This document shows positions 1-64,000 of a stretch of DNA of 64,000 nt, piece after piece. Origin of the DNA: Actinobacteria bacterium IMCC26077 (GTDB taxonomy: Bacteria > Actinomycetota > Actinomycetes > Nanopelagicales > Nanopelagicaceae). The notes under the pieces were generated by a model that saw only the letters and a list, made by a program, of their open reading frames with translations, was not told the origin of the DNA and searched no databases. Location: assembly GCA_002284915.1 (NCBI GenBank), contig CP015606.1, positions 1,116,001 through 1,180,000 on the forward strand, written 5' to 3'. Made by a program: the position numbers and the translations under genes. Position 1 is the stretch's first letter. Every line of letters begins with the position of its first letter.

Positions 1-325
1 GATCATAAGTATTCTTAATATCGTCAGGTAGCTCTTCCCATGAAGTGGCCTGTTTCTCCGTTGAGCGAACGAAATACTTGATATCGTCAAATTTGATGCC
101 GGAGAGATCTGAGCCCCAATTAGGCATAGGTTTCTTGTCGAAGAGGGTTAGACCCTTCAAACGAAGGTTGAGCATCCATTCAGGCTCACTCTTCTTCGAT
201 GAGATATCCCGTACGACCTCCTCATTCAAGCCGCGACGTGAATTTGCGCCGACGTCATTGGCATCAGACCAGCCATACTGATATTTACCAATTCCCTCTA
301 ATTCAGGATGTGTAGTCGCACTCAT
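1..325 (-). CDS. sufB: SufB, Fe-S cluster assembly scaffold (partial, 5' part only)
   Basis: The reverse strand translates without a stop from ATG at 325 to the window edge, giving about 108 residues. The start MSATTHPELEGIGKYQYGW and later pieces such as RGLNEEVVRDIS, PMPNWGSDLSG and YFVRSTEKQA are the conserved SufB N-terminus. SufB works with SufC and SufD as the scaffold on which Fe-S clusters are built in the cytoplasm. Its ATG overlaps the sufR stop as ATGA, so the two genes are probably translationally coupled. The C-terminal part and the rest of the suf operon lie outside the window. Identity is certain from sequence; completeness cannot be judged. Confidence 0.95.
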   Translation of the reverse strand, partial: MSATTHPELEGIGKYQYGWSDANDVGANSRRGLNEEVVRDISSKKSEPEWMLNLRLKGLTLFDKKPMPNWGSDLSGIKFDDIKYFVRSTEKQATSWEELPDDIKNTYD

Positions 326-1044
326 GCGCTCGCCTTTCCGCTTCGTTTGGTTTTGTTTGAACTCTTACTGTGAACTCGTGGAATTACCGTTGTGCAGACC
401 CCGTCTCCATGCGCGATTGTCGCCAGACGCTGCACATGTGTTCCGAGGATCTTGGAGAAGATTTCAGTCTCGGTCTCGCACATCTGCGGGAACTCTGCGG
501 CGACGTGTGCAATTGGGCAATGGTGTTGACACATTTCGACCCCAATTGGAAGTTGATGGACGCTGGCGGCATAACCTTCGCCACTTAAGAAATCGGCGAG
601 CGCCGCGATCATCACACTCTCTGAGTTCTTTGAGTTCTCTGCGCTCTTGGAACGTGGACTTTTGGCAAGGAGGGCTTCGGCTTGCTTGGCAAACTTCCGC
701 TCTATCTCATCAGCCCGAGTCTGCGCAAATGCTCTGACCCCATCTCGCTGCGCGATAAAGCGCAGCGCGGAGATTGCTAAATCATCGTAGGAGTGCTCGA
801 ACGAGGCGCGACCAAAATCTGTCATCACGAAAACCTTTGATGGGCGACCACGCCCCGCCTCACGAATCCGCGGTTCCCGCGGCTCAATCAGTCCCTCATC
901 CACGAGCGCATCGAGGTGGCGACGAATACCGGCTGGGGTAAGGCCTAACCGTTCCGAGAGGGCGAGCGCGCTCGATGGACCGTTCTCCAAGATGGAGCGG
1001 GCAATCACCTCGCGGGTCTTGATCTCGGTTGTCGCGATTTTCAC
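322..1044 (-). CDS. sufR: SufR-like Fe-S-sensing transcriptional regulator of the suf operon
   Basis: A DeoR/ArsR-like winged helix (LALSERLGLTPAGIRRHLDA) is followed by a helical linker and a C-terminal cysteine cluster, MCQHHC then QMCETE, with a further Cys near the end. This is the layout of SufR repressors that hold an Fe-S cluster and shut off suf when clusters are plentiful. I place the start at GTG 1044 because CACAAT stands exactly six bases upstream, as for other leaderless-looking genes here. The frame stays open to a second GTG at 1086, which would add 14 residues of unfamilial look. The protein is 240 residues with the chosen start. sufB follows with an ATGA overlap. Autoregulation is known for the family and inferred here. 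Confidence 0.88.
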   Translation of the reverse strand: MKIATTEIKTREVIARSILENGPSSALALSERLGLTPAGIRRHLDALVDEGLIEPREPRIREAGRGRPSKVFVMTDFGRASFEHSYDDLAISALRFIAQRDGVRAFAQTRADEIERKFAKQAEALLAKSPRSKSAENSKNSESVMIAALADFLSGEGYAASVHQLPIGVEMCQHHCPIAHVAAEFPQMCETETEIFSKILGTHVQRLATIAHGDGVCTTVIPRVHSKSSNKTKRSGKASA

Positions 1045-1056
1045 AACGATATTGTG
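1045..1056 (-). promoter_or_regulatory. Candidate sufR promoter (-10 CACAAT) overlapping a small dyad
   Basis: On the minus strand CACAAT lies six bases before GTG 1044, which predicts a transcript starting at the start codon. ACAA and TTGT flank five bases here, a small inverted repeat that could be a SufR operator. Both points rest on pattern alone and no good -35 box is visible. Confidence 0.35.
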
Positions 1057-1111
1057 TCGTAATTCGCACCCACCCGCCACTTTCACGGGGGCCTCGAGCG
1101 GCGCCCTCGAT

Positions 1112-1123
1112 TAGGCTCACTAC
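1112..1123 (+). promoter_or_regulatory. Candidate leaderless promoter of ctaA (TAGGCT, N6, ATG)
   Basis: TAGGCT at 1112-1117 is separated by six bases from ATG 1124, which would put the transcription start on the start codon. There is no Shine-Dalgarno sequence between them. It shares a 79-base divergent region with sufR. Confidence 0.5.
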
Positions 1124-2068
1124 ATGGTGGAGAGCGGCATCGCTAGGGAGACGAAAATCGCCAGTGCAATAGGGAGATTTCTCGTGCGGGCGCTATTGGT
1201 CGCCCAAGCTGCTCTCGTGATTACCGGCGGTGCGGTCCGCCTGACTAAATCTGGCCTCGGCTGTCCAACCTGGCCAGAGTGCGCTCCTGGGTCATTCCTT
1301 CCTTCGCCGCACCAAGCGGAAGATCCGCTCAATATCTGGATCGAATTCATCAATCGCTTACTCACCTTCTTGCTCTTTGCCATCGCCATCGCGGTAGTGG
1401 TGTGGGTGCTCAAAGCAAAGCGTCGAGATTTACGGACATTGGCGCTCCTGCAGGTGCTGGGCATATTGGGCCAAGGCGTCGTTGGCGGCATTACCGTGCT
1501 CACCAAGCTCCACCCCGCAGCCGTCGGGTCGCACTTCATACTCTCGATAGCGCTTATCGCGGGAGCAGTTGCACTTGTCGAGCGAGCCAAGGGCTACCCC
1601 ACCCGAGCCCAGGTGGTTCCGATTGTGCGAAACCTGGTGCGCGCGCTGCTGATCCTTGGAGTAATGGTCATCGCGATGGGAATTGTCGTGACCGGCAGCG
1701 GTCCACATGCGGGAGATTTGGCAGCGCCCCGCTTTGGCTTCGAGATTCGCACTGTTGCCTGGCTCCATGCAGATCTGGTCATCGCATTTATTGGGTTGCT
1801 TCTGGCGTATGCGCTACTGCTGCACTTCGCACCAGTTCTACCCGACGAGCGCTATTTACGAGCGCGCAAGAGCGAGAGTAAAAAGTTGATTGCCATCACG
1901 CTTGCTCAGGGGGCGATCGGTTATGTCCAGTACTTCACCGGAGTCCCCGAATATCTGGTCATGGCCCACCTGTTTGGAGTGGTCGTCCTATGGAGCGCGT
2001 TAGTTCGCCATGGAGTTCGGGTATCTGCATTTACTCGCGCTCGCTCGGGCGCGTTGCTCCCCAGCTAG
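1124..2068 (+). CDS. ctaA: Heme A synthase (COX15/CtaA family)
   Basis: CtaA oxidises the C8 methyl of heme O to make heme A for aa3-type cytochrome oxidase, in the cytoplasmic membrane. The 314-residue protein has about eight hydrophobic helices and the family features TGGAVRLTKSGLGCPTWPEC near residue 35, a heme-ligand region around FINRLLT, TKLHPAAVGSH and the late AHLFGVVVLW helix. Length is normal. In many actinobacteria ctaB (heme O synthase) sits between ctaA and tkt; here tkt follows after 27 bases and ctaB is not in the window. Divergent from sufR. Function is confident by family. Confidence 0.93.
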   Translation: MVESGIARETKIASAIGRFLVRALLVAQAALVITGGAVRLTKSGLGCPTWPECAPGSFLPSPHQAEDPLNIWIEFINRLLTFLLFAIAIAVVVWVLKAKRRDLRTLALLQVLGILGQGVVGGITVLTKLHPAAVGSHFILSIALIAGAVALVERAKGYPTRAQVVPIVRNLVRALLILGVMVIAMGIVVTGSGPHAGDLAAPRFGFEIRTVAWLHADLVIAFIGLLLAYALLLHFAPVLPDERYLRARKSESKKLIAITLAQGAIGYVQYFTGVPEYLVMAHLFGVVVLWSALVRHGVRVSAFTRARSGALLPS

Positions 2069-2083
2069 CGATTACCCGTTGGA

Positions 2084-2095
2084 TAGGGTCATCGC
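2084..2095 (+). promoter_or_regulatory. Candidate leaderless promoter of tkt (TAGGGT, N6, GTG)
   Basis: TAGGGT at 2084-2089 is followed by six bases and then GTG 2096. No convincing ribosome site is present, so a leaderless tkt-tal-pgi transcript is likely. Confidence 0.5.
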
Positions 2096-4174
2096 GTGTC
2101 CGATGAACCCGCTGCCGCACTCTCGCCACAACTACCCACGCAATGGTCGCCGATGGATGATCGCGCCATAATCTACGCGCGAGCGCTCGCGGCCGATGCA
2201 GTTCAACGCGCGGGCAATGGTCATCCCGGCACTGCGATGGCTCTCGCACCAGCGGCATACCTGCTCTTTCAACATCATATGCGCCATGATCCACGTGACC
2301 CACGATGGATTGCCCGAGATCGATTCATCCTCTCGTGTGGCCACTCGTCACTCACTCTTTACACCCAACTCTTCTACGCTGGATACGGGCTTACCCTCGA
2401 TGACCTCAAATCATTCCGACGCATGGGTTCGCAAACCCCGGGCCATCCCGAGTATGGACATACCGCCGGCGTCGAGACGACTACAGGTCCATTAGGGCAA
2501 GGAATTGCTAATGCGGTAGGCATGGCGATGGCAGCTCGTTTTCAACGGGGCTTGCTCGATCCTGATGCAGCTGCGAACACATCTATCTTTGATCACTACA
2601 TCTACGTATTGGCATCTGATGGCGACCTTCAAGAGGGTGTCAGCGCAGAGGCTTCATCGATTGCTGGTCTCCAGAAACTTCATAACTTAATTGTGATTTA
2701 CGACGATAACGAGATCACAATTGAGGGAGATATCTCGTTGGCATTCCGCGAAGATGTCGATGCTCGTTATCGGGCATATGGCTGGAACGTGCTCACTGTT
2801 GGAACTGCCAGCGATGGGAGCGTGGATATCGGCGCCCTACATGCCGCACTTGTTGCAGCTCGGCAGGAGCGCGAGCGACCAACGCTCATCCGACTCAAGA
2901 GCGTCATCGCATGGCCTGCGCCAAAGCTTCGAGGTACTTCGAAATCTCATGGTGCTGCCCTTGGAAAAGAAGAGGTGGCAGCAACGAAGGTGGCGCTTGG
3001 CCTTAACCCAGAAGAAGATTTCCAGCTACCCGATGATGTGCTCGCTCATGTTCGCAAAGTTAGTGAACGCGGCGCAATAGTTCGCAGCGCATGGGATGAG
3101 AATTTCAACGCGTGGCGGGCGGCAAATCCCGAGCGACGAGAATTGTTGGCGCGGATGGAATCGCGAAAAATTGATCCTGCGCTCTTATCTTCGATCACAG
3201 CCGACTTCTCACATGAGAAAGAGATTTCTACTCGAAAGGCATCAGGCGACACCATTCAAAAAATCAGCGCTATCCTCCCAGAGTTCTGGGGTGGCTCCGC
3301 CGATCTCGCGGAGAGTAATAACACGACGATCGAGGGCGGTGGGGATTTCCTTCCAGAGAGCCCTTATGGTCGGATAATCCATTTCGGTATTCGCGAGCAC
3401 GCAATGGGTTCGCTAATGAATGGAATCGCACTTCATGGCGGTACTCGAATCTTTGGCGGTACCTTCCTAGTCTTTAGCGATTACATGCGCCCCACTGCGC
3501 GCCTGGCCGCACTCATGCAGTTGCCAGTTACTTTCGTATGGAGCCATGACTCGATTGGGTTAGGCGAAGATGGTCCCACCCACCAACCGGTGGAACATTG
3601 CGCCGCGCTCCGAGCAATTCCAGGGTTAGCAGTGATTCGTCCGGCAGATGCCAACGAGGTTGCCATCGCTTGGCGCCAGATTTTAACTTCGAATCGACCG
3701 GCAGCGCTCCTACTCTCCAGACAGAACCTGCCAGTCTTCAATCGCTCTGAGTATGGCGCGGCTGAAGGTGTTACCCGTGGCGCGTACATCCTTTATGAAC
3801 CAGCAGCCACGCCCGATGGCATCATCATCGCCACTGGGTCCGAGGTAGCCATTGCAATGGCGGCGGCACAACTTGGTAGCGCTGAGGGCCTCAACCTTCG
3901 AGTAGTGAGCGCTCCATGTTTGGAATGGTTCAACGAACAGAGTGAAGAGTATCGACAGAGCGTTCTTCCCAAAGAAATCTCAGTGCGAGTGAGCGTCGAA
4001 GCAGGAATTGCCATGGGTTGGCGGGAACTTGTTGGCGACCACGGCTCGATCCTCTCTCTCGAACGCTTCGGCGCATCAGCCTCAGGACCGGAGCTCTTCA
4101 AAGAATTTGGATTCACGGCTGAAAATGTCTTAGCGCACCTCAAAAAATCACTCGCTTCGGTTAAGGGTAAGTAA
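2096..4174 (+). CDS. tkt: Transketolase
   Basis: Thiamine-diphosphate enzyme moving two-carbon ketol units between sugar phosphates in the non-oxidative pentose phosphate pathway. The 692 residues match the family's length. Visible signatures are GNGHPGTAMALAPAAYLLF near residue 40, the cofactor-binding GDLQEGVSAEASSIAG with DDNEIT near residue 200, GIREHAMG with FGGTFLVFSDYMRP in the pyrimidine domain, and EDGPTHQPVEH. Start is GTG at 2096, six bases after a TAGGGT box. tal follows two bases after the stop and pgi overlaps tal, so the three form one sugar-phosphate operon. The oxidative-branch genes zwf-opcA-pgl that usually accompany it are absent. Confidence 0.97.
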   Translation: MSDEPAAALSPQLPTQWSPMDDRAIIYARALAADAVQRAGNGHPGTAMALAPAAYLLFQHHMRHDPRDPRWIARDRFILSCGHSSLTLYTQLFYAGYGLTLDDLKSFRRMGSQTPGHPEYGHTAGVETTTGPLGQGIANAVGMAMAARFQRGLLDPDAAANTSIFDHYIYVLASDGDLQEGVSAEASSIAGLQKLHNLIVIYDDNEITIEGDISLAFREDVDARYRAYGWNVLTVGTASDGSVDIGALHAALVAARQERERPTLIRLKSVIAWPAPKLRGTSKSHGAALGKEEVAATKVALGLNPEEDFQLPDDVLAHVRKVSERGAIVRSAWDENFNAWRAANPERRELLARMESRKIDPALLSSITADFSHEKEISTRKASGDTIQKISAILPEFWGGSADLAESNNTTIEGGGDFLPESPYGRIIHFGIREHAMGSLMNGIALHGGTRIFGGTFLVFSDYMRPTARLAALMQLPVTFVWSHDSIGLGEDGPTHQPVEHCAALRAIPGLAVIRPADANEVAIAWRQILTSNRPAALLLSRQNLPVFNRSEYGAAEGVTRGAYILYEPAATPDGIIIATGSEVAIAMAAAQLGSAEGLNLRVVSAPCLEWFNEQSEEYRQSVLPKEISVRVSVEAGIAMGWRELVGDHGSILSLERFGASASGPELFKEFGFTAENVLAHLKKSLASVKGK

Positions 4175-4176
4175 CG

Positions 4177-5274
4177 GTGAGCATTGCGCTTGAGAGCATC
4201 TCACGCGAAGGCACATCGATTTGGCTAGATGACCTCTCTCGCTCACGATTACTTATTCCTGATGAGAAATCTCTTGCCCACCTCGTGCGAACGGCAAACG
4301 TTGTTGGAGTAACGACGAATCCCGCGATTTTCTCCAATGCCCTCAAAGACGCCTCCACTTATAAGGAGGCAATTGATGCGCTTCGTGGGGTGAGCGCCGA
4401 AGATGCGATACGCCGAATAACTACTGAAGATGTGCGGGTGGCTTGCGATCAACTCACGGAAATCTTCGATCGTTCGGCAGGAGTTGATGGACGAGTGAGC
4501 ATTGAGGTTGATCCTCGCCTTGCACATGAAGAGCGTGCAACGATTCTTCAAGCGCGAGAGCTCTGGAGCGAAGTCGGGCGATCAAATCTCTTTATTAAAG
4601 TGCCCGCCACGAAGGCAGGGTTACCGGCAATCACGGAGCTCATTGCCGACGGTATCTCAGTCAATGTCACGCTCATCTTTTCACTCGAGAGATATCGCGA
4701 GGTGCTTCTGGCATACATCAAGGGTTTGGAGCAACGAAGAGCTGCTGGCAAGAGCCTTGTGGGAATTCAGTCCGTCGCATCATTTTTCGTCAGCCGCGTC
4801 GATAGCGCCATTGATCCAATCCTCGATGGATTAAGTGATCCTCGCGCCGCGCAACTTCGCGGTAAGGCTGCCGTCGCAAATGCTCGATTGGCTTATCGAA
4901 TCTTTGAAGAGATCTCAGCTACAGATCGATGGCAACGTCTTGCTGAGATTGGTGGCGCCGTCCAACGTCCGCTATGGGCTTCTACTGGCGTCAAAGATAA
5001 GGCTTACGATCCAGCGAAATATGTCGTGGAACTCATCGCTCCCGATACCGTGAATACGATGCCAGAGGCGACTATCCATGCCGCAAGCGCCTACACCGGC
5101 GAGATTGGTAACTCAATAAGCGGTAGTTATGCGCAAGCTGATGAGGTATTCAATGAATTAGCAACTTTGGGCATTTCCTATGATGCGGTGGTGAAAGAGC
5201 TCGAGCGAGATGGCATCTCTAAATTCAACGATGCTTGGGAGGCGTTGATCGCCGCGATGTCCGCTCAACTATGA
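4177..5274 (+). CDS. tal: Transaldolase
   Basis: Transfers a dihydroxyacetone unit between sugar phosphates in the pentose phosphate pathway through a Schiff base on lysine. The 365-residue product has VGVTTNPAIFSNA near residue 45 and the catalytic lysine in NLFIKVPAT (K141), then NVTLIFS and SVASFFVSRVD; the late WASTGVKDKAYDP is also typical. It begins with GTG two bases after tkt. Its TGA stop overlaps the ATG of pgi (ATGA), so tal and pgi are probably translated together, echoing the tal-pgi fusion proteins found in other bacteria. Length is that of the long actinobacterial and cyanobacterial type. Confidence 0.96.
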   Translation: MSIALESISREGTSIWLDDLSRSRLLIPDEKSLAHLVRTANVVGVTTNPAIFSNALKDASTYKEAIDALRGVSAEDAIRRITTEDVRVACDQLTEIFDRSAGVDGRVSIEVDPRLAHEERATILQARELWSEVGRSNLFIKVPATKAGLPAITELIADGISVNVTLIFSLERYREVLLAYIKGLEQRRAAGKSLVGIQSVASFFVSRVDSAIDPILDGLSDPRAAQLRGKAAVANARLAYRIFEEISATDRWQRLAEIGGAVQRPLWASTGVKDKAYDPAKYVVELIAPDTVNTMPEATIHAASAYTGEIGNSISGSYAQADEVFNELATLGISYDAVVKELERDGISKFNDAWEALIAAMSAQL

Positions 5275-6767
5275 ACATTGGTGAAAAGGCGACCCTCGAA
5301 TCGCTTCAGGCAGCGAGCGCGTCGCTTGCCAAAAAAGATTCAGAACTATGGGGTAGCGCTGCACGCGCGCTCGCGCATGAACGTTTGGGATGGATAGATT
5401 TACCGGAGAGTTCGCGAGCGCATCTGCCAGCTCTAGATGCGCTTGCCGCATGGTCTCGCAGCCAGAAGCGCACGCGTTTTGTTTTATCTGGCATGGGCGG
5501 CTCATCCCTTGCCCCCGAGGTCATCGCGACAACTTTTTTCAGCCAATCGGGAACTGGGGGCCAAGCGAAGCGCGAACCCGTCACTGAACTGGTGATACTC
5601 GATTCAACGCACCCCGACGATGTGCGCACAGCGCTCGATCCCGATCCTTCGAATTCGCTTTTCATCATCTCTTCCAAATCAGGTGAGACGATCGAGACTC
5701 GTTCGCACTTGGCAGCGATCCAAAGTCGACTTGCCCAAGAAAATTTGCCGTTACGGGAACATGTGGTGGTCATCTCCGACCCACAGTCGCCGCTGGCAAG
5801 TTGGGCGGTGGAGAATCAGGTGCGATTCTTTCCAGGAGAACCGACTGTTGGCGGAAGATTTAGCGCGCTGTCGATCTTTGGTTTGTTGCCAGCGGCTCTC
5901 ATTGGAGTCGATTGCGCAACGCTATTAGATGATGCCGCCGACATGAGAAGAGAGCTCGTTCAATCGCGCGCTGATAGCCCAGCGCTCGCGCTCGTGCAGG
6001 AGATTCTCACCTGGCACCCATTCGTCAATCTGCCACGAGCGCCCTTGAGTGACTGGATTGAGCAATTGATTGCCGAATCGACCGGAAAAGAGGGTAAGGG
6101 AATCATTCCGGTGATCGACGCAGCGACAGAGCTAACCCCCGAGGTGCGCAAGTCACAATCACTTCCGCTCGGCGCAGCCTTCTATCTTTGGGAGTGGACC
6201 ACTGCGCTCCTTGGATTTGCCCTAGAGGTCAATCCATTTGACCAACCCAATGTAGCTAGCGCCAAAGAGGCGACCCGGCAGGCGCTCAACGAAAAAGGTT
6301 CCTATCGCGTTAGTGAAATTGGCACTTCCGAGCAACTCCTCAATGCGATTGAAAGTTTCATCAATGCGAGTGGAGATCGCGCGCCAGGCTATTTGGCGCT
6401 CTTGGCTTTTATCCCTATGCGCAATCGAGATCTTCACCAGGGCCTCTTGCGAATCCACGATGATCTCTCGTTGAAACTTGCTCGCAAGAAGATTCGCGTC
6501 ACTTCTGGTTTTGGTCCACGGTATCTCCACTCGACAGGGCAATGTCATAAAGGTGGACCAGAGATTGGCAGCTTTGTCATCATCACCCTCGATGAAAGCG
6601 ATGACTACCCGATTCCTGGCGCCGATTATGGTTTTGCCGAGTTACTCATGGCTCAAGCTCGAGGGGATTTCCGGACGCTCAACGATTTAGGCAAATTCGT
6701 AATCCATGCCCATCTGACTAGGGCCGAGTTTGAAAAATTTAGTCGAGCTCTCCGCGCAACTTCTTGA
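5271..6767 (+). CDS. pgi: Glucose-6-phosphate isomerase (Tal-Pgi fusion type)
   Basis: Interconverts glucose-6-phosphate and fructose-6-phosphate. The start chosen is ATG 5271, overlapping the tal stop as ATGA; a longer frame reaches 5235 but overlaps tal needlessly. The 498 residues show the sugar-isomerase folds: LSGMGGSSLAPEV near residue 75, ISSKSGETIET near residue 140, VGGRFSALS, and a C-terminal YLHSTGQCHKGGP. That C-terminus and the short length resemble the Pgi half of bifunctional transaldolase/Pgi proteins more than the 540-550 residue E. coli form. The last 29 bases overlap the end of rbpA on the opposite strand. Confidence 0.93.
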   Translation: MNIGEKATLESLQAASASLAKKDSELWGSAARALAHERLGWIDLPESSRAHLPALDALAAWSRSQKRTRFVLSGMGGSSLAPEVIATTFFSQSGTGGQAKREPVTELVILDSTHPDDVRTALDPDPSNSLFIISSKSGETIETRSHLAAIQSRLAQENLPLREHVVVISDPQSPLASWAVENQVRFFPGEPTVGGRFSALSIFGLLPAALIGVDCATLLDDAADMRRELVQSRADSPALALVQEILTWHPFVNLPRAPLSDWIEQLIAESTGKEGKGIIPVIDAATELTPEVRKSQSLPLGAAFYLWEWTTALLGFALEVNPFDQPNVASAKEATRQALNEKGSYRVSEIGTSEQLLNAIESFINASGDRAPGYLALLAFIPMRNRDLHQGLLRIHDDLSLKLARKKIRVTSGFGPRYLHSTGQCHKGGPEIGSFVIITLDESDDYPIPGADYGFAELLMAQARGDFRTLNDLGKFVIHAHLTRAEFEKFSRALRATS

Positions 6768-7080
6768 GCGCCTCTTCTAAGATCGCTGCTCCCTCAGTTG
6801 CGGAGCGACGTTCCTTTACATAGGCAAGATGTGTTTTATATGGCTCGTTCTTCACCGGTTTCGGTGGCGCAGCTTTATCTCGCCCAGCTGGGAATCCGCA
6901 TCGTGGGCAATCCCACTCATCGGGCGGAGTGACGGTGCCATCATCGGCGAAGGATGGCCTGGTCTCGTGGCCATTGGCACACCAATAGGAGATTCGAAAA
7001 CGCGCAATCGCTTCGCCGCGCTCAGCTTCACCCATGGGGCCAGCGCCGACACGACTTCCTCGAATAGCACTTCCGCTCAT
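6739..7080 (-). CDS. rbpA: RbpA, RNA polymerase-binding protein
   Basis: RbpA is an actinobacteria-specific transcription factor that binds RNA polymerase and group 1/2 sigma factors and stabilises open promoter complexes. The 113-residue protein has the expected parts: a flexible N-terminal tail with GSRVGAGPMGEAERG, a zinc-binding core with WCANGH (C34, H38) and CPRCG (C58, C61), a basic linker, and the C-terminal sigma-interacting helix THLAYVKERRS...ILEEALKKLR. Family length is typical. The 3' end overlaps the pgi coding sequence by 29 bases in convergent orientation. secG lies just upstream on the same strand. Its presence is a strong taxonomic marker. Confidence 0.96.
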   Translation of the reverse strand: MSGSAIRGSRVGAGPMGEAERGEAIARFRISYWCANGHETRPSFADDGTVTPPDEWDCPRCGFPAGRDKAAPPKPVKNEPYKTHLAYVKERRSATEGAAILEEALKKLRGELD

Positions 7081-7108
7081 CGCAACTCGCTTCCTAGTGA
7101 GATCTTCT

Positions 7109-7339
7109 CTAGCTCTTTAACAGCAAACTCAACGCAACTATTCCGGCGAACCAGAGTCCGCCAACGACAATGGTGATTCGATCGAGATTTCGCTCGACTA
7201 CTGAAGAGCCGCCATAGGTAGAGGAGACGCCACCACCAAAGAGGTCGGAGAGTCCGCTTCCTTTGCCCTTATGGAGCAAGACCAAGAGAATCATCAACGC
7301 GCTGAGGATGATCAGGAAGATGGAGAGGCCGAGAACCAT
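7109..7339 (-). CDS. secG: SecG, preprotein translocase subunit
   Basis: Small auxiliary subunit of the SecYEG export channel. The 76-residue protein has two membrane helices (about residues 4-22 and 55-74) joined by a loop with LLHKGKGSGLSDLFGGG, the conserved SecG cytoplasmic segment. ATG 7339 has an AGGAG sequence seven bases upstream. It follows tpiA by 36 bases at the distal end of the uvrB-to-tpiA run, the usual actinobacterial place for secG. Confidence 0.95.
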   Translation of the reverse strand: MVLGLSIFLIILSALMILLVLLHKGKGSGLSDLFGGGVSSTYGGSSVVERNLDRITIVVGGLWFAGIVALSLLLKS

Positions 7340-7375
7340 GAAGACTCCTAGATGGGTAGAGGGAAAGGATACCGG

Positions 7376-8179
7376 TTAAAACTTGTGGAACTTCGCTATT
7401 TTGGCGAACTCCTCGGGATCCAAGCTGGCGCCCCCTACTAACACCCCATCGACATCCGGGCAGGCCATCAGCTCCTTGATGAGCGAGGCTTTGACCGATC
7501 CGCCATAGAGGATCCGGAGCTGGGTCGCGACCGGTCCATTGGCAAGCTTGGCTATCCGCTCTCGGATAGCAGCGGCCATCTCTTGCGCATCGTCAGCGGT
7601 GGCTGTTTTGCCGGTGCCTATCGCCCAAATCGGCTCGTAGGCGATAACGATTTTCTTGACTTGTGCCGGAGTGATACCGGCGAGCGAGCCATTGAGTTGA
7701 TTGACGACAAATTCTCGATGGCCTTGCTCCTCGCGCACCTGAGCGCTCTCCCCAACGCAGAGAATAGGCGTCAATCCTGCGCTCAAAGCAGCCTTTACTT
7801 TGCTATTAACCAGTTGATCATCTTCATGATGGTGCGAACGCCGCTCGGAGTGCCCCACTACTGCGAAGGTGCAACCGAGTTTGGCGAGCATTGCTCCGGA
7901 TATATCTCCGGTGTACGCGCCAGAGGGAAATGGAGATAAATCTTGAGCGCCGTAGAGCAGTTGGAGTCGATCGCCATCAATAAGGGTTTGTACCGAGCGA
8001 ATATCTACAAAGGGCGGCAATACGGCGATATCACTCACTTCAAAATCTTTCTCATTAAGTAAGAACGCTAATTTCTGGGTGACCGCAATCGCCTCAAGAT
8101 GATTAAGGTTCATCTTCCAATTTCCTGCGATTAACGGTTTACGCTCTACCTGTTCAGTCGATCCAGTTGGTTGTGACAT
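7376..8179 (-). CDS. tpiA: Triosephosphate isomerase
   Basis: Interconverts dihydroxyacetone phosphate and glyceraldehyde-3-phosphate in glycolysis and gluconeogenesis. Of 267 residues, the catalytic set is visible: GNWKMN (K22), VVGHSERR (H110) and [11 protein letters not shown] (E182), and the phosphate-binding LYGGSVKA and [11 protein letters not shown]. The N-terminus is about ten residues longer than usual. Its ATG overlaps the pgk stop by one base (TGATG), so the pair is coupled within the gap-pgk-tpiA unit. Confidence 0.97.
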
Positions 8180-9357
8180 CAGCTCTCCAATACTTTGATA
8201 CCGGGCAATTCTTTGCCCTCAAGGAACTCCAGCGATGCTCCCCCGCCGGTAGATATGTAACCAAATTGCTCATCATCAAAACCCAGAAGTCGAATCGCCG
8301 CTGCGGAATCGCCACCACCAATGACACTTAAGCCCGGTAGTTCAGAGAGCGCTTGTGCAATTACCCGAGTGCCATGCGCAAATGCAGGAAACTCGAAGAC
8401 TCCCATCGGACCATTCCAAAATACGGTTCGACAATTCTCTAGCGCGTGGGCGTAACGCTTGGCACTCTCCGGTCCGATATCAAGACCAATCTGATCAGCG
8501 GGAATCGAATCGACTGAGACCACTGTTGCTGGTGAATCTGCGGCAAAAGCAGGTGCTACCACTACATCATCGGGAAGTAAGAGTTGAGCACCGCGCTCTT
8601 GTGCGCGAGCTATCAACTCTTTTACTTGGGGAATCTGCTCCCGATCGACAAGGGAATTGCCAATCTCCTTCCCCATGGCGGCGAGGAAGGTGAAGACCAT
8701 CCCGCCGCCGATTGCGAGAATATCGACTCGATCCAGGAGGTTGGCGATAACCCCGATTTTGTCGGAAACTTTTGCGCCACCAAGGATTACTCCGTAAGGA
8801 CGATCTGGGTCAGTCGCCAATGTGTTGAGGATTCGCATCTCTGCATAGATCAATCGTCCGGCACAGTGCGGCATCAAGAGCGGCAGATCATAAACCGAGG
8901 CATGCTTTCGATGAACTGCCCCGAAACCATCGCCCACATAAACCTCACCAAGAGTTGCCAGCTCTCGAGCAAACGCCATCCGCTCGCTCTCCTCTTTACT
9001 GGTCTCGGCAGGAAAGAATCGGATGTTTTCGAGAAGAACGACAGTGCCGGGTCGAGCAGCTGCAAGCTTCTTTGCTTCAGCTATATCAGAGGCGCATGAA
9101 ACAACATCTTTGAGTAACTCCCCTAGGCGATTTGCCACCGGCGTCAACGATAACTCTGGCGTAAAGCCATTCTTTGGTCGGCCAAGATGCGCAAGTATCA
9201 CAATCGATGCTGCCTTCTTGCGGATCAACTCAATGGTGGGCAGCGAGGCTAAAATTCTCCCCGGATCTGTAATCTCCCCATTCTTCAAGGGCACATTGAG
9301 GTCGCAGCGAAGAATCACTCGCTTCCCTGTGAAATCTATCGACTCAAGAGTCTGCAT
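8179..9357 (-). CDS. pgk: Phosphoglycerate kinase
   Basis: Transfers phosphate from 1,3-bisphosphoglycerate to ADP, the first ATP-making step of lower glycolysis. The 392-residue protein starts [19 protein letters not shown] with the conserved DLNVPL substrate loop, continues with ILAHLGRPK, the hinge and nucleotide-binding [11 protein letters not shown], and ends with [10 protein letters not shown] and the GGGDSAAA loop plus [13 protein letters not shown]. Length is normal. It sits 18 bases after gap and overlaps tpiA by one base. Confidence 0.97.
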
Positions 9358-9375
9358 GGTTGAGGTGGTAATTTC

Positions 9376-11374
<1,999 letters not shown>

Positions 11375-11422
11375 CTCATCACCATCCCCTTGCCCCCTTG
11401 TCGACTACCTGGTCGCCGCTCA

Positions 11423-12394
11423 TTACACCGGACTGCTCTCGGTCATGATGGCTCGTAACGCCGAAACTACCTTTTTTGGGTCGTGCTGGTCGCTAGTTGG
11501 AGCGTGGGCTAAGTCACGAACTTCCAAGTTCGCCCCCAGCGAGTGTACGTAATCAACTAACTCGCTCGTGAGAATACTCGGGTCGGCAAGGATGACATCG
11601 AAGTGGACCTCTGGCGCATGCTGATGGAGGAAGGCTAACCGCCCTTGGGCCCCTAATTCCGCCGCTTCATCCCCGGGGTGGGGAGCTCGAAGATTGAGCA
11701 GAAGCAATCTCTTCGCCTTCGTTCTCGCCAAGGCACTTCGCGTCTCGGGAAGCAGAACATGTGGCAAGACGCTGGAGTACCACGAGCCCGGCCCCAAAGT
11801 AATCCACTGCGCTCGTTCTATGGCAGCGAGCGCCTCCGGATGGGTGGGCGGTGCATCGGGAATCAATCGCACCTGTTCGATGACTCCGCGCGCAAGCGCC
11901 ACCGCGCTCTGGCCGCGAACGGTTTGACGCTCACCACTTATTGGCACTCGAACCAGCGCTTGGATCTCCAGCGGAATCGATGACATCGGCAGTACCCGAC
12001 CCACCACGCGTAAAAGTTCGCCAACCTTGGTTAAGCCGATGATGGGATCCTCGTAAATCTCCCAGAGCGCAGTGAGTAGAAGGTTGCCGACGTTATGTCC
12101 ATTGAGTTCGCCGTCGCTGACAAATCGATGTTGCAAGACGCGCGCCCATCCCCGCCCCCACTCATCATCAGAGCAGAGCGCCGCTAACGCCATTCGAAGA
12201 TCTCCCGGCGGTAGCACGCCAAACTCATGGCGAAGTCTTCCGCTTGATCCACCATCATCGGCTACCGTCACAAGTGCAGTGATATCCGACGTGACTTCAC
12301 GGAGCGCAGTGAGCGTTGCCGCCAATCCATGCCCACCACCCATGGCAACTACCGGAATTGAATTTCCTTGAAGCACATCAACCTCTCTCAACAT
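11423..12394 (-). CDS. yvcK: YvcK/CofD-like protein (gluconeogenesis factor)
   Basis: Member of the CofD-like family. YvcK proteins bind UDP-sugars and are needed for growth on gluconeogenic carbon and for proper cell-wall precursor flow; the enzymatic step is not settled. The 323-residue protein has the family's VVAMGGGHGLAATL near residue 16, VTVADDGGSSGRLR near residue 42, PPGDLRMAL and GHNVGNLLLTAL, and the late ITLGPGSWYSSVLPHVL. It overlaps the end of rapZ by 17 bases and precedes whiA by 48 bases. Confidence 0.93.
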   Translation of the reverse strand: MLREVDVLQGNSIPVVAMGGGHGLAATLTALREVTSDITALVTVADDGGSSGRLRHEFGVLPPGDLRMALAALCSDDEWGRGWARVLQHRFVSDGELNGHNVGNLLLTALWEIYEDPIIGLTKVGELLRVVGRVLPMSSIPLEIQALVRVPISGERQTVRGQSAVALARGVIEQVRLIPDAPPTHPEALAAIERAQWITLGPGSWYSSVLPHVLLPETRSALARTKAKRLLLLNLRAPHPGDEAAELGAQGRLAFLHQHAPEVHFDVILADPSILTSELVDYVHSLGANLEVRDLAHAPTSDQHDPKKVVSALRAIMTESSPV

Positions 12395-13223
12395 CTCGAT
12401 GTTGGAGGTGGACCTCTACTCCAAGTGATTTCATCTGCTTTGCAACCTCTTCGGCAACCGCAACGCTTCGATGTCGCCCACCAGTGCAACCGAAGGCGAT
12501 GGTTATGTAGCGCTTACCTTCATGTAAGAAACCAGGCATCGCTGTCTGAAACAAGCGCATGAAATTAGCGATGAATTCACTCGTTGCCAAATGGCCGAGC
12601 ACGGCAGCGGCCACCGGTTCCTCTCGACCGCTCATTGGCTGAAGCGATGGATTCCAATGTGGATTGGGAATAAATCTACAGTCGAGAGTGAAATCGGCAT
12701 CATAAGGTATTCCAAATTTATATCCAAAGGAAAGAAGCGAGAGATGTAACCCTCGTTCGCTCTCATTAGTAAATGTCTCATCGACTTTGAGCGCCAACTG
12801 ATGCACATTGAGCGCAGATGAATCGATGACAATTTCGGCTTCGGCTCGAAGGTTGCGGAGTAATTCCCGTTCGCGAGCTATGCCATCGACGATTCGATCA
12901 TCGCCTTGTAGTGGGTGAGGCCGGCGAGTGGATTCGTAACGTCGAATCAGCACTTCGTCATGCGAATCCAAAAACAGGACACGCACACCATCGCCATTAG
13001 CGCGGAGCGCCTTGATCCCTGCGCTCAGCTCGGTGGAAAACTCCATACTGCGCACATCAATAACGACAGCAACCTTCTCCCGCTCGCCTCGCAATTCATC
13101 GACGAGTGGAAAGAGCATCGCTGCCGGCAGGTTATCCACGACGTACCACTGGTGATCTTCGAGCACGTGCGCAGCGGTAGAGCGCCCAGCACCGCTCATG
13201 CCGGTTATGAGAACGACATCCAC
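12378..13223 (-). CDS. rapZ: RapZ (YvcJ) nucleotide-binding adaptor
   Basis: P-loop nucleotide-binding protein. In E. coli RapZ guides small RNA turnover controlling amino-sugar synthesis; in Gram-positive bacteria YvcJ hydrolyses nucleotide but its role is unclear. The 281 residues open with LITGMSGAGRSTAA, a Walker A in which Arg takes the usual Lys place, as is common in actinobacterial members. Further family pieces are WYVVDNLP, FLDSHDEVLIRRYESTRR and, at the C-terminus, the RapZ domain YITIAFGCTGGRHRSV. It is 26 bases downstream of uvrC and overlaps yvcK. Confidence 0.94.
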   Translation of the reverse strand: MDVVLITGMSGAGRSTAAHVLEDHQWYVVDNLPAAMLFPLVDELRGEREKVAVVIDVRSMEFSTELSAGIKALRANGDGVRVLFLDSHDEVLIRRYESTRRPHPLQGDDRIVDGIARERELLRNLRAEAEIVIDSSALNVHQLALKVDETFTNESERGLHLSLLSFGYKFGIPYDADFTLDCRFIPNPHWNPSLQPMSGREEPVAAAVLGHLATSEFIANFMRLFQTAMPGFLHEGKRYITIAFGCTGGRHRSVAVAEEVAKQMKSLGVEVHLQHRDVERG

Positions 13224-13249
13224 GGTTCCACTCCTTTCACCAGTTTCAT

Positions 13250-15202
13250 CTAATCGCTACCCGCTACCTTTCCACCACTGTCAAGGATCTCGCCGGTCTG
13301 AGTATCGACTCCGGAGAGTGCACTATCTAACTGCGCTAGCGAATCCACCACATGGGCGGCGATCTTGGGGCCGATCCCCGGCAGCGCGGCAATCTCGGAT
13401 ACCGCAGCGCCACGGATCTTTGCCACAGAGCCGAAATGATCAATCAATGTCTTCCGTCGGAGCGCACCTAACCCATCAATATCCTCAAGCAGTGAGGTCA
13501 AGCCCTCTTTAGAGCGCTTACTGCGGTGGTAGGTATTTGCAAAACGATGGGCTTCATCTCTAATTCTTTGAAAGAGATAAAGCGCTTCGCTATTACGCGG
13601 AAAGATGATGGGTTCTTTAGCATGAGGCAGCCACACCTCCTCGAGGCGTTTGGCGAGCCCGCAGAGGAAGATGTCGCGACCTTGCAGAACCTCAGCAGCA
13701 GCATTCACTTGAGGTTTGCCACCATCGACAATTATCAATTGAGGTGGATATGCGAATTTAACTTTACTCCGATCAATCTCGGCAATGTCATTGGTATCAA
13801 TAACCTCTTCATCCATTCGAGCAAGACGTCTCGATAGCACTTGCTGCATCGCTGCGACATCGTTCGGTTTACCCGTTTCACTATTGATACTAAATCTTCG
13901 GTAATCAGATTTCTTCGCTATTCCATCCTCGAAGACCACCATAGAAGCGACAATCTGGCTCCCCTGCATATTGGCAATGTCGAAGCACTCAATTCGCAGC
14001 GGCGCTTGCTCCATTCCTAAGGTACGAGCAATCTCTTCTAGCGCTTGGCTTCTGGTTGTCATATCTTGAGAGCGCTTAGCTAGATGACGAAAGAGCACAT
14101 CATGTGAATTGCGGAGTACCGAATCCAGTAGCTCGCGCTTCTCGCCTCGCTGCGGAACCCTAATCTCGACTTTACTTCCGCGCTTTTGAGTCAAGAGCTC
14201 TTCTAGAGCGCTGTCGCTATCTAATTCAACGTTAATCAATACCTCACTCGGAATCTCACTTTGAGGGCCGGCGAGATATTTTGAGGCTAAGAGCTGCTCC
14301 AGATGTTGAGCGGGCGCCACTTCGACCCCAGATTCGACGATCCAAGATTGAGCGCTCGTCACCCGTCCGCCTCGAACTTGGAATTGAGTTATCGCCCCTC
14401 TCCCGCCCATCTCTTCCCAAATGGTGGCAAAGAGATCGACATTCGAATCCATCGGTAGCGCAACTGAATTACTTGTTGAAATCTTCTCAAGAGCTTCAAT
14501 CTGGTCTCGAAGCTTTGCTGCGCTCTCAAAATCTTCCTCTGTGGCAGATTTATTCATCTTAGTTCGGAGTTCATCGATGAACTTTCGTTGATCTGAATTC
14601 ATAAACGAGATGAGGGCAGCAACTAACTTTTCGTACTCACTCTTACTCTTTTCATCGCTAGCGATGCATGGCGCCACACACTTTCCGATGTATCCCAAGA
14701 GGCAGGCGCGCTGCGATCGCTCTGCTTTTGCATATACACCTTGAGAACAGGAACGAATGGGGAATACGGTCTGAAGAATCTCAACTAATTCGCGGAGCGC
14801 CCATGCATGTGGATATGGGCCGAAGTATTTAGTGCCATCTTTTCGCACGGTGCGGGTGACGAAAATCCGAGGGACATCCTCTTTGACCGTCAATGCCAGA
14901 TACGGGAAGGATTTATCGTCTCGGAAAATGACGTTGTACTTAGGTCGCTCCTGCTGAATCCAAGTGAATTCCAATTGGAGGGATTCAACTTCGTTTCCGA
15001 CAATCGTCCATTCAACTCGGTTGGCTTCCCAGACCATCCGTCGTACTTTCTCATCAAGATTGCTCTGGAAATATGTACTGAGTCGCGATCGAAGATTCTT
15101 AGCCTTCCCAACATAGATAACCTGGCCGTTTTCGTTAAAGAACCGATACACGCCAGGAGAGGTGGGAATGTTTTCCGGGCGATAACTCGCTGGGTTAGCC
15201 AC
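13250..15202 (-). CDS. uvrC: UvrC, excinuclease ABC subunit C
   Basis: Makes the dual incisions of nucleotide-excision repair after UvrA/UvrB damage recognition. Domains in order: the GIY-YIG nuclease ([20 protein letters not shown], residues about 16-36), a cysteine-rich stretch ([15 protein letters not shown]), the UVR UvrB-binding helix pair near residues 205-240, the RNase H-like second nuclease ([25 protein letters not shown] split across its first strand), and a C-terminal helix-hairpin-helix pair (LPGIGPKIA). The 650 residues are normal. It overlaps uvrA by eight bases. Confidence 0.97.
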
Positions 15203-18050
15203 GACTTCCGCCGCCGTTGAGAACCTCTGCTAAAAAGGCACCGGTATAGCTCTTCTTATTCTTCGCTACCGTTTCCGGAGTACCTTCGGCCACTATCGTG
15301 CCACCGCGAGCACCACCATCGGGGCCAAGATCGATGACCCAATCTGCGCTTTTGATGACATCAAGATTATGTTCGATGACAACAACGGTATTCCCACCAT
15401 CTGCTAGCCGATTGAGCACCCCAAGCAATTTGCTGACATCTTCAAAATGCAAACCAGTGGTTGGTTCATCGAGAACATAGATGGTTCGACCAGTAGACCT
15501 TCGTTGAAGTTCTGTGGCGAGCTTGACTCGTTGGGCTTCACCACCAGAAAGTGTTGGCGCAGATTGCCCAAGCCGGACATAGCCGAGTCCGACATCACAG
15601 AGGGTTTTCAGATAGCGAGCAATCGCTGGAACGCTTTCGAAGAACTCAAAGGCATGCTCGATGGGCATGTTGAGGACCTCTGAGATGTTCTTGCCTTTGT
15701 AGTGCACTTCCAACGTCTCACGGTTGTAGCGCGCACCATGACAGACTTCACAAGGAACATAGACATCAGGTAAGAAATTCATCTCAATTGTGATCGTGCC
15801 ATCGCCAGAACAGTTCTCGCATCGACCACCTTTGACGTTAAAGGAGAATCGACCTTGCTGATAGCCTCGAATTTTCGCCTCTGCAGTTTCAGCGAAGAGC
15901 CCTCGCACCTTATCGAAGACACCCGTATAAGTTGCCGGGTTTGACCGCGGCGTCCGACCAATTGGCGATTGATCAACATGTACGACTTTATCTAAGGCAT
16001 CTATTCCAGTGATGGTCTTATGGCGACCAGGGACTATGCGAGCGCCATTTAATTTATTAGCAAGTACGCGGTAAAGGATTTCATTGACCAAAGTTGACTT
16101 GCCAGAGCCGCTCACACCTGTGACGGCGACAAATGTTCCTAGTGGAATCTCAACATCGATATTGGCGAGGTTATTCTCCTTGGCGCCTTTGATGGCAATC
16201 TTTCGTTTCGGATCGATTGGGCGGCGAAGTTGCGGAACCGCGATCTCTTTCCGACCTGAGAGATAAGCCCCGGTAATCGACTCCTGATTGCTGATTAACT
16301 CATCATACGGACCGGAGACGACTACTTTCCCGCCATGCTCACCAGCTCCCGGTCCGATATCGACAATCCAATCAGCAGTGCGGATTGTCTCCTCATCATG
16401 CTCGACCACAATCAAGGTGTTTCCTAAATCCCGCAGTCGAGTAAGCGTCTCAATCAAGCGTCGGTTATCTCGCTGATGTAATCCAATGCTTGGTTCATCG
16501 AGGACATAGAGCACGCCGACCAAGCCAGAACCGATTTGAGTTGCCAATCGAATCCGCTGCGCCTCGCCTCCCGAGAGCGTCGCCGCTGGGCGATCCAAAG
16601 AGAGATAGTCAAGCCCAACATCTAAGAGGAATCCCAACCGCGCATTGACCTCTTTTAAGACCCTTTCGGCAATCTTCTTTTCGCGGGCATTTAACGAGAG
16701 CTTGGCGATGAAAGCGGCGCAATCCGAGATGGATAACGCACATAACTCGGCGATATTTAACCCGCCCAAGGTCACAGCGAGAATCTCATCCTTAAGGCGC
16801 GCACCGTTACATGCCGGGCAGGGAGTTTCGCGCATGAATGCTTCATAACGGTCTCGACTGAATTCACTCTCGGTCTCTCCATGGCGGCGCTCCAGAAACG
16901 GAACTACGCCTTCAAAACCGGTGCTGTATTGACGAGCGCGCCCGTAACGATTCTTGTACTTCACATGAACTTCGTAGTCATAGCCATTGAGGATGGCATC
17001 TTTTACTTTGGAAGTAAGTTTCTTCCAGGGTGTATCAAGTGAGAAGCTCATGTCTTTCGAAAGTGCTTCAAGAAGTCTCAAGAAGTATTCAGAGCTTGAT
17101 CCCATCGACCATGGAGCTATTGCTCCCTCGTAGATACTGAGTGAATCATCGGGGACGATGAGCTCCATATCGACCTCGAGTCGAGTGCCAATACCAGTAC
17201 ATTCTGAGCAGGCACCGAATGGCGAATTGAAAGAGAACGAACGCGGTTCGAGCTCTTCAATCGAAATCCCGCACTTCATACAAGCCATCTTCTCGCTGAA
17301 AGTACGTTCTCGGTCAGGAGATTTTTCATCGAGCTCGATAAAGTCCAGAGTTACGATGCCATTGCCAAGTCGAAGTGCGGTTTCGATAGAGTCAGTCAAT
17401 CGTTGCTTTCCACTACTTTTAGCAGTCAAACGATCGACGAGTACTTCAACAGTATGTTTCTCTTGTTTCTTCAATTTCGGGACTTCATCTAATCCATAAA
17501 CCACTCCGTCAACGCGGACTCGAGCAAAGCCTTGAGTGGTGAAATCCTTCCAAAGGTCGAGGAACTCCCCCTTTCGCTCGCGTACTACGGGAGCGAGCAC
17601 ATGGAACTTTGTCGATTCGGGTAGCGCAAGAATTTGGTCGACGATCTGCTGCGCTGATTGACGAGCAACAGGGTCACCACATTTGGGGCAATGTGCTTTG
17701 CCGGCTCTGGCATAGAGCAGACGGAAATAGTCGTACACCTCAGTAATAGTTCCGACAGTCGAGCGCGGGTTGCGGTTCGTCGATTTCTGATCGATAGATA
17801 CTGCAGGCGAAAGCCCTTCGATGAAATCGACATCGGGTTTGTCGAGTTGACCAAGGAATTGGCGGGCATATGCCGAGAGCGATTCCACATACCGACGCTG
17901 CCCCTCGGCAAAGATGGTGTCGAAAGCCAAACTGGATTTTCCTGATCCCGATAGTCCAGTAAAGACCACAAGCGCATTTCGAGGTAAATCGATAGAGATA
18001 TCCTTGAGATTATGTTCGCGAGCGCCGCGAACGACTAAACGTTCTTTCAT
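15195..18050 (-). CDS. uvrA: UvrA, excinuclease ABC subunit A
   Basis: Damage-sensing ABC ATPase dimer of nucleotide-excision repair. In 951 residues two ATPase modules are visible: Walker [10 protein letters not shown] near residue 32 and [10 protein letters not shown] near residue 640, each with its LSGGEAQR signature (near residues 490 and 830) and LDEPSIGLH or LDEPTTGLH Walker B. Zinc motifs with paired cysteines appear as HCPKCGD, the [14 protein letters not shown] loop and CENCSGDG. Length is family-typical. Its ATG overlaps the uvrB stop (ATGA). Confidence 0.98.
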
Positions 18051-20125
18051 GCTCCAGCGCCCTCCATTCCCCGAAGTTCTCTCTTTAATTCATGGATTTC
18101 ATCCCGCAATCTAGCAGCCAGCTCAAATTGAAGATTTTCAGCGCTGGCACGCATCTGCTCTGTGAGCGCAGAGATCAACCCAATCAATTCCTCTCTTGGC
18201 AGCTTTCCTAGCTCCTTGGCATTTTGGCCAACTGCTGGCATCGAGGTGATTCGCTTTGCCTTTGCAATGAGCCGCTCGGAATCATCTTCCTCTCGGGAAA
18301 TTGAATCAGTGATATCGGCAATCTTCTTCCGGAGCGGCTGCGGATCAACTCCGTGCTCCTTGTTGTAAGAAACTTGTTTTTCACGTCGACGATTAGTCTC
18401 ATCTATCGCCTTTATCATTGAGTCAGTGAGGTTGTCTGCATACATGTGCACCTCGCCCGAGACATTTCTCGCGGCGCGACCAATAGTCTGAATCAGCGAG
18501 GTGGCTGAGCGCAAGAAACCCTCTTTATCAGCATCGAGAATCGCTACGAGTGAGACTTCGGGTAAATCAAGTCCTTCACGCAAGAGATTGATGCCCACCA
18601 GGACGTCGAATTCACCCATGCGAAGTTCTCTGAGAAGTTCCACGCGACGTAAGGTGTCCACTTCCGAGTGCAGATACTCCACGCGAATTCCCTGTTCGAC
18701 TAGATAATCGGTGAGATCCTCGGACATCTTCTTAGTCAAAGTGGTGACCAGTACACGTTCATTCTTGGCAGCGCGCTCTTTGATCTGATGGACCAAATCG
18801 TCAATCTGACCTTTGATCGGTTTGATAATGACTTTCGGATCTACAAGGCCAGTCGGGCGAATCACCTGTTCGACCACGTTGGGGGCGATTCCCAGTTCAT
18901 ACTTTCCGGGGGTCGCAGAGAGGTACATCTTCTGCGGAGTTCGCTCGAGGAACTCGCTCCACTTCAGCGGACGATTATCCATCGCGCTCGGAAGTCGAAA
19001 ACCGTGCTCCACGAGAGTCCGTTTTCGCGATGCATCACCCTCGAACATCGCGCCAATCTGCGGCACCGTTACATGTGACTCATCGATGATGCAGAGGAAA
19101 TCTTCAGGGAAATAATCCAGGAGGCAGTTCGGTGGATCGCCTGGCCCTCTACCGTCGATGTGGCGAGAATAATTCTCGATGCCCGAGCAGAAGCCAAGCT
19201 GTCGGATCATTTCGATATCGAATGTCGTGCGCATCCGTAAGCGTTGCGCTTCGAGCAACTTTCCAGATTTTTCGAATTTCTCGAGTTGTTCCCCAAGTTC
19301 GGCTTCAATCGCGGAAATCGCTCGCTCCATCGTGGCCTTACTTGCTGAATAGTGGGAAGCAGGAAAGATGAATGCCTCGCTCTGTTCATTGAGTACTTCG
19401 CCAGTCAACGGATGAAGCGTAAGAAGCCGCTCAATCTCATCTCCGAACATCTCGATTCGTAAGGCAGTCTCTTGGTAAACCGGGATAATTTCGATCGTAT
19501 CTCCGCGAACGCGGAAAGTTCCACGTTCGAACGCCATATCATTCCGGGAATATTGAATGGAGACGAACTTACGAAGTAGCGAAGTCCGTTCGATGGAATC
19601 GCCTACTCGAAGCGGGATCATCCCTTCGACATATTCCTGAGGCGTTCCCAAACCATAGATACATGAAACGGTAGAGACCACGACAACATCGCGTCTGGTG
19701 AGCAAAGAGTGAGTAGCCGAATAACGTAACCGCTCGACCTCTTTATTGATCGAGGAATCCTTCTCGATGAAGGTGTCGGTTTGCGGAACATACGCCTCAG
19801 GTTGGTAATAGTCGTAATAAGAGACGAAGTATTCAACGGCATTATTCGGTAAGAGTTCTCGGAACTCATGGGTGAGCTGCGCAGCCAGGGTCTTATTCGG
19901 CGCGAGCACCAGAGTCGGCCTCTGTAGCCGCTCAATCAACCACGCTGACGTAGCGGATTTTCCGGTACCAGTAGCTCCCAAAAGGACTACATCTGGTTCC
20001 CCTGCGCTCAATCGAGTCGCTAATTGATCGATTGCTTGAGGTTGGTCTCCAGCTGGTTGGTAATCGCTGACGACTTCGAATGCGCGCCCAGCTCGCGGTA
20101 ATTTGTCACGGAAATCAGAGCGCAT
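18047..20125 (-). CDS. uvrB: UvrB, excinuclease ABC subunit B
   Basis: Helicase-like damage-verification subunit of nucleotide-excision repair. I start at ATG 20125 (692 residues): it follows a TACGGT box by six bases and avoids running into coaE, whereas the longer frame to 20179 overlaps coaE by 40 bases and adds a non-family sequence. Motifs: Q-motif [11 protein letters not shown], Walker [10 protein letters not shown], the beta-hairpin [18 protein letters not shown], helicase [19 protein letters not shown] and QTIGRAARN, and the C-terminal UVR coiled coil. It heads the uvrB-uvrA-uvrC run. Confidence 0.97.
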
Positions 20126-20137
20126 GGCTGAACCGTA
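20126..20137 (-). promoter_or_regulatory. Candidate leaderless promoter of uvrB (TACGGT, N6, ATG)
   Basis: On the minus strand TACGGT (20137-20132) lies six bases before ATG 20125, overlapping the very end of coaE. It supports the shorter uvrB start and a transcript for the uvrBAC group. I see no clear SOS-type box beside it. Confidence 0.45.
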
Positions 20138-20139
20138 AC

Positions 20140-20739
20140 TCAATCGACGATTCTCGGAGCGATGAAATCGTCCCACCACTCTTCAAGCGCGGTAAGTAGC
20201 GTTTCCATGTCGCCATTATTCTCAATTACGTGATGTGAGATTTCGCGTCGATTCTTGTCTGAGGTTTGGTGTGCCATCCGTCCGATCGCCTGATCACGAG
20301 TCAGTCCTCGCCCCTGTAATCGCTCAAGGCGAAGCTCCTGGCTGGTCTCAATCGTTACGATGAAATCAAAATCCGGCACTCGTTCTGGTCTTTCAGCGAG
20401 TAACGGTATTTCGTAGACCACGACCGCATTCTCCGGAAGCGAGTTTTTAATTCTCAAAAAACGTTGCGCAATTAACGGATGGGTGATTTCTTCAAGGAGA
20501 TCTCGTTTCGAAGAATCGTTAAAGATGATTTCGGCTAACTTGCCACGATCGATTGCCCCATTGGTGAGAATCTCGTCACCAAACTCAGCAACGACTTGAT
20601 TGAATCCCTCTTCGCCGCGCTCTAAAACTTCTCGCGCCAGTTGATCGGCGCTGATATGTATAGCGCCTAGACGCGCCAAGAGGGAACCGGCGCTGGATTT
20701 ACCAGCTCCGATTCCCCCTGTTAAAGCGATTAGCAACAT
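20140..20739 (-). CDS. coaE: Dephospho-CoA kinase
   Basis: Last step of coenzyme A synthesis: phosphorylates the 3' hydroxyl of dephospho-CoA. The 199-residue protein has the Walker [10 protein letters not shown] near residue 8, [25 protein letters not shown], and the lid region [19 protein letters not shown]. Some actinobacterial CoaE proteins carry a C-terminal GrpB/UPF0157 extension; this one does not. It is 38 bases downstream of rpsA, the usual neighbour. Confidence 0.95.
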
Positions 20740-20777
20740 TGGCTAACCCAACTTCTTCCATTAGTCAGATGTGGTGA

Positions 20778-22088
20778 TTAACCCTGCTCTGCGGCTTTCG
20801 CCTCTTCGCGTTGCTTGCGGTGGGCGAGGAAGCGAGCTTGTGCTTCCGCGTATTGACGCTCCCACTCTTCACGGGCAGCTTCAAATCCTGGCTTCCACTC
20901 CTGGGTATCTGGGTCGAAACCTTCAGGGTAGATGAAGTTTCCATTCTCGTCGTAGCGAGCAGGCATTCCATATTGTGATGGATCGAATGCCTCGACCTCG
21001 ACTTCATGCCCTTCATTAGCTTGCTTCAACGAAAGTGAGACGCGACGACGCTCGAGATCGATATCGATGATCTTGACCATGATCTCGTCATCTACACGAA
21101 CGACCTGCTCTGGAATCTCGACATGGCGCTCAGCGAGCTCAGAGATATGGATAAGGCCTTCGATTCCCTCATACACGCGGACGAATGCGCCAAACGGTAC
21201 GAGCTTGGTTACCTTGCCCGAAGTCACTTGGCCAATGGTGTGCGTGCGAGCGAATGCTTGCCATGGGTCTTCTTGCGTAGCCTTGAGAGATAGCGAAACG
21301 CGCTCGCGCTCGAAATCCACCTCGAGGACTTCGACAGTCACGGGCATGCCTACTTCGACTACCTCGTTTGGATGGTCGATGTGCTTCCACGAAAGCTCGC
21401 TAACGTGGACGAGACCATCAACGCCACCGAGATCGACGAATGCACCGAAATTAACGATGGATGAAATTACTCCAGTACGTACTTGACCCTTTTGGAGCTG
21501 GTTGAGGAACGTTGTTCGACTCTCCGATTGTGATTGCTCAAGGAAAGCTCGTCGTGAGAGAACGACGTTGTTTCGATTCTTATCGAGTTCGATGATGCGT
21601 GCTTCGATCTCTTTACCGATGTAAGGAGTGAGATCGCGAACGCGGCGCATCTCAACAAGTGATGCCGGCAAAAAGCCACGAAGTCCGATGTCAACGATAA
21701 GTCCACCCTTGACGACTTCGATGACCATTCCCTTGACGACTTCGTCGCGCTCTTTCATACCTTCGATAGTTCCCCATGCTCGCTCGTATTGCGCGCGCTT
21801 CTTGGAGAGGATTAGACGTCCCTCTTTATCTTCTTTAGTAAGAACAAGGGCTTCGATCTTCTCGCCAACTTTGACCAATTCACTTGGATCTACATCATGG
21901 CGGATTGAAAGCTCACGGGAAGGGATTACACCTTCAGTCTTGTATCCGATGTCAACGAGTACTTCGTCCCGATCAACCTGGACGATGATTCCTTCGACGA
22001 GATCTCCGTCATTAAAATTCTTGATTGTTCCTTCGATGGCGGCGAGAAAATCAGCCGCGGTTCCGATGTCGTTAACTGCGATACTCAA
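20778..22088 (-). CDS. rpsA: 30S ribosomal protein S1 (four S1 domains)
   Basis: mRNA-binding ribosomal protein. Four S1 RNA-binding repeats are visible at about residues 28-100, 115-180, 200-270 and 285-355, each opening like GDLVEGIIVQV, GQVRTGVISSIVNFGAFVDL or GQVTSGKVTKLVPFGAFVRV. The tail after residue 365 is acidic to basic and ends in a Glu/Lys/Ala helix. At 436 residues it is of the four-domain Gram-positive type, slightly short. The start codon is TTG (22088-22086) with GGAG a few bases upstream. A strong promoter candidate lies about 80 bases upstream. Confidence 0.96.
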   Translation of the reverse strand: MSIAVNDIGTAADFLAAIEGTIKNFNDGDLVEGIIVQVDRDEVLVDIGYKTEGVIPSRELSIRHDVDPSELVKVGEKIEALVLTKEDKEGRLILSKKRAQYERAWGTIEGMKERDEVVKGMVIEVVKGGLIVDIGLRGFLPASLVEMRRVRDLTPYIGKEIEARIIELDKNRNNVVLSRRAFLEQSQSESRTTFLNQLQKGQVRTGVISSIVNFGAFVDLGGVDGLVHVSELSWKHIDHPNEVVEVGMPVTVEVLEVDFERERVSLSLKATQEDPWQAFARTHTIGQVTSGKVTKLVPFGAFVRVYEGIEGLIHISELAERHVEIPEQVVRVDDEIMVKIIDIDLERRRVSLSLKQANEGHEVEVEAFDPSQYGMPARYDENGNFIYPEGFDPDTQEWKPGFEAAREEWERQYAEAQARFLAHRKQREEAKAAEQG

Positions 22089-22148
22089 GGTGCTCCGTAG
22101 GTAGTGGATCGTAGGTCCGACCCAGATATTGGGCCGTATTCGAGCGGG

Positions 22149-22196
22149 GTTCGCACGAACTGGAGAAGGCTACGCGGGGGCAGGCGATGGGGTCAA
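22149..22196 (-). promoter_or_regulatory. Candidate rpsA promoter with TTGACC/TAGCCT boxes and a palindrome at the start point
   Basis: On the minus strand TTGACC (22196-22191) is followed after 18 bases by TAGCCT (22172-22167), the best -35/-10 pair seen in the window. The perfect 12-base palindrome GTTCGTGCGAAC (22160-22149) begins at the predicted transcription start. The leader before the TTG start is about 70 bases. It fills the 118-base gap after polA. Confidence 0.5.
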
Positions 22197-22206
22197 TTTG
22201 GCTCAG

Positions 22207-24804
22207 TTAATGGGCGGCAGCATCCCACGTTGGTCCAATTCCTATATTTACCGATAGGGGCGCTTTCAGCGGGTAGGCGCTGCCCATCTGGATGCGTACC
22301 AGTTCTTCGACTTCTTGGCTCTCTCCCGGGGCGATCTCCAAAACCAATTCATCATGAACTTGGAGCAATATTCGTGACTTCATTTTTTTCTTAGCTAATT
22401 CTGCATCGACAGCGAGCATCGCAATCTTCATGATGTCTGCGGCGCTACCTTGAATTGGCGCATTAAGCGCCATTCGCTCGGCCATCTCACGTCGCATTCG
22501 ATTATCACTATGGAGATCAGGTAGGTATCGCTTTCTTCCGAATATCGTCTCGGTGAATCCTTTTGCTCGAGCTTCCACGACGACTGACTCAAGATAATTT
22601 CGGATGCCGCCAAAACGAGTGAAGTATCTATCCATCAACTCCTGCGCTGCGCTTGGTGAGATATCGAGTTGCTGACTCAATCCAAATGCAGATAAGCCAT
22701 AAGCCAAGCCGTAAGACATAGCCTTCACAGTTCTTCGCATCTCTGCATCGACTTGACTTGGTTGAACTCCAAAAACTTCTGCACCAACCGTGGTGTGCAG
22801 ATCCTCACCTCGAGCAAATGCCTCAAGCAAGGCTTCGTCATTTGAGAGATGGGCCATAATTCGCAATTCGATTTGGCTGTAATCGGCAGTCATCAATGAT
22901 TCAAATCCCGCACCAGCAACGAAGAGATTGCGAATCCTTCTCCCTTCTTCAGTCCTGATGGGAATGTTCTGCAAGTTCGGATCAGTCGAAGATAGTCGAC
23001 CGGTCGCAGTCACCATTTGTTGAAAGGTCGTGTGCACTCGACCATCAGAACTCACTGCCCTGCGGAGCCCCTCGACAACGCTCTTTAGTTTGGACACATC
23101 TCGTGATCGCAGGATGGCCGCTAACACTGGATGATTAGTAGTTGTCATTAACCAATTAAGTGCGTCGGCATCGGTGGTGTAGCCCGTCTTGATCTTTTTG
23201 GTCTTTGGTAACTTCAATTCATTAAATAGCACTTCTTGTAATTGCTTCGGTGAAGCGAGATTGAATTCCCGGCCGATTGCGGCAAATGCGCTTTTCGAAG
23301 CGCTCTCAGCCTCGCTCAGAAAATATCCTTCAAGCGTTGCGGCTTCGGAGGTGGCAATCGCGATGCCGGTCGCTTCCATCCGAGCAAGGAGTGCCAGGGT
23401 GGGAAGTTCAATCTCTTCCAGGACTTTGGTTAAGCCAGCTGAACCACATTCGACCAGCAATAGTGGATAGAGGGCAAGGAGATCTTGAGCGTATTCTGCG
23501 AGAGCGCCACTAGATGAGCTCCCTCCGGTGAAATCCAACTCTAGGGAGCTCGCGTCCGTATTAGTAGGTGCGGACTTTTGCAGATAGCGATATCGAACAT
23601 CAGATATTTCTGGAGTACGCGCTCCCGGATTGAGTAGATATGCCATTAACGCAAGATCGCCAACTACACCTAGAACAGGTTTGGCAATCGTTCGCAAGAG
23701 CGCTTTACCGTCGAAGAAAATTTTTGGCGCTTTAGAGGTGGTCGCCCACTGTGCAAACTCGACTCTTCCAATCACGAAAGCAAGTGATCCTTGGGCGATT
23801 CCGCACTCTGACAGATTATCTGCAGGATAGATCGCCACGAGCGACTTCTCATCTAAATCATCCAATGCCCCACTTTGTTTAAAGCTTGTCTTTTGGTGCT
23901 TAACCAAACTCTCATCTACAGCGCTAAATTCTGCTTTAGGTAACCGCTCCTTCAGTGAACGAAATTCCAGCAAATCAAAGAGCTCGCGAACCTTTTCATA
24001 ATCGATCTCTTGTCGAGCCAAATCCACAGGCGACTTATCGAGAGGAACATTCGCATCAAGCTGTGTTAGCTCTCGATTGAGTAATACTTGAGCAATATGG
24101 CCTCGAAGTGCATCACCCACCTTGCCTGACACTTGATCTACCTTGGCAATAAGTGCGGAGAGTGAGCCATAATCAGCAATCCATTTTGTTGCCGTCTTCT
24201 CTCCTACTCCCGGTATGGATGGAAGATTGTCACTTGGATCGCCACGAAGGGCTGCGAAATCAGGATACTGCGCGGGAGTTAGGCCATATTTCTCGAATAC
24301 GGCCTCAGGCGTCATAGCAGCAAGTTCGCTCACACCTTTCTTTGGATAGAGCACCGTGATATTGGGTGAGACTAATTGAAATGAATCTCGATCTCCGGAG
24401 CAGATTTCGACATCGAACCCTTGCTCGACAGCCTGTTTAGCAAGAGTCGCGATGACATCATCTGCTTCGTAGCCCGCACGTTCGATGTGAGTAATGCCAA
24501 GCGCATCGATGATCTCGTGAAGTAAATCCATCTGGCTTCGGAACTCATCAGGAGTCTTGGAGCGAGTTGCTTTGTATTCGGGAAACTTCTCCGTCCTAAA
24601 AGTCTTGCGCGAGACATCGAAGGCGACAGCAATATGTGTGGGGTTCAAATCTCGGAGCAAGTTGAGCAGCATCGAGGTAAATCCGTAGAGGGCATTTGTT
24701 GGTTGGCCGCTCGAGGTGGTGAAGTTCTCCACGGGAAGAGCATGAAATGCTCGATACGCCAACGAGTGACCATCGAGAAGTAAGAGGGTCGATTTTTTGC
24801 CCAT
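22207..24804 (-). CDS. polA: DNA polymerase I
   Basis: Repair and Okazaki-fragment polymerase. Start ATG 24804 (865 residues) is preferred: it follows TACTCT by six bases and begins MGKKSTLLLLDGHSLAYRAF, the normal 5' nuclease start; a longer frame to 24825 adds seven residues. The N-terminal FEN-like 5' nuclease covers about residues 1-295 (GYEADD, RGDPSDNLPSIPG). The middle 3'-5' exonuclease region (about 300-470) looks degenerate, without its acidic residues. The polymerase domain has MTADYSQIELR, KAMSYGLAYG and QVHDELVLE. Reads away from the thioesterase gene across 80 bases. Confidence 0.97.
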   Translation of the reverse strand: MGKKSTLLLLDGHSLAYRAFHALPVENFTTSSGQPTNALYGFTSMLLNLLRDLNPTHIAVAFDVSRKTFRTEKFPEYKATRSKTPDEFRSQMDLLHEIIDALGITHIERAGYEADDVIATLAKQAVEQGFDVEICSGDRDSFQLVSPNITVLYPKKGVSELAAMTPEAVFEKYGLTPAQYPDFAALRGDPSDNLPSIPGVGEKTATKWIADYGSLSALIAKVDQVSGKVGDALRGHIAQVLLNRELTQLDANVPLDKSPVDLARQEIDYEKVRELFDLLEFRSLKERLPKAEFSAVDESLVKHQKTSFKQSGALDDLDEKSLVAIYPADNLSECGIAQGSLAFVIGRVEFAQWATTSKAPKIFFDGKALLRTIAKPVLGVVGDLALMAYLLNPGARTPEISDVRYRYLQKSAPTNTDASSLELDFTGGSSSSGALAEYAQDLLALYPLLLVECGSAGLTKVLEEIELPTLALLARMEATGIAIATSEAATLEGYFLSEAESASKSAFAAIGREFNLASPKQLQEVLFNELKLPKTKKIKTGYTTDADALNWLMTTTNHPVLAAILRSRDVSKLKSVVEGLRRAVSSDGRVHTTFQQMVTATGRLSSTDPNLQNIPIRTEEGRRIRNLFVAGAGFESLMTADYSQIELRIMAHLSNDEALLEAFARGEDLHTTVGAEVFGVQPSQVDAEMRRTVKAMSYGLAYGLSAFGLSQQLDISPSAAQELMDRYFTRFGGIRNYLESVVVEARAKGFTETIFGRKRYLPDLHSDNRMRREMAERMALNAPIQGSAADIMKIAMLAVDAELAKKKMKSRILLQVHDELVLEIAPGESQEVEELVRIQMGSAYPLKAPLSVNIGIGPTWDAAAH

Positions 24805-24816
24805 TGCGCAAGAGTA
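24805..24816 (-). promoter_or_regulatory. Candidate leaderless promoter of polA (TACTCT, N6, ATG)
   Basis: On the minus strand TACTCT (24816-24811) stands six bases before ATG 24804 with no ribosome-binding sequence between. It fixes the shorter start of polA. Confidence 0.45.
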
Positions 24817-24872
24817 GGACTTCACGCGGCGCTTGCGCCTTGCCCAATCTCGCCTCTGCTTTCTCGATATGC

Positions 24873-24884
24873 CATGCTTGCCTT
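24873..24884 (+). promoter_or_regulatory. Candidate promoter of the thioesterase gene (CATGCT, N6, ATG)
   Basis: CATGCT at 24873-24878 precedes ATG 24885 by six bases. It is a weaker box than the others but has the same spacing and lies in the divergent region shared with polA. Confidence 0.35.
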
Positions 24885-25298
24885 ATGTCTGGAGTAAATG
24901 AGGAAGAGTTAGCCCAACTCAACGCGCGGGGTCGTGGCGCCCTAGACGAGAAGATGGGCATTGAGATTCTCGAAGCGAGCCCCGCTCGATTGGTGGGGCG
25001 AATGCCGGTCGATGGCAATACCCAACCATTTGGCCTCCTCCACGGAGGAGCAAATGTCGTGCTCGCGGAGAGTCTTGGCTCCATTGGCGCCCATCTCCAT
25101 GCCGGCCTTCATCGCCGAATCGTGGGGGTCGATATCAACGCCACCCACCACCGCGCGGCCAAATCAGGGTTCGTTACCGCCGTGGCTACCGCCATATCGC
25201 TGGGGCGGACGTTGGCAAGTTACAACGTAGAGATCAGCGATGACCAAGGGCGACGGACCTGCACCGCGAGAATTACCTGTCTCATCCTGACGGATTAA
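24885..25298 (+). CDS. PaaI-like hotdog-fold thioesterase
   Basis: The 137-residue protein matches the PaaI/YdiI-like acyl-CoA thioesterase family: LLHGGANVVLAESLGSIGA near residue 52 holds the HGG and catalytic acidic residue, followed by VDINATHHRAAKSG and a C-terminal strand RTCTARITCLI. Members hydrolyse aryl- or acyl-CoA thioesters; the substrate here is unknown. Start is ATG 24885, after which the fold is complete; the longer frame back to 24747 runs into polA antisense and has no family residues. A thioesterase beside polA is common in actinobacteria. Confidence 0.85.
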   Translation: MSGVNEEELAQLNARGRGALDEKMGIEILEASPARLVGRMPVDGNTQPFGLLHGGANVVLAESLGSIGAHLHAGLHRRIVGVDINATHHRAAKSGFVTAVATAISLGRTLASYNVEISDDQGRRTCTARITCLILTD

Positions 25299-25419
25299 TA
25301 GGCTCTAGCTCCCACTTCTGTTGTCGTAATTTCACCCTCCGCTGGGTACGCTACCCACCAGTATTAGAAGCCATCCCCACCTCTGACCACCAAGCTAGCT
25401 CATTACCGTTGGGAGCAGA
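25299..25419. other. Spacer before the liv operon
   Basis: This 121-base spacer holds a short dyad, GGGTA-cgc-TACCC, near 25344, and a GGGAG ribosome site five bases before ATG 25420. I see no clear -35/-10 pair. The dyad could be an operator or just a weak hairpin. Confidence 0.3.
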
Positions 25420-26736
25420 ATGCGAAATCGTCGCAGCGCGATCACCTCGCGCCGAAAGCTCACCTCGGGAGTGCCGGTGGCTGGTGCGCTCATCATGGTT
25501 GCAACGATCCTCACCTCAATCTTCGGTTTTGCCGGTTTTGCCTCTGCTGCAACTCCAACGTATATCCAGGGAACATTGGTCGACGCAGCGAAGCAACCGC
25601 TCCCTGGCGTCGGAGTCTCTGCAACTGGACCAAATAACTTCGTCGGCGAGGCGACTAGCGATAGTCAAGGTAAGTGGAAGATCGAAGTTCCTGCAGCCGC
25701 CGTCTATCAAGTGTCGATTAACCAAGAGCAGCTTCCATCGGGACAGGCGCTCACCGACCCAACCCGAGCGACAATCAAAGCCAATGTGATCTCCCTCGGA
25801 TTTGATGTCACGATTCTCTTTCCCATCGGGCCAGGAGTGAAGAAAGCGACCAATGTCGAACGTGGCGCCCAACTTTTAGCTGATGGATTGATCCTCGCAT
25901 TAGTGATTGCGCTCGCCGCGCTCGGCCTCAACTTGGTTTTTGGCACCACTGGCCTAACCAACTTTGCCCACGGTGAATTGCTCACCCTCGGCGGATTGCT
26001 CACCTATTACTTAAGCGCCATTGCTGGCCTCAAGGTCATCTTCGCAATTCCGCTGGCAGTACTCCTCTCTGCCCTCATCGGCGGATATCTCCAAGATAAG
26101 TTCCTGTGGCAACCGCTCCGGCGACGAGGGACTGGCCTGATTGCAGCGCTCATTGTCTCGATTGGCCTAGCGATTCTGATTCGCTACTTCTTCCTCTTTA
26201 TCTTTGGCGGAGACACCCGACAGCTTCCTGAATATGCCGGCCAAGCCGGTTTGAGTTTGGGCCTAGTCTCAATTACGCCAAAATCGATCATCACCTCGAG
26301 TATTGGTCTGGTCATGCTCGTCGGCGCCACCATCTGGCTCTCGCGCAGCCATATGGGTAAGGCAAGTCGCGCTGTCTCAGATAACCCAGCGCTCGCCTCC
26401 TCCTCGGGAATCGAGGTCGAACGAGTCATCCGTGCAGTCTGGATCCTTGGTGCGACTCTCGCCAGCTTCGCGGGAATCATGGTGACCGTCAATCAAGGGG
26501 TCAGCTTCGTGATGGGCCAAGACCTCCTGCTACTCATCTTTGCCGCGGTCACTCTCGGCGGATTGGGCACCATCAATGGCGCGCTCATTGGTTCACTCGT
26601 AATTGGCGTATCCATCCAACTTTCCACACTCTTCATTCCGACTGAATTGAAGTATGTCGGCGCGCTCGTAATCTTGATCATCATCCTCTTGGTCCGACCA
26701 CAAGGAATCCTTGGTAAGAAAGGGAGGATCGGCTAA
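25420..26736 (+). CDS. livH: LivH-type branched-chain amino acid ABC permease with an extra N-terminal extracytoplasmic domain
   Basis: Membrane subunit of a Liv-type transporter. The C-terminal part (about residues 150-435) is a standard LivH permease: ALGLNLVFGTTGLTNFAHGE, a string of hydrophobic helices, ARAVSDNPALASSSGIE-like coupling loop and VRPQGILGKKG at the end. Ahead of it lies an unusual 150-residue extension: a basic start, a hydrophobic segment (about 20-43) ending in ASAATP like a signal peptide, then IQGTLVDAAKQPLPGVGVSA and ATSDSQGKWKIEVP, the pattern of carboxypeptidase-regulatory/Ig-like beta-sandwich domains. LivH proteins are usually near 300 residues; this one has 438. 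The extension would face outward, perhaps near the binding protein. First gene of livHMGF. Confidence 0.9.
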   Translation: MRNRRSAITSRRKLTSGVPVAGALIMVATILTSIFGFAGFASAATPTYIQGTLVDAAKQPLPGVGVSATGPNNFVGEATSDSQGKWKIEVPAAAVYQVSINQEQLPSGQALTDPTRATIKANVISLGFDVTILFPIGPGVKKATNVERGAQLLADGLILALVIALAALGLNLVFGTTGLTNFAHGELLTLGGLLTYYLSAIAGLKVIFAIPLAVLLSALIGGYLQDKFLWQPLRRRGTGLIAALIVSIGLAILIRYFFLFIFGGDTRQLPEYAGQAGLSLGLVSITPKSIITSSIGLVMLVGATIWLSRSHMGKASRAVSDNPALASSSGIEVERVIRAVWILGATLASFAGIMVTVNQGVSFVMGQDLLLLIFAAVTLGGLGTINGALIGSLVIGVSIQLSTLFIPTELKYVGALVILIIILLVRPQGILGKKGRIG

Positions 26737-27731
26737 TGGATTTTCTCTTTATTACTCAACAATCATTAAGCGCTGCGATTGGCGTCAACACCATCATCTT
26801 CGCCCTTGCAGCGATTGGTTTGAATATGCACTTCGGTTACACCGGACTGCTCAATTTCGGGCAAGCGGGCTTTCTCGCCGTGGGCGCATATAGCGTCGCC
26901 GTGGCGGTAGTTTCATACAACATCTCGCTCTGGATTGCGCTCCTCATTGGCATAGGTAATTCGATAATTCTTGCGCTATTACTTGGCATCCCCACGCTTC
27001 GCCTGCGCGCCGACTACCTCGCTATCGTCACTATTGCTGCGAGCGAAATCATTCGCCAGGTCGCCCGCTCCGCCACCTTTAATAAAACACTAGGTGGTTC
27101 CGATGGTATTACTGGAAAGTTCGGCAAGGAGTTCTTCGACCTCAACCCATTTACTGCCGGTCTAGACCTTCCCTTCCTTCGCTTTACGCCAAATGATCTC
27201 TGGGTCGTCGTTGTTGGCTGGGTGCTCGTGGCAATCATCTTGCTTCTCATGTGGTTGCTCGTGAATTCACCGTGGGGTCGACTACTCAAAGCGATTCGCG
27301 AGGACGAGGATGCGGTTCGCTCTCTCGGTAAGAACGTCTACCTCTACAAGATTCAATCGCTAATCGCCGGTGGCGTCATCGGCTCAATTGGTGGTTTCGT
27401 CTATGCCCTCTCCCGTCAATCTGTACAACCTGATAACTATGGAACCGCGCTCACCTTCTTTGCCTATACCGTTTTAATTCTCGGTGGCGCCGCTCGGGTG
27501 ATGGCTCCGATCGCAGGCGCAATCATCTTCTGGTTCTTGCTCGTCTTCGTTGAGCAGATGCTTCGTCAGGCAGTATCAGCCGGTTATATTCCCGAGTGGC
27601 TCATTGGCGTCAATCAAGTCGGTCAGATTCGCTTCATGTTGGTTGGTCTGGGATTAATGCTCTTGATGATCTTCCGGCCTCAGGGAATCTTCGGCGATCG
27701 AAAGGAGTTGGCTCTCGATGCCCGCGCCTAA
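26736..27731 (+). CDS. livM: LivM-type branched-chain amino acid ABC permease
   Basis: Second membrane subunit of the Liv transporter. The 331-residue protein has about nine hydrophobic helices, the family signature HFGYTGLLNFGQAGFLAVGAY near the N-terminus, LRLRADYLAIVTIAASEIIR in the middle, and the cytoplasmic coupling loop GRLLKAIREDEDAVRSLGKN. The C-terminus MIFRPQGIFGDRKE matches LivM. Its ATG overlaps the livH stop by one base (TAATG) and it overlaps livG by 14 bases, so stoichiometry is probably held by translational coupling. Confidence 0.95.
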   Translation: MDFLFITQQSLSAAIGVNTIIFALAAIGLNMHFGYTGLLNFGQAGFLAVGAYSVAVAVVSYNISLWIALLIGIGNSIILALLLGIPTLRLRADYLAIVTIAASEIIRQVARSATFNKTLGGSDGITGKFGKEFFDLNPFTAGLDLPFLRFTPNDLWVVVVGWVLVAIILLLMWLLVNSPWGRLLKAIREDEDAVRSLGKNVYLYKIQSLIAGGVIGSIGGFVYALSRQSVQPDNYGTALTFFAYTVLILGGAARVMAPIAGAIIFWFLLVFVEQMLRQAVSAGYIPEWLIGVNQVGQIRFMLVGLGLMLLMIFRPQGIFGDRKELALDARA

Positions 27732-28584
27732 TTCGAATTTCAAAGAACGCGCACTCGCTGCGTTCGCAACTGTCGCATCAACCCCAGGATCAAAAAAGCC
27801 GGATCCAATCATTGTCGCCGACAAGGTAACGCGCCGCTTTGGCGGTCTCACCGCTGTCAATGTCGACCATGTTGAGATTCAACGGGGCTCGATTACCGCT
27901 TTGATCGGCCCAAACGGCGCCGGCAAGACCACTTTCTTCAATTTGCTCACTGGTTTCGACTCGGTCGACGAGGGAAGCTGGACGCTTAATGGCGAAGTCA
28001 TCTCCGGAACCTCGCCACACAAAGTGGCACGGAAGGGAATGGTCCGCACCTTCCAGTTAACCAAGGCGCTCTTTCGCCTATCGGTCATCGACAACATGCG
28101 CCTTGCAGCAACAAATCAACGCGGAGAATCTTTCATCCGAGGCCTCTTCCCTTTTATCTGGAAGAAGCAAGAGGAGGCAATCACTTCGCAGGCGGAAGAG
28201 CTCCTTACCCGCTTTAAGTTAATCGATAAGCGGGATGATTTTGCTGCAGCGCTCTCCGGAGGACAGCGCAAGCTGCTCGAGATGGCGCGCGCGCTCATGG
28301 TGAAGCCAGAAATTGTGATGCTTGATGAGCCGATGGCCGGAGTCAACCCCGCGCTCAAGCAATCCCTTCTCGGCCATATCAAAGACCTTCGCGAAGAGGG
28401 AATGACAGTGCTCTTCGTTGAGCACGACATGGATATGGTTCGCGATATTAGCGATTGGGTCATCGTTATGGCAGAGGGCAAGATCGTTGCTGAGGGAACT
28501 CCAGATAGCGTGATGGGTAACCAAGCAGTGATCGATGCATACCTAGGTGCACATCATGATGTTTCGCTAGATGAGGGTCGGTAA
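27718..28584 (+). CDS. livG: LivG-type ABC transporter ATPase
   Basis: ATP-binding subunit of the Liv transporter. Motifs in 288 residues: Walker A GPNGAGKTT near residue 68, the Q-loop region RTFQLTKALF, the signature LSGGQRKLLEMARAL near residue 185, Walker B VMLDEPMAG with NP, and the switch histidine in FVEHDMD. A hydrophilic N-terminal extension of about 30 residues precedes the ATPase core. The C-terminal VIDAYLGAH is the usual LivG end. It overlaps livM and is six bases from livF. Confidence 0.95.
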   Translation: MPAPNSNFKERALAAFATVASTPGSKKPDPIIVADKVTRRFGGLTAVNVDHVEIQRGSITALIGPNGAGKTTFFNLLTGFDSVDEGSWTLNGEVISGTSPHKVARKGMVRTFQLTKALFRLSVIDNMRLAATNQRGESFIRGLFPFIWKKQEEAITSQAEELLTRFKLIDKRDDFAAALSGGQRKLLEMARALMVKPEIVMLDEPMAGVNPALKQSLLGHIKDLREEGMTVLFVEHDMDMVRDISDWVIVMAEGKIVAEGTPDSVMGNQAVIDAYLGAHHDVSLDEGR

Positions 28585-28590
28585 GGCGCT

Positions 28591-29337
28591 ATGAACTCAC
28601 TCAACACAACTGGCACCCCACTTGTTGAAGCGGCAGGCATCATCGCCGGCTATCTGCCTGGGGTAAATATCCTCAATGGCTGTGACCTCTACGCCAACGA
28701 GGGCGAACTAGTCGGAATCATCGGTCCCAATGGCGCCGGAAAATCCACGCTCCTCAAATCACTCTTTGGTCTGGTCAAGGTCCGCGATGGAATCGTTCGA
28801 CTCAAGGGTGAAGATGTCACCAATCAACGGGCAGATCAGCTCGTGCGCGCCGGAATTGGTTTCGTACCGCAGACCAACAATGTCTTTCCCTCATTAACTA
28901 TCGAAGAGAATCTCCAAATGGGCGCCTACCAACGCCCCGAGAGCTTTGGCGAGCGCTTCGATTTCGTCACAAATCTCTTTCCTACCCTCGGTGCACGGCG
29001 GAAGCAACGCGCCGGCTCACTCTCAGGTGGCGAGCGTCAAATGGTTGCCATGGGTCGCGCGTTGATGATGGCGCCGAGCGTCTTGCTCCTCGACGAACCG
29101 AGCGCTGGACTCTCGCCCGCTCTCCAAGATGAGGTCTTCGTGCGCGTACGCGAGATCAATAAGACTGGCGTCACTGTGATTATGGTGGAGCAAAATGCTC
29201 GCCGATGCTTGCAAATCGTCGATCGCGGGTATGTGCTCGACCAAGGACGGAATGCCTACACCGGCACTGGTCGATCACTTGCCAAGGATCCAAAAGTTAT
29301 CGAGCTTTATCTCGGTACGCTCGCTAAAAATAATTAA
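28591..29337 (+). CDS. livF: LivF-type ABC transporter ATPase
   Basis: Second ATP-binding subunit of the Liv transporter, 248 residues. Visible: Walker A GPNGAGKSTLLKS near residue 45, VPQTNNVFPSLTIEENL, the signature LSGGERQMVAMGRALM, Walker B LLLDEPSAGLSP and the switch region IMVEQNARRCL. It ends with the LivF-type VIELYLG. It closes the livHMGF operon and faces livK across an 83-base spacer with a long hairpin. Confidence 0.95.
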   Translation: MNSLNTTGTPLVEAAGIIAGYLPGVNILNGCDLYANEGELVGIIGPNGAGKSTLLKSLFGLVKVRDGIVRLKGEDVTNQRADQLVRAGIGFVPQTNNVFPSLTIEENLQMGAYQRPESFGERFDFVTNLFPTLGARRKQRAGSLSGGERQMVAMGRALMMAPSVLLLDEPSAGLSPALQDEVFVRVREINKTGVTVIMVEQNARRCLQIVDRGYVLDQGRNAYTGTGRSLAKDPKVIELYLGTLAKNN

Positions 29338-29368
29338 TTCGTATCGCACAAATTATCTGTAAAAAGAA

Positions 29369-29400
29369 TTAGGGCCGGTCTCTATCGAGACCGGCCCTAA
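29369..29400 (-). terminator. Perfect 14-bp hairpin between convergent livF and livK
   Basis: TTAGGGCCGGTCTC (29369-29382), a TATC loop and GAGACCGGCCCTAA (29387-29400) form a perfect 14-base-pair stem. For transcripts of livK (minus strand) the stem is followed by TTCTTTTT, a good U-tract, so it is an intrinsic terminator in that direction. Downstream of livF (plus strand) there is no T-run, so there it may only block or protect the 3' end. Confidence 0.9.
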
Positions 29401-29420
29401 CTACTAGCTAGCTGAGGTAA

Positions 29421-30701
29421 TTACTGTTGTGCAGGAACTGCGCCAGTAATGAATTGATCAGCCTTTGGTGCGAACTTGTCGTTCGCTGAGTACTCGTAAA
29501 CGCCCATGGTGGCCACTGATGGGTCGCCATTGGCATCGAACTCAACTGGACCAGAGACGCCGTCATAATCAATGTCGGTGCCTGCTGCAATCAAGTCCTT
29601 GCACTCCTTGAAGGTGGTGCACTTAGTGCCACCAGATGAGACAGATGCCAAGTTAGCTGCGATGGTCTTGCCATCGGTGCCCTTACCCTGCTCAGCAGCG
29701 AGTGCGATGAGCACCACTGCATCGTAGGACTCAGGTGCATACGAGAAGTCGGTCAACTTAGGATCGACTCCGAGTAGGCGCTGCTTGAGCTCGTCACTGG
29801 TGAGAACGCCTGGAAGAGTCGCCTTGACGCCCTTCATGATGTTCTTTGGTAGATCCTTGTAAGCCTGGCTTGAGAGGTTACCGTCAACGAGGTAGGTCTT
29901 TACCTTGTTTGGACCAATACCCTGCTTGATCAACTCGGTGAGGACCTTGGTGGTCTCGTCGAATCCGATGAGCGCAATTGCATCTGGCTTTGCAGCCTTT
30001 GCCTTTGCAACATCAGCCGAGAACTCAGCAGCCTGTGGGTTGTAGACAACCTGGGTTGAGGTTCCGGAGAAAGCTGCGATGCCGTACTTAGCAAGACCAT
30101 TTCCGTATGCGTCATCAAGGTTCAAGAAGACGGCATTGGTTGCGCCATTCTTTGCCATCAATTGGCCAAGAACTGCACCCTGGAAGGTATCTGGTGGAGC
30201 AGTACGGAAATAGAGGCCGTTATCTGCATAGGTGGTGAGATCTGGTGAGGTGTTCGCTGGTGAGAAGTGAACGATTCCGGCACCAGTGATCTTGTCGATA
30301 ACGGTGAGCGATACACCTGATGATGCTGCGCCCACGATGGCACCGACGCCAGCTGCGATATGTGAATCAGCAGTCTGTTGTGCGATATCAGTGCTGGTAT
30401 CTCCAGAGTCGCCACGGATGTGCTCAACTGGTTGACCAAGAACTCCACCTGCATCGTTGATTTCCTTAACAGCAAGGTCAACGCCTGCGAACTCTGGTGG
30501 CCCGAGGAATGCGAGGTTGCCTGTCTCAGGAAGTAGGGAACCGATCTTCAACGGACCAGTTGAGGCAGGAGCTGCCTCTTCTGATGCGGTGTCAGTAGCG
30601 GTCTCTTCGGAGGCTGTGTCTGATGAGGACGAGCAGCCAGCAAGAACGAGAGTCGCTACAGCGAAGGCGGTTACAACCTTCCACTTGTATGACTTTTGCA
30701 T
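29421..30701 (-). CDS. livK: LivK-type branched-chain amino acid-binding lipoprotein
   Basis: Substrate-binding protein of the Liv transporter, anchored by lipid. The 426 residues begin with a signal peptide ending in the lipobox VLAGC (C23 to be lipidated), then a Ser/Thr/Glu/Ala-rich linker to about residue 50, and a periplasmic-binding fold of type I: LKIGSLLPETGNLAFLGPPE, VGAIVGAASSGVSL, LNLDDAYGNGLA and DAIALIGFDETTKVL. Substrates of this family range from Leu/Ile/Val to other amino acids, amides and urea, so specificity is open. A GAAAGG ribosome site precedes ATG 30701. It faces livF rather than lying in the operon. Confidence 0.95.
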   Translation of the reverse strand: MQKSYKWKVVTAFAVATLVLAGCSSSSDTASEETATDTASEEAAPASTGPLKIGSLLPETGNLAFLGPPEFAGVDLAVKEINDAGGVLGQPVEHIRGDSGDTSTDIAQQTADSHIAAGVGAIVGAASSGVSLTVIDKITGAGIVHFSPANTSPDLTTYADNGLYFRTAPPDTFQGAVLGQLMAKNGATNAVFLNLDDAYGNGLAKYGIAAFSGTSTQVVYNPQAAEFSADVAKAKAAKPDAIALIGFDETTKVLTELIKQGIGPNKVKTYLVDGNLSSQAYKDLPKNIMKGVKATLPGVLTSDELKQRLLGVDPKLTDFSYAPESYDAVVLIALAAEQGKGTDGKTIAANLASVSSGGTKCTTFKECKDLIAAGTDIDYDGVSGPVEFDANGDPSVATMGVYEYSANDKFAPKADQFITGAVPAQQ

Positions 30702-30709
30702 TATTACCC

Positions 30710-30740
30710 TTTCGATTGCTTTCGATTACTTTCGATGATA
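30710..30740 (-). repeat. Three 10-base direct repeats in the livK leader
   Basis: On the plus strand CTTTCGATTG, CTTTCGATTA and CTTTCGATGA follow each other without gaps; on the transcript they read as three nearly identical AATCGAAAG units. The last one supplies the GAAAGG ribosome site of livK. Tandem ribosome-site-like units could be a regulatory or slippage-prone leader. Confidence 0.75.
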
Positions 30741-30743
30741 GTT

Positions 30744-30755
30744 AGAAGTACTTCT
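30744..30755. promoter_or_regulatory. Palindrome AGAAGTACTTCT upstream of livK
   Basis: A perfect 12-base palindrome lies about 45 bases before the livK start, just downstream of an AT-rich stretch that may hold the promoter. It is a candidate operator; the binding protein is unknown and chance cannot be excluded. Confidence 0.35.
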
Positions 30756-30924
30756 TTATCATTACGTAAGTTCATCCCGAGAATCAGGGTGATTTCCGGG
30801 CGAAGTAATAGGTGAGTATGCCAAAAGATGGGCGAAGTTGTAAGTCGAGAAATCGGCCAAAATAGCGGCCTCTCTCCCGCCAAACCGGGCCGTTGCCCGC
30901 TAAATAACTCTAGTTTGGCGCCGA

Positions 30925-31512
30925 TTAATGATCGCTGCCCCCGAGGAGCTCCCGGGCGACCTCGACCATCGAAAGGCGCCGATCCATCGCCCCTCGCTGG
31001 ATCCACGTGAAGGCCTCGCCCTCACTCAATCCATGGCGTTGCATCAATAAGCCTTTGGCGCGCTCCACCAATTTTCGAGCCTCAAGCTTGCCCTCAAGGG
31101 TAGCTACCTCGGACTCCAGGAGCGCTCGCTCGAAGAATCGAGTTCGAGCAACCTCGATGGCAGGAATGAGATCGCTAATCGTAAATGGCTTAACCAGATA
31201 TGCCATCACTCCCGCATCGTTTGCCCGCTCGATGAGCTCGCGCTGACTAAATGCAGTCAACATCACGATTGGCACTTCACCACGAAGTTCCTGCGCTGCA
31301 GTAATTCCATCTTTGATCGGCATCTTCACATCAAAGAGCGCTAAGTCGGGTTGATGTTCGCGGACCAGAGCAATCGCGGCCTCACCATTTGCTGCTTCTC
31401 CGACCACTTGATAGCCCTCGCGGGCGAGCATCTCAACTAAGTCCATTCTAATCAACGCTTCATCTTCGGCGACCACAATCCTCAGTGGCTGCTGTTGACG
31501 TTGGCGATCCAT
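30925..31512 (-). CDS. pdtaR: ANTAR-domain response regulator (PdtaR-like)
   Basis: Response regulator predicted to bind RNA hairpins and prevent transcription termination. Residues 10-125 are a receiver domain with acidic pair E16/D17, phospho-acceptor D61 in FDVKMP, T86 and K108. Residues about 135-190 form an ANTAR domain: RKLVERAKGLLMQRHGLSE with its AEAF-like GEAFTWIQR and a late MVEVARELL. Homologues with this arrangement are PdtaR of Mycobacterium, paired with kinase PdtaS; no kinase lies here. The ATG at 31512 is one base after the tRNA gene. No ribosome site is possible outside the tRNA, which is notable. Confidence 0.93.
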   Translation of the reverse strand: MDRQRQQQPLRIVVAEDEALIRMDLVEMLAREGYQVVGEAANGEAAIALVREHQPDLALFDVKMPIKDGITAAQELRGEVPIVMLTAFSQRELIERANDAGVMAYLVKPFTISDLIPAIEVARTRFFERALLESEVATLEGKLEARKLVERAKGLLMQRHGLSEGEAFTWIQRGAMDRRLSMVEVARELLGGSDH

Positions 31513-31513
31513 G

Positions 31514-31586
31514 TGCCCCGAGTCGGATTCGAACCGACACTATGCAGTGTTTGAGACTGCCCTCTCTACCGTTGGAGTACCGAGGC
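31514..31586 (-). tRNA. tRNA with anticodon CAA (Leu by codon), class I shape
   Basis: Seventy-three bases fold as a complete cloverleaf: acceptor GCCTCGG/TCGGGGC with two G-U pairs, a D-arm with GG, an anticodon stem GCAGT/ACTGC with loop CTCAAAC, a five-base variable region ATAGT, and a T-arm GTCGG-TTCGAAT-CCGAC. The discriminator is A and CCA is not encoded. Anticodon CAA reads UUG, leucine, but bacterial leucine tRNAs normally have a long variable arm, missing here. It lies 22 bases after pyk and one base before the ANTAR gene, so it is probably cut from a longer transcript. Confidence 0.9.
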
Positions 31587-31608
31587 GTTATTCGATGCTA
31601 AGCAGAGT

Positions 31609-33057
31609 TTACCGATAGGCAGGAGCGATGCCAGCCACAGCATCGCCTATCCGATGGACTCGCATCGCATTCGTTGAACCCGGGATACCTGGCGGACTGC
31701 CGGCAACAATGACGATGTGCTCCCCCACGCTTGCCCTGCCAGTATCTAAGAGTGAGGAATCAATCTGCTTGACCATCTCATCGGTATGTTTTGCCGGCGG
31801 AATAACGATCGGCTCCACACCCCACGAAAGCGCGAGTTGGTGAGCGGTGCTCTCCTCGGGGGTTAATGCCAAAATCGGAATAACCGAGCGCAATCTCGAC
31901 ATTCGTCGCGCCGAATCACCGCTCTGCGTGAACGCTACGAGGAAACGAGCGCCAACTACCGCCCCAACTTCAGCTGCAGCCTTAGTTATTGCTCCAGATT
32001 TGGTATGTGGGTTATGGCGCAACTGGGCAACATCGCCCAAAGCCTTCTCTTCAGTCTTAGCGATGATTCGTGACATCGTCGATACCGCTTCGATCGGAAA
32101 CTTTCCTACGCTTGTCTCACCAGAGAGCATCAAGGTATCTGCGCCATCCAAAATCGCGTTCGCGCAATCGGTGGCCTCTGCTCGCGTTGGCGTCGGCTGA
32201 TTGATCATGGAGTCGAGCATCTGGGTCGCCACAATCACCGGTTTGGCATTCTCTCGAGCGGCAGTAATACACCGCTTCTGCACCAAGGGCACCTCTTCAA
32301 TCGGCAACTCAACTCCGAGGTCGCCCCGTGCCACCATCAATCCATCGAATGCGGCAACGATCTCATCGAGATTGGTGACCGCTTGTGGTTTCTCGATCTT
32401 CGCAATGACAGGAACCCGGACACCCAGTCGGTCCATCACTGCGTGGACGCCCGCTACATCCGATCCGCTTCGAACAAAGGAGAGCGCAACTAAGTCGACG
32501 CCAACGTTGAGAGCCCACTCGAGGTCCATGAGATCCTTCTCAGAGAGCGCTGGCACTGAAAGCGATGAACCTGGCGCATTTATTCCTTTACTGCTACTAA
32601 TCGGACCACCATTTCGGACTACGGTGAAAATCTCATTACCGCTAATCTTCGAAATCTGTAGCGATACCTTGCCATCATCAATTAAGAGAATATCTCCAGC
32701 AGCGCAATCCTTTGGTAGCCCTTTATAGGTGGTCGATGCTCGAGAGCTGTCGCCGACGATTTCATCAGTAGTGATCACGAAGGATGCGCCATCGCGAAGT
32801 AGATGTTCACCTTCAGTGAGCTTGCCGAGCCTGATCTTTGGCCCTTGCAGATCAGCCAAGATCGCAACATACGCGCCTCGCCGTCGCGACTCACTACGCA
32901 CGTTCTCGAGTAATTGCATATGTTGATCGCGCTCACCATGAGAGAGGTTAAGGCGGGCTACATTCATCCCCGCGTCGATCAACTGTCCAATCCGTTCAGC
33001 GCTCGCGGTTGCCGGCCCTAATGTGCAGACGATTTTGGCTCGACGTTGCGCGCTCAT
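31609..33057 (-). CDS. pyk: Pyruvate kinase
   Basis: Converts phosphoenolpyruvate and ADP to pyruvate and ATP. The 482 residues have KIVCTLGPAT at the start, the substrate loop MNVARLNLSHG, the catalytic-lysine motif VIAKIEKPQAVTNLDEI with MVARGDLGVELP, ATQMLDSMI, and a C-terminal allosteric-type domain. Length and order are typical. It lies 15 bases downstream of gltD and 22 bases upstream of the tRNA. Confidence 0.97.
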   Translation of the reverse strand: MSAQRRAKIVCTLGPATASAERIGQLIDAGMNVARLNLSHGERDQHMQLLENVRSESRRRGAYVAILADLQGPKIRLGKLTEGEHLLRDGASFVITTDEIVGDSSRASTTYKGLPKDCAAGDILLIDDGKVSLQISKISGNEIFTVVRNGGPISSSKGINAPGSSLSVPALSEKDLMDLEWALNVGVDLVALSFVRSGSDVAGVHAVMDRLGVRVPVIAKIEKPQAVTNLDEIVAAFDGLMVARGDLGVELPIEEVPLVQKRCITAARENAKPVIVATQMLDSMINQPTPTRAEATDCANAILDGADTLMLSGETSVGKFPIEAVSTMSRIIAKTEEKALGDVAQLRHNPHTKSGAITKAAAEVGAVVGARFLVAFTQSGDSARRMSRLRSVIPILALTPEESTAHQLALSWGVEPIVIPPAKHTDEMVKQIDSSLLDTGRASVGEHIVIVAGSPPGIPGSTNAMRVHRIGDAVAGIAPAYR

Positions 33058-33072
33058 AGTTGCAAACCTTGT

Positions 33073-34527
33073 CTAGACCATCAGCGGTCGAGCTGTTGGT
33101 TCGATAGGAGCTGGAAGTTGAGTTCGACCCATTAAGTATCTATCTACCGCAGCTGCCGCCGAACGGCCTTCGGCTATTGCCCAGACAATTAACGATTGGC
33201 CGCGACCAGCATCGCCCGCGACAAAGACGCCTGGAACGGTGCTCTGATACTCACCATCGCGAGCAACATTTCCGCGAGCATCGAGGTCGACGCCAAGTTG
33301 TGAGATCAATGGAGATTTTTCTACTCCAGTGAATCCCATCGCGAGGAAGACGAAATCCGCTGGAATCTCGCGCTCGCTTCCGGGAACCTTCTCGAATTTT
33401 CCGTTGACAAATTGAGTTTCCACGAGCTTGAGCGCGCGAACTTTTCCGGTGCCATCACCGATGAACTCCTCGGTTGAGACCGAATACATTCGCTCTCCCG
33501 CCTCTTCATGAGCGCTCGATACCCGGTAAATCATCGGATAGGTCGGCCATGGAGCGCTCGATGGTCGCTCATTGCCAGGTCGCGGCATGATCTCTAGTTG
33601 AGTAATTGACGCTGCGCCTTGACGCGTTGCTGTACCCAGACAATCAGCGCCCGTGTCGCCGCCGCCGAGGATGACGACATGTTTGCCAGCGACATCAATC
33701 GGCGATTTAGTAATCTCACCAAGACCTTGTTTGTTGCCCCATGGTAGATACTCCATCGCTTGATAGATGCCTTGTAGCTCACGCCCTGGCACTGGAAGCT
33801 CGCGCCATTGGGTCGCGCCGATCGCCAACACAACGGCGTCATAACGAGTGCGCAACTGATCACCAGTGAGTTCGCCACCAACATCAACTCCAGCGCGAAA
33901 ACGAGTACCTTCGCTCTTCATCTGATCGAGGCGGCGATCGAGAATCGATTTCTCCATCTTAAATTCGGGGATGCCATAGCGGAGCAAACCGCCGATCTTC
34001 TCAGCGCGCTCATACACTGCAACGGTGTGACCTGCTCGAGTTAGTTGTTGAGCTGCTGCCAAGCCAGCTGGCCCCGATCCGACTACTGCAACAGTCTTGC
34101 CCGTCAGGCGATCAGGAACCAACGGCTTCACATCGCCAGATTTGAATGCCTCTTCAATAGTCCGAAGTTCGACTTGTTTGATAGTGACGGCATCACGATT
34201 GATACCAACAACGCATGCTGTCTCACATGGCGCAGGACAGAGCCGTCCGGTGAACTCTGGGAAGTTATTGGTGGCATGGAGGCGATCGATTGCCTCTCCC
34301 ACTTCTCCTCGCCAAATCAAGTCATTCCACTCTGGAATTAAATTTCCGAGTGGACACCCTTGATGACAGAACGGAATACCGCAATCCATACACCGCCCTG
34401 CTTGTTTTTGGAGATCAGCAAATGGCTGCTCCTCATAGACCTCACGCCAATCGCGAATTCGAACATCGACTGGGCGCCGTTTAGGCGTCTCGCGAGGTAC
34501 CTTCATAAATCCTGTTGGATCAGCCAT
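33073..34527 (-). CDS. gltD: Glutamate synthase (NADPH) small subunit
   Basis: Passes electrons from NADPH through FAD and Fe-S clusters to GltB for glutamate synthesis from glutamine and 2-oxoglutarate. In 484 residues: the N-terminal Fe-S cysteines [17 protein letters not shown] and [12 protein letters not shown], the FAD site [15 protein letters not shown], and the NADPH site [12 protein letters not shown], with a final [21 protein letters not shown]. Overlaps gltB by eight bases, so both subunits are coupled. Confidence 0.97.
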
Positions 34528-37500
34528 GAGTTGCCTCCATTACATAAGTCTCTCGAGGTAGACCTTCCTTTTCAGCTCGCTCCATCGCTGCCAGCACTCG
34601 CGCATAATCTCGAGGCATCACGAGCGAGAACCGTTCAACTGCTTCTTCCCAATCGCGAAGTAGTTCTGCTGCGATTGTCGAGCCGCTCTCAGCGCTATAT
34701 CGCGAGAGAGTTTGATGAAGGAGCGCTTTATCTGCATCCGTAAGAATGAGTATGTCGACCATCTCGCCATTGACATTCGCAGGATTGATATCAAGAACGA
34801 AAGCGCGCCCGCCTGACATGCCGGCAGCGAAATTCCTTCCAGTCTTACCAAGCACGACGACAACACCGCCGGTCATGTACTCGCAACCATGGTCGCCTAC
34901 GCCCTCGACCACAGCAGTCGCCCCGGAGTTACGAACACAGAAACGTTCGCCAACGATGCCACGGATGAAAATGTCGCCAGATGTGCCACCGTAACCGATG
35001 ACATTTCCAGCAATGACATTCTCGTGTGCAGCGAATTGTGCTCGCTCATCAGGCTGCACGATAATCGTGCCACCGGAGATTCCTTTACCGACATAATCAT
35101 TGGCATCGCCGTAAAGGCGTAGCGTCATGCCACGCGGAATAAATGCGCCAAATGATTGCCCAGCAGAGCCATGGAAAGTCAGATCGATTGTTCCTGGTGG
35201 TAGACCTTCCCCGCCATAGCGACGCGTCAATTCTGCGCCAAGCATCGTTCCGACAGTTCTATTGACGTTTCGAACCTCAAGCGATGCCCGAACTGGTTGT
35301 GCATCAAGAAGGGCGGGTTGAGCAAGTTCAATCAAGGTGTTATCGAGAGCCTTGTCCAAGCCATGATCTTGCTTGATTACTGCATGGCGCACTCCTCCTG
35401 CCGGTGCAACAAGTAATGGTTCTAGATCGAGCCCTGAAGCCTTCCAATGATCGATCGCTTTCTTTGTGTCGAGCACCTCGACCTGCCCGACCGCCTCTTC
35501 GAGAGTTCGGAAGCCGAGTTCTGCCAGAAGTTCTCGAACCTCTTCGGCGATATATTCAAAGAAGGTTTCGACAAACTCTGGCTTGCCGGAGAACTTCTCG
35601 CGAAGCGTCGGATTCTGAGTTGCTACTCCTACCGGACAGGTATCCAAATGGCAGACGCGCATCATGATGCAACCTGAGACGACAAGTGGAGCGGTAGCAA
35701 ACCCGAACTCTTCTGCACCAAGAAGCGCGGCGATAATGACATCGCGCCCAGTTTTGAGTTGACCATCAGTTTGGACGACGATGCGATCGCGGAGTCGATT
35801 AAGCATCAACGTTTGTTGAGTCTCGGCAAGACCCAACTCCCACGGCGCACCCGCGTGCTTCAACGAGGTAAGTGGCGATGCGCCAGTTCCGCCGTCGTGA
35901 CCTGAAATCAGAACCACATCGGCATGCGCTTTGCTCACTCCCGCGGCAACGGTGCCTACGCCAACTTCCGCGACCAGTTTCACATGAACTCGAGCATCCT
36001 TATTGGAGTTCTTGAGATCATGGATTAGTTGCGCGAGATCTTCAATGGAGTAGATGTCATGATGTGGTGGCGGTGAGATGAGCCCCACTCCCGGGGTCGA
36101 GTGGCGAGTCTTTGCCACCCAGGGATAGACCTTCTGCCCGGGAAGTTGACCACCTTCACCAGGTTTTGCCCCTTGCGCCATCTTGATCTGTAGATCATCA
36201 GCGTTCACTAGATATTCACTCGTTACGCCAAATCGTCCACTAGCAACTTGCTTGATGGCTGAGCGCTTGGAATCACCGTTGGGAAGCGGAAGGTATCGCT
36301 CGGGATCTTCGCCACCCTCACCGGTATTGGATTTTCCGCCCAATCGATTCATCGCAATAGCTAAGGTCTCGTGCGCCTCTTGCGAAATCGAGCCATACGA
36401 CATTGCGCCAGTTGAGAAACGTTTAACAATTTCACTTACTGACTCAACTTCATCGACAGGAATGGACTTTCGATGATTTGCCTTGAATTCGAAGAGGCCG
36501 CGAAGGGTCATCAAATCCTTCGATCGATTATTCACCTTATCGGTGTACTTCTTGAAGACTTCGAATTGGCGAGAGCGAGTGGAGTGCTGAAGTAGGAAAA
36601 CCGTCTCAGGGTCAAAAAGATGAGGTTCGCCATCGCGACGCCATTGATATTCGCCACCGGTTGGCAACTTCTTCGTTCCGGGAATCTCGCCCCCGGGAGG
36701 GTAGGCGATTTGATGACGAGCGATTGCCTCGCTCGCGATGAGATCTATCCCGATTCCACCAAGACGTGATGTGGTCCCAGAGAAGTACTCATCGACGACA
36801 CGTTGCGAGAGTCCAATCGCCTCAAAGACCTGGGCGCCGGTGTAAGACGCGATGGTAGAGATACCCATCTTCGACATTACCTTCAAGACTCCCTTACCGA
36901 GCGCCTTAATGAGATTGCGAACAGCTTTCTCTGGCGAGATATTGGTAATTACTCCCTGATTGACGAGATCTTCAACGCTCTCCATTGCAAGATATGGATT
37001 AACCGCAGCGGCGCCAAAACCAAGTAAGAGCGCTACGTGGTGGACTTCGCGAACATCGCCAGCTTCGACTACGAGTCCAACCTGGGTTCTACGTTGAGTT
37101 CGAATCAGATGGTGATGAATTGCTGAGGTAAGAAGTAGCGATGGAATGGGAGCGTTATCTGCATCGCCATCGCGATCAGAGAGCACGATGATCCGCGCGC
37201 CATTCTCAATCGCCCCACTGACCTCCGAGCGCAACTCCTCGATACGTGCCGCTAAACCGGCGCCACCTTCGGAGACTGGAAAGAGTCCACGGACCACGTA
37301 GGGTGCAAAACCGCTCTGAGTTTTATCAGCATTGACGTGAATAATTTTCGCTAACTCATCATTGTCGATGACTGGAAATGGAAGCAGGATCTGGCGACAC
37401 GAATCTGGGCCTGGATCCAAGATATTGTGTTCTGGGCCAATCGTCGCCGACAAACTCGTTACCAACTCCTCCCGAATCGCATCGAGCGGTGGGTTCGTCA

Positions 37501-39049
37501 CCTGTGCGAAGAGCTGAGTGAAATAGTCGAAGAGAAGACGTGGTTTATTAGATAGGGCGGCAATCGGAGAATCGCTACCCATAGAACCCAATGGCTCCAA
37601 ACCACTTCGCGCCATCGGTGTAAGTAGGATTCGCAACTCCTCCTCGGTATAACCAAAAGCTCGTTGACGGCGAAGAACGGAGGCATGCGGATAGACGATA
37701 TGTTCTCGCGCCGGTAGATCCTCGAGGCGAACTACTCCCTCATCTACCCACTTCGCATAGCTCCCACTTGTTGATAGTGAGGTCTTGATCTCTTCATCTT
37801 CGATGATTCGACCCGCTTCGATATCGACCAAGAACATTCTTCCGGGTTGGAGTCGACCTTTACGCACCACAGATTCTGCAGGAATATCGAGAACTCCTAC
37901 TTCACTGGCGAGCACAACGAGACCTTGATCAGTGACCCAAAAGCGCGATGGGCGCAATCCATTCCGATCGAGTACCGCACCTACTTGATGACCATCAGTG
38001 AAGGTGACGCAGGCGGGGCCATCCCACGGCTCCATCAAAGATGAATGGAAGGCGTAGAAGGCCTTTCGCGCCGGATCCATAGTTACGTTGTTCTCCCACG
38101 CCTCTGGAATCATCATCAGCATCGCGTGCGGCAACGATCGACCCGATAAGTAGAGCAACTCCAATACTTCATCGAAGGAAGCGGAGTCACTTCCACCTTC
38201 AGAGACAATGGGGAATATTCGTTTGATGTCTCCCGGGATCAAGTCGCTGGCAAGAAGTGCTTCGCGAGCGCGCATCCAATTTCGATTTCCTTTGACGGTA
38301 TTGATTTCGCCGTTATGGGCGATGTAACGATAGGGATGAGCCAATGGCCATGAGGGAAAGGTGTTAGTCGAGAATCGCGAGTGCACTAATGCAAGTGGCG
38401 ATGCGACCACTTCATTAGAGAGATCAGGGAAGAACTCTTCGAGCTGCCCTGTAGTAAGCATTCCTTTGTAGACGATCGTCTGTGAAGAGAGTGAGGGGAA
38501 GTAAATCGGAAGGGAGTGCTCTGCTTGCTTGCGGAAGGTGAACAAGAGTCGATCGAGTTCAAGAGCGCTCTGCCCTTTCAATCCCTTGAGGAATAACTGC
38601 TTGAAGTGGGGCATCACCGATTTCGCCGTTGCACCGAGGGAGGAGGCGTTGATAGGCAGTTCGCGCCATCCAAGTACGCAAAGCCCTTCGCGCAAAGCTA
38701 ATTCATCGAGCGCATGTAGAATTCGTGCGCGCTCATCATCGGCTGTTGGCAGAAAGGCGATACCGGCGCCATAACTACCGCTCTCTGGTAACGTGAAATC
38801 AACTACCGCACGTAAGAAGGCATCAGGGATTCGAATGAGGATTCCCGCGCCATCACCACTATCTGGTTCTGCTCCCGAAGCACCGCGATGCTCCATATTC
38901 CGGAGAGCAGTCAGTCCAAGCGCGACGATGTCGTGGCGAGCTTGACCGGTAAGGGTGGCGACCATAGCAACGCCACAGGCATCCTTTTCAAAGTCCGGGT
39001 TATAAAGACCCGAGCGTTCCGGGAAGCTCGAAAAATGAGAAATGGCCAT
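34520..39049 (-). CDS. gltB: Glutamate synthase large subunit
   Basis: Large GOGAT subunit of 1509 residues. After a propeptide of 24 residues the mature protein should start at the catalytic cysteine of [10 protein letters not shown] (C25), the glutaminase (class II amidotransferase) nucleophile. Further parts are the central domain, the FMN-binding glutamate synthase domain with [10 protein letters not shown] and [14 protein letters not shown], the Fe-S cysteines C-X5-C-X4-C in [15 protein letters not shown], and a C-terminal beta-helix rich in glycine ([23 protein letters not shown] in pieces). AAAGGGG precedes ATG 39049. Together with gltD it is the main ammonium-assimilation route when GS is active. 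Confidence 0.98.
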
Positions 39050-39115
39050 GGATATCCCCTTTTAAGAAATGGATGGGACGCCATTGGCCCGAACTGCTAG
39101 GCCCAATAGTAGCGA

Positions 39116-39826
39116 CTAGAGGCCGCTGATGTGAACCAGGGCTCCAATCCCCGCGGTAACGGCCATCGCCAGCGACCCACCCACCATGATTCGAATAGTC
39201 GGCGGGATTGGGTTAGTGCCCGAAATCTTCGCTCCAATCACGCCAGCGAGAGCAAGCCCCAAGACAGTAATAGCGATGATGCTCACCGCTTGATTGATGA
39301 TGGTAGGGATGAAGACTCCCAGTAACGGAATGAGTCCACCTAGGGTGAAAGCTGCCGCAGAGGCGAACGCTGCCTGCATGGGTCGAGCCTTGGTCAAGTC
39401 ATGTTGACCTAATTCATCGCGTAGGTGCGCCTCGAGCGCATTGTGATCGTGGAGCGCTCGCGCGACTTGGAGCGCTAAGTCACGAGGGATTCCTCGATCC
39501 TCGTAGATCTTTGCTAGCTCTAAGAGTTCACCTTCTGGATCTAGAGCTAGATGCGCTTCTTCGATTTCGCGATCGGCATTCTCAATATCGGTTTGCGAAC
39601 TGACCGACACATATTCACCGACTGCCATGGAGAGTGCACCAGCGGCAATACCTGCCAGCCCGGCCGTGATCACCGTGGCGGTGCTGGTTTGGGCTGCAAC
39701 GAATCCGAGCATAAGTGAGGCATTGGAGACGAGTCCATCGTTAACGCCAAGAACTGCCGCACGTAACCATCCAGAGCGATGGGCGCGATGTTCCAGGTTT
39801 CGGCGGTAGACCTCTTCTAATGACAT
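39116..39826 (-). CDS. VIT1/CCC1-family metal transporter
   Basis: Predicted Fe/Mn transporter of the VIT1/CCC1 family, 236 residues from ATG 39826. The start is set by the TAATCT box seven bases upstream and by the conserved opening HRSGWLRAAVLGVNDGLVSNASLM. Five hydrophobic helices surround a hydrophilic, acidic metal-binding middle (ENADREIEEAHLALDPEGELLELAKIYE in segments, about residues 82-110). The longer frame to 39874 would overlap lgt. VIT proteins export iron or manganese from the cytosol; direction and metal are unproven here. Confidence 0.85.
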   Translation of the reverse strand: MSLEEVYRRNLEHRAHRSGWLRAAVLGVNDGLVSNASLMLGFVAAQTSTATVITAGLAGIAAGALSMAVGEYVSVSSQTDIENADREIEEAHLALDPEGELLELAKIYEDRGIPRDLALQVARALHDHNALEAHLRDELGQHDLTKARPMQAAFASAAAFTLGGLIPLLGVFIPTIINQAVSIIAITVLGLALAGVIGAKISGTNPIPPTIRIMVGGSLAMAVTAGIGALVHISGL

Positions 39827-39839
39827 AGGCAGAAGATTA
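39827..39839 (-). promoter_or_regulatory. Candidate near-leaderless promoter of the VIT gene (TAATCT, N7, ATG)
   Basis: On the minus strand TAATCT (39839-39834) overlaps the lgt stop and stands seven bases before ATG 39826. No ribosome site is present between. Confidence 0.4.
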
Positions 39840-40655
39840 GCGCGGACTCCGTGCCCTTCGGTTGAATGTCGCAATTGCAGCGAAGATAAATAAGGTGATG
39901 CTCACCCAGATATTCAAGCGCAGCCCCAAAATCAGCTCGCTCTCGTCGATTCGGAGACCCTCAATCCAAAAACGGCCAAAAGAGTAGGCGGCTACGTAGC
40001 AGAGGAAGAGACCGCCACTTCGTAAGACTCCGCGCGCGCCGATCCAGAGCAAGATCGCCGCGACCAGAAGGCACCAGAGAGATTCGTAGAGAAAAGTTGG
40101 ATGGAAACTTGGGAAACTCTCATAACCCAACGGACGTTTATTGACGGGAACCGCCAACCCCCAAGGCAATGAGGTTGGCTTGCCAAAGAGTTCGACGTTA
40201 AACCAATTACCCCAGCGACCAAGCGCTTGGGCAACCACGATTCCTGGGGCAAGGGCATCCATGAAAACTCCGAAGGAGAGCGGAGCGCCATCGTCGCTGC
40301 TCTGAGATCGAAGGAGGAATCGGTAGCGAAGATACGCACCGAGCGCGCCGAGGCTGATTGCCCCCCAAATCCCCAAACCACCACGCCAAATTGCAATCGC
40401 GTCGAGGAAGGTGCGATTGCTCTCCCATGTTGTTGCTAAGTGATAGAGACGTCCGCCAATAATCCCTGAAGGGACTGCCCAATATGCAACATCGGTAACA
40501 ACTCCAGGAGCGCCACCAAGCGCTACGAATCTTCGTTCGCCCCACCAGACTGCAACTACGATTCCTGCGATGATGCAGAGCGCGTAGAAGTGAATCGTCA
40601 GCGGGCCTAGATTGATAACGCTGATAGTCGGAGAGGGGATTTTCGCCAACTCCAT
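39837..40655 (-). CDS. lgt: Prolipoprotein diacylglyceryl transferase
   Basis: Adds diacylglycerol to the lipobox cysteine of prelipoproteins such as LivK, in the cytoplasmic membrane; LspA, also in this window, acts next. The 272-residue protein has about seven hydrophobic helices, the Lgt signature around GIIGGRLYHLATTW and IWRGGLGIWGAISLG, the GRWGNWFNVELFGKPT loop and PTFLYESLWCL. It has no long C-terminal extension, unlike many actinobacterial Lgt proteins. It follows the thioredoxin-fold gene by seven bases. Confidence 0.95.
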   Translation of the reverse strand: MELAKIPSPTISVINLGPLTIHFYALCIIAGIVVAVWWGERRFVALGGAPGVVTDVAYWAVPSGIIGGRLYHLATTWESNRTFLDAIAIWRGGLGIWGAISLGALGAYLRYRFLLRSQSSDDGAPLSFGVFMDALAPGIVVAQALGRWGNWFNVELFGKPTSLPWGLAVPVNKRPLGYESFPSFHPTFLYESLWCLLVAAILLWIGARGVLRSGGLFLCYVAAYSFGRFWIEGLRIDESELILGLRLNIWVSITLFIFAAIATFNRRARSPR

Positions 40656-40662
40656 ACGGATT

Positions 40663-41379
40663 TTACTTAATGCCGTATTTCACTAGCTGAGCGTTAAATC
40701 CTTCTGGCGTGTAGTAGTTGATGCCTTGTTGGTCGCTCTCGATAATCGTCCCGTCAATGACCACTGTTGGTGTGCCATTGATATTAGCTTTACCACCAGC
40801 ATCAGCAACGTTGGTCAACCACTTTCGATACTTGTCGGTATTCAAGCATGCTGCGAATTTTGTTTCATCAAGTCCAAGAGTTGCAGCCATCGAGATGACG
40901 TATGGCTTAGTCCAGGTGCCGGAATGTTCTTCCTGTTGATTGTCGTAAAGGAACTTCTTGTATTCGAGGAACTTGCCTTGATCGGCGGCGCATCCACCAC
41001 CCATTCCAGCAACCACCGACTCATCCCCAATGAATGAGAGCGTATTGAAAACAACTTTCGCTTTACCTTGCTGAATCAACTCATAGAGCTTCGAACCATT
41101 GGTCTGCTCAAATCGCTTGCAACTTGGGCATTGGAAATCTTCCCAAATGTTTATCGTTGGCGTTTTGTCGGCATTGAAGACGATTCCGTATCCATCCTCT
41201 TTGCTAGCACCTGGTGGTAGCGCGACATTCGAAGAGCTCTTGTTGCTGACGATGGTGAAGACCGCGCCGATGATAACCACCAGCGAAACCATTCCGATGA
41301 CGATCCAGCGGGTAATTGGATCGGGTTGGTTGTTCCGGCCGCCACGTTGTGGGCCACGATTATTATTTTTCGATGCCAT
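40663..41379 (-). CDS. Membrane-anchored DsbA-like thioredoxin-fold protein
   Basis: A short basic N-terminus, one membrane helix (about residues 25-46) and an outward DsbA-like domain. The redox motif is CPSC (C84, C87) in EDFQCPSCKRFE, with the cis-proline in GTPTVVID near the end; two more cysteines (GGCAAD and AACLNT) may form a structural disulfide. The 238 residues start at ATG 41379, seven bases after a TAGGCT box; the frame runs 29 residues further up but into the next gene. Probably forms disulfides in exported proteins with the adjacent MauE/DoxX protein. Confidence 0.88.
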   Translation of the reverse strand: MASKNNNRGPQRGGRNNQPDPITRWIVIGMVSLVVIIGAVFTIVSNKSSSNVALPPGASKEDGYGIVFNADKTPTINIWEDFQCPSCKRFEQTNGSKLYELIQQGKAKVVFNTLSFIGDESVVAGMGGGCAADQGKFLEYKKFLYDNQQEEHSGTWTKPYVISMAATLGLDETKFAACLNTDKYRKWLTNVADAGGKANINGTPTVVIDGTIIESDQQGINYYTPEGFNAQLVKYGIK

Positions 41380-41392
41380 GTTTTGAAGCCTA
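41380..41392 (-). promoter_or_regulatory. Candidate near-leaderless promoter of the DsbA-like gene (TAGGCT, N7, ATG)
   Basis: On the minus strand TAGGCT (41392-41387) overlaps the stop of the upstream gene and lies seven bases before ATG 41379. It supports the shorter start. Confidence 0.4.
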
Positions 41393-41887
41393 CTTCCCTC
41401 GATTATCGAGCGCAAAACGAGAATGCGGCCGGAAATATAGGTAGAAACCGCAGATTGCCAGGGCAATGTCCCTGATAATTTCCTGAAGATACTTAGTCTC
41501 GTTGGGGTCTATTTCGCCACCGCCGCCAAAACAGCCGCAGTCGATACTCAAGCCACGCGCCCACGCAGATGCGATTGCACCAATGAAAAGGAGCATGAGC
41601 AGCGCGCCCACCACACCGGAGAGTCGGGTGGCCACACCAAGGATCAACAGCAGACCAAGTCCGACTTCGAACCACGGGAGGATGTACCCAAAGAATGAAG
41701 CGAGTGAATTTGGCAATAGCTCGTATGCGCGCATCGCAGCTGCCGCTTTATACGGAGTCGGGATCTTGATCGCGCCTGCCGCGAAGAGGACGCCACCTAA
41801 GGCTAAGCGGGCGAAAAGCCCCAACCAATCAAGCGCCTGCGTTCTTTTCGAGAGGCGCGCAATCACTTCTGTTGGCTCTTCCATCAT
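41390..41887 (-). CDS. MauE/DoxX-family redox-associated membrane protein
   Basis: A 165-residue protein with four hydrophobic helices and a cysteine pair in SIDCGCFGGGGE (C117, C119), the mark of MauE/DoxX proteins found beside thioredoxin-fold partners. It may pass electrons to or from the neighbouring DsbA-like protein, a role inferred from gene pairing. The ATG at 41887 overlaps the trpA stop (TGATG). GTG at 41890 and ATG at 41884 are close alternative starts. Confidence 0.82.
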   Translation of the reverse strand: MMEEPTEVIARLSKRTQALDWLGLFARLALGGVLFAAGAIKIPTPYKAAAAMRAYELLPNSLASFFGYILPWFEVGLGLLLILGVATRLSGVVGALLMLLFIGAIASAWARGLSIDCGCFGGGGEIDPNETKYLQEIIRDIALAICGFYLYFRPHSRFALDNRGK

Positions 41888-42714
41888 CACAATCTTTCTG
41901 CGGATTTGGTAGCGGCGACTAGGGATTGAGCGAGCGATCGGAGTTTTGCCAAGCCAGAGTCGAGATCGCCCGCCAGTAACTCTTTGATAAGCGCGCTCCC
42001 GATAATCACACCATCAGCATAGGTGGCAACTTCCCGAGCTTGCTCTGGAGTCGAAACGCCAAGGCCGACTGCAATCGGCAGATCGCTCAACTTTCTAATA
42101 CGTGTAACTAACTCTTGCGCTGAATTGGAGATAGCGGTTCTCGTGCCTGTAACGCCCATCAAGCTTGCGGCGTAAATGAAACCCGAAGTGATTGAGGCAA
42201 CTTTCTGCAATCGTTCATCGGTGGTACTCGGTGCCACCACAAAGATGGTATTGATTCCGGCAGACTCCGCGCTCGTCTTCCATGGTTGTGCCTGCTCAAA
42301 GGAGAGATCTGGAGTAATTACTCCCGATCCGCCTGCTGCTGAGATTGCCTCGGCAAATCGCGTTGCGCCATATTGCTCAATCGGATTCCAATAAGTCATA
42401 ACGACGCCTGCTGCTCCGCGAGAAGTCGTATGGCTCAACATAGAGAAGACATCTTTGGCTTTTACCCCGTTACGTAAAGCGATGTCGGCAGCTTCCTGAA
42501 TTATTGGTCCATCCATCACTGGATCGCTATATGGGTACCCAATTTCCACGGCATCAAATCCTGAATCGACCAGAACATCTATCGCGGCTTTACATCCCTC
42601 GATCGTCGGAAAACCGGCAGGGATATACCCGATAAGCGCCGCACGCTTCTCAGCACGAGCTTCATGTAACACCTTTTCAAGGGTGGTCTGCTTTGCGCTG
42701 GCTACTGAGGACAT
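41887..42714 (-). CDS. trpA: Tryptophan synthase alpha subunit
   Basis: Splits indole-3-glycerol phosphate to indole and glyceraldehyde-3-phosphate. The 275 residues contain the catalytic Glu and Asp regions VEIGYPYSDPVMDGP near residue 57 and GFIYAASLMGVTGTR near residue 177, and the phosphate loop VGLGVSTPEQA with GVIIGSAL. It starts on the base right before the trpB stop region, with no gap, so it is coupled to trpB. Confidence 0.96.
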   Translation of the reverse strand: MSSVASAKQTTLEKVLHEARAEKRAALIGYIPAGFPTIEGCKAAIDVLVDSGFDAVEIGYPYSDPVMDGPIIQEAADIALRNGVKAKDVFSMLSHTTSRGAAGVVMTYWNPIEQYGATRFAEAISAAGGSGVITPDLSFEQAQPWKTSAESAGINTIFVVAPSTTDERLQKVASITSGFIYAASLMGVTGTRTAISNSAQELVTRIRKLSDLPIAVGLGVSTPEQAREVATYADGVIIGSALIKELLAGDLDSGLAKLRSLAQSLVAATKSAERL

Positions 42715-43902
42715 TTACACCATTCCGAAGTAGTCAGCTGCAGTCTGCACATCCTTGTCACCACGACCACTCAAATTAATGAGCAGCGTCGCATCCGGAC
42801 CGAGTTCCTTACCTAACTTCATCGCACCAGCGAGCGCGTGCGCTGTCTCAATTGCAGGAATTATTCCTTCGGTTCGGCACAGGAGTGAGAATGCTTCCAT
42901 CGCCTCTTTATCAGTAATTGGCCAGTACTCAGCCCGTCCAATGTCATGAAGGTGGGCATGCTCTGGACCTACGCCGGGATAGTCGAGCCCCGCGGAGATT
43001 GAATGCGATTCCACTGTTTGCCCATCTTCATCTTGCAACATGTATGAACGTGCACCATGGAGAACTCCAGGTCGACCGCCTGAAATTGCTGAGGCATGTC
43101 GTCCAGTCTCCAAGCCATCTCCACCTGCCTCTAATCCAATCAATCGCACACCAAGGTCTTCGATAAACGGATAGAAGATTCCGATCGCGTTGGAACCGCC
43201 GCCAACGCAAGCAAGGACCGCCGTTGGTAGCGCGCCGGTGAGTTCAAGTACCTGCGCTCGCGCTTCATCACCAATAATTCGATGGAAATCTCGAACCATC
43301 ACCGGAAAAGGATGTGGGCCGGCAACTGTTCCCAATATGTAGTGAGTACTCTCAACATTGGTAACCCAATCTCGCATCGCCTCATTAATTGCATCTTTGA
43401 GAGTTCGAGAACCTGCAGTTACTGGAACAACGGTGGCGCCAAGTAATCGCATGCGAGCGACATTGAGCGCCTGTCGCTTGGTGTCTTCCTCGCCCATGTA
43501 AACGACGCATTCAAGACCAAGGAGCGCAGCCGCCGTTGCGGATGCAACGCCATGTTGACCAGCTCCAGTCTCAGCAATGACCCGCTTCTTTCCCATTCGC
43601 TTGGTCATCAACGCTTGTCCGAGGACGTTATTGATCTTATGTGAGCCGGTGTGATTGAGATCTTCTCGCTTGAGCAAGAGTCGAGCGCCACCACAGTAAT
43701 CAGCGAATCGATGTGCTTCGGTGAGGATGCTTGGACGACCCGAATAGGTCTTATGTAAATGGTTTAACTCAGCGGCAAATTCTTGGTCACTCTTGATCGC
43801 CTGATGCATCTGAGCTAATTCGTCGAGCGCGGCAATCAACGCCTCGGGAACGTACCGGCCACCGTAAGGCCCGAATAATCCGGTATCGAGGGTTGCCGTC
43901 AT
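42715..43902 (-). CDS. trpB: Tryptophan synthase beta subunit
   Basis: PLP enzyme joining indole and serine to tryptophan. In 395 residues: [13 protein letters not shown] at the start, the PLP lysine in [11 protein letters not shown], the [11 protein letters not shown] carboxylate loop, and the phosphate-binding [10 protein letters not shown]. Length is normal. Its ATG overlaps the trpC stop (ATGA). Confidence 0.97.
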
Positions 43903-44726
43903 GGGGTAAGCCTACGGACTCTCGTTGATTCTGCGCGCCGGAGGAAAGCTCCAATGGTCGTCGCCGGTTCGCCATCTTTGACCAAGGCCTCCCCTACCAA
44001 GATGCCGTCGGCGCCCTGCGCTGCCAGCTCCCCTACCTGCAGATCGGTACTGATACCGGATTCAGCAATCAAGGGAATCTCTGCTGGAACCAAGGGCGCC
44101 AGCGTGGCAAAGATGGTTGCATCGATGGCAAGAGTCTTGAGGTTGCGGGCGTTGATTCCCAATAAATCAACCGTTAACTTGCGCGCTGCCGACAGTACAA
44201 GCACACGGGATAGCTCATCGTGGTCATGGACTTCAATCAAAGTGCGCATTCCTAATTCATGGGTGATTGCCGAGAATTCGATGAGTTCTGCCTCACTTAG
44301 CGCGGCGACAATCAACAGAATGATGTCGGCACCGTACGCACGCGCTTCATATATTTGATAGGGATCAACGATGAACTCTTTTCGTAACACTGGAATTGTT
44401 ACCGCTGCTCGAACTGCTTCTAGATCGGCAAGCGACCCTTTGAACCGCCGCTCTTCAGTGAGCACGCTTATTGCGGCAGCGCCACCTCGTTGATACTCGC
44501 GAGCCAAGCTCGCTGGATCTGTGATCTCAGCAAGCGCACCTTTACTAGGCGAGGAACGTTTAACTTCAGCAATGAGACCAAAAGCGCCGCTCGCAAATGT
44601 TGTAGTGACATCAAGGGCAAGTGCGCACGTCTTGGCGCGCGCGATTACCTCACCAAGACTCATCTCGAGTTTGCGTTTCTCGAGATCTTCTTTTACGCCG
44701 ACGATTATCTCGTCAAGGACAGTCAT
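43899..44726 (-). CDS. trpC: Indole-3-glycerol-phosphate synthase
   Basis: Closes the indole ring of the tryptophan pathway. Start is ATG 44726, giving 275 residues beginning [18 protein letters not shown]; the frame runs on to 44915 through the HGxxPAAW gene's antisense context and is not family-like there. Motifs: [53 protein letters not shown] and LIAESGIST. It is 20 bases downstream of the small membrane gene. trpF is absent, its job likely done by PriA. Confidence 0.95.
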
Positions 44727-44746
44727 AGGAATTACTGCGCCTGGGA

Positions 44747-44950
44747 TTAATGGGAGATCTTCTTGCGGCCCAGCCCGGCGCTCTTCATCACTAGGCCAAC
44801 TACTCCGCCAAGAGCAACGATGACAAAACCAGCCACCGCCCAAGGGATATTCGCTACTGCAATCGCAAGACCTGCAACTGTAGAGCCGATGATGACGATA
44901 ATTGTTGTTGCCCATGCAGCTGGAGTCTTCCCGTGATTATTAACGGACAT
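44747..44950 (-). CDS. HGxxPAAW-family small membrane protein
   Basis: A 67-residue protein that begins MSVNNHGKTPAAWATT, the motif that names this actinobacterial family, followed by two hydrophobic helices (about 16-36 and 38-56) and a short basic tail. Function is unknown. A strong AAGGAGAGG ribosome site precedes ATG 44950. It is a regular passenger between trpE and trpC in actinobacteria, suggesting a role linked to tryptophan supply or simply old linkage. Confidence 0.85.
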   Translation of the reverse strand: MSVNNHGKTPAAWATTIIVIIGSTVAGLAIAVANIPWAVAGFVIVALGGVVGLVMKSAGLGRKKISH

Positions 44951-45032
44951 TGAAGTTCCCTCTCCTTAGACAAATTATCGAATGTCGAACGTGGACAAAT
45001 TTTACCGCACGCCAACGGGATTTACTGCTCGA

Positions 45033-45302
45033 TTACTGGTCGGTCGGGTCACGACCTGCTGAGAGCGCCCGCCACGGGTCTTCCACTCGCTCATACTTAC
45101 TGGGTAATCCAGCGCGCGCACGCCCTATACCTCCGCGCTTTACGAAGAGTGGACGCGCAATTGCAACAAGCAGAATGAGAATGGAGATTAGAAGAAGCAG
45201 TAGCGCCCAAAACGTGAGCTCAGTTACCAGTGCACGCGCGGCGATGAAAACTCCCAACGCCCCCAGTAGAAATGGTGCGGCTCGCTTCACTAGCGCCATC
45301 AT
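45033..45302 (-). CDS. Small two-helix membrane protein of the trp cluster (Trp-associated type)
   Basis: Eighty-nine residues with two hydrophobic helices (about 8-26 and 30-50) and a basic tail ending PSKYERVEDPWRAL. Placement between trpE and trpC, and the helix pattern, fit a shortened relative of the actinobacterial Trp-operon membrane protein (usually about 180-200 residues), but I cannot show homology by eye. ATG 45302 overlaps the trpE stop (ATGA), so it is translated with trpE. Function unknown. Confidence 0.7.
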   Translation of the reverse strand: MMALVKRAAPFLLGALGVFIAARALVTELTFWALLLLLISILILLVAIARPLFVKRGGIGRARAGLPSKYERVEDPWRALSAGRDPTDQ

Positions 45303-46801
45303 TTCACTCGTTCGCGAGCATTGGCCGATGCGATGGCAGTGAGAACTGCAGCGGCCTTATTGACACATTCCTGATCCTCATTTTCAGCGATGGAATCTGC
45401 AACAACTCCTGCACCAGCTTGGACATATGCCACGCCATCTTTAATCAGCGCAGTCCGAATCGCAATCGCAGAATCGAGATTTCCGCGGAAGTCGATGTAA
45501 CCAACGATTCCGCCATAGAGTCCTCGACGAGTAGGCTCCAACTCTTCGATAATCTTCATCGCTCTCGGTTTTGGCGCTCCCGACAGGGTTCCAGCTGGAA
45601 AGACTGCGCAGAGCGCTTCAACAATGGAGACGCCATCTACTAACTCTCCGGTCACAGTAGAGACGATATGCATCACATGGGAGTAGCGCTCGATATTCAT
45701 AAACTCGATCACATCGACGGTGCCTGGTTTACAGACTCGACCTAAATCATTTCGACCAAGATCAACAAGCATGAGATGTTCGGCGCGCTCTTTAATATCA
45801 CCAAGGAGTTCAGCGGCAAGCCGCTCATCTTCTATCGGATCCTTGCCACGAGCTCTCGTTCCGGCAATGGGGTGGACCATCGCCTTGCGATCGGAGATCT
45901 TGACGAGCGCTTCAGGGCTAGAGCCCACGACGTCGATGCCATCATCAAAGCGGAGCAAGTACATATAGGGGCTGGGGTTATGTCGGCGCAGCATCCGATA
46001 AACATCGAGTGAACTTGCAATAATCGAAGTGGAAAACCGCTGTGACAAAACGACTTGAAAAGCCTCGCCAGCCAGGATCTCCTCTTTAATCTGCTGAACC
46101 GCTGCACAAAATTCCTGCGAGCTCGTTGCGCGAGCGTAATCTGGCTCTGCCCGTTCGTCGATAAACGATGTGCCACTGAGTTTCTGCTCCACTGACGTAT
46201 GCGAAAGCAGGTCGCTCTCCATCCGATCTAACCGAGCAATTGCATCATCGAATGCCTCATCAACTCGTTCATTACTACCATCCCAATTTATGGCATTTGC
46301 AATGAGAGTGACCACGCTGGTCGCATGATCGAAAATTGCTAGATCAGATATCAACATGAAGGATAATTCGGGAATCTGTAGATCGTCTTTAGCAATCGAG
46401 GGAAGACGCTCCATCCTGCGTACTGCGTCGTAACCCATGAATCCCACCAGTCCGCTGGTCAGCGGAGGTAAATCGGCAAGCGCAACGCTTTTGAGATGCC
46501 CACTGGTGATTTCCAGTGCTTCGATTGGATCGATGCCCTCAGGTGCGCCGGCTGGTTTCTTCCCATTCCACACCGCGCGGCCATCGCGCTCGGTCAAAGT
46601 TGCGTTGCTGCGCACACCAATAAATGAGTAGCGTGACCAAGTTCGTCCATTCTCTGCCGACTCTAAGAGGAATGTTCCTGGACGTTCTTGCGCCAACTTA
46701 CTGTAGAGACTTAGCGGCGTCTCATTGTCGGCAACGAACTTTCGCGTCACCGGAATGACCGTGTGCGATCGCGCGAATTCGCGAAACTCTTCTTTACGCA
46801 T
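45299..46801 (-). CDS. trpE: Anthranilate synthase component I
   Basis: Makes anthranilate from chorismate with ammonia from a TrpG subunit that is not in this window. Start ATG 46801 gives 500 residues and overlaps the hisI stop by one base; the longer frame to 46894 lies inside hisI. The feedback site is seen in FLLESAENGRTWSRYSF, and the catalytic C-terminal half has IAGTRARGK, ERAEHLMLVDLGRNDLGRV, FPAGTLSGAPKPRAM and GGIVGYID. No leader peptide or attenuator is visible; the gene is joined to the his genes. Confidence 0.96.
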   Translation of the reverse strand: MRKEEFREFARSHTVIPVTRKFVADNETPLSLYSKLAQERPGTFLLESAENGRTWSRYSFIGVRSNATLTERDGRAVWNGKKPAGAPEGIDPIEALEITSGHLKSVALADLPPLTSGLVGFMGYDAVRRMERLPSIAKDDLQIPELSFMLISDLAIFDHATSVVTLIANAINWDGSNERVDEAFDDAIARLDRMESDLLSHTSVEQKLSGTSFIDERAEPDYARATSSQEFCAAVQQIKEEILAGEAFQVVLSQRFSTSIIASSLDVYRMLRRHNPSPYMYLLRFDDGIDVVGSSPEALVKISDRKAMVHPIAGTRARGKDPIEDERLAAELLGDIKERAEHLMLVDLGRNDLGRVCKPGTVDVIEFMNIERYSHVMHIVSTVTGELVDGVSIVEALCAVFPAGTLSGAPKPRAMKIIEELEPTRRGLYGGIVGYIDFRGNLDSAIAIRTALIKDGVAYVQAGAGVVADSIAENEDQECVNKAAAVLTAIASANARERVK

Positions 46802-47142
46802 CACGATAACCGCTTGCCAAAACAGGTGCGAGCTCCGGTATGACAGGCCACGCCTTTTTGCTTCACTCGCATTAATAATGCATCGCTGTCGCAATCAAGT
46901 TCGATGGAGTCCACCTGCTGGGTGTTGCCCGAGGTAGCGCCCTTGACCCACAATTCGCTTCTGCTCCGACTCCAATATGTCGCTGCACCAGTTTCCATTG
47001 TGGCAAGTAAGGCCGCCTTATTCATCCAGGCCAACATCAAAACCTCATCGCTATCGACTTCCTGCACGATGACAGGTATCAATGCTGTTGGGTCAGAGAG
47101 TCGAGCGTCGAGCTCACTTGGTAACTCAGGAGTGGTTGCCAT
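46801..47142 (-). CDS. hisI: Phosphoribosyl-AMP cyclohydrolase
   Basis: Third step of histidine synthesis, opening the adenine ring of PR-AMP. The 113 residues hold the conserved [23 protein letters not shown] and zinc-binding cysteines in ELDCDSDAL and [12 protein letters not shown]. There is no HisE domain, so hisE lies elsewhere. AGGAG-type ribosome site upstream. Follows hisF by 20 bases and overlaps trpE by one. Confidence 0.95.
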
Positions 47143-47162
47143 GGCCCTATTCTCTCCTATCT

Positions 47163-47927
47163 TCAGCGGATGAGGTGGCCACGATTTCTTAGGTACTCCT
47201 TAACCGCGCCTATCCGAAAAGTTCCAAAATGAAAGACCGACGCGGCCAGTAGCGCATCCGCGCCCGCCTTTATCGCGAGGTCAAAATCTTCAAGGGCGCC
47301 AGCGCCGCCGCTAGCGATCAGGGGCACCTTCGCATACCCGCGAGCGAGCGAAATCATTTCGATGTCATAACCAGCGCGGGTGCCATCAGCGTCCATCGAA
47401 TTGAGTAAGACTTCGCCAATCCCCCGTCGACATCCCTCTTCGATCCATGCCATCGCATCAATACCAGCGCTCTCGCGCCCGCCATGCGTGGTCACCTCAA
47501 AGCCGCTGGCAGTATTTGCCCGACGTGCATCAACCGAGAGCACCAGAACTTGTGAACCAAAGCGCTCACTTATTTCATTAATCAATTCCGGTCTGATGAT
47601 TGCAGCGGTATTTACGGAGACTTTGTCAGCGCCAGCGCGCAATAATCGATCGACATCTTCGACAGAGCGAACTCCACCCCCGACTGTGAGCGGGATGAAT
47701 ACCTCTGCTGCGCATCGGGAAACTACTTCAACCATCGTCTCTCGAGCGCCGCTACTTGCGGTGATATCTAAGAAAGTTATTTCGTCGGCACCTTCACTGT
47801 TGTATACCTTTGCCATCTCTACCGGATCGCCTGCATCGACGAGATTAGTGAAGTTCACTCCTTTGACTACTCGACCATCAGTCACATCAAGACATGGGAT
47901 GATTCGTATCGCAGGCCGCTTACTCAT
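47163..47927 (-). CDS. hisF: Imidazole glycerol phosphate synthase cyclase subunit
   Basis: TIM-barrel partner of HisH. In 254 residues the catalytic aspartates are in [17 protein letters not shown] and LVLSVDARR, and the phosphate loops are TVGGGVRS and LIASGGAG. The [10 protein letters not shown] strand is typical. It lies nine bases after priA and has no gap of note before hisI. Confidence 0.97.
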
Positions 47928-47936
47928 GGTGAATGT

Positions 47937-48656
47937 TCACTTCGCGATCTCTAACGCTTCTTCGAGCGTGAATGCCCCTGCATAGAGCGCCTTACCTACG
48001 ATCGAACCTTCGATTCCGATACTCGTCAGCTCACGTAAAGTGCGAATGTCATCCAAGGTTGACACCCCGCCGCTTGCGATAATTGGCGCGTTAGTTGCGT
48101 TCGCCACCTCACGAAGTAGAGCGAGATTTGGACCTTGCATCGTGCCATCTTTTGCAACGTCGGTGACTACATATCGAGCGCAACCATCTCGATCGAGGCG
48201 TTCTATAGTTTCAAAGAGGTTGCCACCCTCTTTCGTCCATCCGCGCGCTGCCAACGTATGCCCACGAACATCTAAGCCGACGGCAATCTGATCGCCGTAC
48301 TTCTTTATAACTTCGGAAGTCCACTCGGGATTCTCCAACGCTGCAGTACCAAGATTGACTCGAGCACATCCCGTTGCTAGCGCTCGCGCCAGCGATTGGT
48401 CATCTCGGATACCACCAGAAAGCTCAACGTGAATATCCAATTTGCCGACCACCTCCGCCAGAATTTCATGGTTACTTCCTCGCCCGAAGGCGGCATCGAG
48501 ATCGACTAGATGTAGCCACTGCGCACCTGAGTTTTGGAAATCAAGCGCGGCATCGAGCGGTGCACCGTATGCCGTTTCTTGAGATAGCTCACCCTGCACC
48601 AGACGGACGGCCTTGCCATCTTTGACATCGACCGCGGGAAGAAGGATTAACGACAT
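47937..48656 (-). CDS. priA: PriA, bifunctional HisA/TrpF isomerase (probable)
   Basis: TIM-barrel isomerase of histidine synthesis (ProFAR to PRFAR). In actinobacteria lacking trpF the same protein also does the phosphoribosylanthranilate step of tryptophan synthesis. Start ATG 48656 ([14 protein letters not shown]; 239 residues) is preferred to a TTG four codons up. Catalytic aspartates lie in [13 protein letters not shown] and [15 protein letters not shown], with GGIRDDQSL and ASGGVST loops. No trpF occurs near trpCBA, which supports the dual role. It overlaps hisH by ten bases. Confidence 0.9.
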
Positions 48657-49270
48657 GTTGAGATCCAATTCTCGATCAGAGTAGCGCCGGCATCTCCAGA
48701 TTTCTCTGGATGAAATTGAGTACCACTTAATGGTCCATTCTCGACTGCAGCTACGAATGGAGTTCCGTATTCACTCCAGCTCACCTGAGCCGGCTTCAAG
48801 CTTTCGGAGGTAGTCATATTCCATTCCTGTACTCCAAAGGAGTGAACGAAGTAGAAGCGTTCCTGCTCGACTCCCTGGAAAAGCGTGGAGTGCGGAGCGC
48901 TCTGCACTTCACTCCACCCCATATGCGGCAAAATCTCCGCTTGCAGGCGGGCAACAGTTCCGGGCCATTGTGCAAGACCGGTGCGAGTGATTCCATGCTC
49001 TACTCCAGTATCAAAAAGCACCTGCATACCAACACAGATCCCCAAGGTCGGTCGATTTGCCATCAGTCTGGCGTCGATAATTCCACTTGCCCCTACTTTA
49101 TCTAAGCCATCCATGCAGGCAGCAAAAGCTCCTACCCCGGGAATTACCAATCCGTCAGCTTCGATACAGCGCTCTTTATCGGCGGTGATTTCTGCGTTCA
49201 TTCCGTGACGAGCAAAGGCTCGTTGCGCAGATCTGATATTGCCAAAACCGTAATCGAGTATCGCGATCAC
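48647..49270 (-). CDS. hisH: Imidazole glycerol phosphate synthase glutaminase subunit
   Basis: Class I glutamine amidotransferase giving ammonia to HisF. The 207 residues begin [19 protein letters not shown]; the catalytic triad is the Cys of [11 protein letters not shown] and the His/Glu of [10 protein letters not shown]. Length is normal. Its ATG overlaps the hisB stop (ATGA). Confidence 0.97.
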
Positions 49271-49851
49271 AGAGTGCCTTTGGTGGAAGGAATTCCAGTA
49301 ACTCCATCTCGTGAGACAGCATCGCGAAGCGCGCGGGCAACCGCCTTGAATTGTGCTTCCATCACATGGTGTGCGTTACGACCCTCTAGAACTCGAACAT
49401 GTAGTGCGATACGCGCTTCAGCAATAAGCGACTCCCAGATGTGCCGGGTGAGCGTGGTGTCGTAGGTGCCGATTAATTCCACGATCTCCGGTTGTCTATG
49501 TACGAGGTATGGGCGTCCGGATAGATCTACTGCAGCTTGAACAAGCACTTCATCTAACGGGACTGTTGCATCGCCAAACCGCCGGATTCCGGATTTGTCA
49601 CCGAGAGCTTCGCGAAGCGCTTGACCGAGCGCAAGCGAGGTATCTTCAACAGTATGGTGTGAATCGACGTCGACATCGCCCGTGGTCTTCACTGTGAGGT
49701 TGAAGCCTGCGTGCTTTCCCAATTGGCTAAGCATGTGATCAAAGAATGGAACCTGGGTCTCAATCGAGATTTCACCGGTTCCGTCGAGTTCGAGGTCGAT
49801 GTGAACGGCCGACTCTTTGGTGCTGCGATCGACAACTGCGCGACGGCTCAT
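49267..49851 (-). CDS. hisB: Imidazoleglycerol-phosphate dehydratase
   Basis: Manganese enzyme of histidine synthesis, here the single-function 194-residue form without a phosphatase domain. Metal-binding repeats are visible as [31 protein letters not shown], and late [29 protein letters not shown] ribosome site precedes ATG 49851. Forty-two bases after hisC. Confidence 0.97.
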
Positions 49852-49893
49852 CGTGCTTCCCCTCGTTTGACTTCCCCTGGATAGCTGAGAATT

Positions 49894-51003
49894 TTACCGC
49901 GTAGAGCTCTTCTCCTGTGCGCTGGCAAGAGCCGCGATAAACCGGTCATTCTCCTCGGGGGTGCCCACGGTGACTCGAAGATGTGCCGGTAGACCGACAT
50001 CTCGTACCAGGACACCGCTTTCGAGAAGTTCGGACCAGAGCGCTGCTGGATTCGCGCTCTCGAAAAGGAAGAAATTCGCGCCACTAGAGATTGCTGCCAC
50101 ACCAATCCGCTCGAGGCTCTTGCGCATCCGAGTTCGTTCACTACTCAAGAGCGCGACATTGGCAAGCAACTCCTGCGAATAAGAGAGTGCCACCAAGGCC
50201 AGCGCTTGAGTTGCGCTACTCAAGTGATAAGGCAAGCGAACTAAGAGCATCGCATCGATAGCGCGGGTATCTGCAACCAAATAGCCGATGCGCGCTCCTG
50301 CGAAAGCAAAAGCTTTGCTCATGGTTCGACATACGAGCAGGTGTGGAAGCTCTGGAATCAAAGTTACCGCGCTTGGTTCGTCAGAGAATTCTTGATACGC
50401 CTCGTCGACAATTAACAGTGCGCCAACCTCTGCGCAGGACCTCGCTAATTGACGGATCTCTGCGAGCGGAGTGATTGTCCCAGTCGGATTATTTGGCGTC
50501 GTGAGGAAAACTAAGCTAGGACGTTCCTGCGCGATTACGCTTTTTGCAGAGGTGAGATCAATCGCAAAATTCTCACCGCGCGCCACGCTGATCCAATTAG
50601 TCCCAGTAACTCGTGCAATGTTTCGATGCATCGAGTACGAAGGTTCGAACCCCAGCGCACTTCGACCAGCTCCCCCAAAAGCAAGGAAAACACTCTGAAT
50701 GACCTCATTACTACCGTTGGCTGCCCAAATATTGCCTTCGGCAAACCTGGTATCCGAAAGCTGATTGATGTAGCGGGCCAACTCTCTCCGTAATTCGAGC
50801 GCATCACGATCTGGATAACGATTGAGGCGCGCACCGATTTCACTTATCGCGCCCTCAAGGTCTTTAACAAGCGCTTTGCTCGGACCAAAAGGGTTCTCGT
50901 TGGTGTTCAAACGAATTGGCACATCCAATTGCGGTGCCCCGTAAGGCTTTTCACTCTTAAGGTCAGCTCGTAACGGCAGCCAGTCCGGCCATTGATTAAC
51001 CAT
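49894..51003 (-). CDS. hisC: Histidinol-phosphate aminotransferase
   Basis: PLP transaminase of histidine synthesis, fold type I. ATG 51003 gives 369 residues ([15 protein letters not shown]); upstream starts at 51015 and 51042 only deepen the overlap with hisD. Motifs: [42 protein letters not shown] and the lysine in [16 protein letters not shown]. It overlaps the hisD stop by eight bases. Confidence 0.95.
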
Positions 51004-52327
51004 CAAGTTGCCCATTGAGTCTGGCGGCAATGGCTTCGCCATGCGCCGGTAGATCTTCCGCGTTTGCTAACGTGATGACCGCGTCAGCTACTTCGCGAAG
51101 CGCCGCTTCGGAGTATTGGACAAAGTGAAGACCCTTAAGAAAAGTTTGTACCGACAGACCGCTGGAGTGGCAGGCGCAACCACCTGTTGGTAAGACGTGA
51201 TTAGAACCAGCCGAATAGTCACCAAGAGAGACCGGTGCAAAGGGCCCAATGAAGATTGCGCCACCATTTCGAACCTTCAATGCATCGTTCTCTGCATTTC
51301 GGGTATGGATCTGCACATGCTCGCCGGCATAAGCATTCAACACCTGAATGCCTTGCTCGATATCGCTCACAATGACGATTGCCGATTGAATTCCAGAGAG
51401 AGCAGTTGCGATTCGCTCGCCATGTTTGGTTTTAGCCACCCGAATCTCTAAACGTTCTACTACTTGATTGGCCAGTTTCTGACTCGTGGTCACTAAAACG
51501 GCTGCAGCAATGGTGTCGTGCTCAGCCTGACTTATGAGATCAGCAGCGAGAAAATCTGGGTTTGCACTCTCATCTGCCATGATGATGATCTCGGTCGGCC
51601 CCGCCTCTGAATCAATACCAATTACTCCTCGAAGTGCGCGCTTAGCTGCTGCGACATAGACATTCCCTGGACCGGTGACCATGTCGACCGCTTCACAACC
51701 GATTCCATAGGCAAACATCGCGACTGCTTGCGCGCCGCCAACTGCGTAAACCTCGTCAACGCCAAGCAGAGCGCACGTTGCCAGAATTGTTGGGTGGGGC
51801 AAACCACCAAAATCGCGCTGGGGTGGCGATGCGATAGCAAGGGAGGAGACTCCAGCAATCTGCGCCGGAATCACATTCATCATCACGCTACTGGGATAGA
51901 CCGCGCGACCGCCTGGCACGTATAGACCAACTCGATCAACAGGAACCCAGCGCTCCTCGACGGTACCTCCGGCAATCACATCAACTCGTGTGGCAGGACG
52001 CACCTGCTCTCGATGAACCTTTCGGATTCTCTCGATCGATTGTTCGAGCGCGGTACGAACTTCGGGGTTGAGTTGTGCGAGCGCTTGATTGATATCTTCT
52101 TGAGCAACGCGTAAGGATCGCGCTTTGATGCCATCAAATCGCTCGCCAATTTTGATTAGCGCCGCAACTCCGCCGGCGCGCACCTCATCGATGATCTCTT
52201 GGACATCCCGCAGCGCGCTGGCTACATCTAAGTTTGCGCGAGGTACTAGCGCCCTGATCTCATCTCGAGTACTCGAAGAAGTCAGCATCGTGCTCACATC
52301 AATCTGACGAATAATCGAGGGTTTCAC
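50996..52327 (-). CDS. hisD: Histidinol dehydrogenase
   Basis: Zinc- and NAD-dependent enzyme finishing histidine synthesis. The 443 residues contain [42 protein letters not shown], the zinc ligands DLISQAEHD and the late [16 protein letters not shown] 52327 is the start, six bases after TAGAAT, so the his operon begins here and its mRNA is likely leaderless; ATG at 52288 is an alternative. First gene of hisD-C-B-H-priA-F-I-trpE. Confidence 0.95.
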
Positions 52328-52339
52328 TTGCTCATTCTA
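52328..52339 (-). promoter_or_regulatory. Candidate leaderless promoter of the his operon (TAGAAT, N6, GTG)
   Basis: On the minus strand TAGAAT (52339-52334) is six bases before GTG 52327, in the 58-base gap after dnaE. No histidine leader peptide or T-box is seen. Confidence 0.5.
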
Positions 52340-52385
52340 CTCAACTTCGCCGCACTGGCGCTTATGGCAAGAAGTCGATTATTGG

Positions 52386-55300
52386 TTATGCAAGACAATT
52401 GGGGCCAAGTAGCGCCTTGAGATCGGCGCTCAAACTTGCAGTCGCGCTCACCTTCAACCCCTCATCTATGGTGAGCAAGGTGTTCTCGGTAGCGCTCTCT
52501 AAACGCAAGTGAACATCGGTAGTGCCGGGATGGGAACGGAGCACCTCTTTCATCCGCTCGACAACAGGTGGAGTACACCGAGCTAGTGGCAAGGTGATAA
52601 CTAGCGGCCCCTTCCGCTCCTGATGCACATCCGGCAGGCTCATCTCCATCAGTACGAATTTTGGAATCTCTTCGCGCCGATCCACTCGCCCTTTCACTAG
52701 GACGATTACATCCTCGCCCATCAGCGTCGCGTACTGATTGTAGGTATTCGAGAAAGCCATTACCTCGATAGCACCAGAGAGATCCTCAACTGTGATGATG
52801 GCCCAGGCTGCACCTTGACGGGTCACTTTTCGCTGAATGCCAGTTATCAAACCAGCGATTGTGAGTATCTCTTCATTATGTGATCCCTCATCGCCAGAGA
52901 TTGCGCTGATGGGCTTATCAGCGATCGAGGCCAAGAGTGACTCGACACCAAGGAGTGGGTGATCGGAGACATAGAGCCCTAACATCTCGCGTTCGTGCGC
53001 TAAAAGTGTTCGCTTATCCCAATCATCAATTGGGTAATCCAGATCCATCTGTGTGATCTGGTTATCGTTAGTTGCCCCGAAGAGCTCAAATTGTCCAATC
53101 GCCTCGGCGCGCTTACTCTCAGAAATACTGTCGAGCGCCTCCAAGTAGATCGACATCAATCCACGTCGTGAATGACCTAATGAATCGAAGGCGCCGCCTT
53201 TGATGAGCGATTCAAGCGTCTTCTTATTGCAGACCTGTCCATCGACTTTGGCGAGGAAATCTCCGAACGAGGTAAAAGCTCCCTTACTTCCTCGAGCTTT
53301 CTTAATCAATTCGACTGCGCCTTCGCCCACATTTCGGATGGCTGCAAGTCCAAAGCGGATATCTTTCCCGCGCGGGGTGTAATCCGATTCCGACTCATTG
53401 ACATCTGGTGGTAATACCTTGATTCCCATCCGTCGACATTCACTCAAATACAACGCGCTCTTATCTTTGTCATCACGAACACTGGTAAGTAGGGCTGCCA
53501 TATATTCCGTGGGGTAATTTGCCTTTAGATAGGCAGTCCAATAAGAGACCATTCCATAGCCCGCGCTATGAGCCCGATTGAAGGCATAGTCGGAGAATGG
53601 AACGAGGATTTCCCAGAGCATTGAGATTGAATTGTCAGAATAACCGCGCTCTCGCATGCCAGCCTGGAACGGGATGTACTCCTTATCGAGAATCTCTTTC
53701 TTCTTCTTGCCCATCGCGCGGCGAAGGAGATCTGCACCGGCCAACGAGAAGCCGGCGAGCTTTTGGGCGATTGCCATCACCTGTTCTTGGTAGACAATCA
53801 ATCCATAAGTATCTCCGAGTATCTCTGCGAGTGGTTCGGCCAATTCGCGATGGATCGGAATCACGGGTTTCCGACCATTTTTTCGATCTGCATAATCGTT
53901 ATGTGCATTAGCGCCCATTGGACCCGGGCGGTATAACGCAATCACCGCTGAAATGTCCTCAAAGGAATCTGGCGCGAGTGAGCGCAGGAGCGAGCGCATC
54001 GGACCACCATCAAGCTGGAATACCCCCAGCGTCTCCCCGCGGGAGAGCAGTTCATAGGTCTTCTTGTCATCAAGGGATAGTTCTTCGAGTGTAAAGGTGA
54101 CCTCTTGGTTCTTTTCGATATTAAGAAGACAGTCATCAAGGACGGTGAGATTGCGTAGGCCAAGAAAATCCATCTTCAAAAGGCCGAGCGCTTCACATGC
54201 ACCCATATCAAATTGGGTGATAATCGAACCATCAGCTTCTCGTCGTTGAATCGGGATGACATCAAGTAGCGGCTCTTTGCTAAGGATGACACCCGCTGCG
54301 TGCACGCCCCATTGACGTTTCAAACCTTCGAGTCCGCGCGCTGTATCGATGACCTTCTTGGCATCTCCATCGCTGTCGTAGAGCGCTCGAACCTCTCCAG
54401 CTTCGATATATCGTTCATCTTCAGGATTGAAGATTCCAGCGAGCGAAATGTCTTTACCCATCACTGACGGAGGTAGAGATTTATTGATCTTCTCGCCAAC
54501 TACGTAAGGCAGCCCCAGTACCCGTGTAGCATCTTTAACCGCTTGCTTCGCTTTGATGGTGCCGTAAGTGATGATCTGTGCGACTCGCTCTTCACCATAT
54601 CGAGAAGTCGCATACTGGATCATCTCCCCTCGATGACGCTCATCGAAATCCAAATCGATATCTGGCATGGAGATGCGCTCGGGATTAAGAAAGCGCTCGA
54701 AGAGCAGTCCGTGCTTGATTGGATCAAGACCGGTGATCCCCAAGGCATAAGAGACAACTGCGCCCGCAGCGGATCCTCGCCCCGGACCAACCCGGATACC
54801 GCGTTTTCGCGCATAGTTCACTAGATCTGCAACGACTAAGAAGTAGCCGGGGAATCCCATCTGGCAAATTACCTGCACTTCATATGCTGCGCGCTTGAGA
54901 TGTTCCTGCGGAACTCCGTCGGGAAAACGTTGCGCTAGACCACGCGCCACCTCTTTCTCCAACCACGTCTCTTCACTCTCGCCTGCCGGAACTGGAAATT
55001 GCGGAAGGAGATTCTCCCCCTCCCGGAATGAGACTTCACATCGTTCGGCAACTAAAAGCGTGTTATCGCACGCTTCAGGAATTTCAGCAAAGAGCTGGCG
55101 CATCTCTGCTGCGCTCTTGAGATAGAACTGATCGCTATCGAACTTGAAACGCTTGGGGTCGGCAAGTATTGATCCGGATTGAATGCAAAGTAAAGCGGCG
55201 TGCGCCTGTGCATCTGATTGCTTGGTGTAGTGCAGATCATTCGTGGCAAGTAACGGAAGATTGAGATCCTTGGCTAATTTCAACAGATCAAGTTTTGTTC

Positions 55301-55901
55301 GCGCCTCAATTTCGATGCCATGTTCCATAACTTCAAGAAAGTAATTCTCTCGCCCAAAGATATCTTGATAGTCAGCGGCAGCTTTTCGAGCGCCGGCATA
55401 ATCTCCCATACGTAAGCGAGTTTGAATCTCACCACCAGCGCATCCAGTAGTCGCAATCAAACCTGAAGCGTGCCCCGCGAGAAGTTCGCGATCCATCCGA
55501 GGTTTGTAGTAGTAACCTTCAAGTGACGCTAATGAGGAGAGCTTGAAGAGATTGCTCATTCCAGCGTTATTGCTCGCAAGAATCGTCATGTGGGTGTATG
55601 CGCCGCCGCCAGAAACATCATCTTCGCCACCTTGCGCCCACTTGACGCGTTTGCGATCGTGACGTGATCCAGGGGCGATATAGGCCTCGATACCGATAAT
55701 GGGTTTTACACCAACGGCCTTTGCGCTCTTGTAAAACTCGAATGCACCAAAGAGATTTCCATGATCAGTGATCGCAATCGCTCGCGCTGCCGAGTTTTCC
55801 ACCTTTGCGACTTCGCCAACCAGCTCTTTAACCCGAGCTGCGCCATCGAGCATCGAGTACTCGGTATGGACATGGAGGTGGACGAAATCGTTGGTGCTCA
55901 C
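52386..55901 (-). CDS. dnaE: DNA polymerase III alpha subunit
   Basis: Main replicative polymerase, 1171 residues, DnaE1 type. The N-terminal PHP domain begins HLHVHTEYSMLDGAARV and keeps metal-binding His/Asp residues, which in DnaE1 proteins of this class act as proofreading nuclease. The polymerase palm shows GPGRGSAAGAVV and MPDIDLDFDERHRGE; then come ALYRPGPMG, VYQEQVMAIA, the helix-hairpin-helix and an OB domain (LTIAGLITGIQ). GTG start. It lies 23 bases after rluD. Confidence 0.97.
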   Translation of the reverse strand: MSTNDFVHLHVHTEYSMLDGAARVKELVGEVAKVENSAARAIAITDHGNLFGAFEFYKSAKAVGVKPIIGIEAYIAPGSRHDRKRVKWAQGGEDDVSGGGAYTHMTILASNNAGMSNLFKLSSLASLEGYYYKPRMDRELLAGHASGLIATTGCAGGEIQTRLRMGDYAGARKAAADYQDIFGRENYFLEVMEHGIEIEARTKLDLLKLAKDLNLPLLATNDLHYTKQSDAQAHAALLCIQSGSILADPKRFKFDSDQFYLKSAAEMRQLFAEIPEACDNTLLVAERCEVSFREGENLLPQFPVPAGESEETWLEKEVARGLAQRFPDGVPQEHLKRAAYEVQVICQMGFPGYFLVVADLVNYARKRGIRVGPGRGSAAGAVVSYALGITGLDPIKHGLLFERFLNPERISMPDIDLDFDERHRGEMIQYATSRYGEERVAQIITYGTIKAKQAVKDATRVLGLPYVVGEKINKSLPPSVMGKDISLAGIFNPEDERYIEAGEVRALYDSDGDAKKVIDTARGLEGLKRQWGVHAAGVILSKEPLLDVIPIQRREADGSIITQFDMGACEALGLLKMDFLGLRNLTVLDDCLLNIEKNQEVTFTLEELSLDDKKTYELLSRGETLGVFQLDGGPMRSLLRSLAPDSFEDISAVIALYRPGPMGANAHNDYADRKNGRKPVIPIHRELAEPLAEILGDTYGLIVYQEQVMAIAQKLAGFSLAGADLLRRAMGKKKKEILDKEYIPFQAGMRERGYSDNSISMLWEILVPFSDYAFNRAHSAGYGMVSYWTAYLKANYPTEYMAALLTSVRDDKDKSALYLSECRRMGIKVLPPDVNESESDYTPRGKDIRFGLAAIRNVGEGAVELIKKARGSKGAFTSFGDFLAKVDGQVCNKKTLESLIKGGAFDSLGHSRRGLMSIYLEALDSISESKRAEAIGQFELFGATNDNQITQMDLDYPIDDWDKRTLLAHEREMLGLYVSDHPLLGVESLLASIADKPISAISGDEGSHNEEILTIAGLITGIQRKVTRQGAAWAIITVEDLSGAIEVMAFSNTYNQYATLMGEDVIVLVKGRVDRREEIPKFVLMEMSLPDVHQERKGPLVITLPLARCTPPVVERMKEVLRSHPGTTDVHLRLESATENTLLTIDEGLKVSATASLSADLKALLGPNCLA

Positions 55902-55924
55902 GGATGGGAAACTTAGCGGTTAGC

Positions 55925-56869
55925 TCAAGAGGCGTTACGTAGGCTGGCGAGAGCCGCCGCCAAATCGGCTGGATAGCCGCTGGTAAAACTCCGATCGTGG
56001 CCATCTGCGGGATGTTGGAAGGTCAGAGCGGCGGCATGGAGCCACTGCCGGGTCAGCCCCAGGGTTTTGGCAAAGACCGGGTCTGCGCCATACATCAGAT
56101 CGCCAATCAATGGGTGACGTAGCGCCGCGAAGTGCACACGAATCTGGTGAGTCCGCCCCGTCTCCAATTCAATCTCGACCAAGGTCGCACCAGCAAAGCT
56201 CTCCAGCGTTTGGTAGTGCGTGATGCTCGGCTTTCCATCTGCAACCACGGCGAATTTGAATTCATCGCGCGGGTGGCGATCGATTGGGGCATCGATAGTC
56301 CCCTTCGTTGGGTCGGGATGACCTTGGACGATCGCGTGATAGATCTTCTTCACAGTTCGCGAGCGAAATTGTTCCTTCAGCGTTTGATAAGCCCGGTCAG
56401 ACTTTGCGACCACCATCAACCCTGAAGTACCCACATCAAGTCGATGAACGATGCCGGCCCGCTCCGCAGGCGCTAAGTCGGAGAGTGGTATTCCCCGTGC
56501 CATCAAAATCCCTACGACAGTCGGTCCGCTCCAACCAACGCTGGGATGCGCAGCTACTCCCAATGGTTTGTCAATTACTACAACATCGTCGTCTTGATAG
56601 GTGATCGTCAGTTCACTCAGGTCGCTCACATCAATTCTTGGTGCGCGATCAACCTCATTAACAATTTCAATCTCGATCAAATCTCCAGCGGTTAGGCGCG
56701 CAGATTTATCAACTGCGCTGCCATTAACGAAAATCTTTCCATTCTCTGCTGCGGTGGCAATCATTGTCCGCGAAAAACCAAGTGCTCGCGCAAGCGCCAC
56801 ATCGACTCGCTCCCCATCGAGCCCCTCAGGTATCTCCAAACTTCTCGTCTGACTTGAATATGCGCTCAT
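55925..56869 (-). CDS. rluD: RluD-like ribosomal large subunit pseudouridine synthase
   Basis: Predicted to modify uridines of 23S rRNA. ATG 56869 gives 314 residues and overlaps the lspA stop (ATGA); the longer frame to 56929 lies inside lspA. An S4 domain (about residues 18-75: ERVDVALARALGFSRTMIATA) precedes the catalytic domain with the aspartate in VHRLDVGTSGLMVVAK, then LVEIELETGRTHQIRVHFA. RluA/RluD subgroup; exact sites are unknown. Confidence 0.93.
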   Translation of the reverse strand: MSAYSSQTRSLEIPEGLDGERVDVALARALGFSRTMIATAAENGKIFVNGSAVDKSARLTAGDLIEIEIVNEVDRAPRIDVSDLSELTITYQDDDVVVIDKPLGVAAHPSVGWSGPTVVGILMARGIPLSDLAPAERAGIVHRLDVGTSGLMVVAKSDRAYQTLKEQFRSRTVKKIYHAIVQGHPDPTKGTIDAPIDRHPRDEFKFAVVADGKPSITHYQTLESFAGATLVEIELETGRTHQIRVHFAALRHPLIGDLMYGADPVFAKTLGLTRQWLHAAALTFQHPADGHDRSFTSGYPADLAAALASLRNAS

Positions 56870-57375
56870 CTTTGCTCGCCAGCTTTCTGCTCTGAATTTT
56901 GCTCGCCGCGATACGAACTTCCGCGCCAAGAGAGAACTGCCATAACGAAAACAGAGATGACGATTGCGGAATCGGCAATGTTAAAAAGCGCCCAGTTGGG
57001 AAGTCCGATCCAATCTACGACATGGCCTCGAAAGAAACCTGGGTCTCGAAAAATTCGATCGGTGAGATTCCCAAGAATGCCGCCGACCAAACCGCCCCAG
57101 GGATAGCTCCATGAACGGACCGATACCTGCGATATTCGCAACGAGAGAAAGAGCAGAACGAGAACGCTGATCAATGTCAGAGCAAAAGTTGCTCCGGTAA
57201 ATGAACTAAATGCCGCCCCGGGATTACGAGCGAATTCCCAGCGAAGGATTCGCCCCACTACGTACTGCGTCGGTCGCCCCTCAAGCGTTGAGACCGCCCA
57301 GAGCTTGGTCGCAATATCGAGAAGATAAACGGCGAGCGCTACGCTGAGAATAATTCGCCAATGTGAAGTGCGAAT
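56866..57375 (-). CDS. lspA: Lipoprotein signal peptidase, probably started at an ATT codon
   Basis: Aspartic membrane protease that removes signal peptides from prolipoproteins after Lgt. The usual start rule gives only ATG/GTG 57258 and 130 residues, losing the first helix. Upstream in frame the family sequence continues: HWRIILSVALAVYLLDIATK, then LEGRPTQYVVGRILRW and ARNPGAAFS. No ATG, GTG or TTG exists between there and the preceding in-frame stop. ATT at 57375-57373 overlaps the dksA stop as TAATT, with GAGGAG eight bases before; that gives 169 residues, the normal size. Catalytic aspartates are in GNLTDRIFR and FNIADS. CTG codons further up are alternatives. Confidence 0.85.
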   Translation of the reverse strand: MRTSHWRIILSVALAVYLLDIATKLWAVSTLEGRPTQYVVGRILRWEFARNPGAAFSSFTGATFALTLISVLVLLFLSLRISQVSVRSWSYPWGGLVGGILGNLTDRIFRDPGFFRGHVVDWIGLPNWALFNIADSAIVISVFVMAVLSWRGSSYRGEQNSEQKAGEQR

Positions 57376-58265
57376 TAGCGACGCTCCTCTTTCTGTTTGC
57401 AGAGCATGCAGAGCGTTGCGCGCGGAAATACTTGGAGTCGCGCCTTGCCGATTGGATTGCCACAGAGCTCACACTTTGTGTACGTACCGGCAGCGATCCG
57501 AGCTAGCGCCAATTCAGTCTGCAAAACGAGATCTTGCGCGTTGTAAACTAGCGAAAGTTCATGCTCTCGCTCAAAGGTCTTGGTGCCAGCGTCCGCCTGA
57601 TCATCGCCTGCTCCATCGCTGGAATCCTGAAGTAACTCAGCAGCTTGAGCTTCAGCCGATGCTAGCTCCTCTTTATAGGTAGCTAGATCTTTCGTGAGGC
57701 GAACTTTCATCTCTTTGAGCTCGTCCTTGCTCCATGGATTCTCAGCGCCAGCTACCACCAACGGCGTAGGAATATCTCGGAGCGGTTTCAACGCATGCTT
57801 ACTCTTTCGCTCCACTTTCGGCGGTGGCGGGAGGAGTAGCCGTCGTTGAAAGCCATCATTAGCTACGCCAGAAGCTCCGCTGGAGGAATTACCGGAGGCG
57901 CTACTAACAGCGGGCGTATTTTTTGGTGGGCTAGCTTTTTCGCTCTTACCCGCCTTCCCACTCTTCTCGGCGGGAGCCGCTGGAGTCGGCGCGCTCTTCT
58001 TCGGAAATGGTCTCCCCTTCGCCACTGGCGCCCCGGTCGCCTTCGCTGGAGCTTTCTTCACCGGCGCGGCAGGTTTCTTCGCAACTTTTGTCACGGTTTT
58101 CTTCGAGGGTTTCTTCACCGCTGACTTGGCTGGTTTGGCTGGCTTGGCTGGCTTCTTTTGCGCCTTCTTCTCCGGGCGCGCCACCACCTTTTTCGGGGCC
58201 TTTTTCAGGGCCTTTTTAGCGGCCTTTTTAGCGGCCTTTTTCGGGGACTTCTTAGGGGTTGCCAT
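57375..58265 (-). CDS. DksA/TraR-type zinc-finger protein with a histone H1-like tail
   Basis: Start ATG 58265 gives 296 residues. The first about 125 are Lys/Ala/Pro repeats (PKKAAKKAAKKALKKAPKK, then PAKPAKPAKSAVKKPSKK) like eukaryotic H1 or bacterial Hc1 tails. Next come a Ser/Pro-rich stretch, a coiled-coil-like part (about 200-255), and a C4 zinc finger CELCGNPIG...CMLC (C265, C268, C286, C289) as in DksA/TraR proteins. It may bind DNA by its tail and RNA polymerase through the finger, but the role is unproven. Reads away from ileS; lspA follows as TAATT. Confidence 0.85.
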   Translation of the reverse strand: MATPKKSPKKAAKKAAKKALKKAPKKVVARPEKKAQKKPAKPAKPAKSAVKKPSKKTVTKVAKKPAAPVKKAPAKATGAPVAKGRPFPKKSAPTPAAPAEKSGKAGKSEKASPPKNTPAVSSASGNSSSGASGVANDGFQRRLLLPPPPKVERKSKHALKPLRDIPTPLVVAGAENPWSKDELKEMKVRLTKDLATYKEELASAEAQAAELLQDSSDGAGDDQADAGTKTFEREHELSLVYNAQDLVLQTELALARIAAGTYTKCELCGNPIGKARLQVFPRATLCMLCKQKEERR

Positions 58266-58411
58266 GGCGCAGAAGGGTAGCCCCTTTTTCGAGTTTTTTC
58301 GCACTTCGCGCCGCTTTCACCGGCTAAACTTGCGATGCCTGCATGTGCTCGACATAGCCCAGCACGGCGTTGCGTCATCATCGAGGCCATCACCTCGAGA
58401 GCAACTCGGAA
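58266..58411. promoter_or_regulatory. Divergent promoter region between the DksA-like gene and ileS
   Basis: For ileS a TAAACT box lies at 58325-58330, giving a T-box leader of about 270 bases. For the DksA-like gene TACCCT (minus strand, 58279-58274) stands eight bases before ATG 58265. T- and A-rich runs occur between them. Boxes are judged by eye. Confidence 0.4.
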
Positions 58412-58600
58412 GAAAAGGTCGGTGACCCACCTCGGTCATCCGCCCCGATTAGACCCGAGAATCTGTCGTAGAAGTGATCGCGCCAGGGGCGGCTCTATGA
58501 GCTCTGCGCTAGCGCGATAAAGCAGGTGGTACCGCGGCCTATCCCCGAATGGGTCGTCCTGCTGGCCCGCATCACCAAGCATCACTTGAGCCAGGAACGA
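58412..58600 (+). promoter_or_regulatory. Translational T-box riboswitch of ileS (short stem I type)
   Basis: The core GGTGGTACCGCG (58525-58536) is the T-box, with TGGT to pair the tRNA-Ile end (A73-CCA). AGCAGG (58521-58526) and CCTGCT (58558-58563) form the antisequestrator helix. The alternative pairs CTGGC (58562-58566) with GCCAG (58590-58594) and would hide the AGGA ribosome site (58593-58596). Stem I is short: GGTGACC-CACCTC-GGTCATC, with probable specifier ATC at 58438-58440. Uncharged tRNA-Ile should free the ribosome site. No terminator T-run is present, so control is on translation, as known for actinobacterial ileS. Confidence 0.92.
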
Positions 58601-58608
58601 GTCCACCG

Positions 58609-61600
58609 ATGTCATCTGCACAACCGCCAAAAAAGAGTACGAGCTATCACCCGCTACCAACCCAGGTAGATCTGCCCGCCATGGAGCGCGAGATTCTGCA
58701 ATGGTGGCGAGAGCGCGACATCTTTGCCAAGTCGACAGCGGCGCGAGCAGCTGCCACACCCTGGACCTTCTATGAGGGACCACCCACTGCAAACGGCTTG
58801 CCAGGTACCCACCATATTGAGGCACGAGTTTTCAAAGATCTCTTCCCTCGTTTTCACACCATGAAAGGTCGTTACGTACCGCGAAGAGCAGGTTGGGATT
58901 GCCATGGTTTGCCGGTGGAGTTGGCAGTCGAGAAAGAGTTGGGTTGCACCGGAAAGCAAGATATCGAGAAGTTTGGCGTAGCCGAGTTCAATCAGAAGTG
59001 TCGCGAATCAGTCTTGCGACATGTTGATGCCTTTACCGAGATGACTGAGCGGATGGGCTTCTGGGTAGATTTCGATCAGGCGTACTGGACGATGTCGAGT
59101 GAATATGTCGAGAGCGTATGGTGGTCGCTCGCGCAAATCTGGAAGAAGGGGCTCTTAGTTCAAGATCATCGAGTTGCACCGTACTGCCCCCGCTGTGGCA
59201 CTGGCCTCTCTGATCATGAGTTAGCGCAAGGGTATGAGAACATCACCGATCAATCGGTCTATGTGAAGTTCCCGATTACCTCTGGACCGCTCGAGAAACT
59301 CGGCGCATCATTTCTAGTCTGGACCACCACCCCATGGACTCTGGTCTCCAACACCGCGATTGCCGTTCATCCTGAGGTGACATATGTACTCGCAGAGCGA
59401 GAAGATGAGCGGTACATAGTGGCCGAAGAGCTTCTTTCGGTTTTGGGCGATGGATTTACTGTTGTACAGAGTTTCACAGGTAGCGAGCTAGAACATACGA
59501 AGTATCAGCGCCCCTTTGATTGGATTGATATCCCTGATGCCCACTTCATTGTGCTCGCCGAATATGTCACCACTACCGACGGCACAGGTTTAGTCCATCA
59601 ATCCCCCGCCTTTGGCGCCGATGACTTACAAGTCTGTCGCAAATATAAATTGCCGGTGGTCAATCCAATTCTCGGGGATGGCACCTTTGAAAAATCACTT
59701 CCCTTGGTGGCTGGGTTATTCTTCAAAGAAGCGGATAAACCGCTGGTCCGTGAATTAAAGAGCCAGGGGGTGTTGTTCAAGCAGCAGAGCTACGAGCACT
59801 CCTACCCGCATTGTTGGCGCTGCCACACTCCCCTGATGTACTACGCGCAACCATCGTGGTACATCCGCACCACTGCAATTAAAGAGGCGCTATTACGCGA
59901 GAATGAAGCGACCGATTGGCATCCAGCAACGATCAAGACTGGCCGATACGGAGATTGGCTCGAAAACAATATTGACTGGGCGCTCTCTCGCAATCGTTAT
60001 TGGGGCACCCCGTTGCCAATTTGGCGTTGCGAGAATGATCATGCCGAGAACATGATCTGCGTGGAATCACTCGCCGAACTCTCAACGTACGCCAATCGCG
60101 ATCTTTCAGCGCTCGATCCCCATCGTCCATTTGTCGACGATGTCACTCTTATCTGTAAGAGCTGCTCCGGAACGATGCGACGCGTGCCAGAAGTCATCGA
60201 CTGTTGGTACGACTCAGGTGCGATGCCCTTTGCCCAACTTGGTTATCCTCACAAAGCAGGTTCGAAAGCGGAGTTTTCGCAGAGCTATCCTGCAGATTTC
60301 ATCTGCGAGGCGATTGATCAGACGCGTGGTTGGTTCTACACCTTAATGACGATCGGCACGCTCGTCTTTGACAAATCTTCATACAAGACCGTCCTCTGCC
60401 TAGGCCACATCCTCGATAAGGATGGGCGAAAGATGAGCAAACATCTGGGAAATGTGCTCGAACCAATTCCACTTATGGAGCGCCATGGCGCCGATGCCGT
60501 TCGCTGGTTCATGCTCGCTGCCGGGTCACCATGGTCAGCTCGTCGCGTCGGGCACGATGCCATCAGTGAGGTGATTCGTAAATCCCTGCTTACCTATTGG
60601 AATACCGTCTCATTCCTTACGCTCTATGGGAACGTCGCAAATTTCGTTCCAACGGGAAAGCTAGCCCTGACCCATTCGCTCGATAAGTGGGTAGTGGCGC
60701 AACTCAACGAGACCATCAAGAACGTCGACTACGCACTCACCAATTTTGATTCACAAGAGGCTGGTAGATCTCTCGCCGCATTTATTGACGATCTTTCGAA
60801 TTGGTATGTCCGTCGATCACGGAGGAGATTTTGGGATGGTGAGAGCGCAGCTCTAGAAACGCTCCACCATTGCATTGAAAAACTCACCTTGCTAATGGCT
60901 CCGATGGTGCCATTTATTACCGAACAGGTATGGCAGAAGGCTCTTCGCCCAGTCGATGACTCGCTGCCAGAGTCGGTCCACCTTGCCGATTTTCCCGAAG
61001 TGGATAGCGCGCTCATCGATTCCACCTTGATAACTAAAGTCGCTACCACTCGACGAATCGTCGAATTAGGTAGAGCGGCCCGCGCCACATCACAAGTGAA
61101 GATCCGGCAACCGCTTGGTCGAGCGCTCGTTGCGGGATATGCCCTCCTTGATCGCGAACTCCAAGAGCAGATATCCGAAGAGCTCAATGTGCATCGGATC
61201 GAAGATATCTCCCAAGTAGGCGGCGACCTGGTGACCTACTCGGTCAAAGCTAACTTCCGCAGCCTTGGCGCCAAGTATGGAGCCTCAGTCCAAGAGGTCG
61301 CTGCCCTTATCTCAGCCTTTGATGCCGGTGAACTGGTGCGACGCGTGCGCGGCTCTTCGGGCGTTGCCATCGTGGCCGACCGGTTCGAGATCTCTGCCGA
61401 TGACCTAGTGATCACCGAAACTCCGAAATCTGGATGGGCGGTAGCTACTCACGATGGGGAATCGGTTGCACTCGACCTCACGTTAACACCCGAACTCATC
61501 ACTGAGGGCTATGTTCGCGAAATCATCCGGGTCATCCAAGAGGAGCGCAAACGCGCTGGTTTCCACGTTGCAGATCGCATTCATGTGAAGTGGAATGGCG

Positions 61601-61755
61601 ACAGCGAAGTATGCAAAGCCTTCGACCGGAGCAGTAAAGAGATTAGCGAAGAAGTTCTAGCGCTTAGCCTTGCCCAAGATGAATCGTTGGCTCTGCCGAA
61701 GAGCGAAGGCAGCGACGAGGTGTTGCCATTCGCGCTCGAGATTTCGAAGGCGTAA
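58609..61755 (+). CDS. ileS: Isoleucyl-tRNA synthetase (type II)
   Basis: Charges tRNA-Ile. ATG 58609 gives 1048 residues; the frame is open to 58549 but that part is T-box. The HIGH motif appears as GTHH (residues 66-69) in NGLPGTHHIEARVFKD and the second signature is GRKMSKHLGN, followed by the anticodon-binding domain and a long C-terminal region. CP1 editing-domain pieces such as TTTPWTLVSN and GTGLVHQSPAFG are present. The sequence is of the large type II group, typical of actinobacteria and linked with natural mupirocin insensitivity. Its stop directly abuts the yggT stop. Confidence 0.97.
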   Translation: MSSAQPPKKSTSYHPLPTQVDLPAMEREILQWWRERDIFAKSTAARAAATPWTFYEGPPTANGLPGTHHIEARVFKDLFPRFHTMKGRYVPRRAGWDCHGLPVELAVEKELGCTGKQDIEKFGVAEFNQKCRESVLRHVDAFTEMTERMGFWVDFDQAYWTMSSEYVESVWWSLAQIWKKGLLVQDHRVAPYCPRCGTGLSDHELAQGYENITDQSVYVKFPITSGPLEKLGASFLVWTTTPWTLVSNTAIAVHPEVTYVLAEREDERYIVAEELLSVLGDGFTVVQSFTGSELEHTKYQRPFDWIDIPDAHFIVLAEYVTTTDGTGLVHQSPAFGADDLQVCRKYKLPVVNPILGDGTFEKSLPLVAGLFFKEADKPLVRELKSQGVLFKQQSYEHSYPHCWRCHTPLMYYAQPSWYIRTTAIKEALLRENEATDWHPATIKTGRYGDWLENNIDWALSRNRYWGTPLPIWRCENDHAENMICVESLAELSTYANRDLSALDPHRPFVDDVTLICKSCSGTMRRVPEVIDCWYDSGAMPFAQLGYPHKAGSKAEFSQSYPADFICEAIDQTRGWFYTLMTIGTLVFDKSSYKTVLCLGHILDKDGRKMSKHLGNVLEPIPLMERHGADAVRWFMLAAGSPWSARRVGHDAISEVIRKSLLTYWNTVSFLTLYGNVANFVPTGKLALTHSLDKWVVAQLNETIKNVDYALTNFDSQEAGRSLAAFIDDLSNWYVRRSRRRFWDGESAALETLHHCIEKLTLLMAPMVPFITEQVWQKALRPVDDSLPESVHLADFPEVDSALIDSTLITKVATTRRIVELGRAARATSQVKIRQPLGRALVAGYALLDRELQEQISEELNVHRIEDISQVGGDLVTYSVKANFRSLGAKYGASVQEVAALISAFDAGELVRRVRGSSGVAIVADRFEISADDLVITETPKSGWAVATHDGESVALDLTLTPELITEGYVREIIRVIQEERKRAGFHVADRIHVKWNGDSEVCKAFDRSSKEISEEVLALSLAQDESLALPKSEGSDEVLPFALEISKA

Positions 61756-62040
61756 TTAGAGCAAACGGACGAACGGAATCAGAAGCGAGACCAGAAGGAA
61801 GACCGCGATATAGGCGAGGTCGAAGCTCACTGCGCCCATCCGGATTGGCGGAATAAACCTACGCGCGAAGTTCAAGGGCGGATCAGTAATCGCGTAGATC
61901 AATTCGACCAAAGCAAGGACGACTCCTCGCGGGCGCCAGTTGCGAGCGAACATCCGCACATAATCGAATATTAGCCGCCCGATGAGAATGTAAATGAAGA
62001 GTTGAAGTACCGTAGCCAGCAACGAACCAAAGACGCTCAT
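61756..62040 (-). CDS. YggT-family membrane protein
   Basis: Ninety-four residues with two hydrophobic segments around the family motif DPPLNFARRFIPPIRMG, which sits between helices. YggT proteins lie in the division cluster next to sepF; their exact role is unclear, with links to osmotic tolerance and cell division. ATG 62040 follows TAATAT by six bases. Convergent with ileS with no base between the stops (TAATTA). In related genomes divIVA follows; here it is missing. Confidence 0.9.
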   Translation of the reverse strand: MSVFGSLLATVLQLFIYILIGRLIFDYVRMFARNWRPRGVVLALVELIYAITDPPLNFARRFIPPIRMGAVSFDLAYIAVFLLVSLLIPFVRLL

Positions 62041-62052
62041 AGAGCGATATTA
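62041..62052 (-). promoter_or_regulatory. Candidate leaderless promoter of yggT (TAATAT, N6, ATG)
   Basis: On the minus strand TAATAT (62052-62047) contains the sepF stop codon and stands six bases before ATG 62040. This is one of the best -10 matches in the window. Confidence 0.5.
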
Positions 62053-62604
62053 ACTCTGATTGAAGAAACTTGCTTCGGCGGCGGCGAACTTATCCTCGGC
62101 GCTTACCTTCACATTAGGTGGAGAGAGAAGGAATACCTTTGCGGTAACCCGTTCAATTGATCCTCGATGTCCGAAGACAAGTCCGGCTGCAAAATCAACC
62201 AAACGCTTCGCATCGGCATCATCCATATCGGTTAAATTCATGATTACTGGAGTGTGGTCGCGGAAGTGCTCACCAATCAACCGGGCATCGTTGTAGCTAT
62301 GCGGATGTAAGGTGATGATTCGATCGAGGACGGGCTCTTCACGATAAACCGGCGTCACGCTCTCAACGGAGCGAAAGCGAGGCGTCACCGCTGGCACAGG
62401 AGCGCTCGGTTGCTCGGGCTCCTCATGTGAACGCGAGAAGAATCGACTCATTCCACCTTTACTCGCACTTGTGCCTGTACTCGCAATGGGTTGCGCAGCA
62501 GCTGCGCTTCGGGGAGCGATCGATTGTTCTGGAGCGACGGAGTCATCGATTCCGTCGTCAACGAGTCCGAGATAGAGCGCGACTTTACGAATGGGGCTCG
62601 ACAT
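62050..62604 (-). CDS. sepF: SepF, cell division protein
   Basis: Membrane anchor and partner of FtsZ. The 184 residues start with a short amphipathic region ([13 protein letters not shown]), then a Ser/Pro/Ala linker to about residue 85, and the SepF core [50 protein letters not shown] in parts and [10 protein letters not shown]. It lies 20 bases after yggS in the normal ftsZ-pgeF-yggS-sepF order. It is the likely FtsZ anchor here, since FtsA is generally missing in actinobacteria. Confidence 0.95.
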
Positions 62605-62624
62605 AATGTATAAATTTAGCTGGT

Positions 62625-63326
62625 TTAGCGGCGAGAACCGAGTATTGACGAGCCAATTCTCAGATGTGTCGCTCCTGAGAGGAGCGCATCGGTGAAGTCG
62701 CCACTCATCCCCGCAGAGAGAATCGCCATCTCCGGAGCTGACCGTCGCAGTTCGAGGAATATCTCGTGGAGTTGGGTAAAGGCCAGTCGCGGTGAGCCGC
62801 CAAGAGGCGCCACCCCCATCACTCCACCGAGTGAGATACCAGCGAGATTATCGCCTTCACGTTCTGCGGTGGCGAGAATCTGCCTCGCCCCGGCAAGGTC
62901 AGTGCCCGCTCTCCCCGGGCGAGGCTCCTCATCGAGCGAGATCTGAATCAGCGCCGATATTTTCCGCCCACTTTGTTGGGCGCCATCGGATAGGCCTTTG
63001 AGGTACTTCACATCGTCGACCGAGTGGACTAAATCTGCCCAACTGCTAATCGATGCCAATTTGTTCCGTTGCAGTTGACCCTGGAAATGCCAGCGCACAC
63101 CTTCGCTACCAAAGAGTGAGATTTTCGATCGCGCTTCTTGATCGCGGTTCTCACCAAAATCGCGCACCCCAAGTTGATAGAGGATCTCCACGTCGCTCAG
63201 GGGAAAATTCTTTGTGACTGCTATCAGAGTGATTTCGGAGCGATTACGACCAGCCTGGTCAAGAGCAGCAGCAATCTCAACCTCGACCTTTTCTAAGTTT
63301 GCCGCGATCTCAGATTTGCGGGTCAT
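62625..63326 (-). CDS. YggS/PLPBP-family PLP homeostasis protein
   Basis: A PLP-binding alanine-racemase-like barrel without known catalysis; it balances vitamin B6 and amino-acid pools. In 233 residues: [11 protein letters not shown] with the PLP lysine, [27 protein letters not shown], the VHSVDD and [11 protein letters not shown] loops, and the phosphate-binding [16 protein letters not shown] with LRIGSSILG at the end. It overlaps pgeF by 17 bases. Confidence 0.95.
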
Positions 63327-63993
63327 GGATCACCACTCCCGCTTGTCTGCCGGTGAGCTGATCTCTTCGGTAGGAGTAATGGCTCTCACTTTCCAAGGTG
63401 CAGATTCCATTCCACTCTGCCCGCTCGACTCTCTTTCCTGCGACATCGTGGAGAATCTTGATGATGGATCGAGGAATATCAAGTCTCTGGTTGCCCACGA
63501 TAAATCCTCGTTCGAGCGCTTGGTCATAGAGATCGGCGCCTACTTGGTAACAAGCAGAACAGATAGTCGGACCAATAATCGCGGTGAATCTCTCGGACTC
63601 CATGTCAGCGAGAACTTTCTCGACGATGCCCGCAAAGAGGCCGCGCCACCCCACATGAACTACTGCGCTCGTCCGTTCACCGATGAGTAGCAGCGGTGCA
63701 CAATCGGCGACCAGGACTACTAACGCAGTGCCCGGTGTTCTCGTGATCATCGCATCGCAGCGACGAAGCTCGGATGAGTTGCTGGAGTCATCAACGACGA
63801 TTACTTCCGAACCGTGTACTTGCTCCATAAAAAACAGTCGGTCGGTGCGAACGCCAACTTCTTCGGCTAATTGATCGCGATTTCGACGTACGACTTCAAG
63901 ATCATCACCTACATGGGTTCCAAGATTCCGCGAGCTATAAGGTCCAGTACTCCAACCACCCGCACGCGAGGTGAAAAGCGCTCTGCTAGCCAC
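63310..63993 (-). CDS. pgeF: PgeF/YlmD-family multicopper-like polyphenol oxidase domain protein
   Basis: Member of the LACC1/YfiH/YlmD family, variously reported as purine nucleoside phosphorylases or peptidoglycan editing factor. The 227 residues hold the zinc-site motifs FMEQVHGSEV, VADCAPLLL and HVGWRGLFAGIV, and ACYQVGADLY. GTG 63993 is the first start in the window; only seven more bases are visible, so a start further upstream, beyond the window, cannot be excluded. The next gene outside is expected to be ftsZ. Confidence 0.9.
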   Translation of the reverse strand: MASRALFTSRAGGWSTGPYSSRNLGTHVGDDLEVVRRNRDQLAEEVGVRTDRLFFMEQVHGSEVIVVDDSSNSSELRRCDAMITRTPGTALVVLVADCAPLLLIGERTSAVVHVGWRGLFAGIVEKVLADMESERFTAIIGPTICSACYQVGADLYDQALERGFIVGNQRLDIPRSIIKILHDVAGKRVERAEWNGICTLESESHYSYRRDQLTGRQAGVVIHDPQI

Positions 63994-64000
63994 CGGAGAG

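What the first reader, a model, noticed from the sequence alone, without database searches (positions are those of the whole stretch)
31514..31586. Class I-shaped tRNA carrying a leucine anticodon
The cloverleaf is complete, with a perfect anticodon stem and loop CTCAAAC, anticodon CAA for UUG. The variable region has five bases, while bacterial leucine tRNAs are class II with a long variable arm that LeuRS and folding expect. It may be charged poorly with leucine, charged with another amino acid, or used as a regulatory or processing element.
Basis: partly seen in the sequence, partly recalled or inferred. Interest (0 to 1): 0.65.

Follow-up and report, generated by a model that had tools for sequence, protein, structure and literature searches.

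The report
Short-arm leucine tRNA in Actinobacteria
The gene is a real leucine transfer RNA that lacks the long side arm textbooks assign to every bacterial leucine tRNA; in many Actinobacteria such short versions are the only decoders found for the UUG and/or UUA codons, and here the tRNA also ends one base before the start codon of the next gene, so cutting out the tRNA may create that gene's message.

Summary
In detail: window 31514-31586 (-) is a complete tRNA with anticodon CAA and a 5-nt variable region. It is not aberrant: 58 of 61 family genomes (Nanopelagicaceae) hold it at 89-100% identity. The genome has a second short-arm leucine tRNA (UAA), and no long-arm CAA or UAA tRNA was found; long-arm leucine tRNAs here read only CUN codons. 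In six other actinobacterial genomes read individually, CAA and UAA are each covered by one gene, short- or long-arm in complementary combinations. About 67 of 198 Actinomycetota genomes hold a short-arm UUR tRNA-Leu. The tRNA keeps the E. coli leucine identity elements (A73, A14, A15-U48, G18G19, A20a); UUG aligns with Leu at 10 of 10 conserved glutamate synthase positions; one LeuRS gene exists. So it is very probably an ordinary elongator tRNA-Leu. Poor or wrong charging is not supported, though charging was not measured. In 89 of 118 family junctions the pdtaR ATG lies exactly 1 nt after A73; the other 29 start further downstream, behind purine-rich Shine-Dalgarno-like leaders. Five of 46 tRNAs in this genome show the geometry, suggesting that tRNA processing creates near-leaderless mRNAs (inferred).

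The parts
31514..31586 (-). tRNA-Leu(CAA), short variable region (class I shape)
31551..31553 (-). anticodon CAA (positions 34-36), reads UUG
31539..31543 (-). variable region ATAGT (positions 44-48); U48 would pair with A15
31572..31573 (-). A14 and A15 of the D loop, leucine identity elements
   Evidence: PMC9976931
31513..31513 (-). C74, the single base between A73 and the pdtaR start codon
30925..31512 (-). pdtaR-like response regulator with an ANTAR domain; ATG at 31512-31510
   Evidence: ORF; family named from sequence resemblance, not by a profile search; junction conserved
31595..31600 (-). TAGCAT, -10-like box (TANNNT) 8 nt upstream of the tRNA
   Evidence: TANNNT 3-25 nt upstream in 111 of 118 relatives versus 17, 24 and 38 of 118 in three wider (38-nt) control windows
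31609..33057 (-). pyk (pyruvate kinase), upstream co-directional gene
   Evidence: named from sequence resemblance

Best explanation
A functional elongator tRNA-Leu that decodes UUG, charged by the cell's single LeuRS together with the long-arm tRNA-Leu species. It belongs to an actinobacterial group of leucine tRNAs (anticodons CAA and UAA) that lacks the long variable arm but keeps the D-arm, hinge and discriminator bases recognised by bacterial LeuRS. Lack of the arm is tolerable because bacterial LeuRS identity, as known from E. coli, rests on A73, A15-U48, G18G19, A20a and D/T-loop contacts. Shown here: structure, conservation, sole-decoder status in this genome as far as searched, codon meaning, single LeuRS gene. 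Inferred: that LeuRS charges it. Secondary and inferred (confidence about 0.5): the tRNA is co-transcribed with pdtaR from a promoter just upstream, and 3' maturation (RNase Z) releases a pdtaR mRNA that is leaderless or has a 1-nt leader.
For: Conserved in 58/61 family genomes. The RF00005 inventory of the genome plus a T-arm pattern scan, with ARAGORN (introns allowed) on 20 loci around unassigned pattern hits, finds no class II CAA or UAA. The class II Leu model R2 finds only GAG and TAG (plus CAG in G003) as long-arm Leu tRNAs in seven family genomes, own included. In six other Actinomycetota genomes CAA and UAA are each represented by one gene among those read, class I or class II. R2 ranks this genome's UAA class I tRNA next after its class II Leu tRNAs (64 bits); the CAA tRNA scores 52, just below one tRNA-Thr at 54. 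A15-U48 with A73 occurs in all four Leu tRNAs here and otherwise only in Ala(tgc) and Arg(tcg). UUG aligns with Leu at 10/10 and UUA at 7/9 positions conserved in at least 4 of 5 GltB from other phyla; UUG makes 71 of 394 Leu codons in eight window genes. One LeuRS over the curated cut-off per genome. E. coli LeuRS identity does not depend on the long arm (PMC9976931).
Against: No aminoacylation or expression data for this organism. The codon test uses one protein. R2 scores the CAA tRNA no better than one tRNA-Thr, so the leucine case for CAA leans on anticodon, identity bases, codon meaning and similarity to the UAA tRNA rather than on R2. Low-level mistranslation is not excluded.
Confidence: 0.9

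Rival explanations
1. The tRNA is charged with a non-leucine amino acid and recodes or mistranslates UUG.
For: Its shape is unlike the long-arm Leu tRNAs; actinomycetes have dual-identity tRNA-ProX species (review PMC11415595).
Against: UUG/UUA at conserved Leu positions; Leu identity elements kept; no other UUR decoder found besides the equally short UAA tRNA.
Confidence: 0.03
2. It is a tRNA-like regulatory or processing element only, or a decaying gene, with UUG read by the UAA tRNA.
For: Start codon of pdtaR 1 nt downstream; the UAA tRNA could read UUG by wobble.
Against: Anticodon loop and tertiary-contact bases kept across the family; in Streptomyces-like G083 the UAA tRNA is class II (bldA-like) and the only CAA gene found is class I, while bldA null mutants of Streptomyces are viable (background knowledge), so the class I CAA tRNA should read UUG there.
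Confidence: 0.05
3. On the junction only: the 1-nt spacing to pdtaR is a by-product of genome streamlining with no functional coupling, or pdtaR has an internal promoter inside the tRNA.
For: These genomes are small; a TANNNT-like string occurs inside the tRNA at its variable region in all copies.
Against: Exact offset 1 in 89 of 118 distinct junctions, the other 29 starting further downstream behind AAGG/GGGG-like leaders (by eye); the same offset recurs at tRNA-Pro(GGG)/CDP-alcohol phosphatidyltransferase in most relatives and at tRNA-Arg(TCT)/orn, tRNA-Arg(TCG) and tRNA-Ala(GGC) in this genome; the internal TANNNT would start transcription inside the T arm, not at the ATG.
Confidence: 0.4

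Closest known systems
Bacterial class II tRNA-Leu (including Streptomyces bldA, UAA)
   Same: A73, A14, A15-U48, G18G19, A20a, 3-bp D stem, T loop, leucine anticodons
   Different: No long variable arm: 5 nt instead of a stem-loop
Animal mitochondrial tRNA-Leu(UUR)
   Same: Short variable region, UUR codons, identity set by A73 and A14 (PMC9976931)
   Different: Stable, fully canonical cloverleaf in a free-living bacterium; independent origin assumed
Short-variable-loop tRNA-Leu(TAG) of a mycobacterial tRNA cluster (PMC6582537)
   Same: Leucine anticodon, short variable region, Actinobacteria
   Different: That one is an extra cluster-borne copy beside a normal long-arm isoacceptor; ours is the only CAA gene found
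Mitochondrial tRNA punctuation
   Same: tRNA directly abuts the start codon; processing would free a leaderless mRNA
   Different: In a bacterium, at some tRNAs only; processing not demonstrated

Membership tests
Functional tRNA-Leu | Cloverleaf and Rfam tRNA model | tested here: met
Functional tRNA-Leu | Leucine anticodon, and the codon means Leu | tested here: met
   anticodon CAA; UUG at conserved Leu positions
Functional tRNA-Leu | Bacterial LeuRS identity elements A73, A15-U48, G18G19, A20a | tested here: met
   against PMC9976931
Functional tRNA-Leu | Aminoacylated with leucine in the cell | not testable with these tools
   needs a charging assay
Class II tRNA | Long variable arm | tested here: not met
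   5-nt variable region
tRNA punctuation (leaderless mRNA made by tRNA processing) | Start codon abuts the tRNA 3' end, conserved | tested here: met
   89 of 118 junctions at offset 1
tRNA punctuation (leaderless mRNA made by tRNA processing) | mRNA 5' end made by tRNA 3' processing | not testable with these tools
   needs 5'-end mapping of RNA

The most novel reading that the evidence does not exclude
Streamlined Actinobacteria use a bacterial form of tRNA punctuation: tRNA 3' maturation creates leaderless (0-1 nt leader) mRNAs for pdtaR, a CDP-alcohol phosphatidyltransferase, orn and others, coupling their expression to tRNA processing, alongside class-switched UUR leucine tRNAs.
Probability: 0.5. 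Interest if true: 0.7.

Novelty: new variant of a known kind. Interest (0 to 1): 0.55.

Why it matters
[quoted passage not shown] Many Actinobacteria, including Mycobacterium-like and Streptomyces-like genomes, break this rule, so their single LeuRS must accept both shapes. This bears on LeuRS recognition, on tRNA annotation by isotype models, and on LeuRS as a drug target. The tRNA/start-codon junctions make a directly testable case for tRNA-processing-dependent leaderless translation in bacteria.

Tried and rejected
Class II CAA/UAA in the same genome, including intron-split genes: looked for, not found. Second LeuRS: not found; other matches lie far below the cut-off and look like related synthetases. 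Codon reassignment: rejected. Outgroup survey with model R1 in another phylum: not possible with the handles available (error), so restriction to Actinomycetota was not tested; short-arm tRNA-Leu genes also occur in phages of several hosts. Fold stability alone is not informative (z -1.56). The held papers gave no report of class I tRNA-Leu as a phylum trait, but one notes that among M. [quoted passage not shown] absence from this library is no proof of novelty. No paper on tRNA punctuation in bacteria was found in the one search made for it.

Full report
Observation. The minus strand at 31514-31586 encodes a complete tRNA. The window is positions 1116001-1180000 of a one-contig 1.55-Mb genome, and relatives found by DNA pattern are mostly Candidatus Planktophila and other Nanopelagicaceae.

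Is it a working gene? The same tRNA is found in 58 of 61 genomes of the family at 89-100% identity. Most copies differ only at a few stem or T-loop bases, and the frequent GGGG/GAGG change turns a U-G acceptor pair into U-A.

Who else reads UUR? The RF00005 inventory (47 hits) read with ARAGORN contains four Leu tRNAs: GAG and TAG with long arms, UAA and CAA with short arms. A T-arm pattern scan of the whole genome, with ARAGORN allowing introns on loci around 20 unassigned hits, added none. A covariance model of class II tRNA-Leu (R2) applied to seven family genomes, three of them named (P. versatilis, P. lacus, IMCC26103), found GAG and TAG (and CAG in G003) as the only long-arm Leu tRNAs; every CAA and UAA gene listed is short-arm, and IMCC26103 has two UAA genes.

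Wider distribution. A model of the short-arm UUR tRNA (R1) scores 72 bits or more in about 67 of 198 Actinomycetota genomes (my count; matches just below reach about 70 bits, so the border is not clean, and not every anticodon was read). Class I CAA genes lie near pdtaR in Streptomyces-like, Mycobacterium-like and more distant genomes, in 18 of 20 loci checked. In the six genomes read individually the two UUR decoders are complementary: both short in G131; UAA long (bldA-like) and CAA short in G083 and G091; UAA short and CAA long in G290, G120 and G068. This is the pattern expected of functional replacement. Genus names for G-handles are my inference from genome size and grouping; named support comes from a M. 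abscessus prophage record that begins with the 3' part of a short-arm UAA tRNA and from an Ashballer phage tRNA-Leu(taa).

Identity. In this genome A15-U48 together with A73 is found in all four Leu tRNAs and otherwise only in Ala(tgc) and Arg(tcg), which have ordinary 4-bp D stems (D stems read by eye). The short-arm tRNAs share the D-loop layout with class II Leu. In E. coli the essential elements are A73, A15-U48, G18G19 and A20a, and the long arm is not required (PMC9976931). Short-arm UUR tRNAs are 66-86% identical to one another and 53-72% identical to other isotypes of this genome. R2 ranks the UAA short-arm tRNA directly after the class II Leu tRNAs; the CAA tRNA scores 52 bits, next to a tRNA-Thr at 54, so this last test is supportive for UAA and neutral for CAA.

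Codon meaning. In glutamate synthase, UUG codons align with Leu at 10 of 10 positions conserved in at least four of five relatives from Bacillota and Pseudomonadota, UUA at 7 of 9, CUN at 45 of 56. One LeuRS gene passes the curated cut-off in each of eight genomes.

Junction with pdtaR. Between A73 and the ATG there is one base, C. In relatives 89 distinct junctions have this exact offset; 29 do not, and their downstream sequences show purine-rich AAGG/GGGG-type leaders before a later start (SD-like reading by eye, no score computed). A tally with a different uniqueness rule gave 80 of 117. A TANNNT box lies 3-25 nt upstream of the tRNA in 111 of 118 relatives, against 17, 24 and 38 of 118 in three 38-nt control windows. 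A TANNNT string also lies inside the tRNA, at the variable region, but is badly placed for a leaderless start. In this genome five of 46 tRNAs have a long ORF starting exactly 1 nt after N73; tRNA-Pro(GGG) shows it in most relatives, while tRNA-Arg(TCT)/orn is rare (2 of 30 loci). Leaderless genes are common in Actinobacteria (PMC3160421; PMC4633059). I infer that tRNA 3' processing frees a leaderless or near-leaderless message; no RNA data were available.

Conclusion. The tRNA is very probably an ordinary leucine decoder of unusual shape, part of a phylum-wide variant that contradicts a textbook rule. The junction with pdtaR is the more open and more novel part.

Noticed in passing
L005, L030, L011, L023 (own genome): tRNA-Arg(TCT), tRNA-Pro(GGG), tRNA-Arg(TCG) and tRNA-Ala(GGC) are each followed after one base by ATG or GTG of a long ORF (oligoribonuclease-like, CDP-alcohol phosphatidyltransferase-like, permease-like, SDR-like; names from sequence resemblance).
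   Followed up: partly
L034 (G000:C1:190500-195000): Cluster of Val-like tRNA genes, two with 8-nt anticodon loops by ARAGORN (aacg, cacg).
   Followed up: no
L065 and L069 (G000:C1:163552 and C1:722229): Partial copies of the 3' half of tRNA-Lys(CTT), possibly attachment-site remnants of integrated elements.
   Followed up: no
L318 (G091): An additional short-arm tRNA-Leu with anticodon TAG.
   Followed up: no
L246 (Mycobacterium phage prophiGD90-1, 1-50): The record begins with the 3' 50 nt of a short-arm tRNA-Leu(UAA), suggesting that this gene is the prophage attachment site in M. abscessus.
   Followed up: no
G000 whole genome: No tRNA-Leu(CAG) was found here although G003 of the same family has one.
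   Followed up: partly
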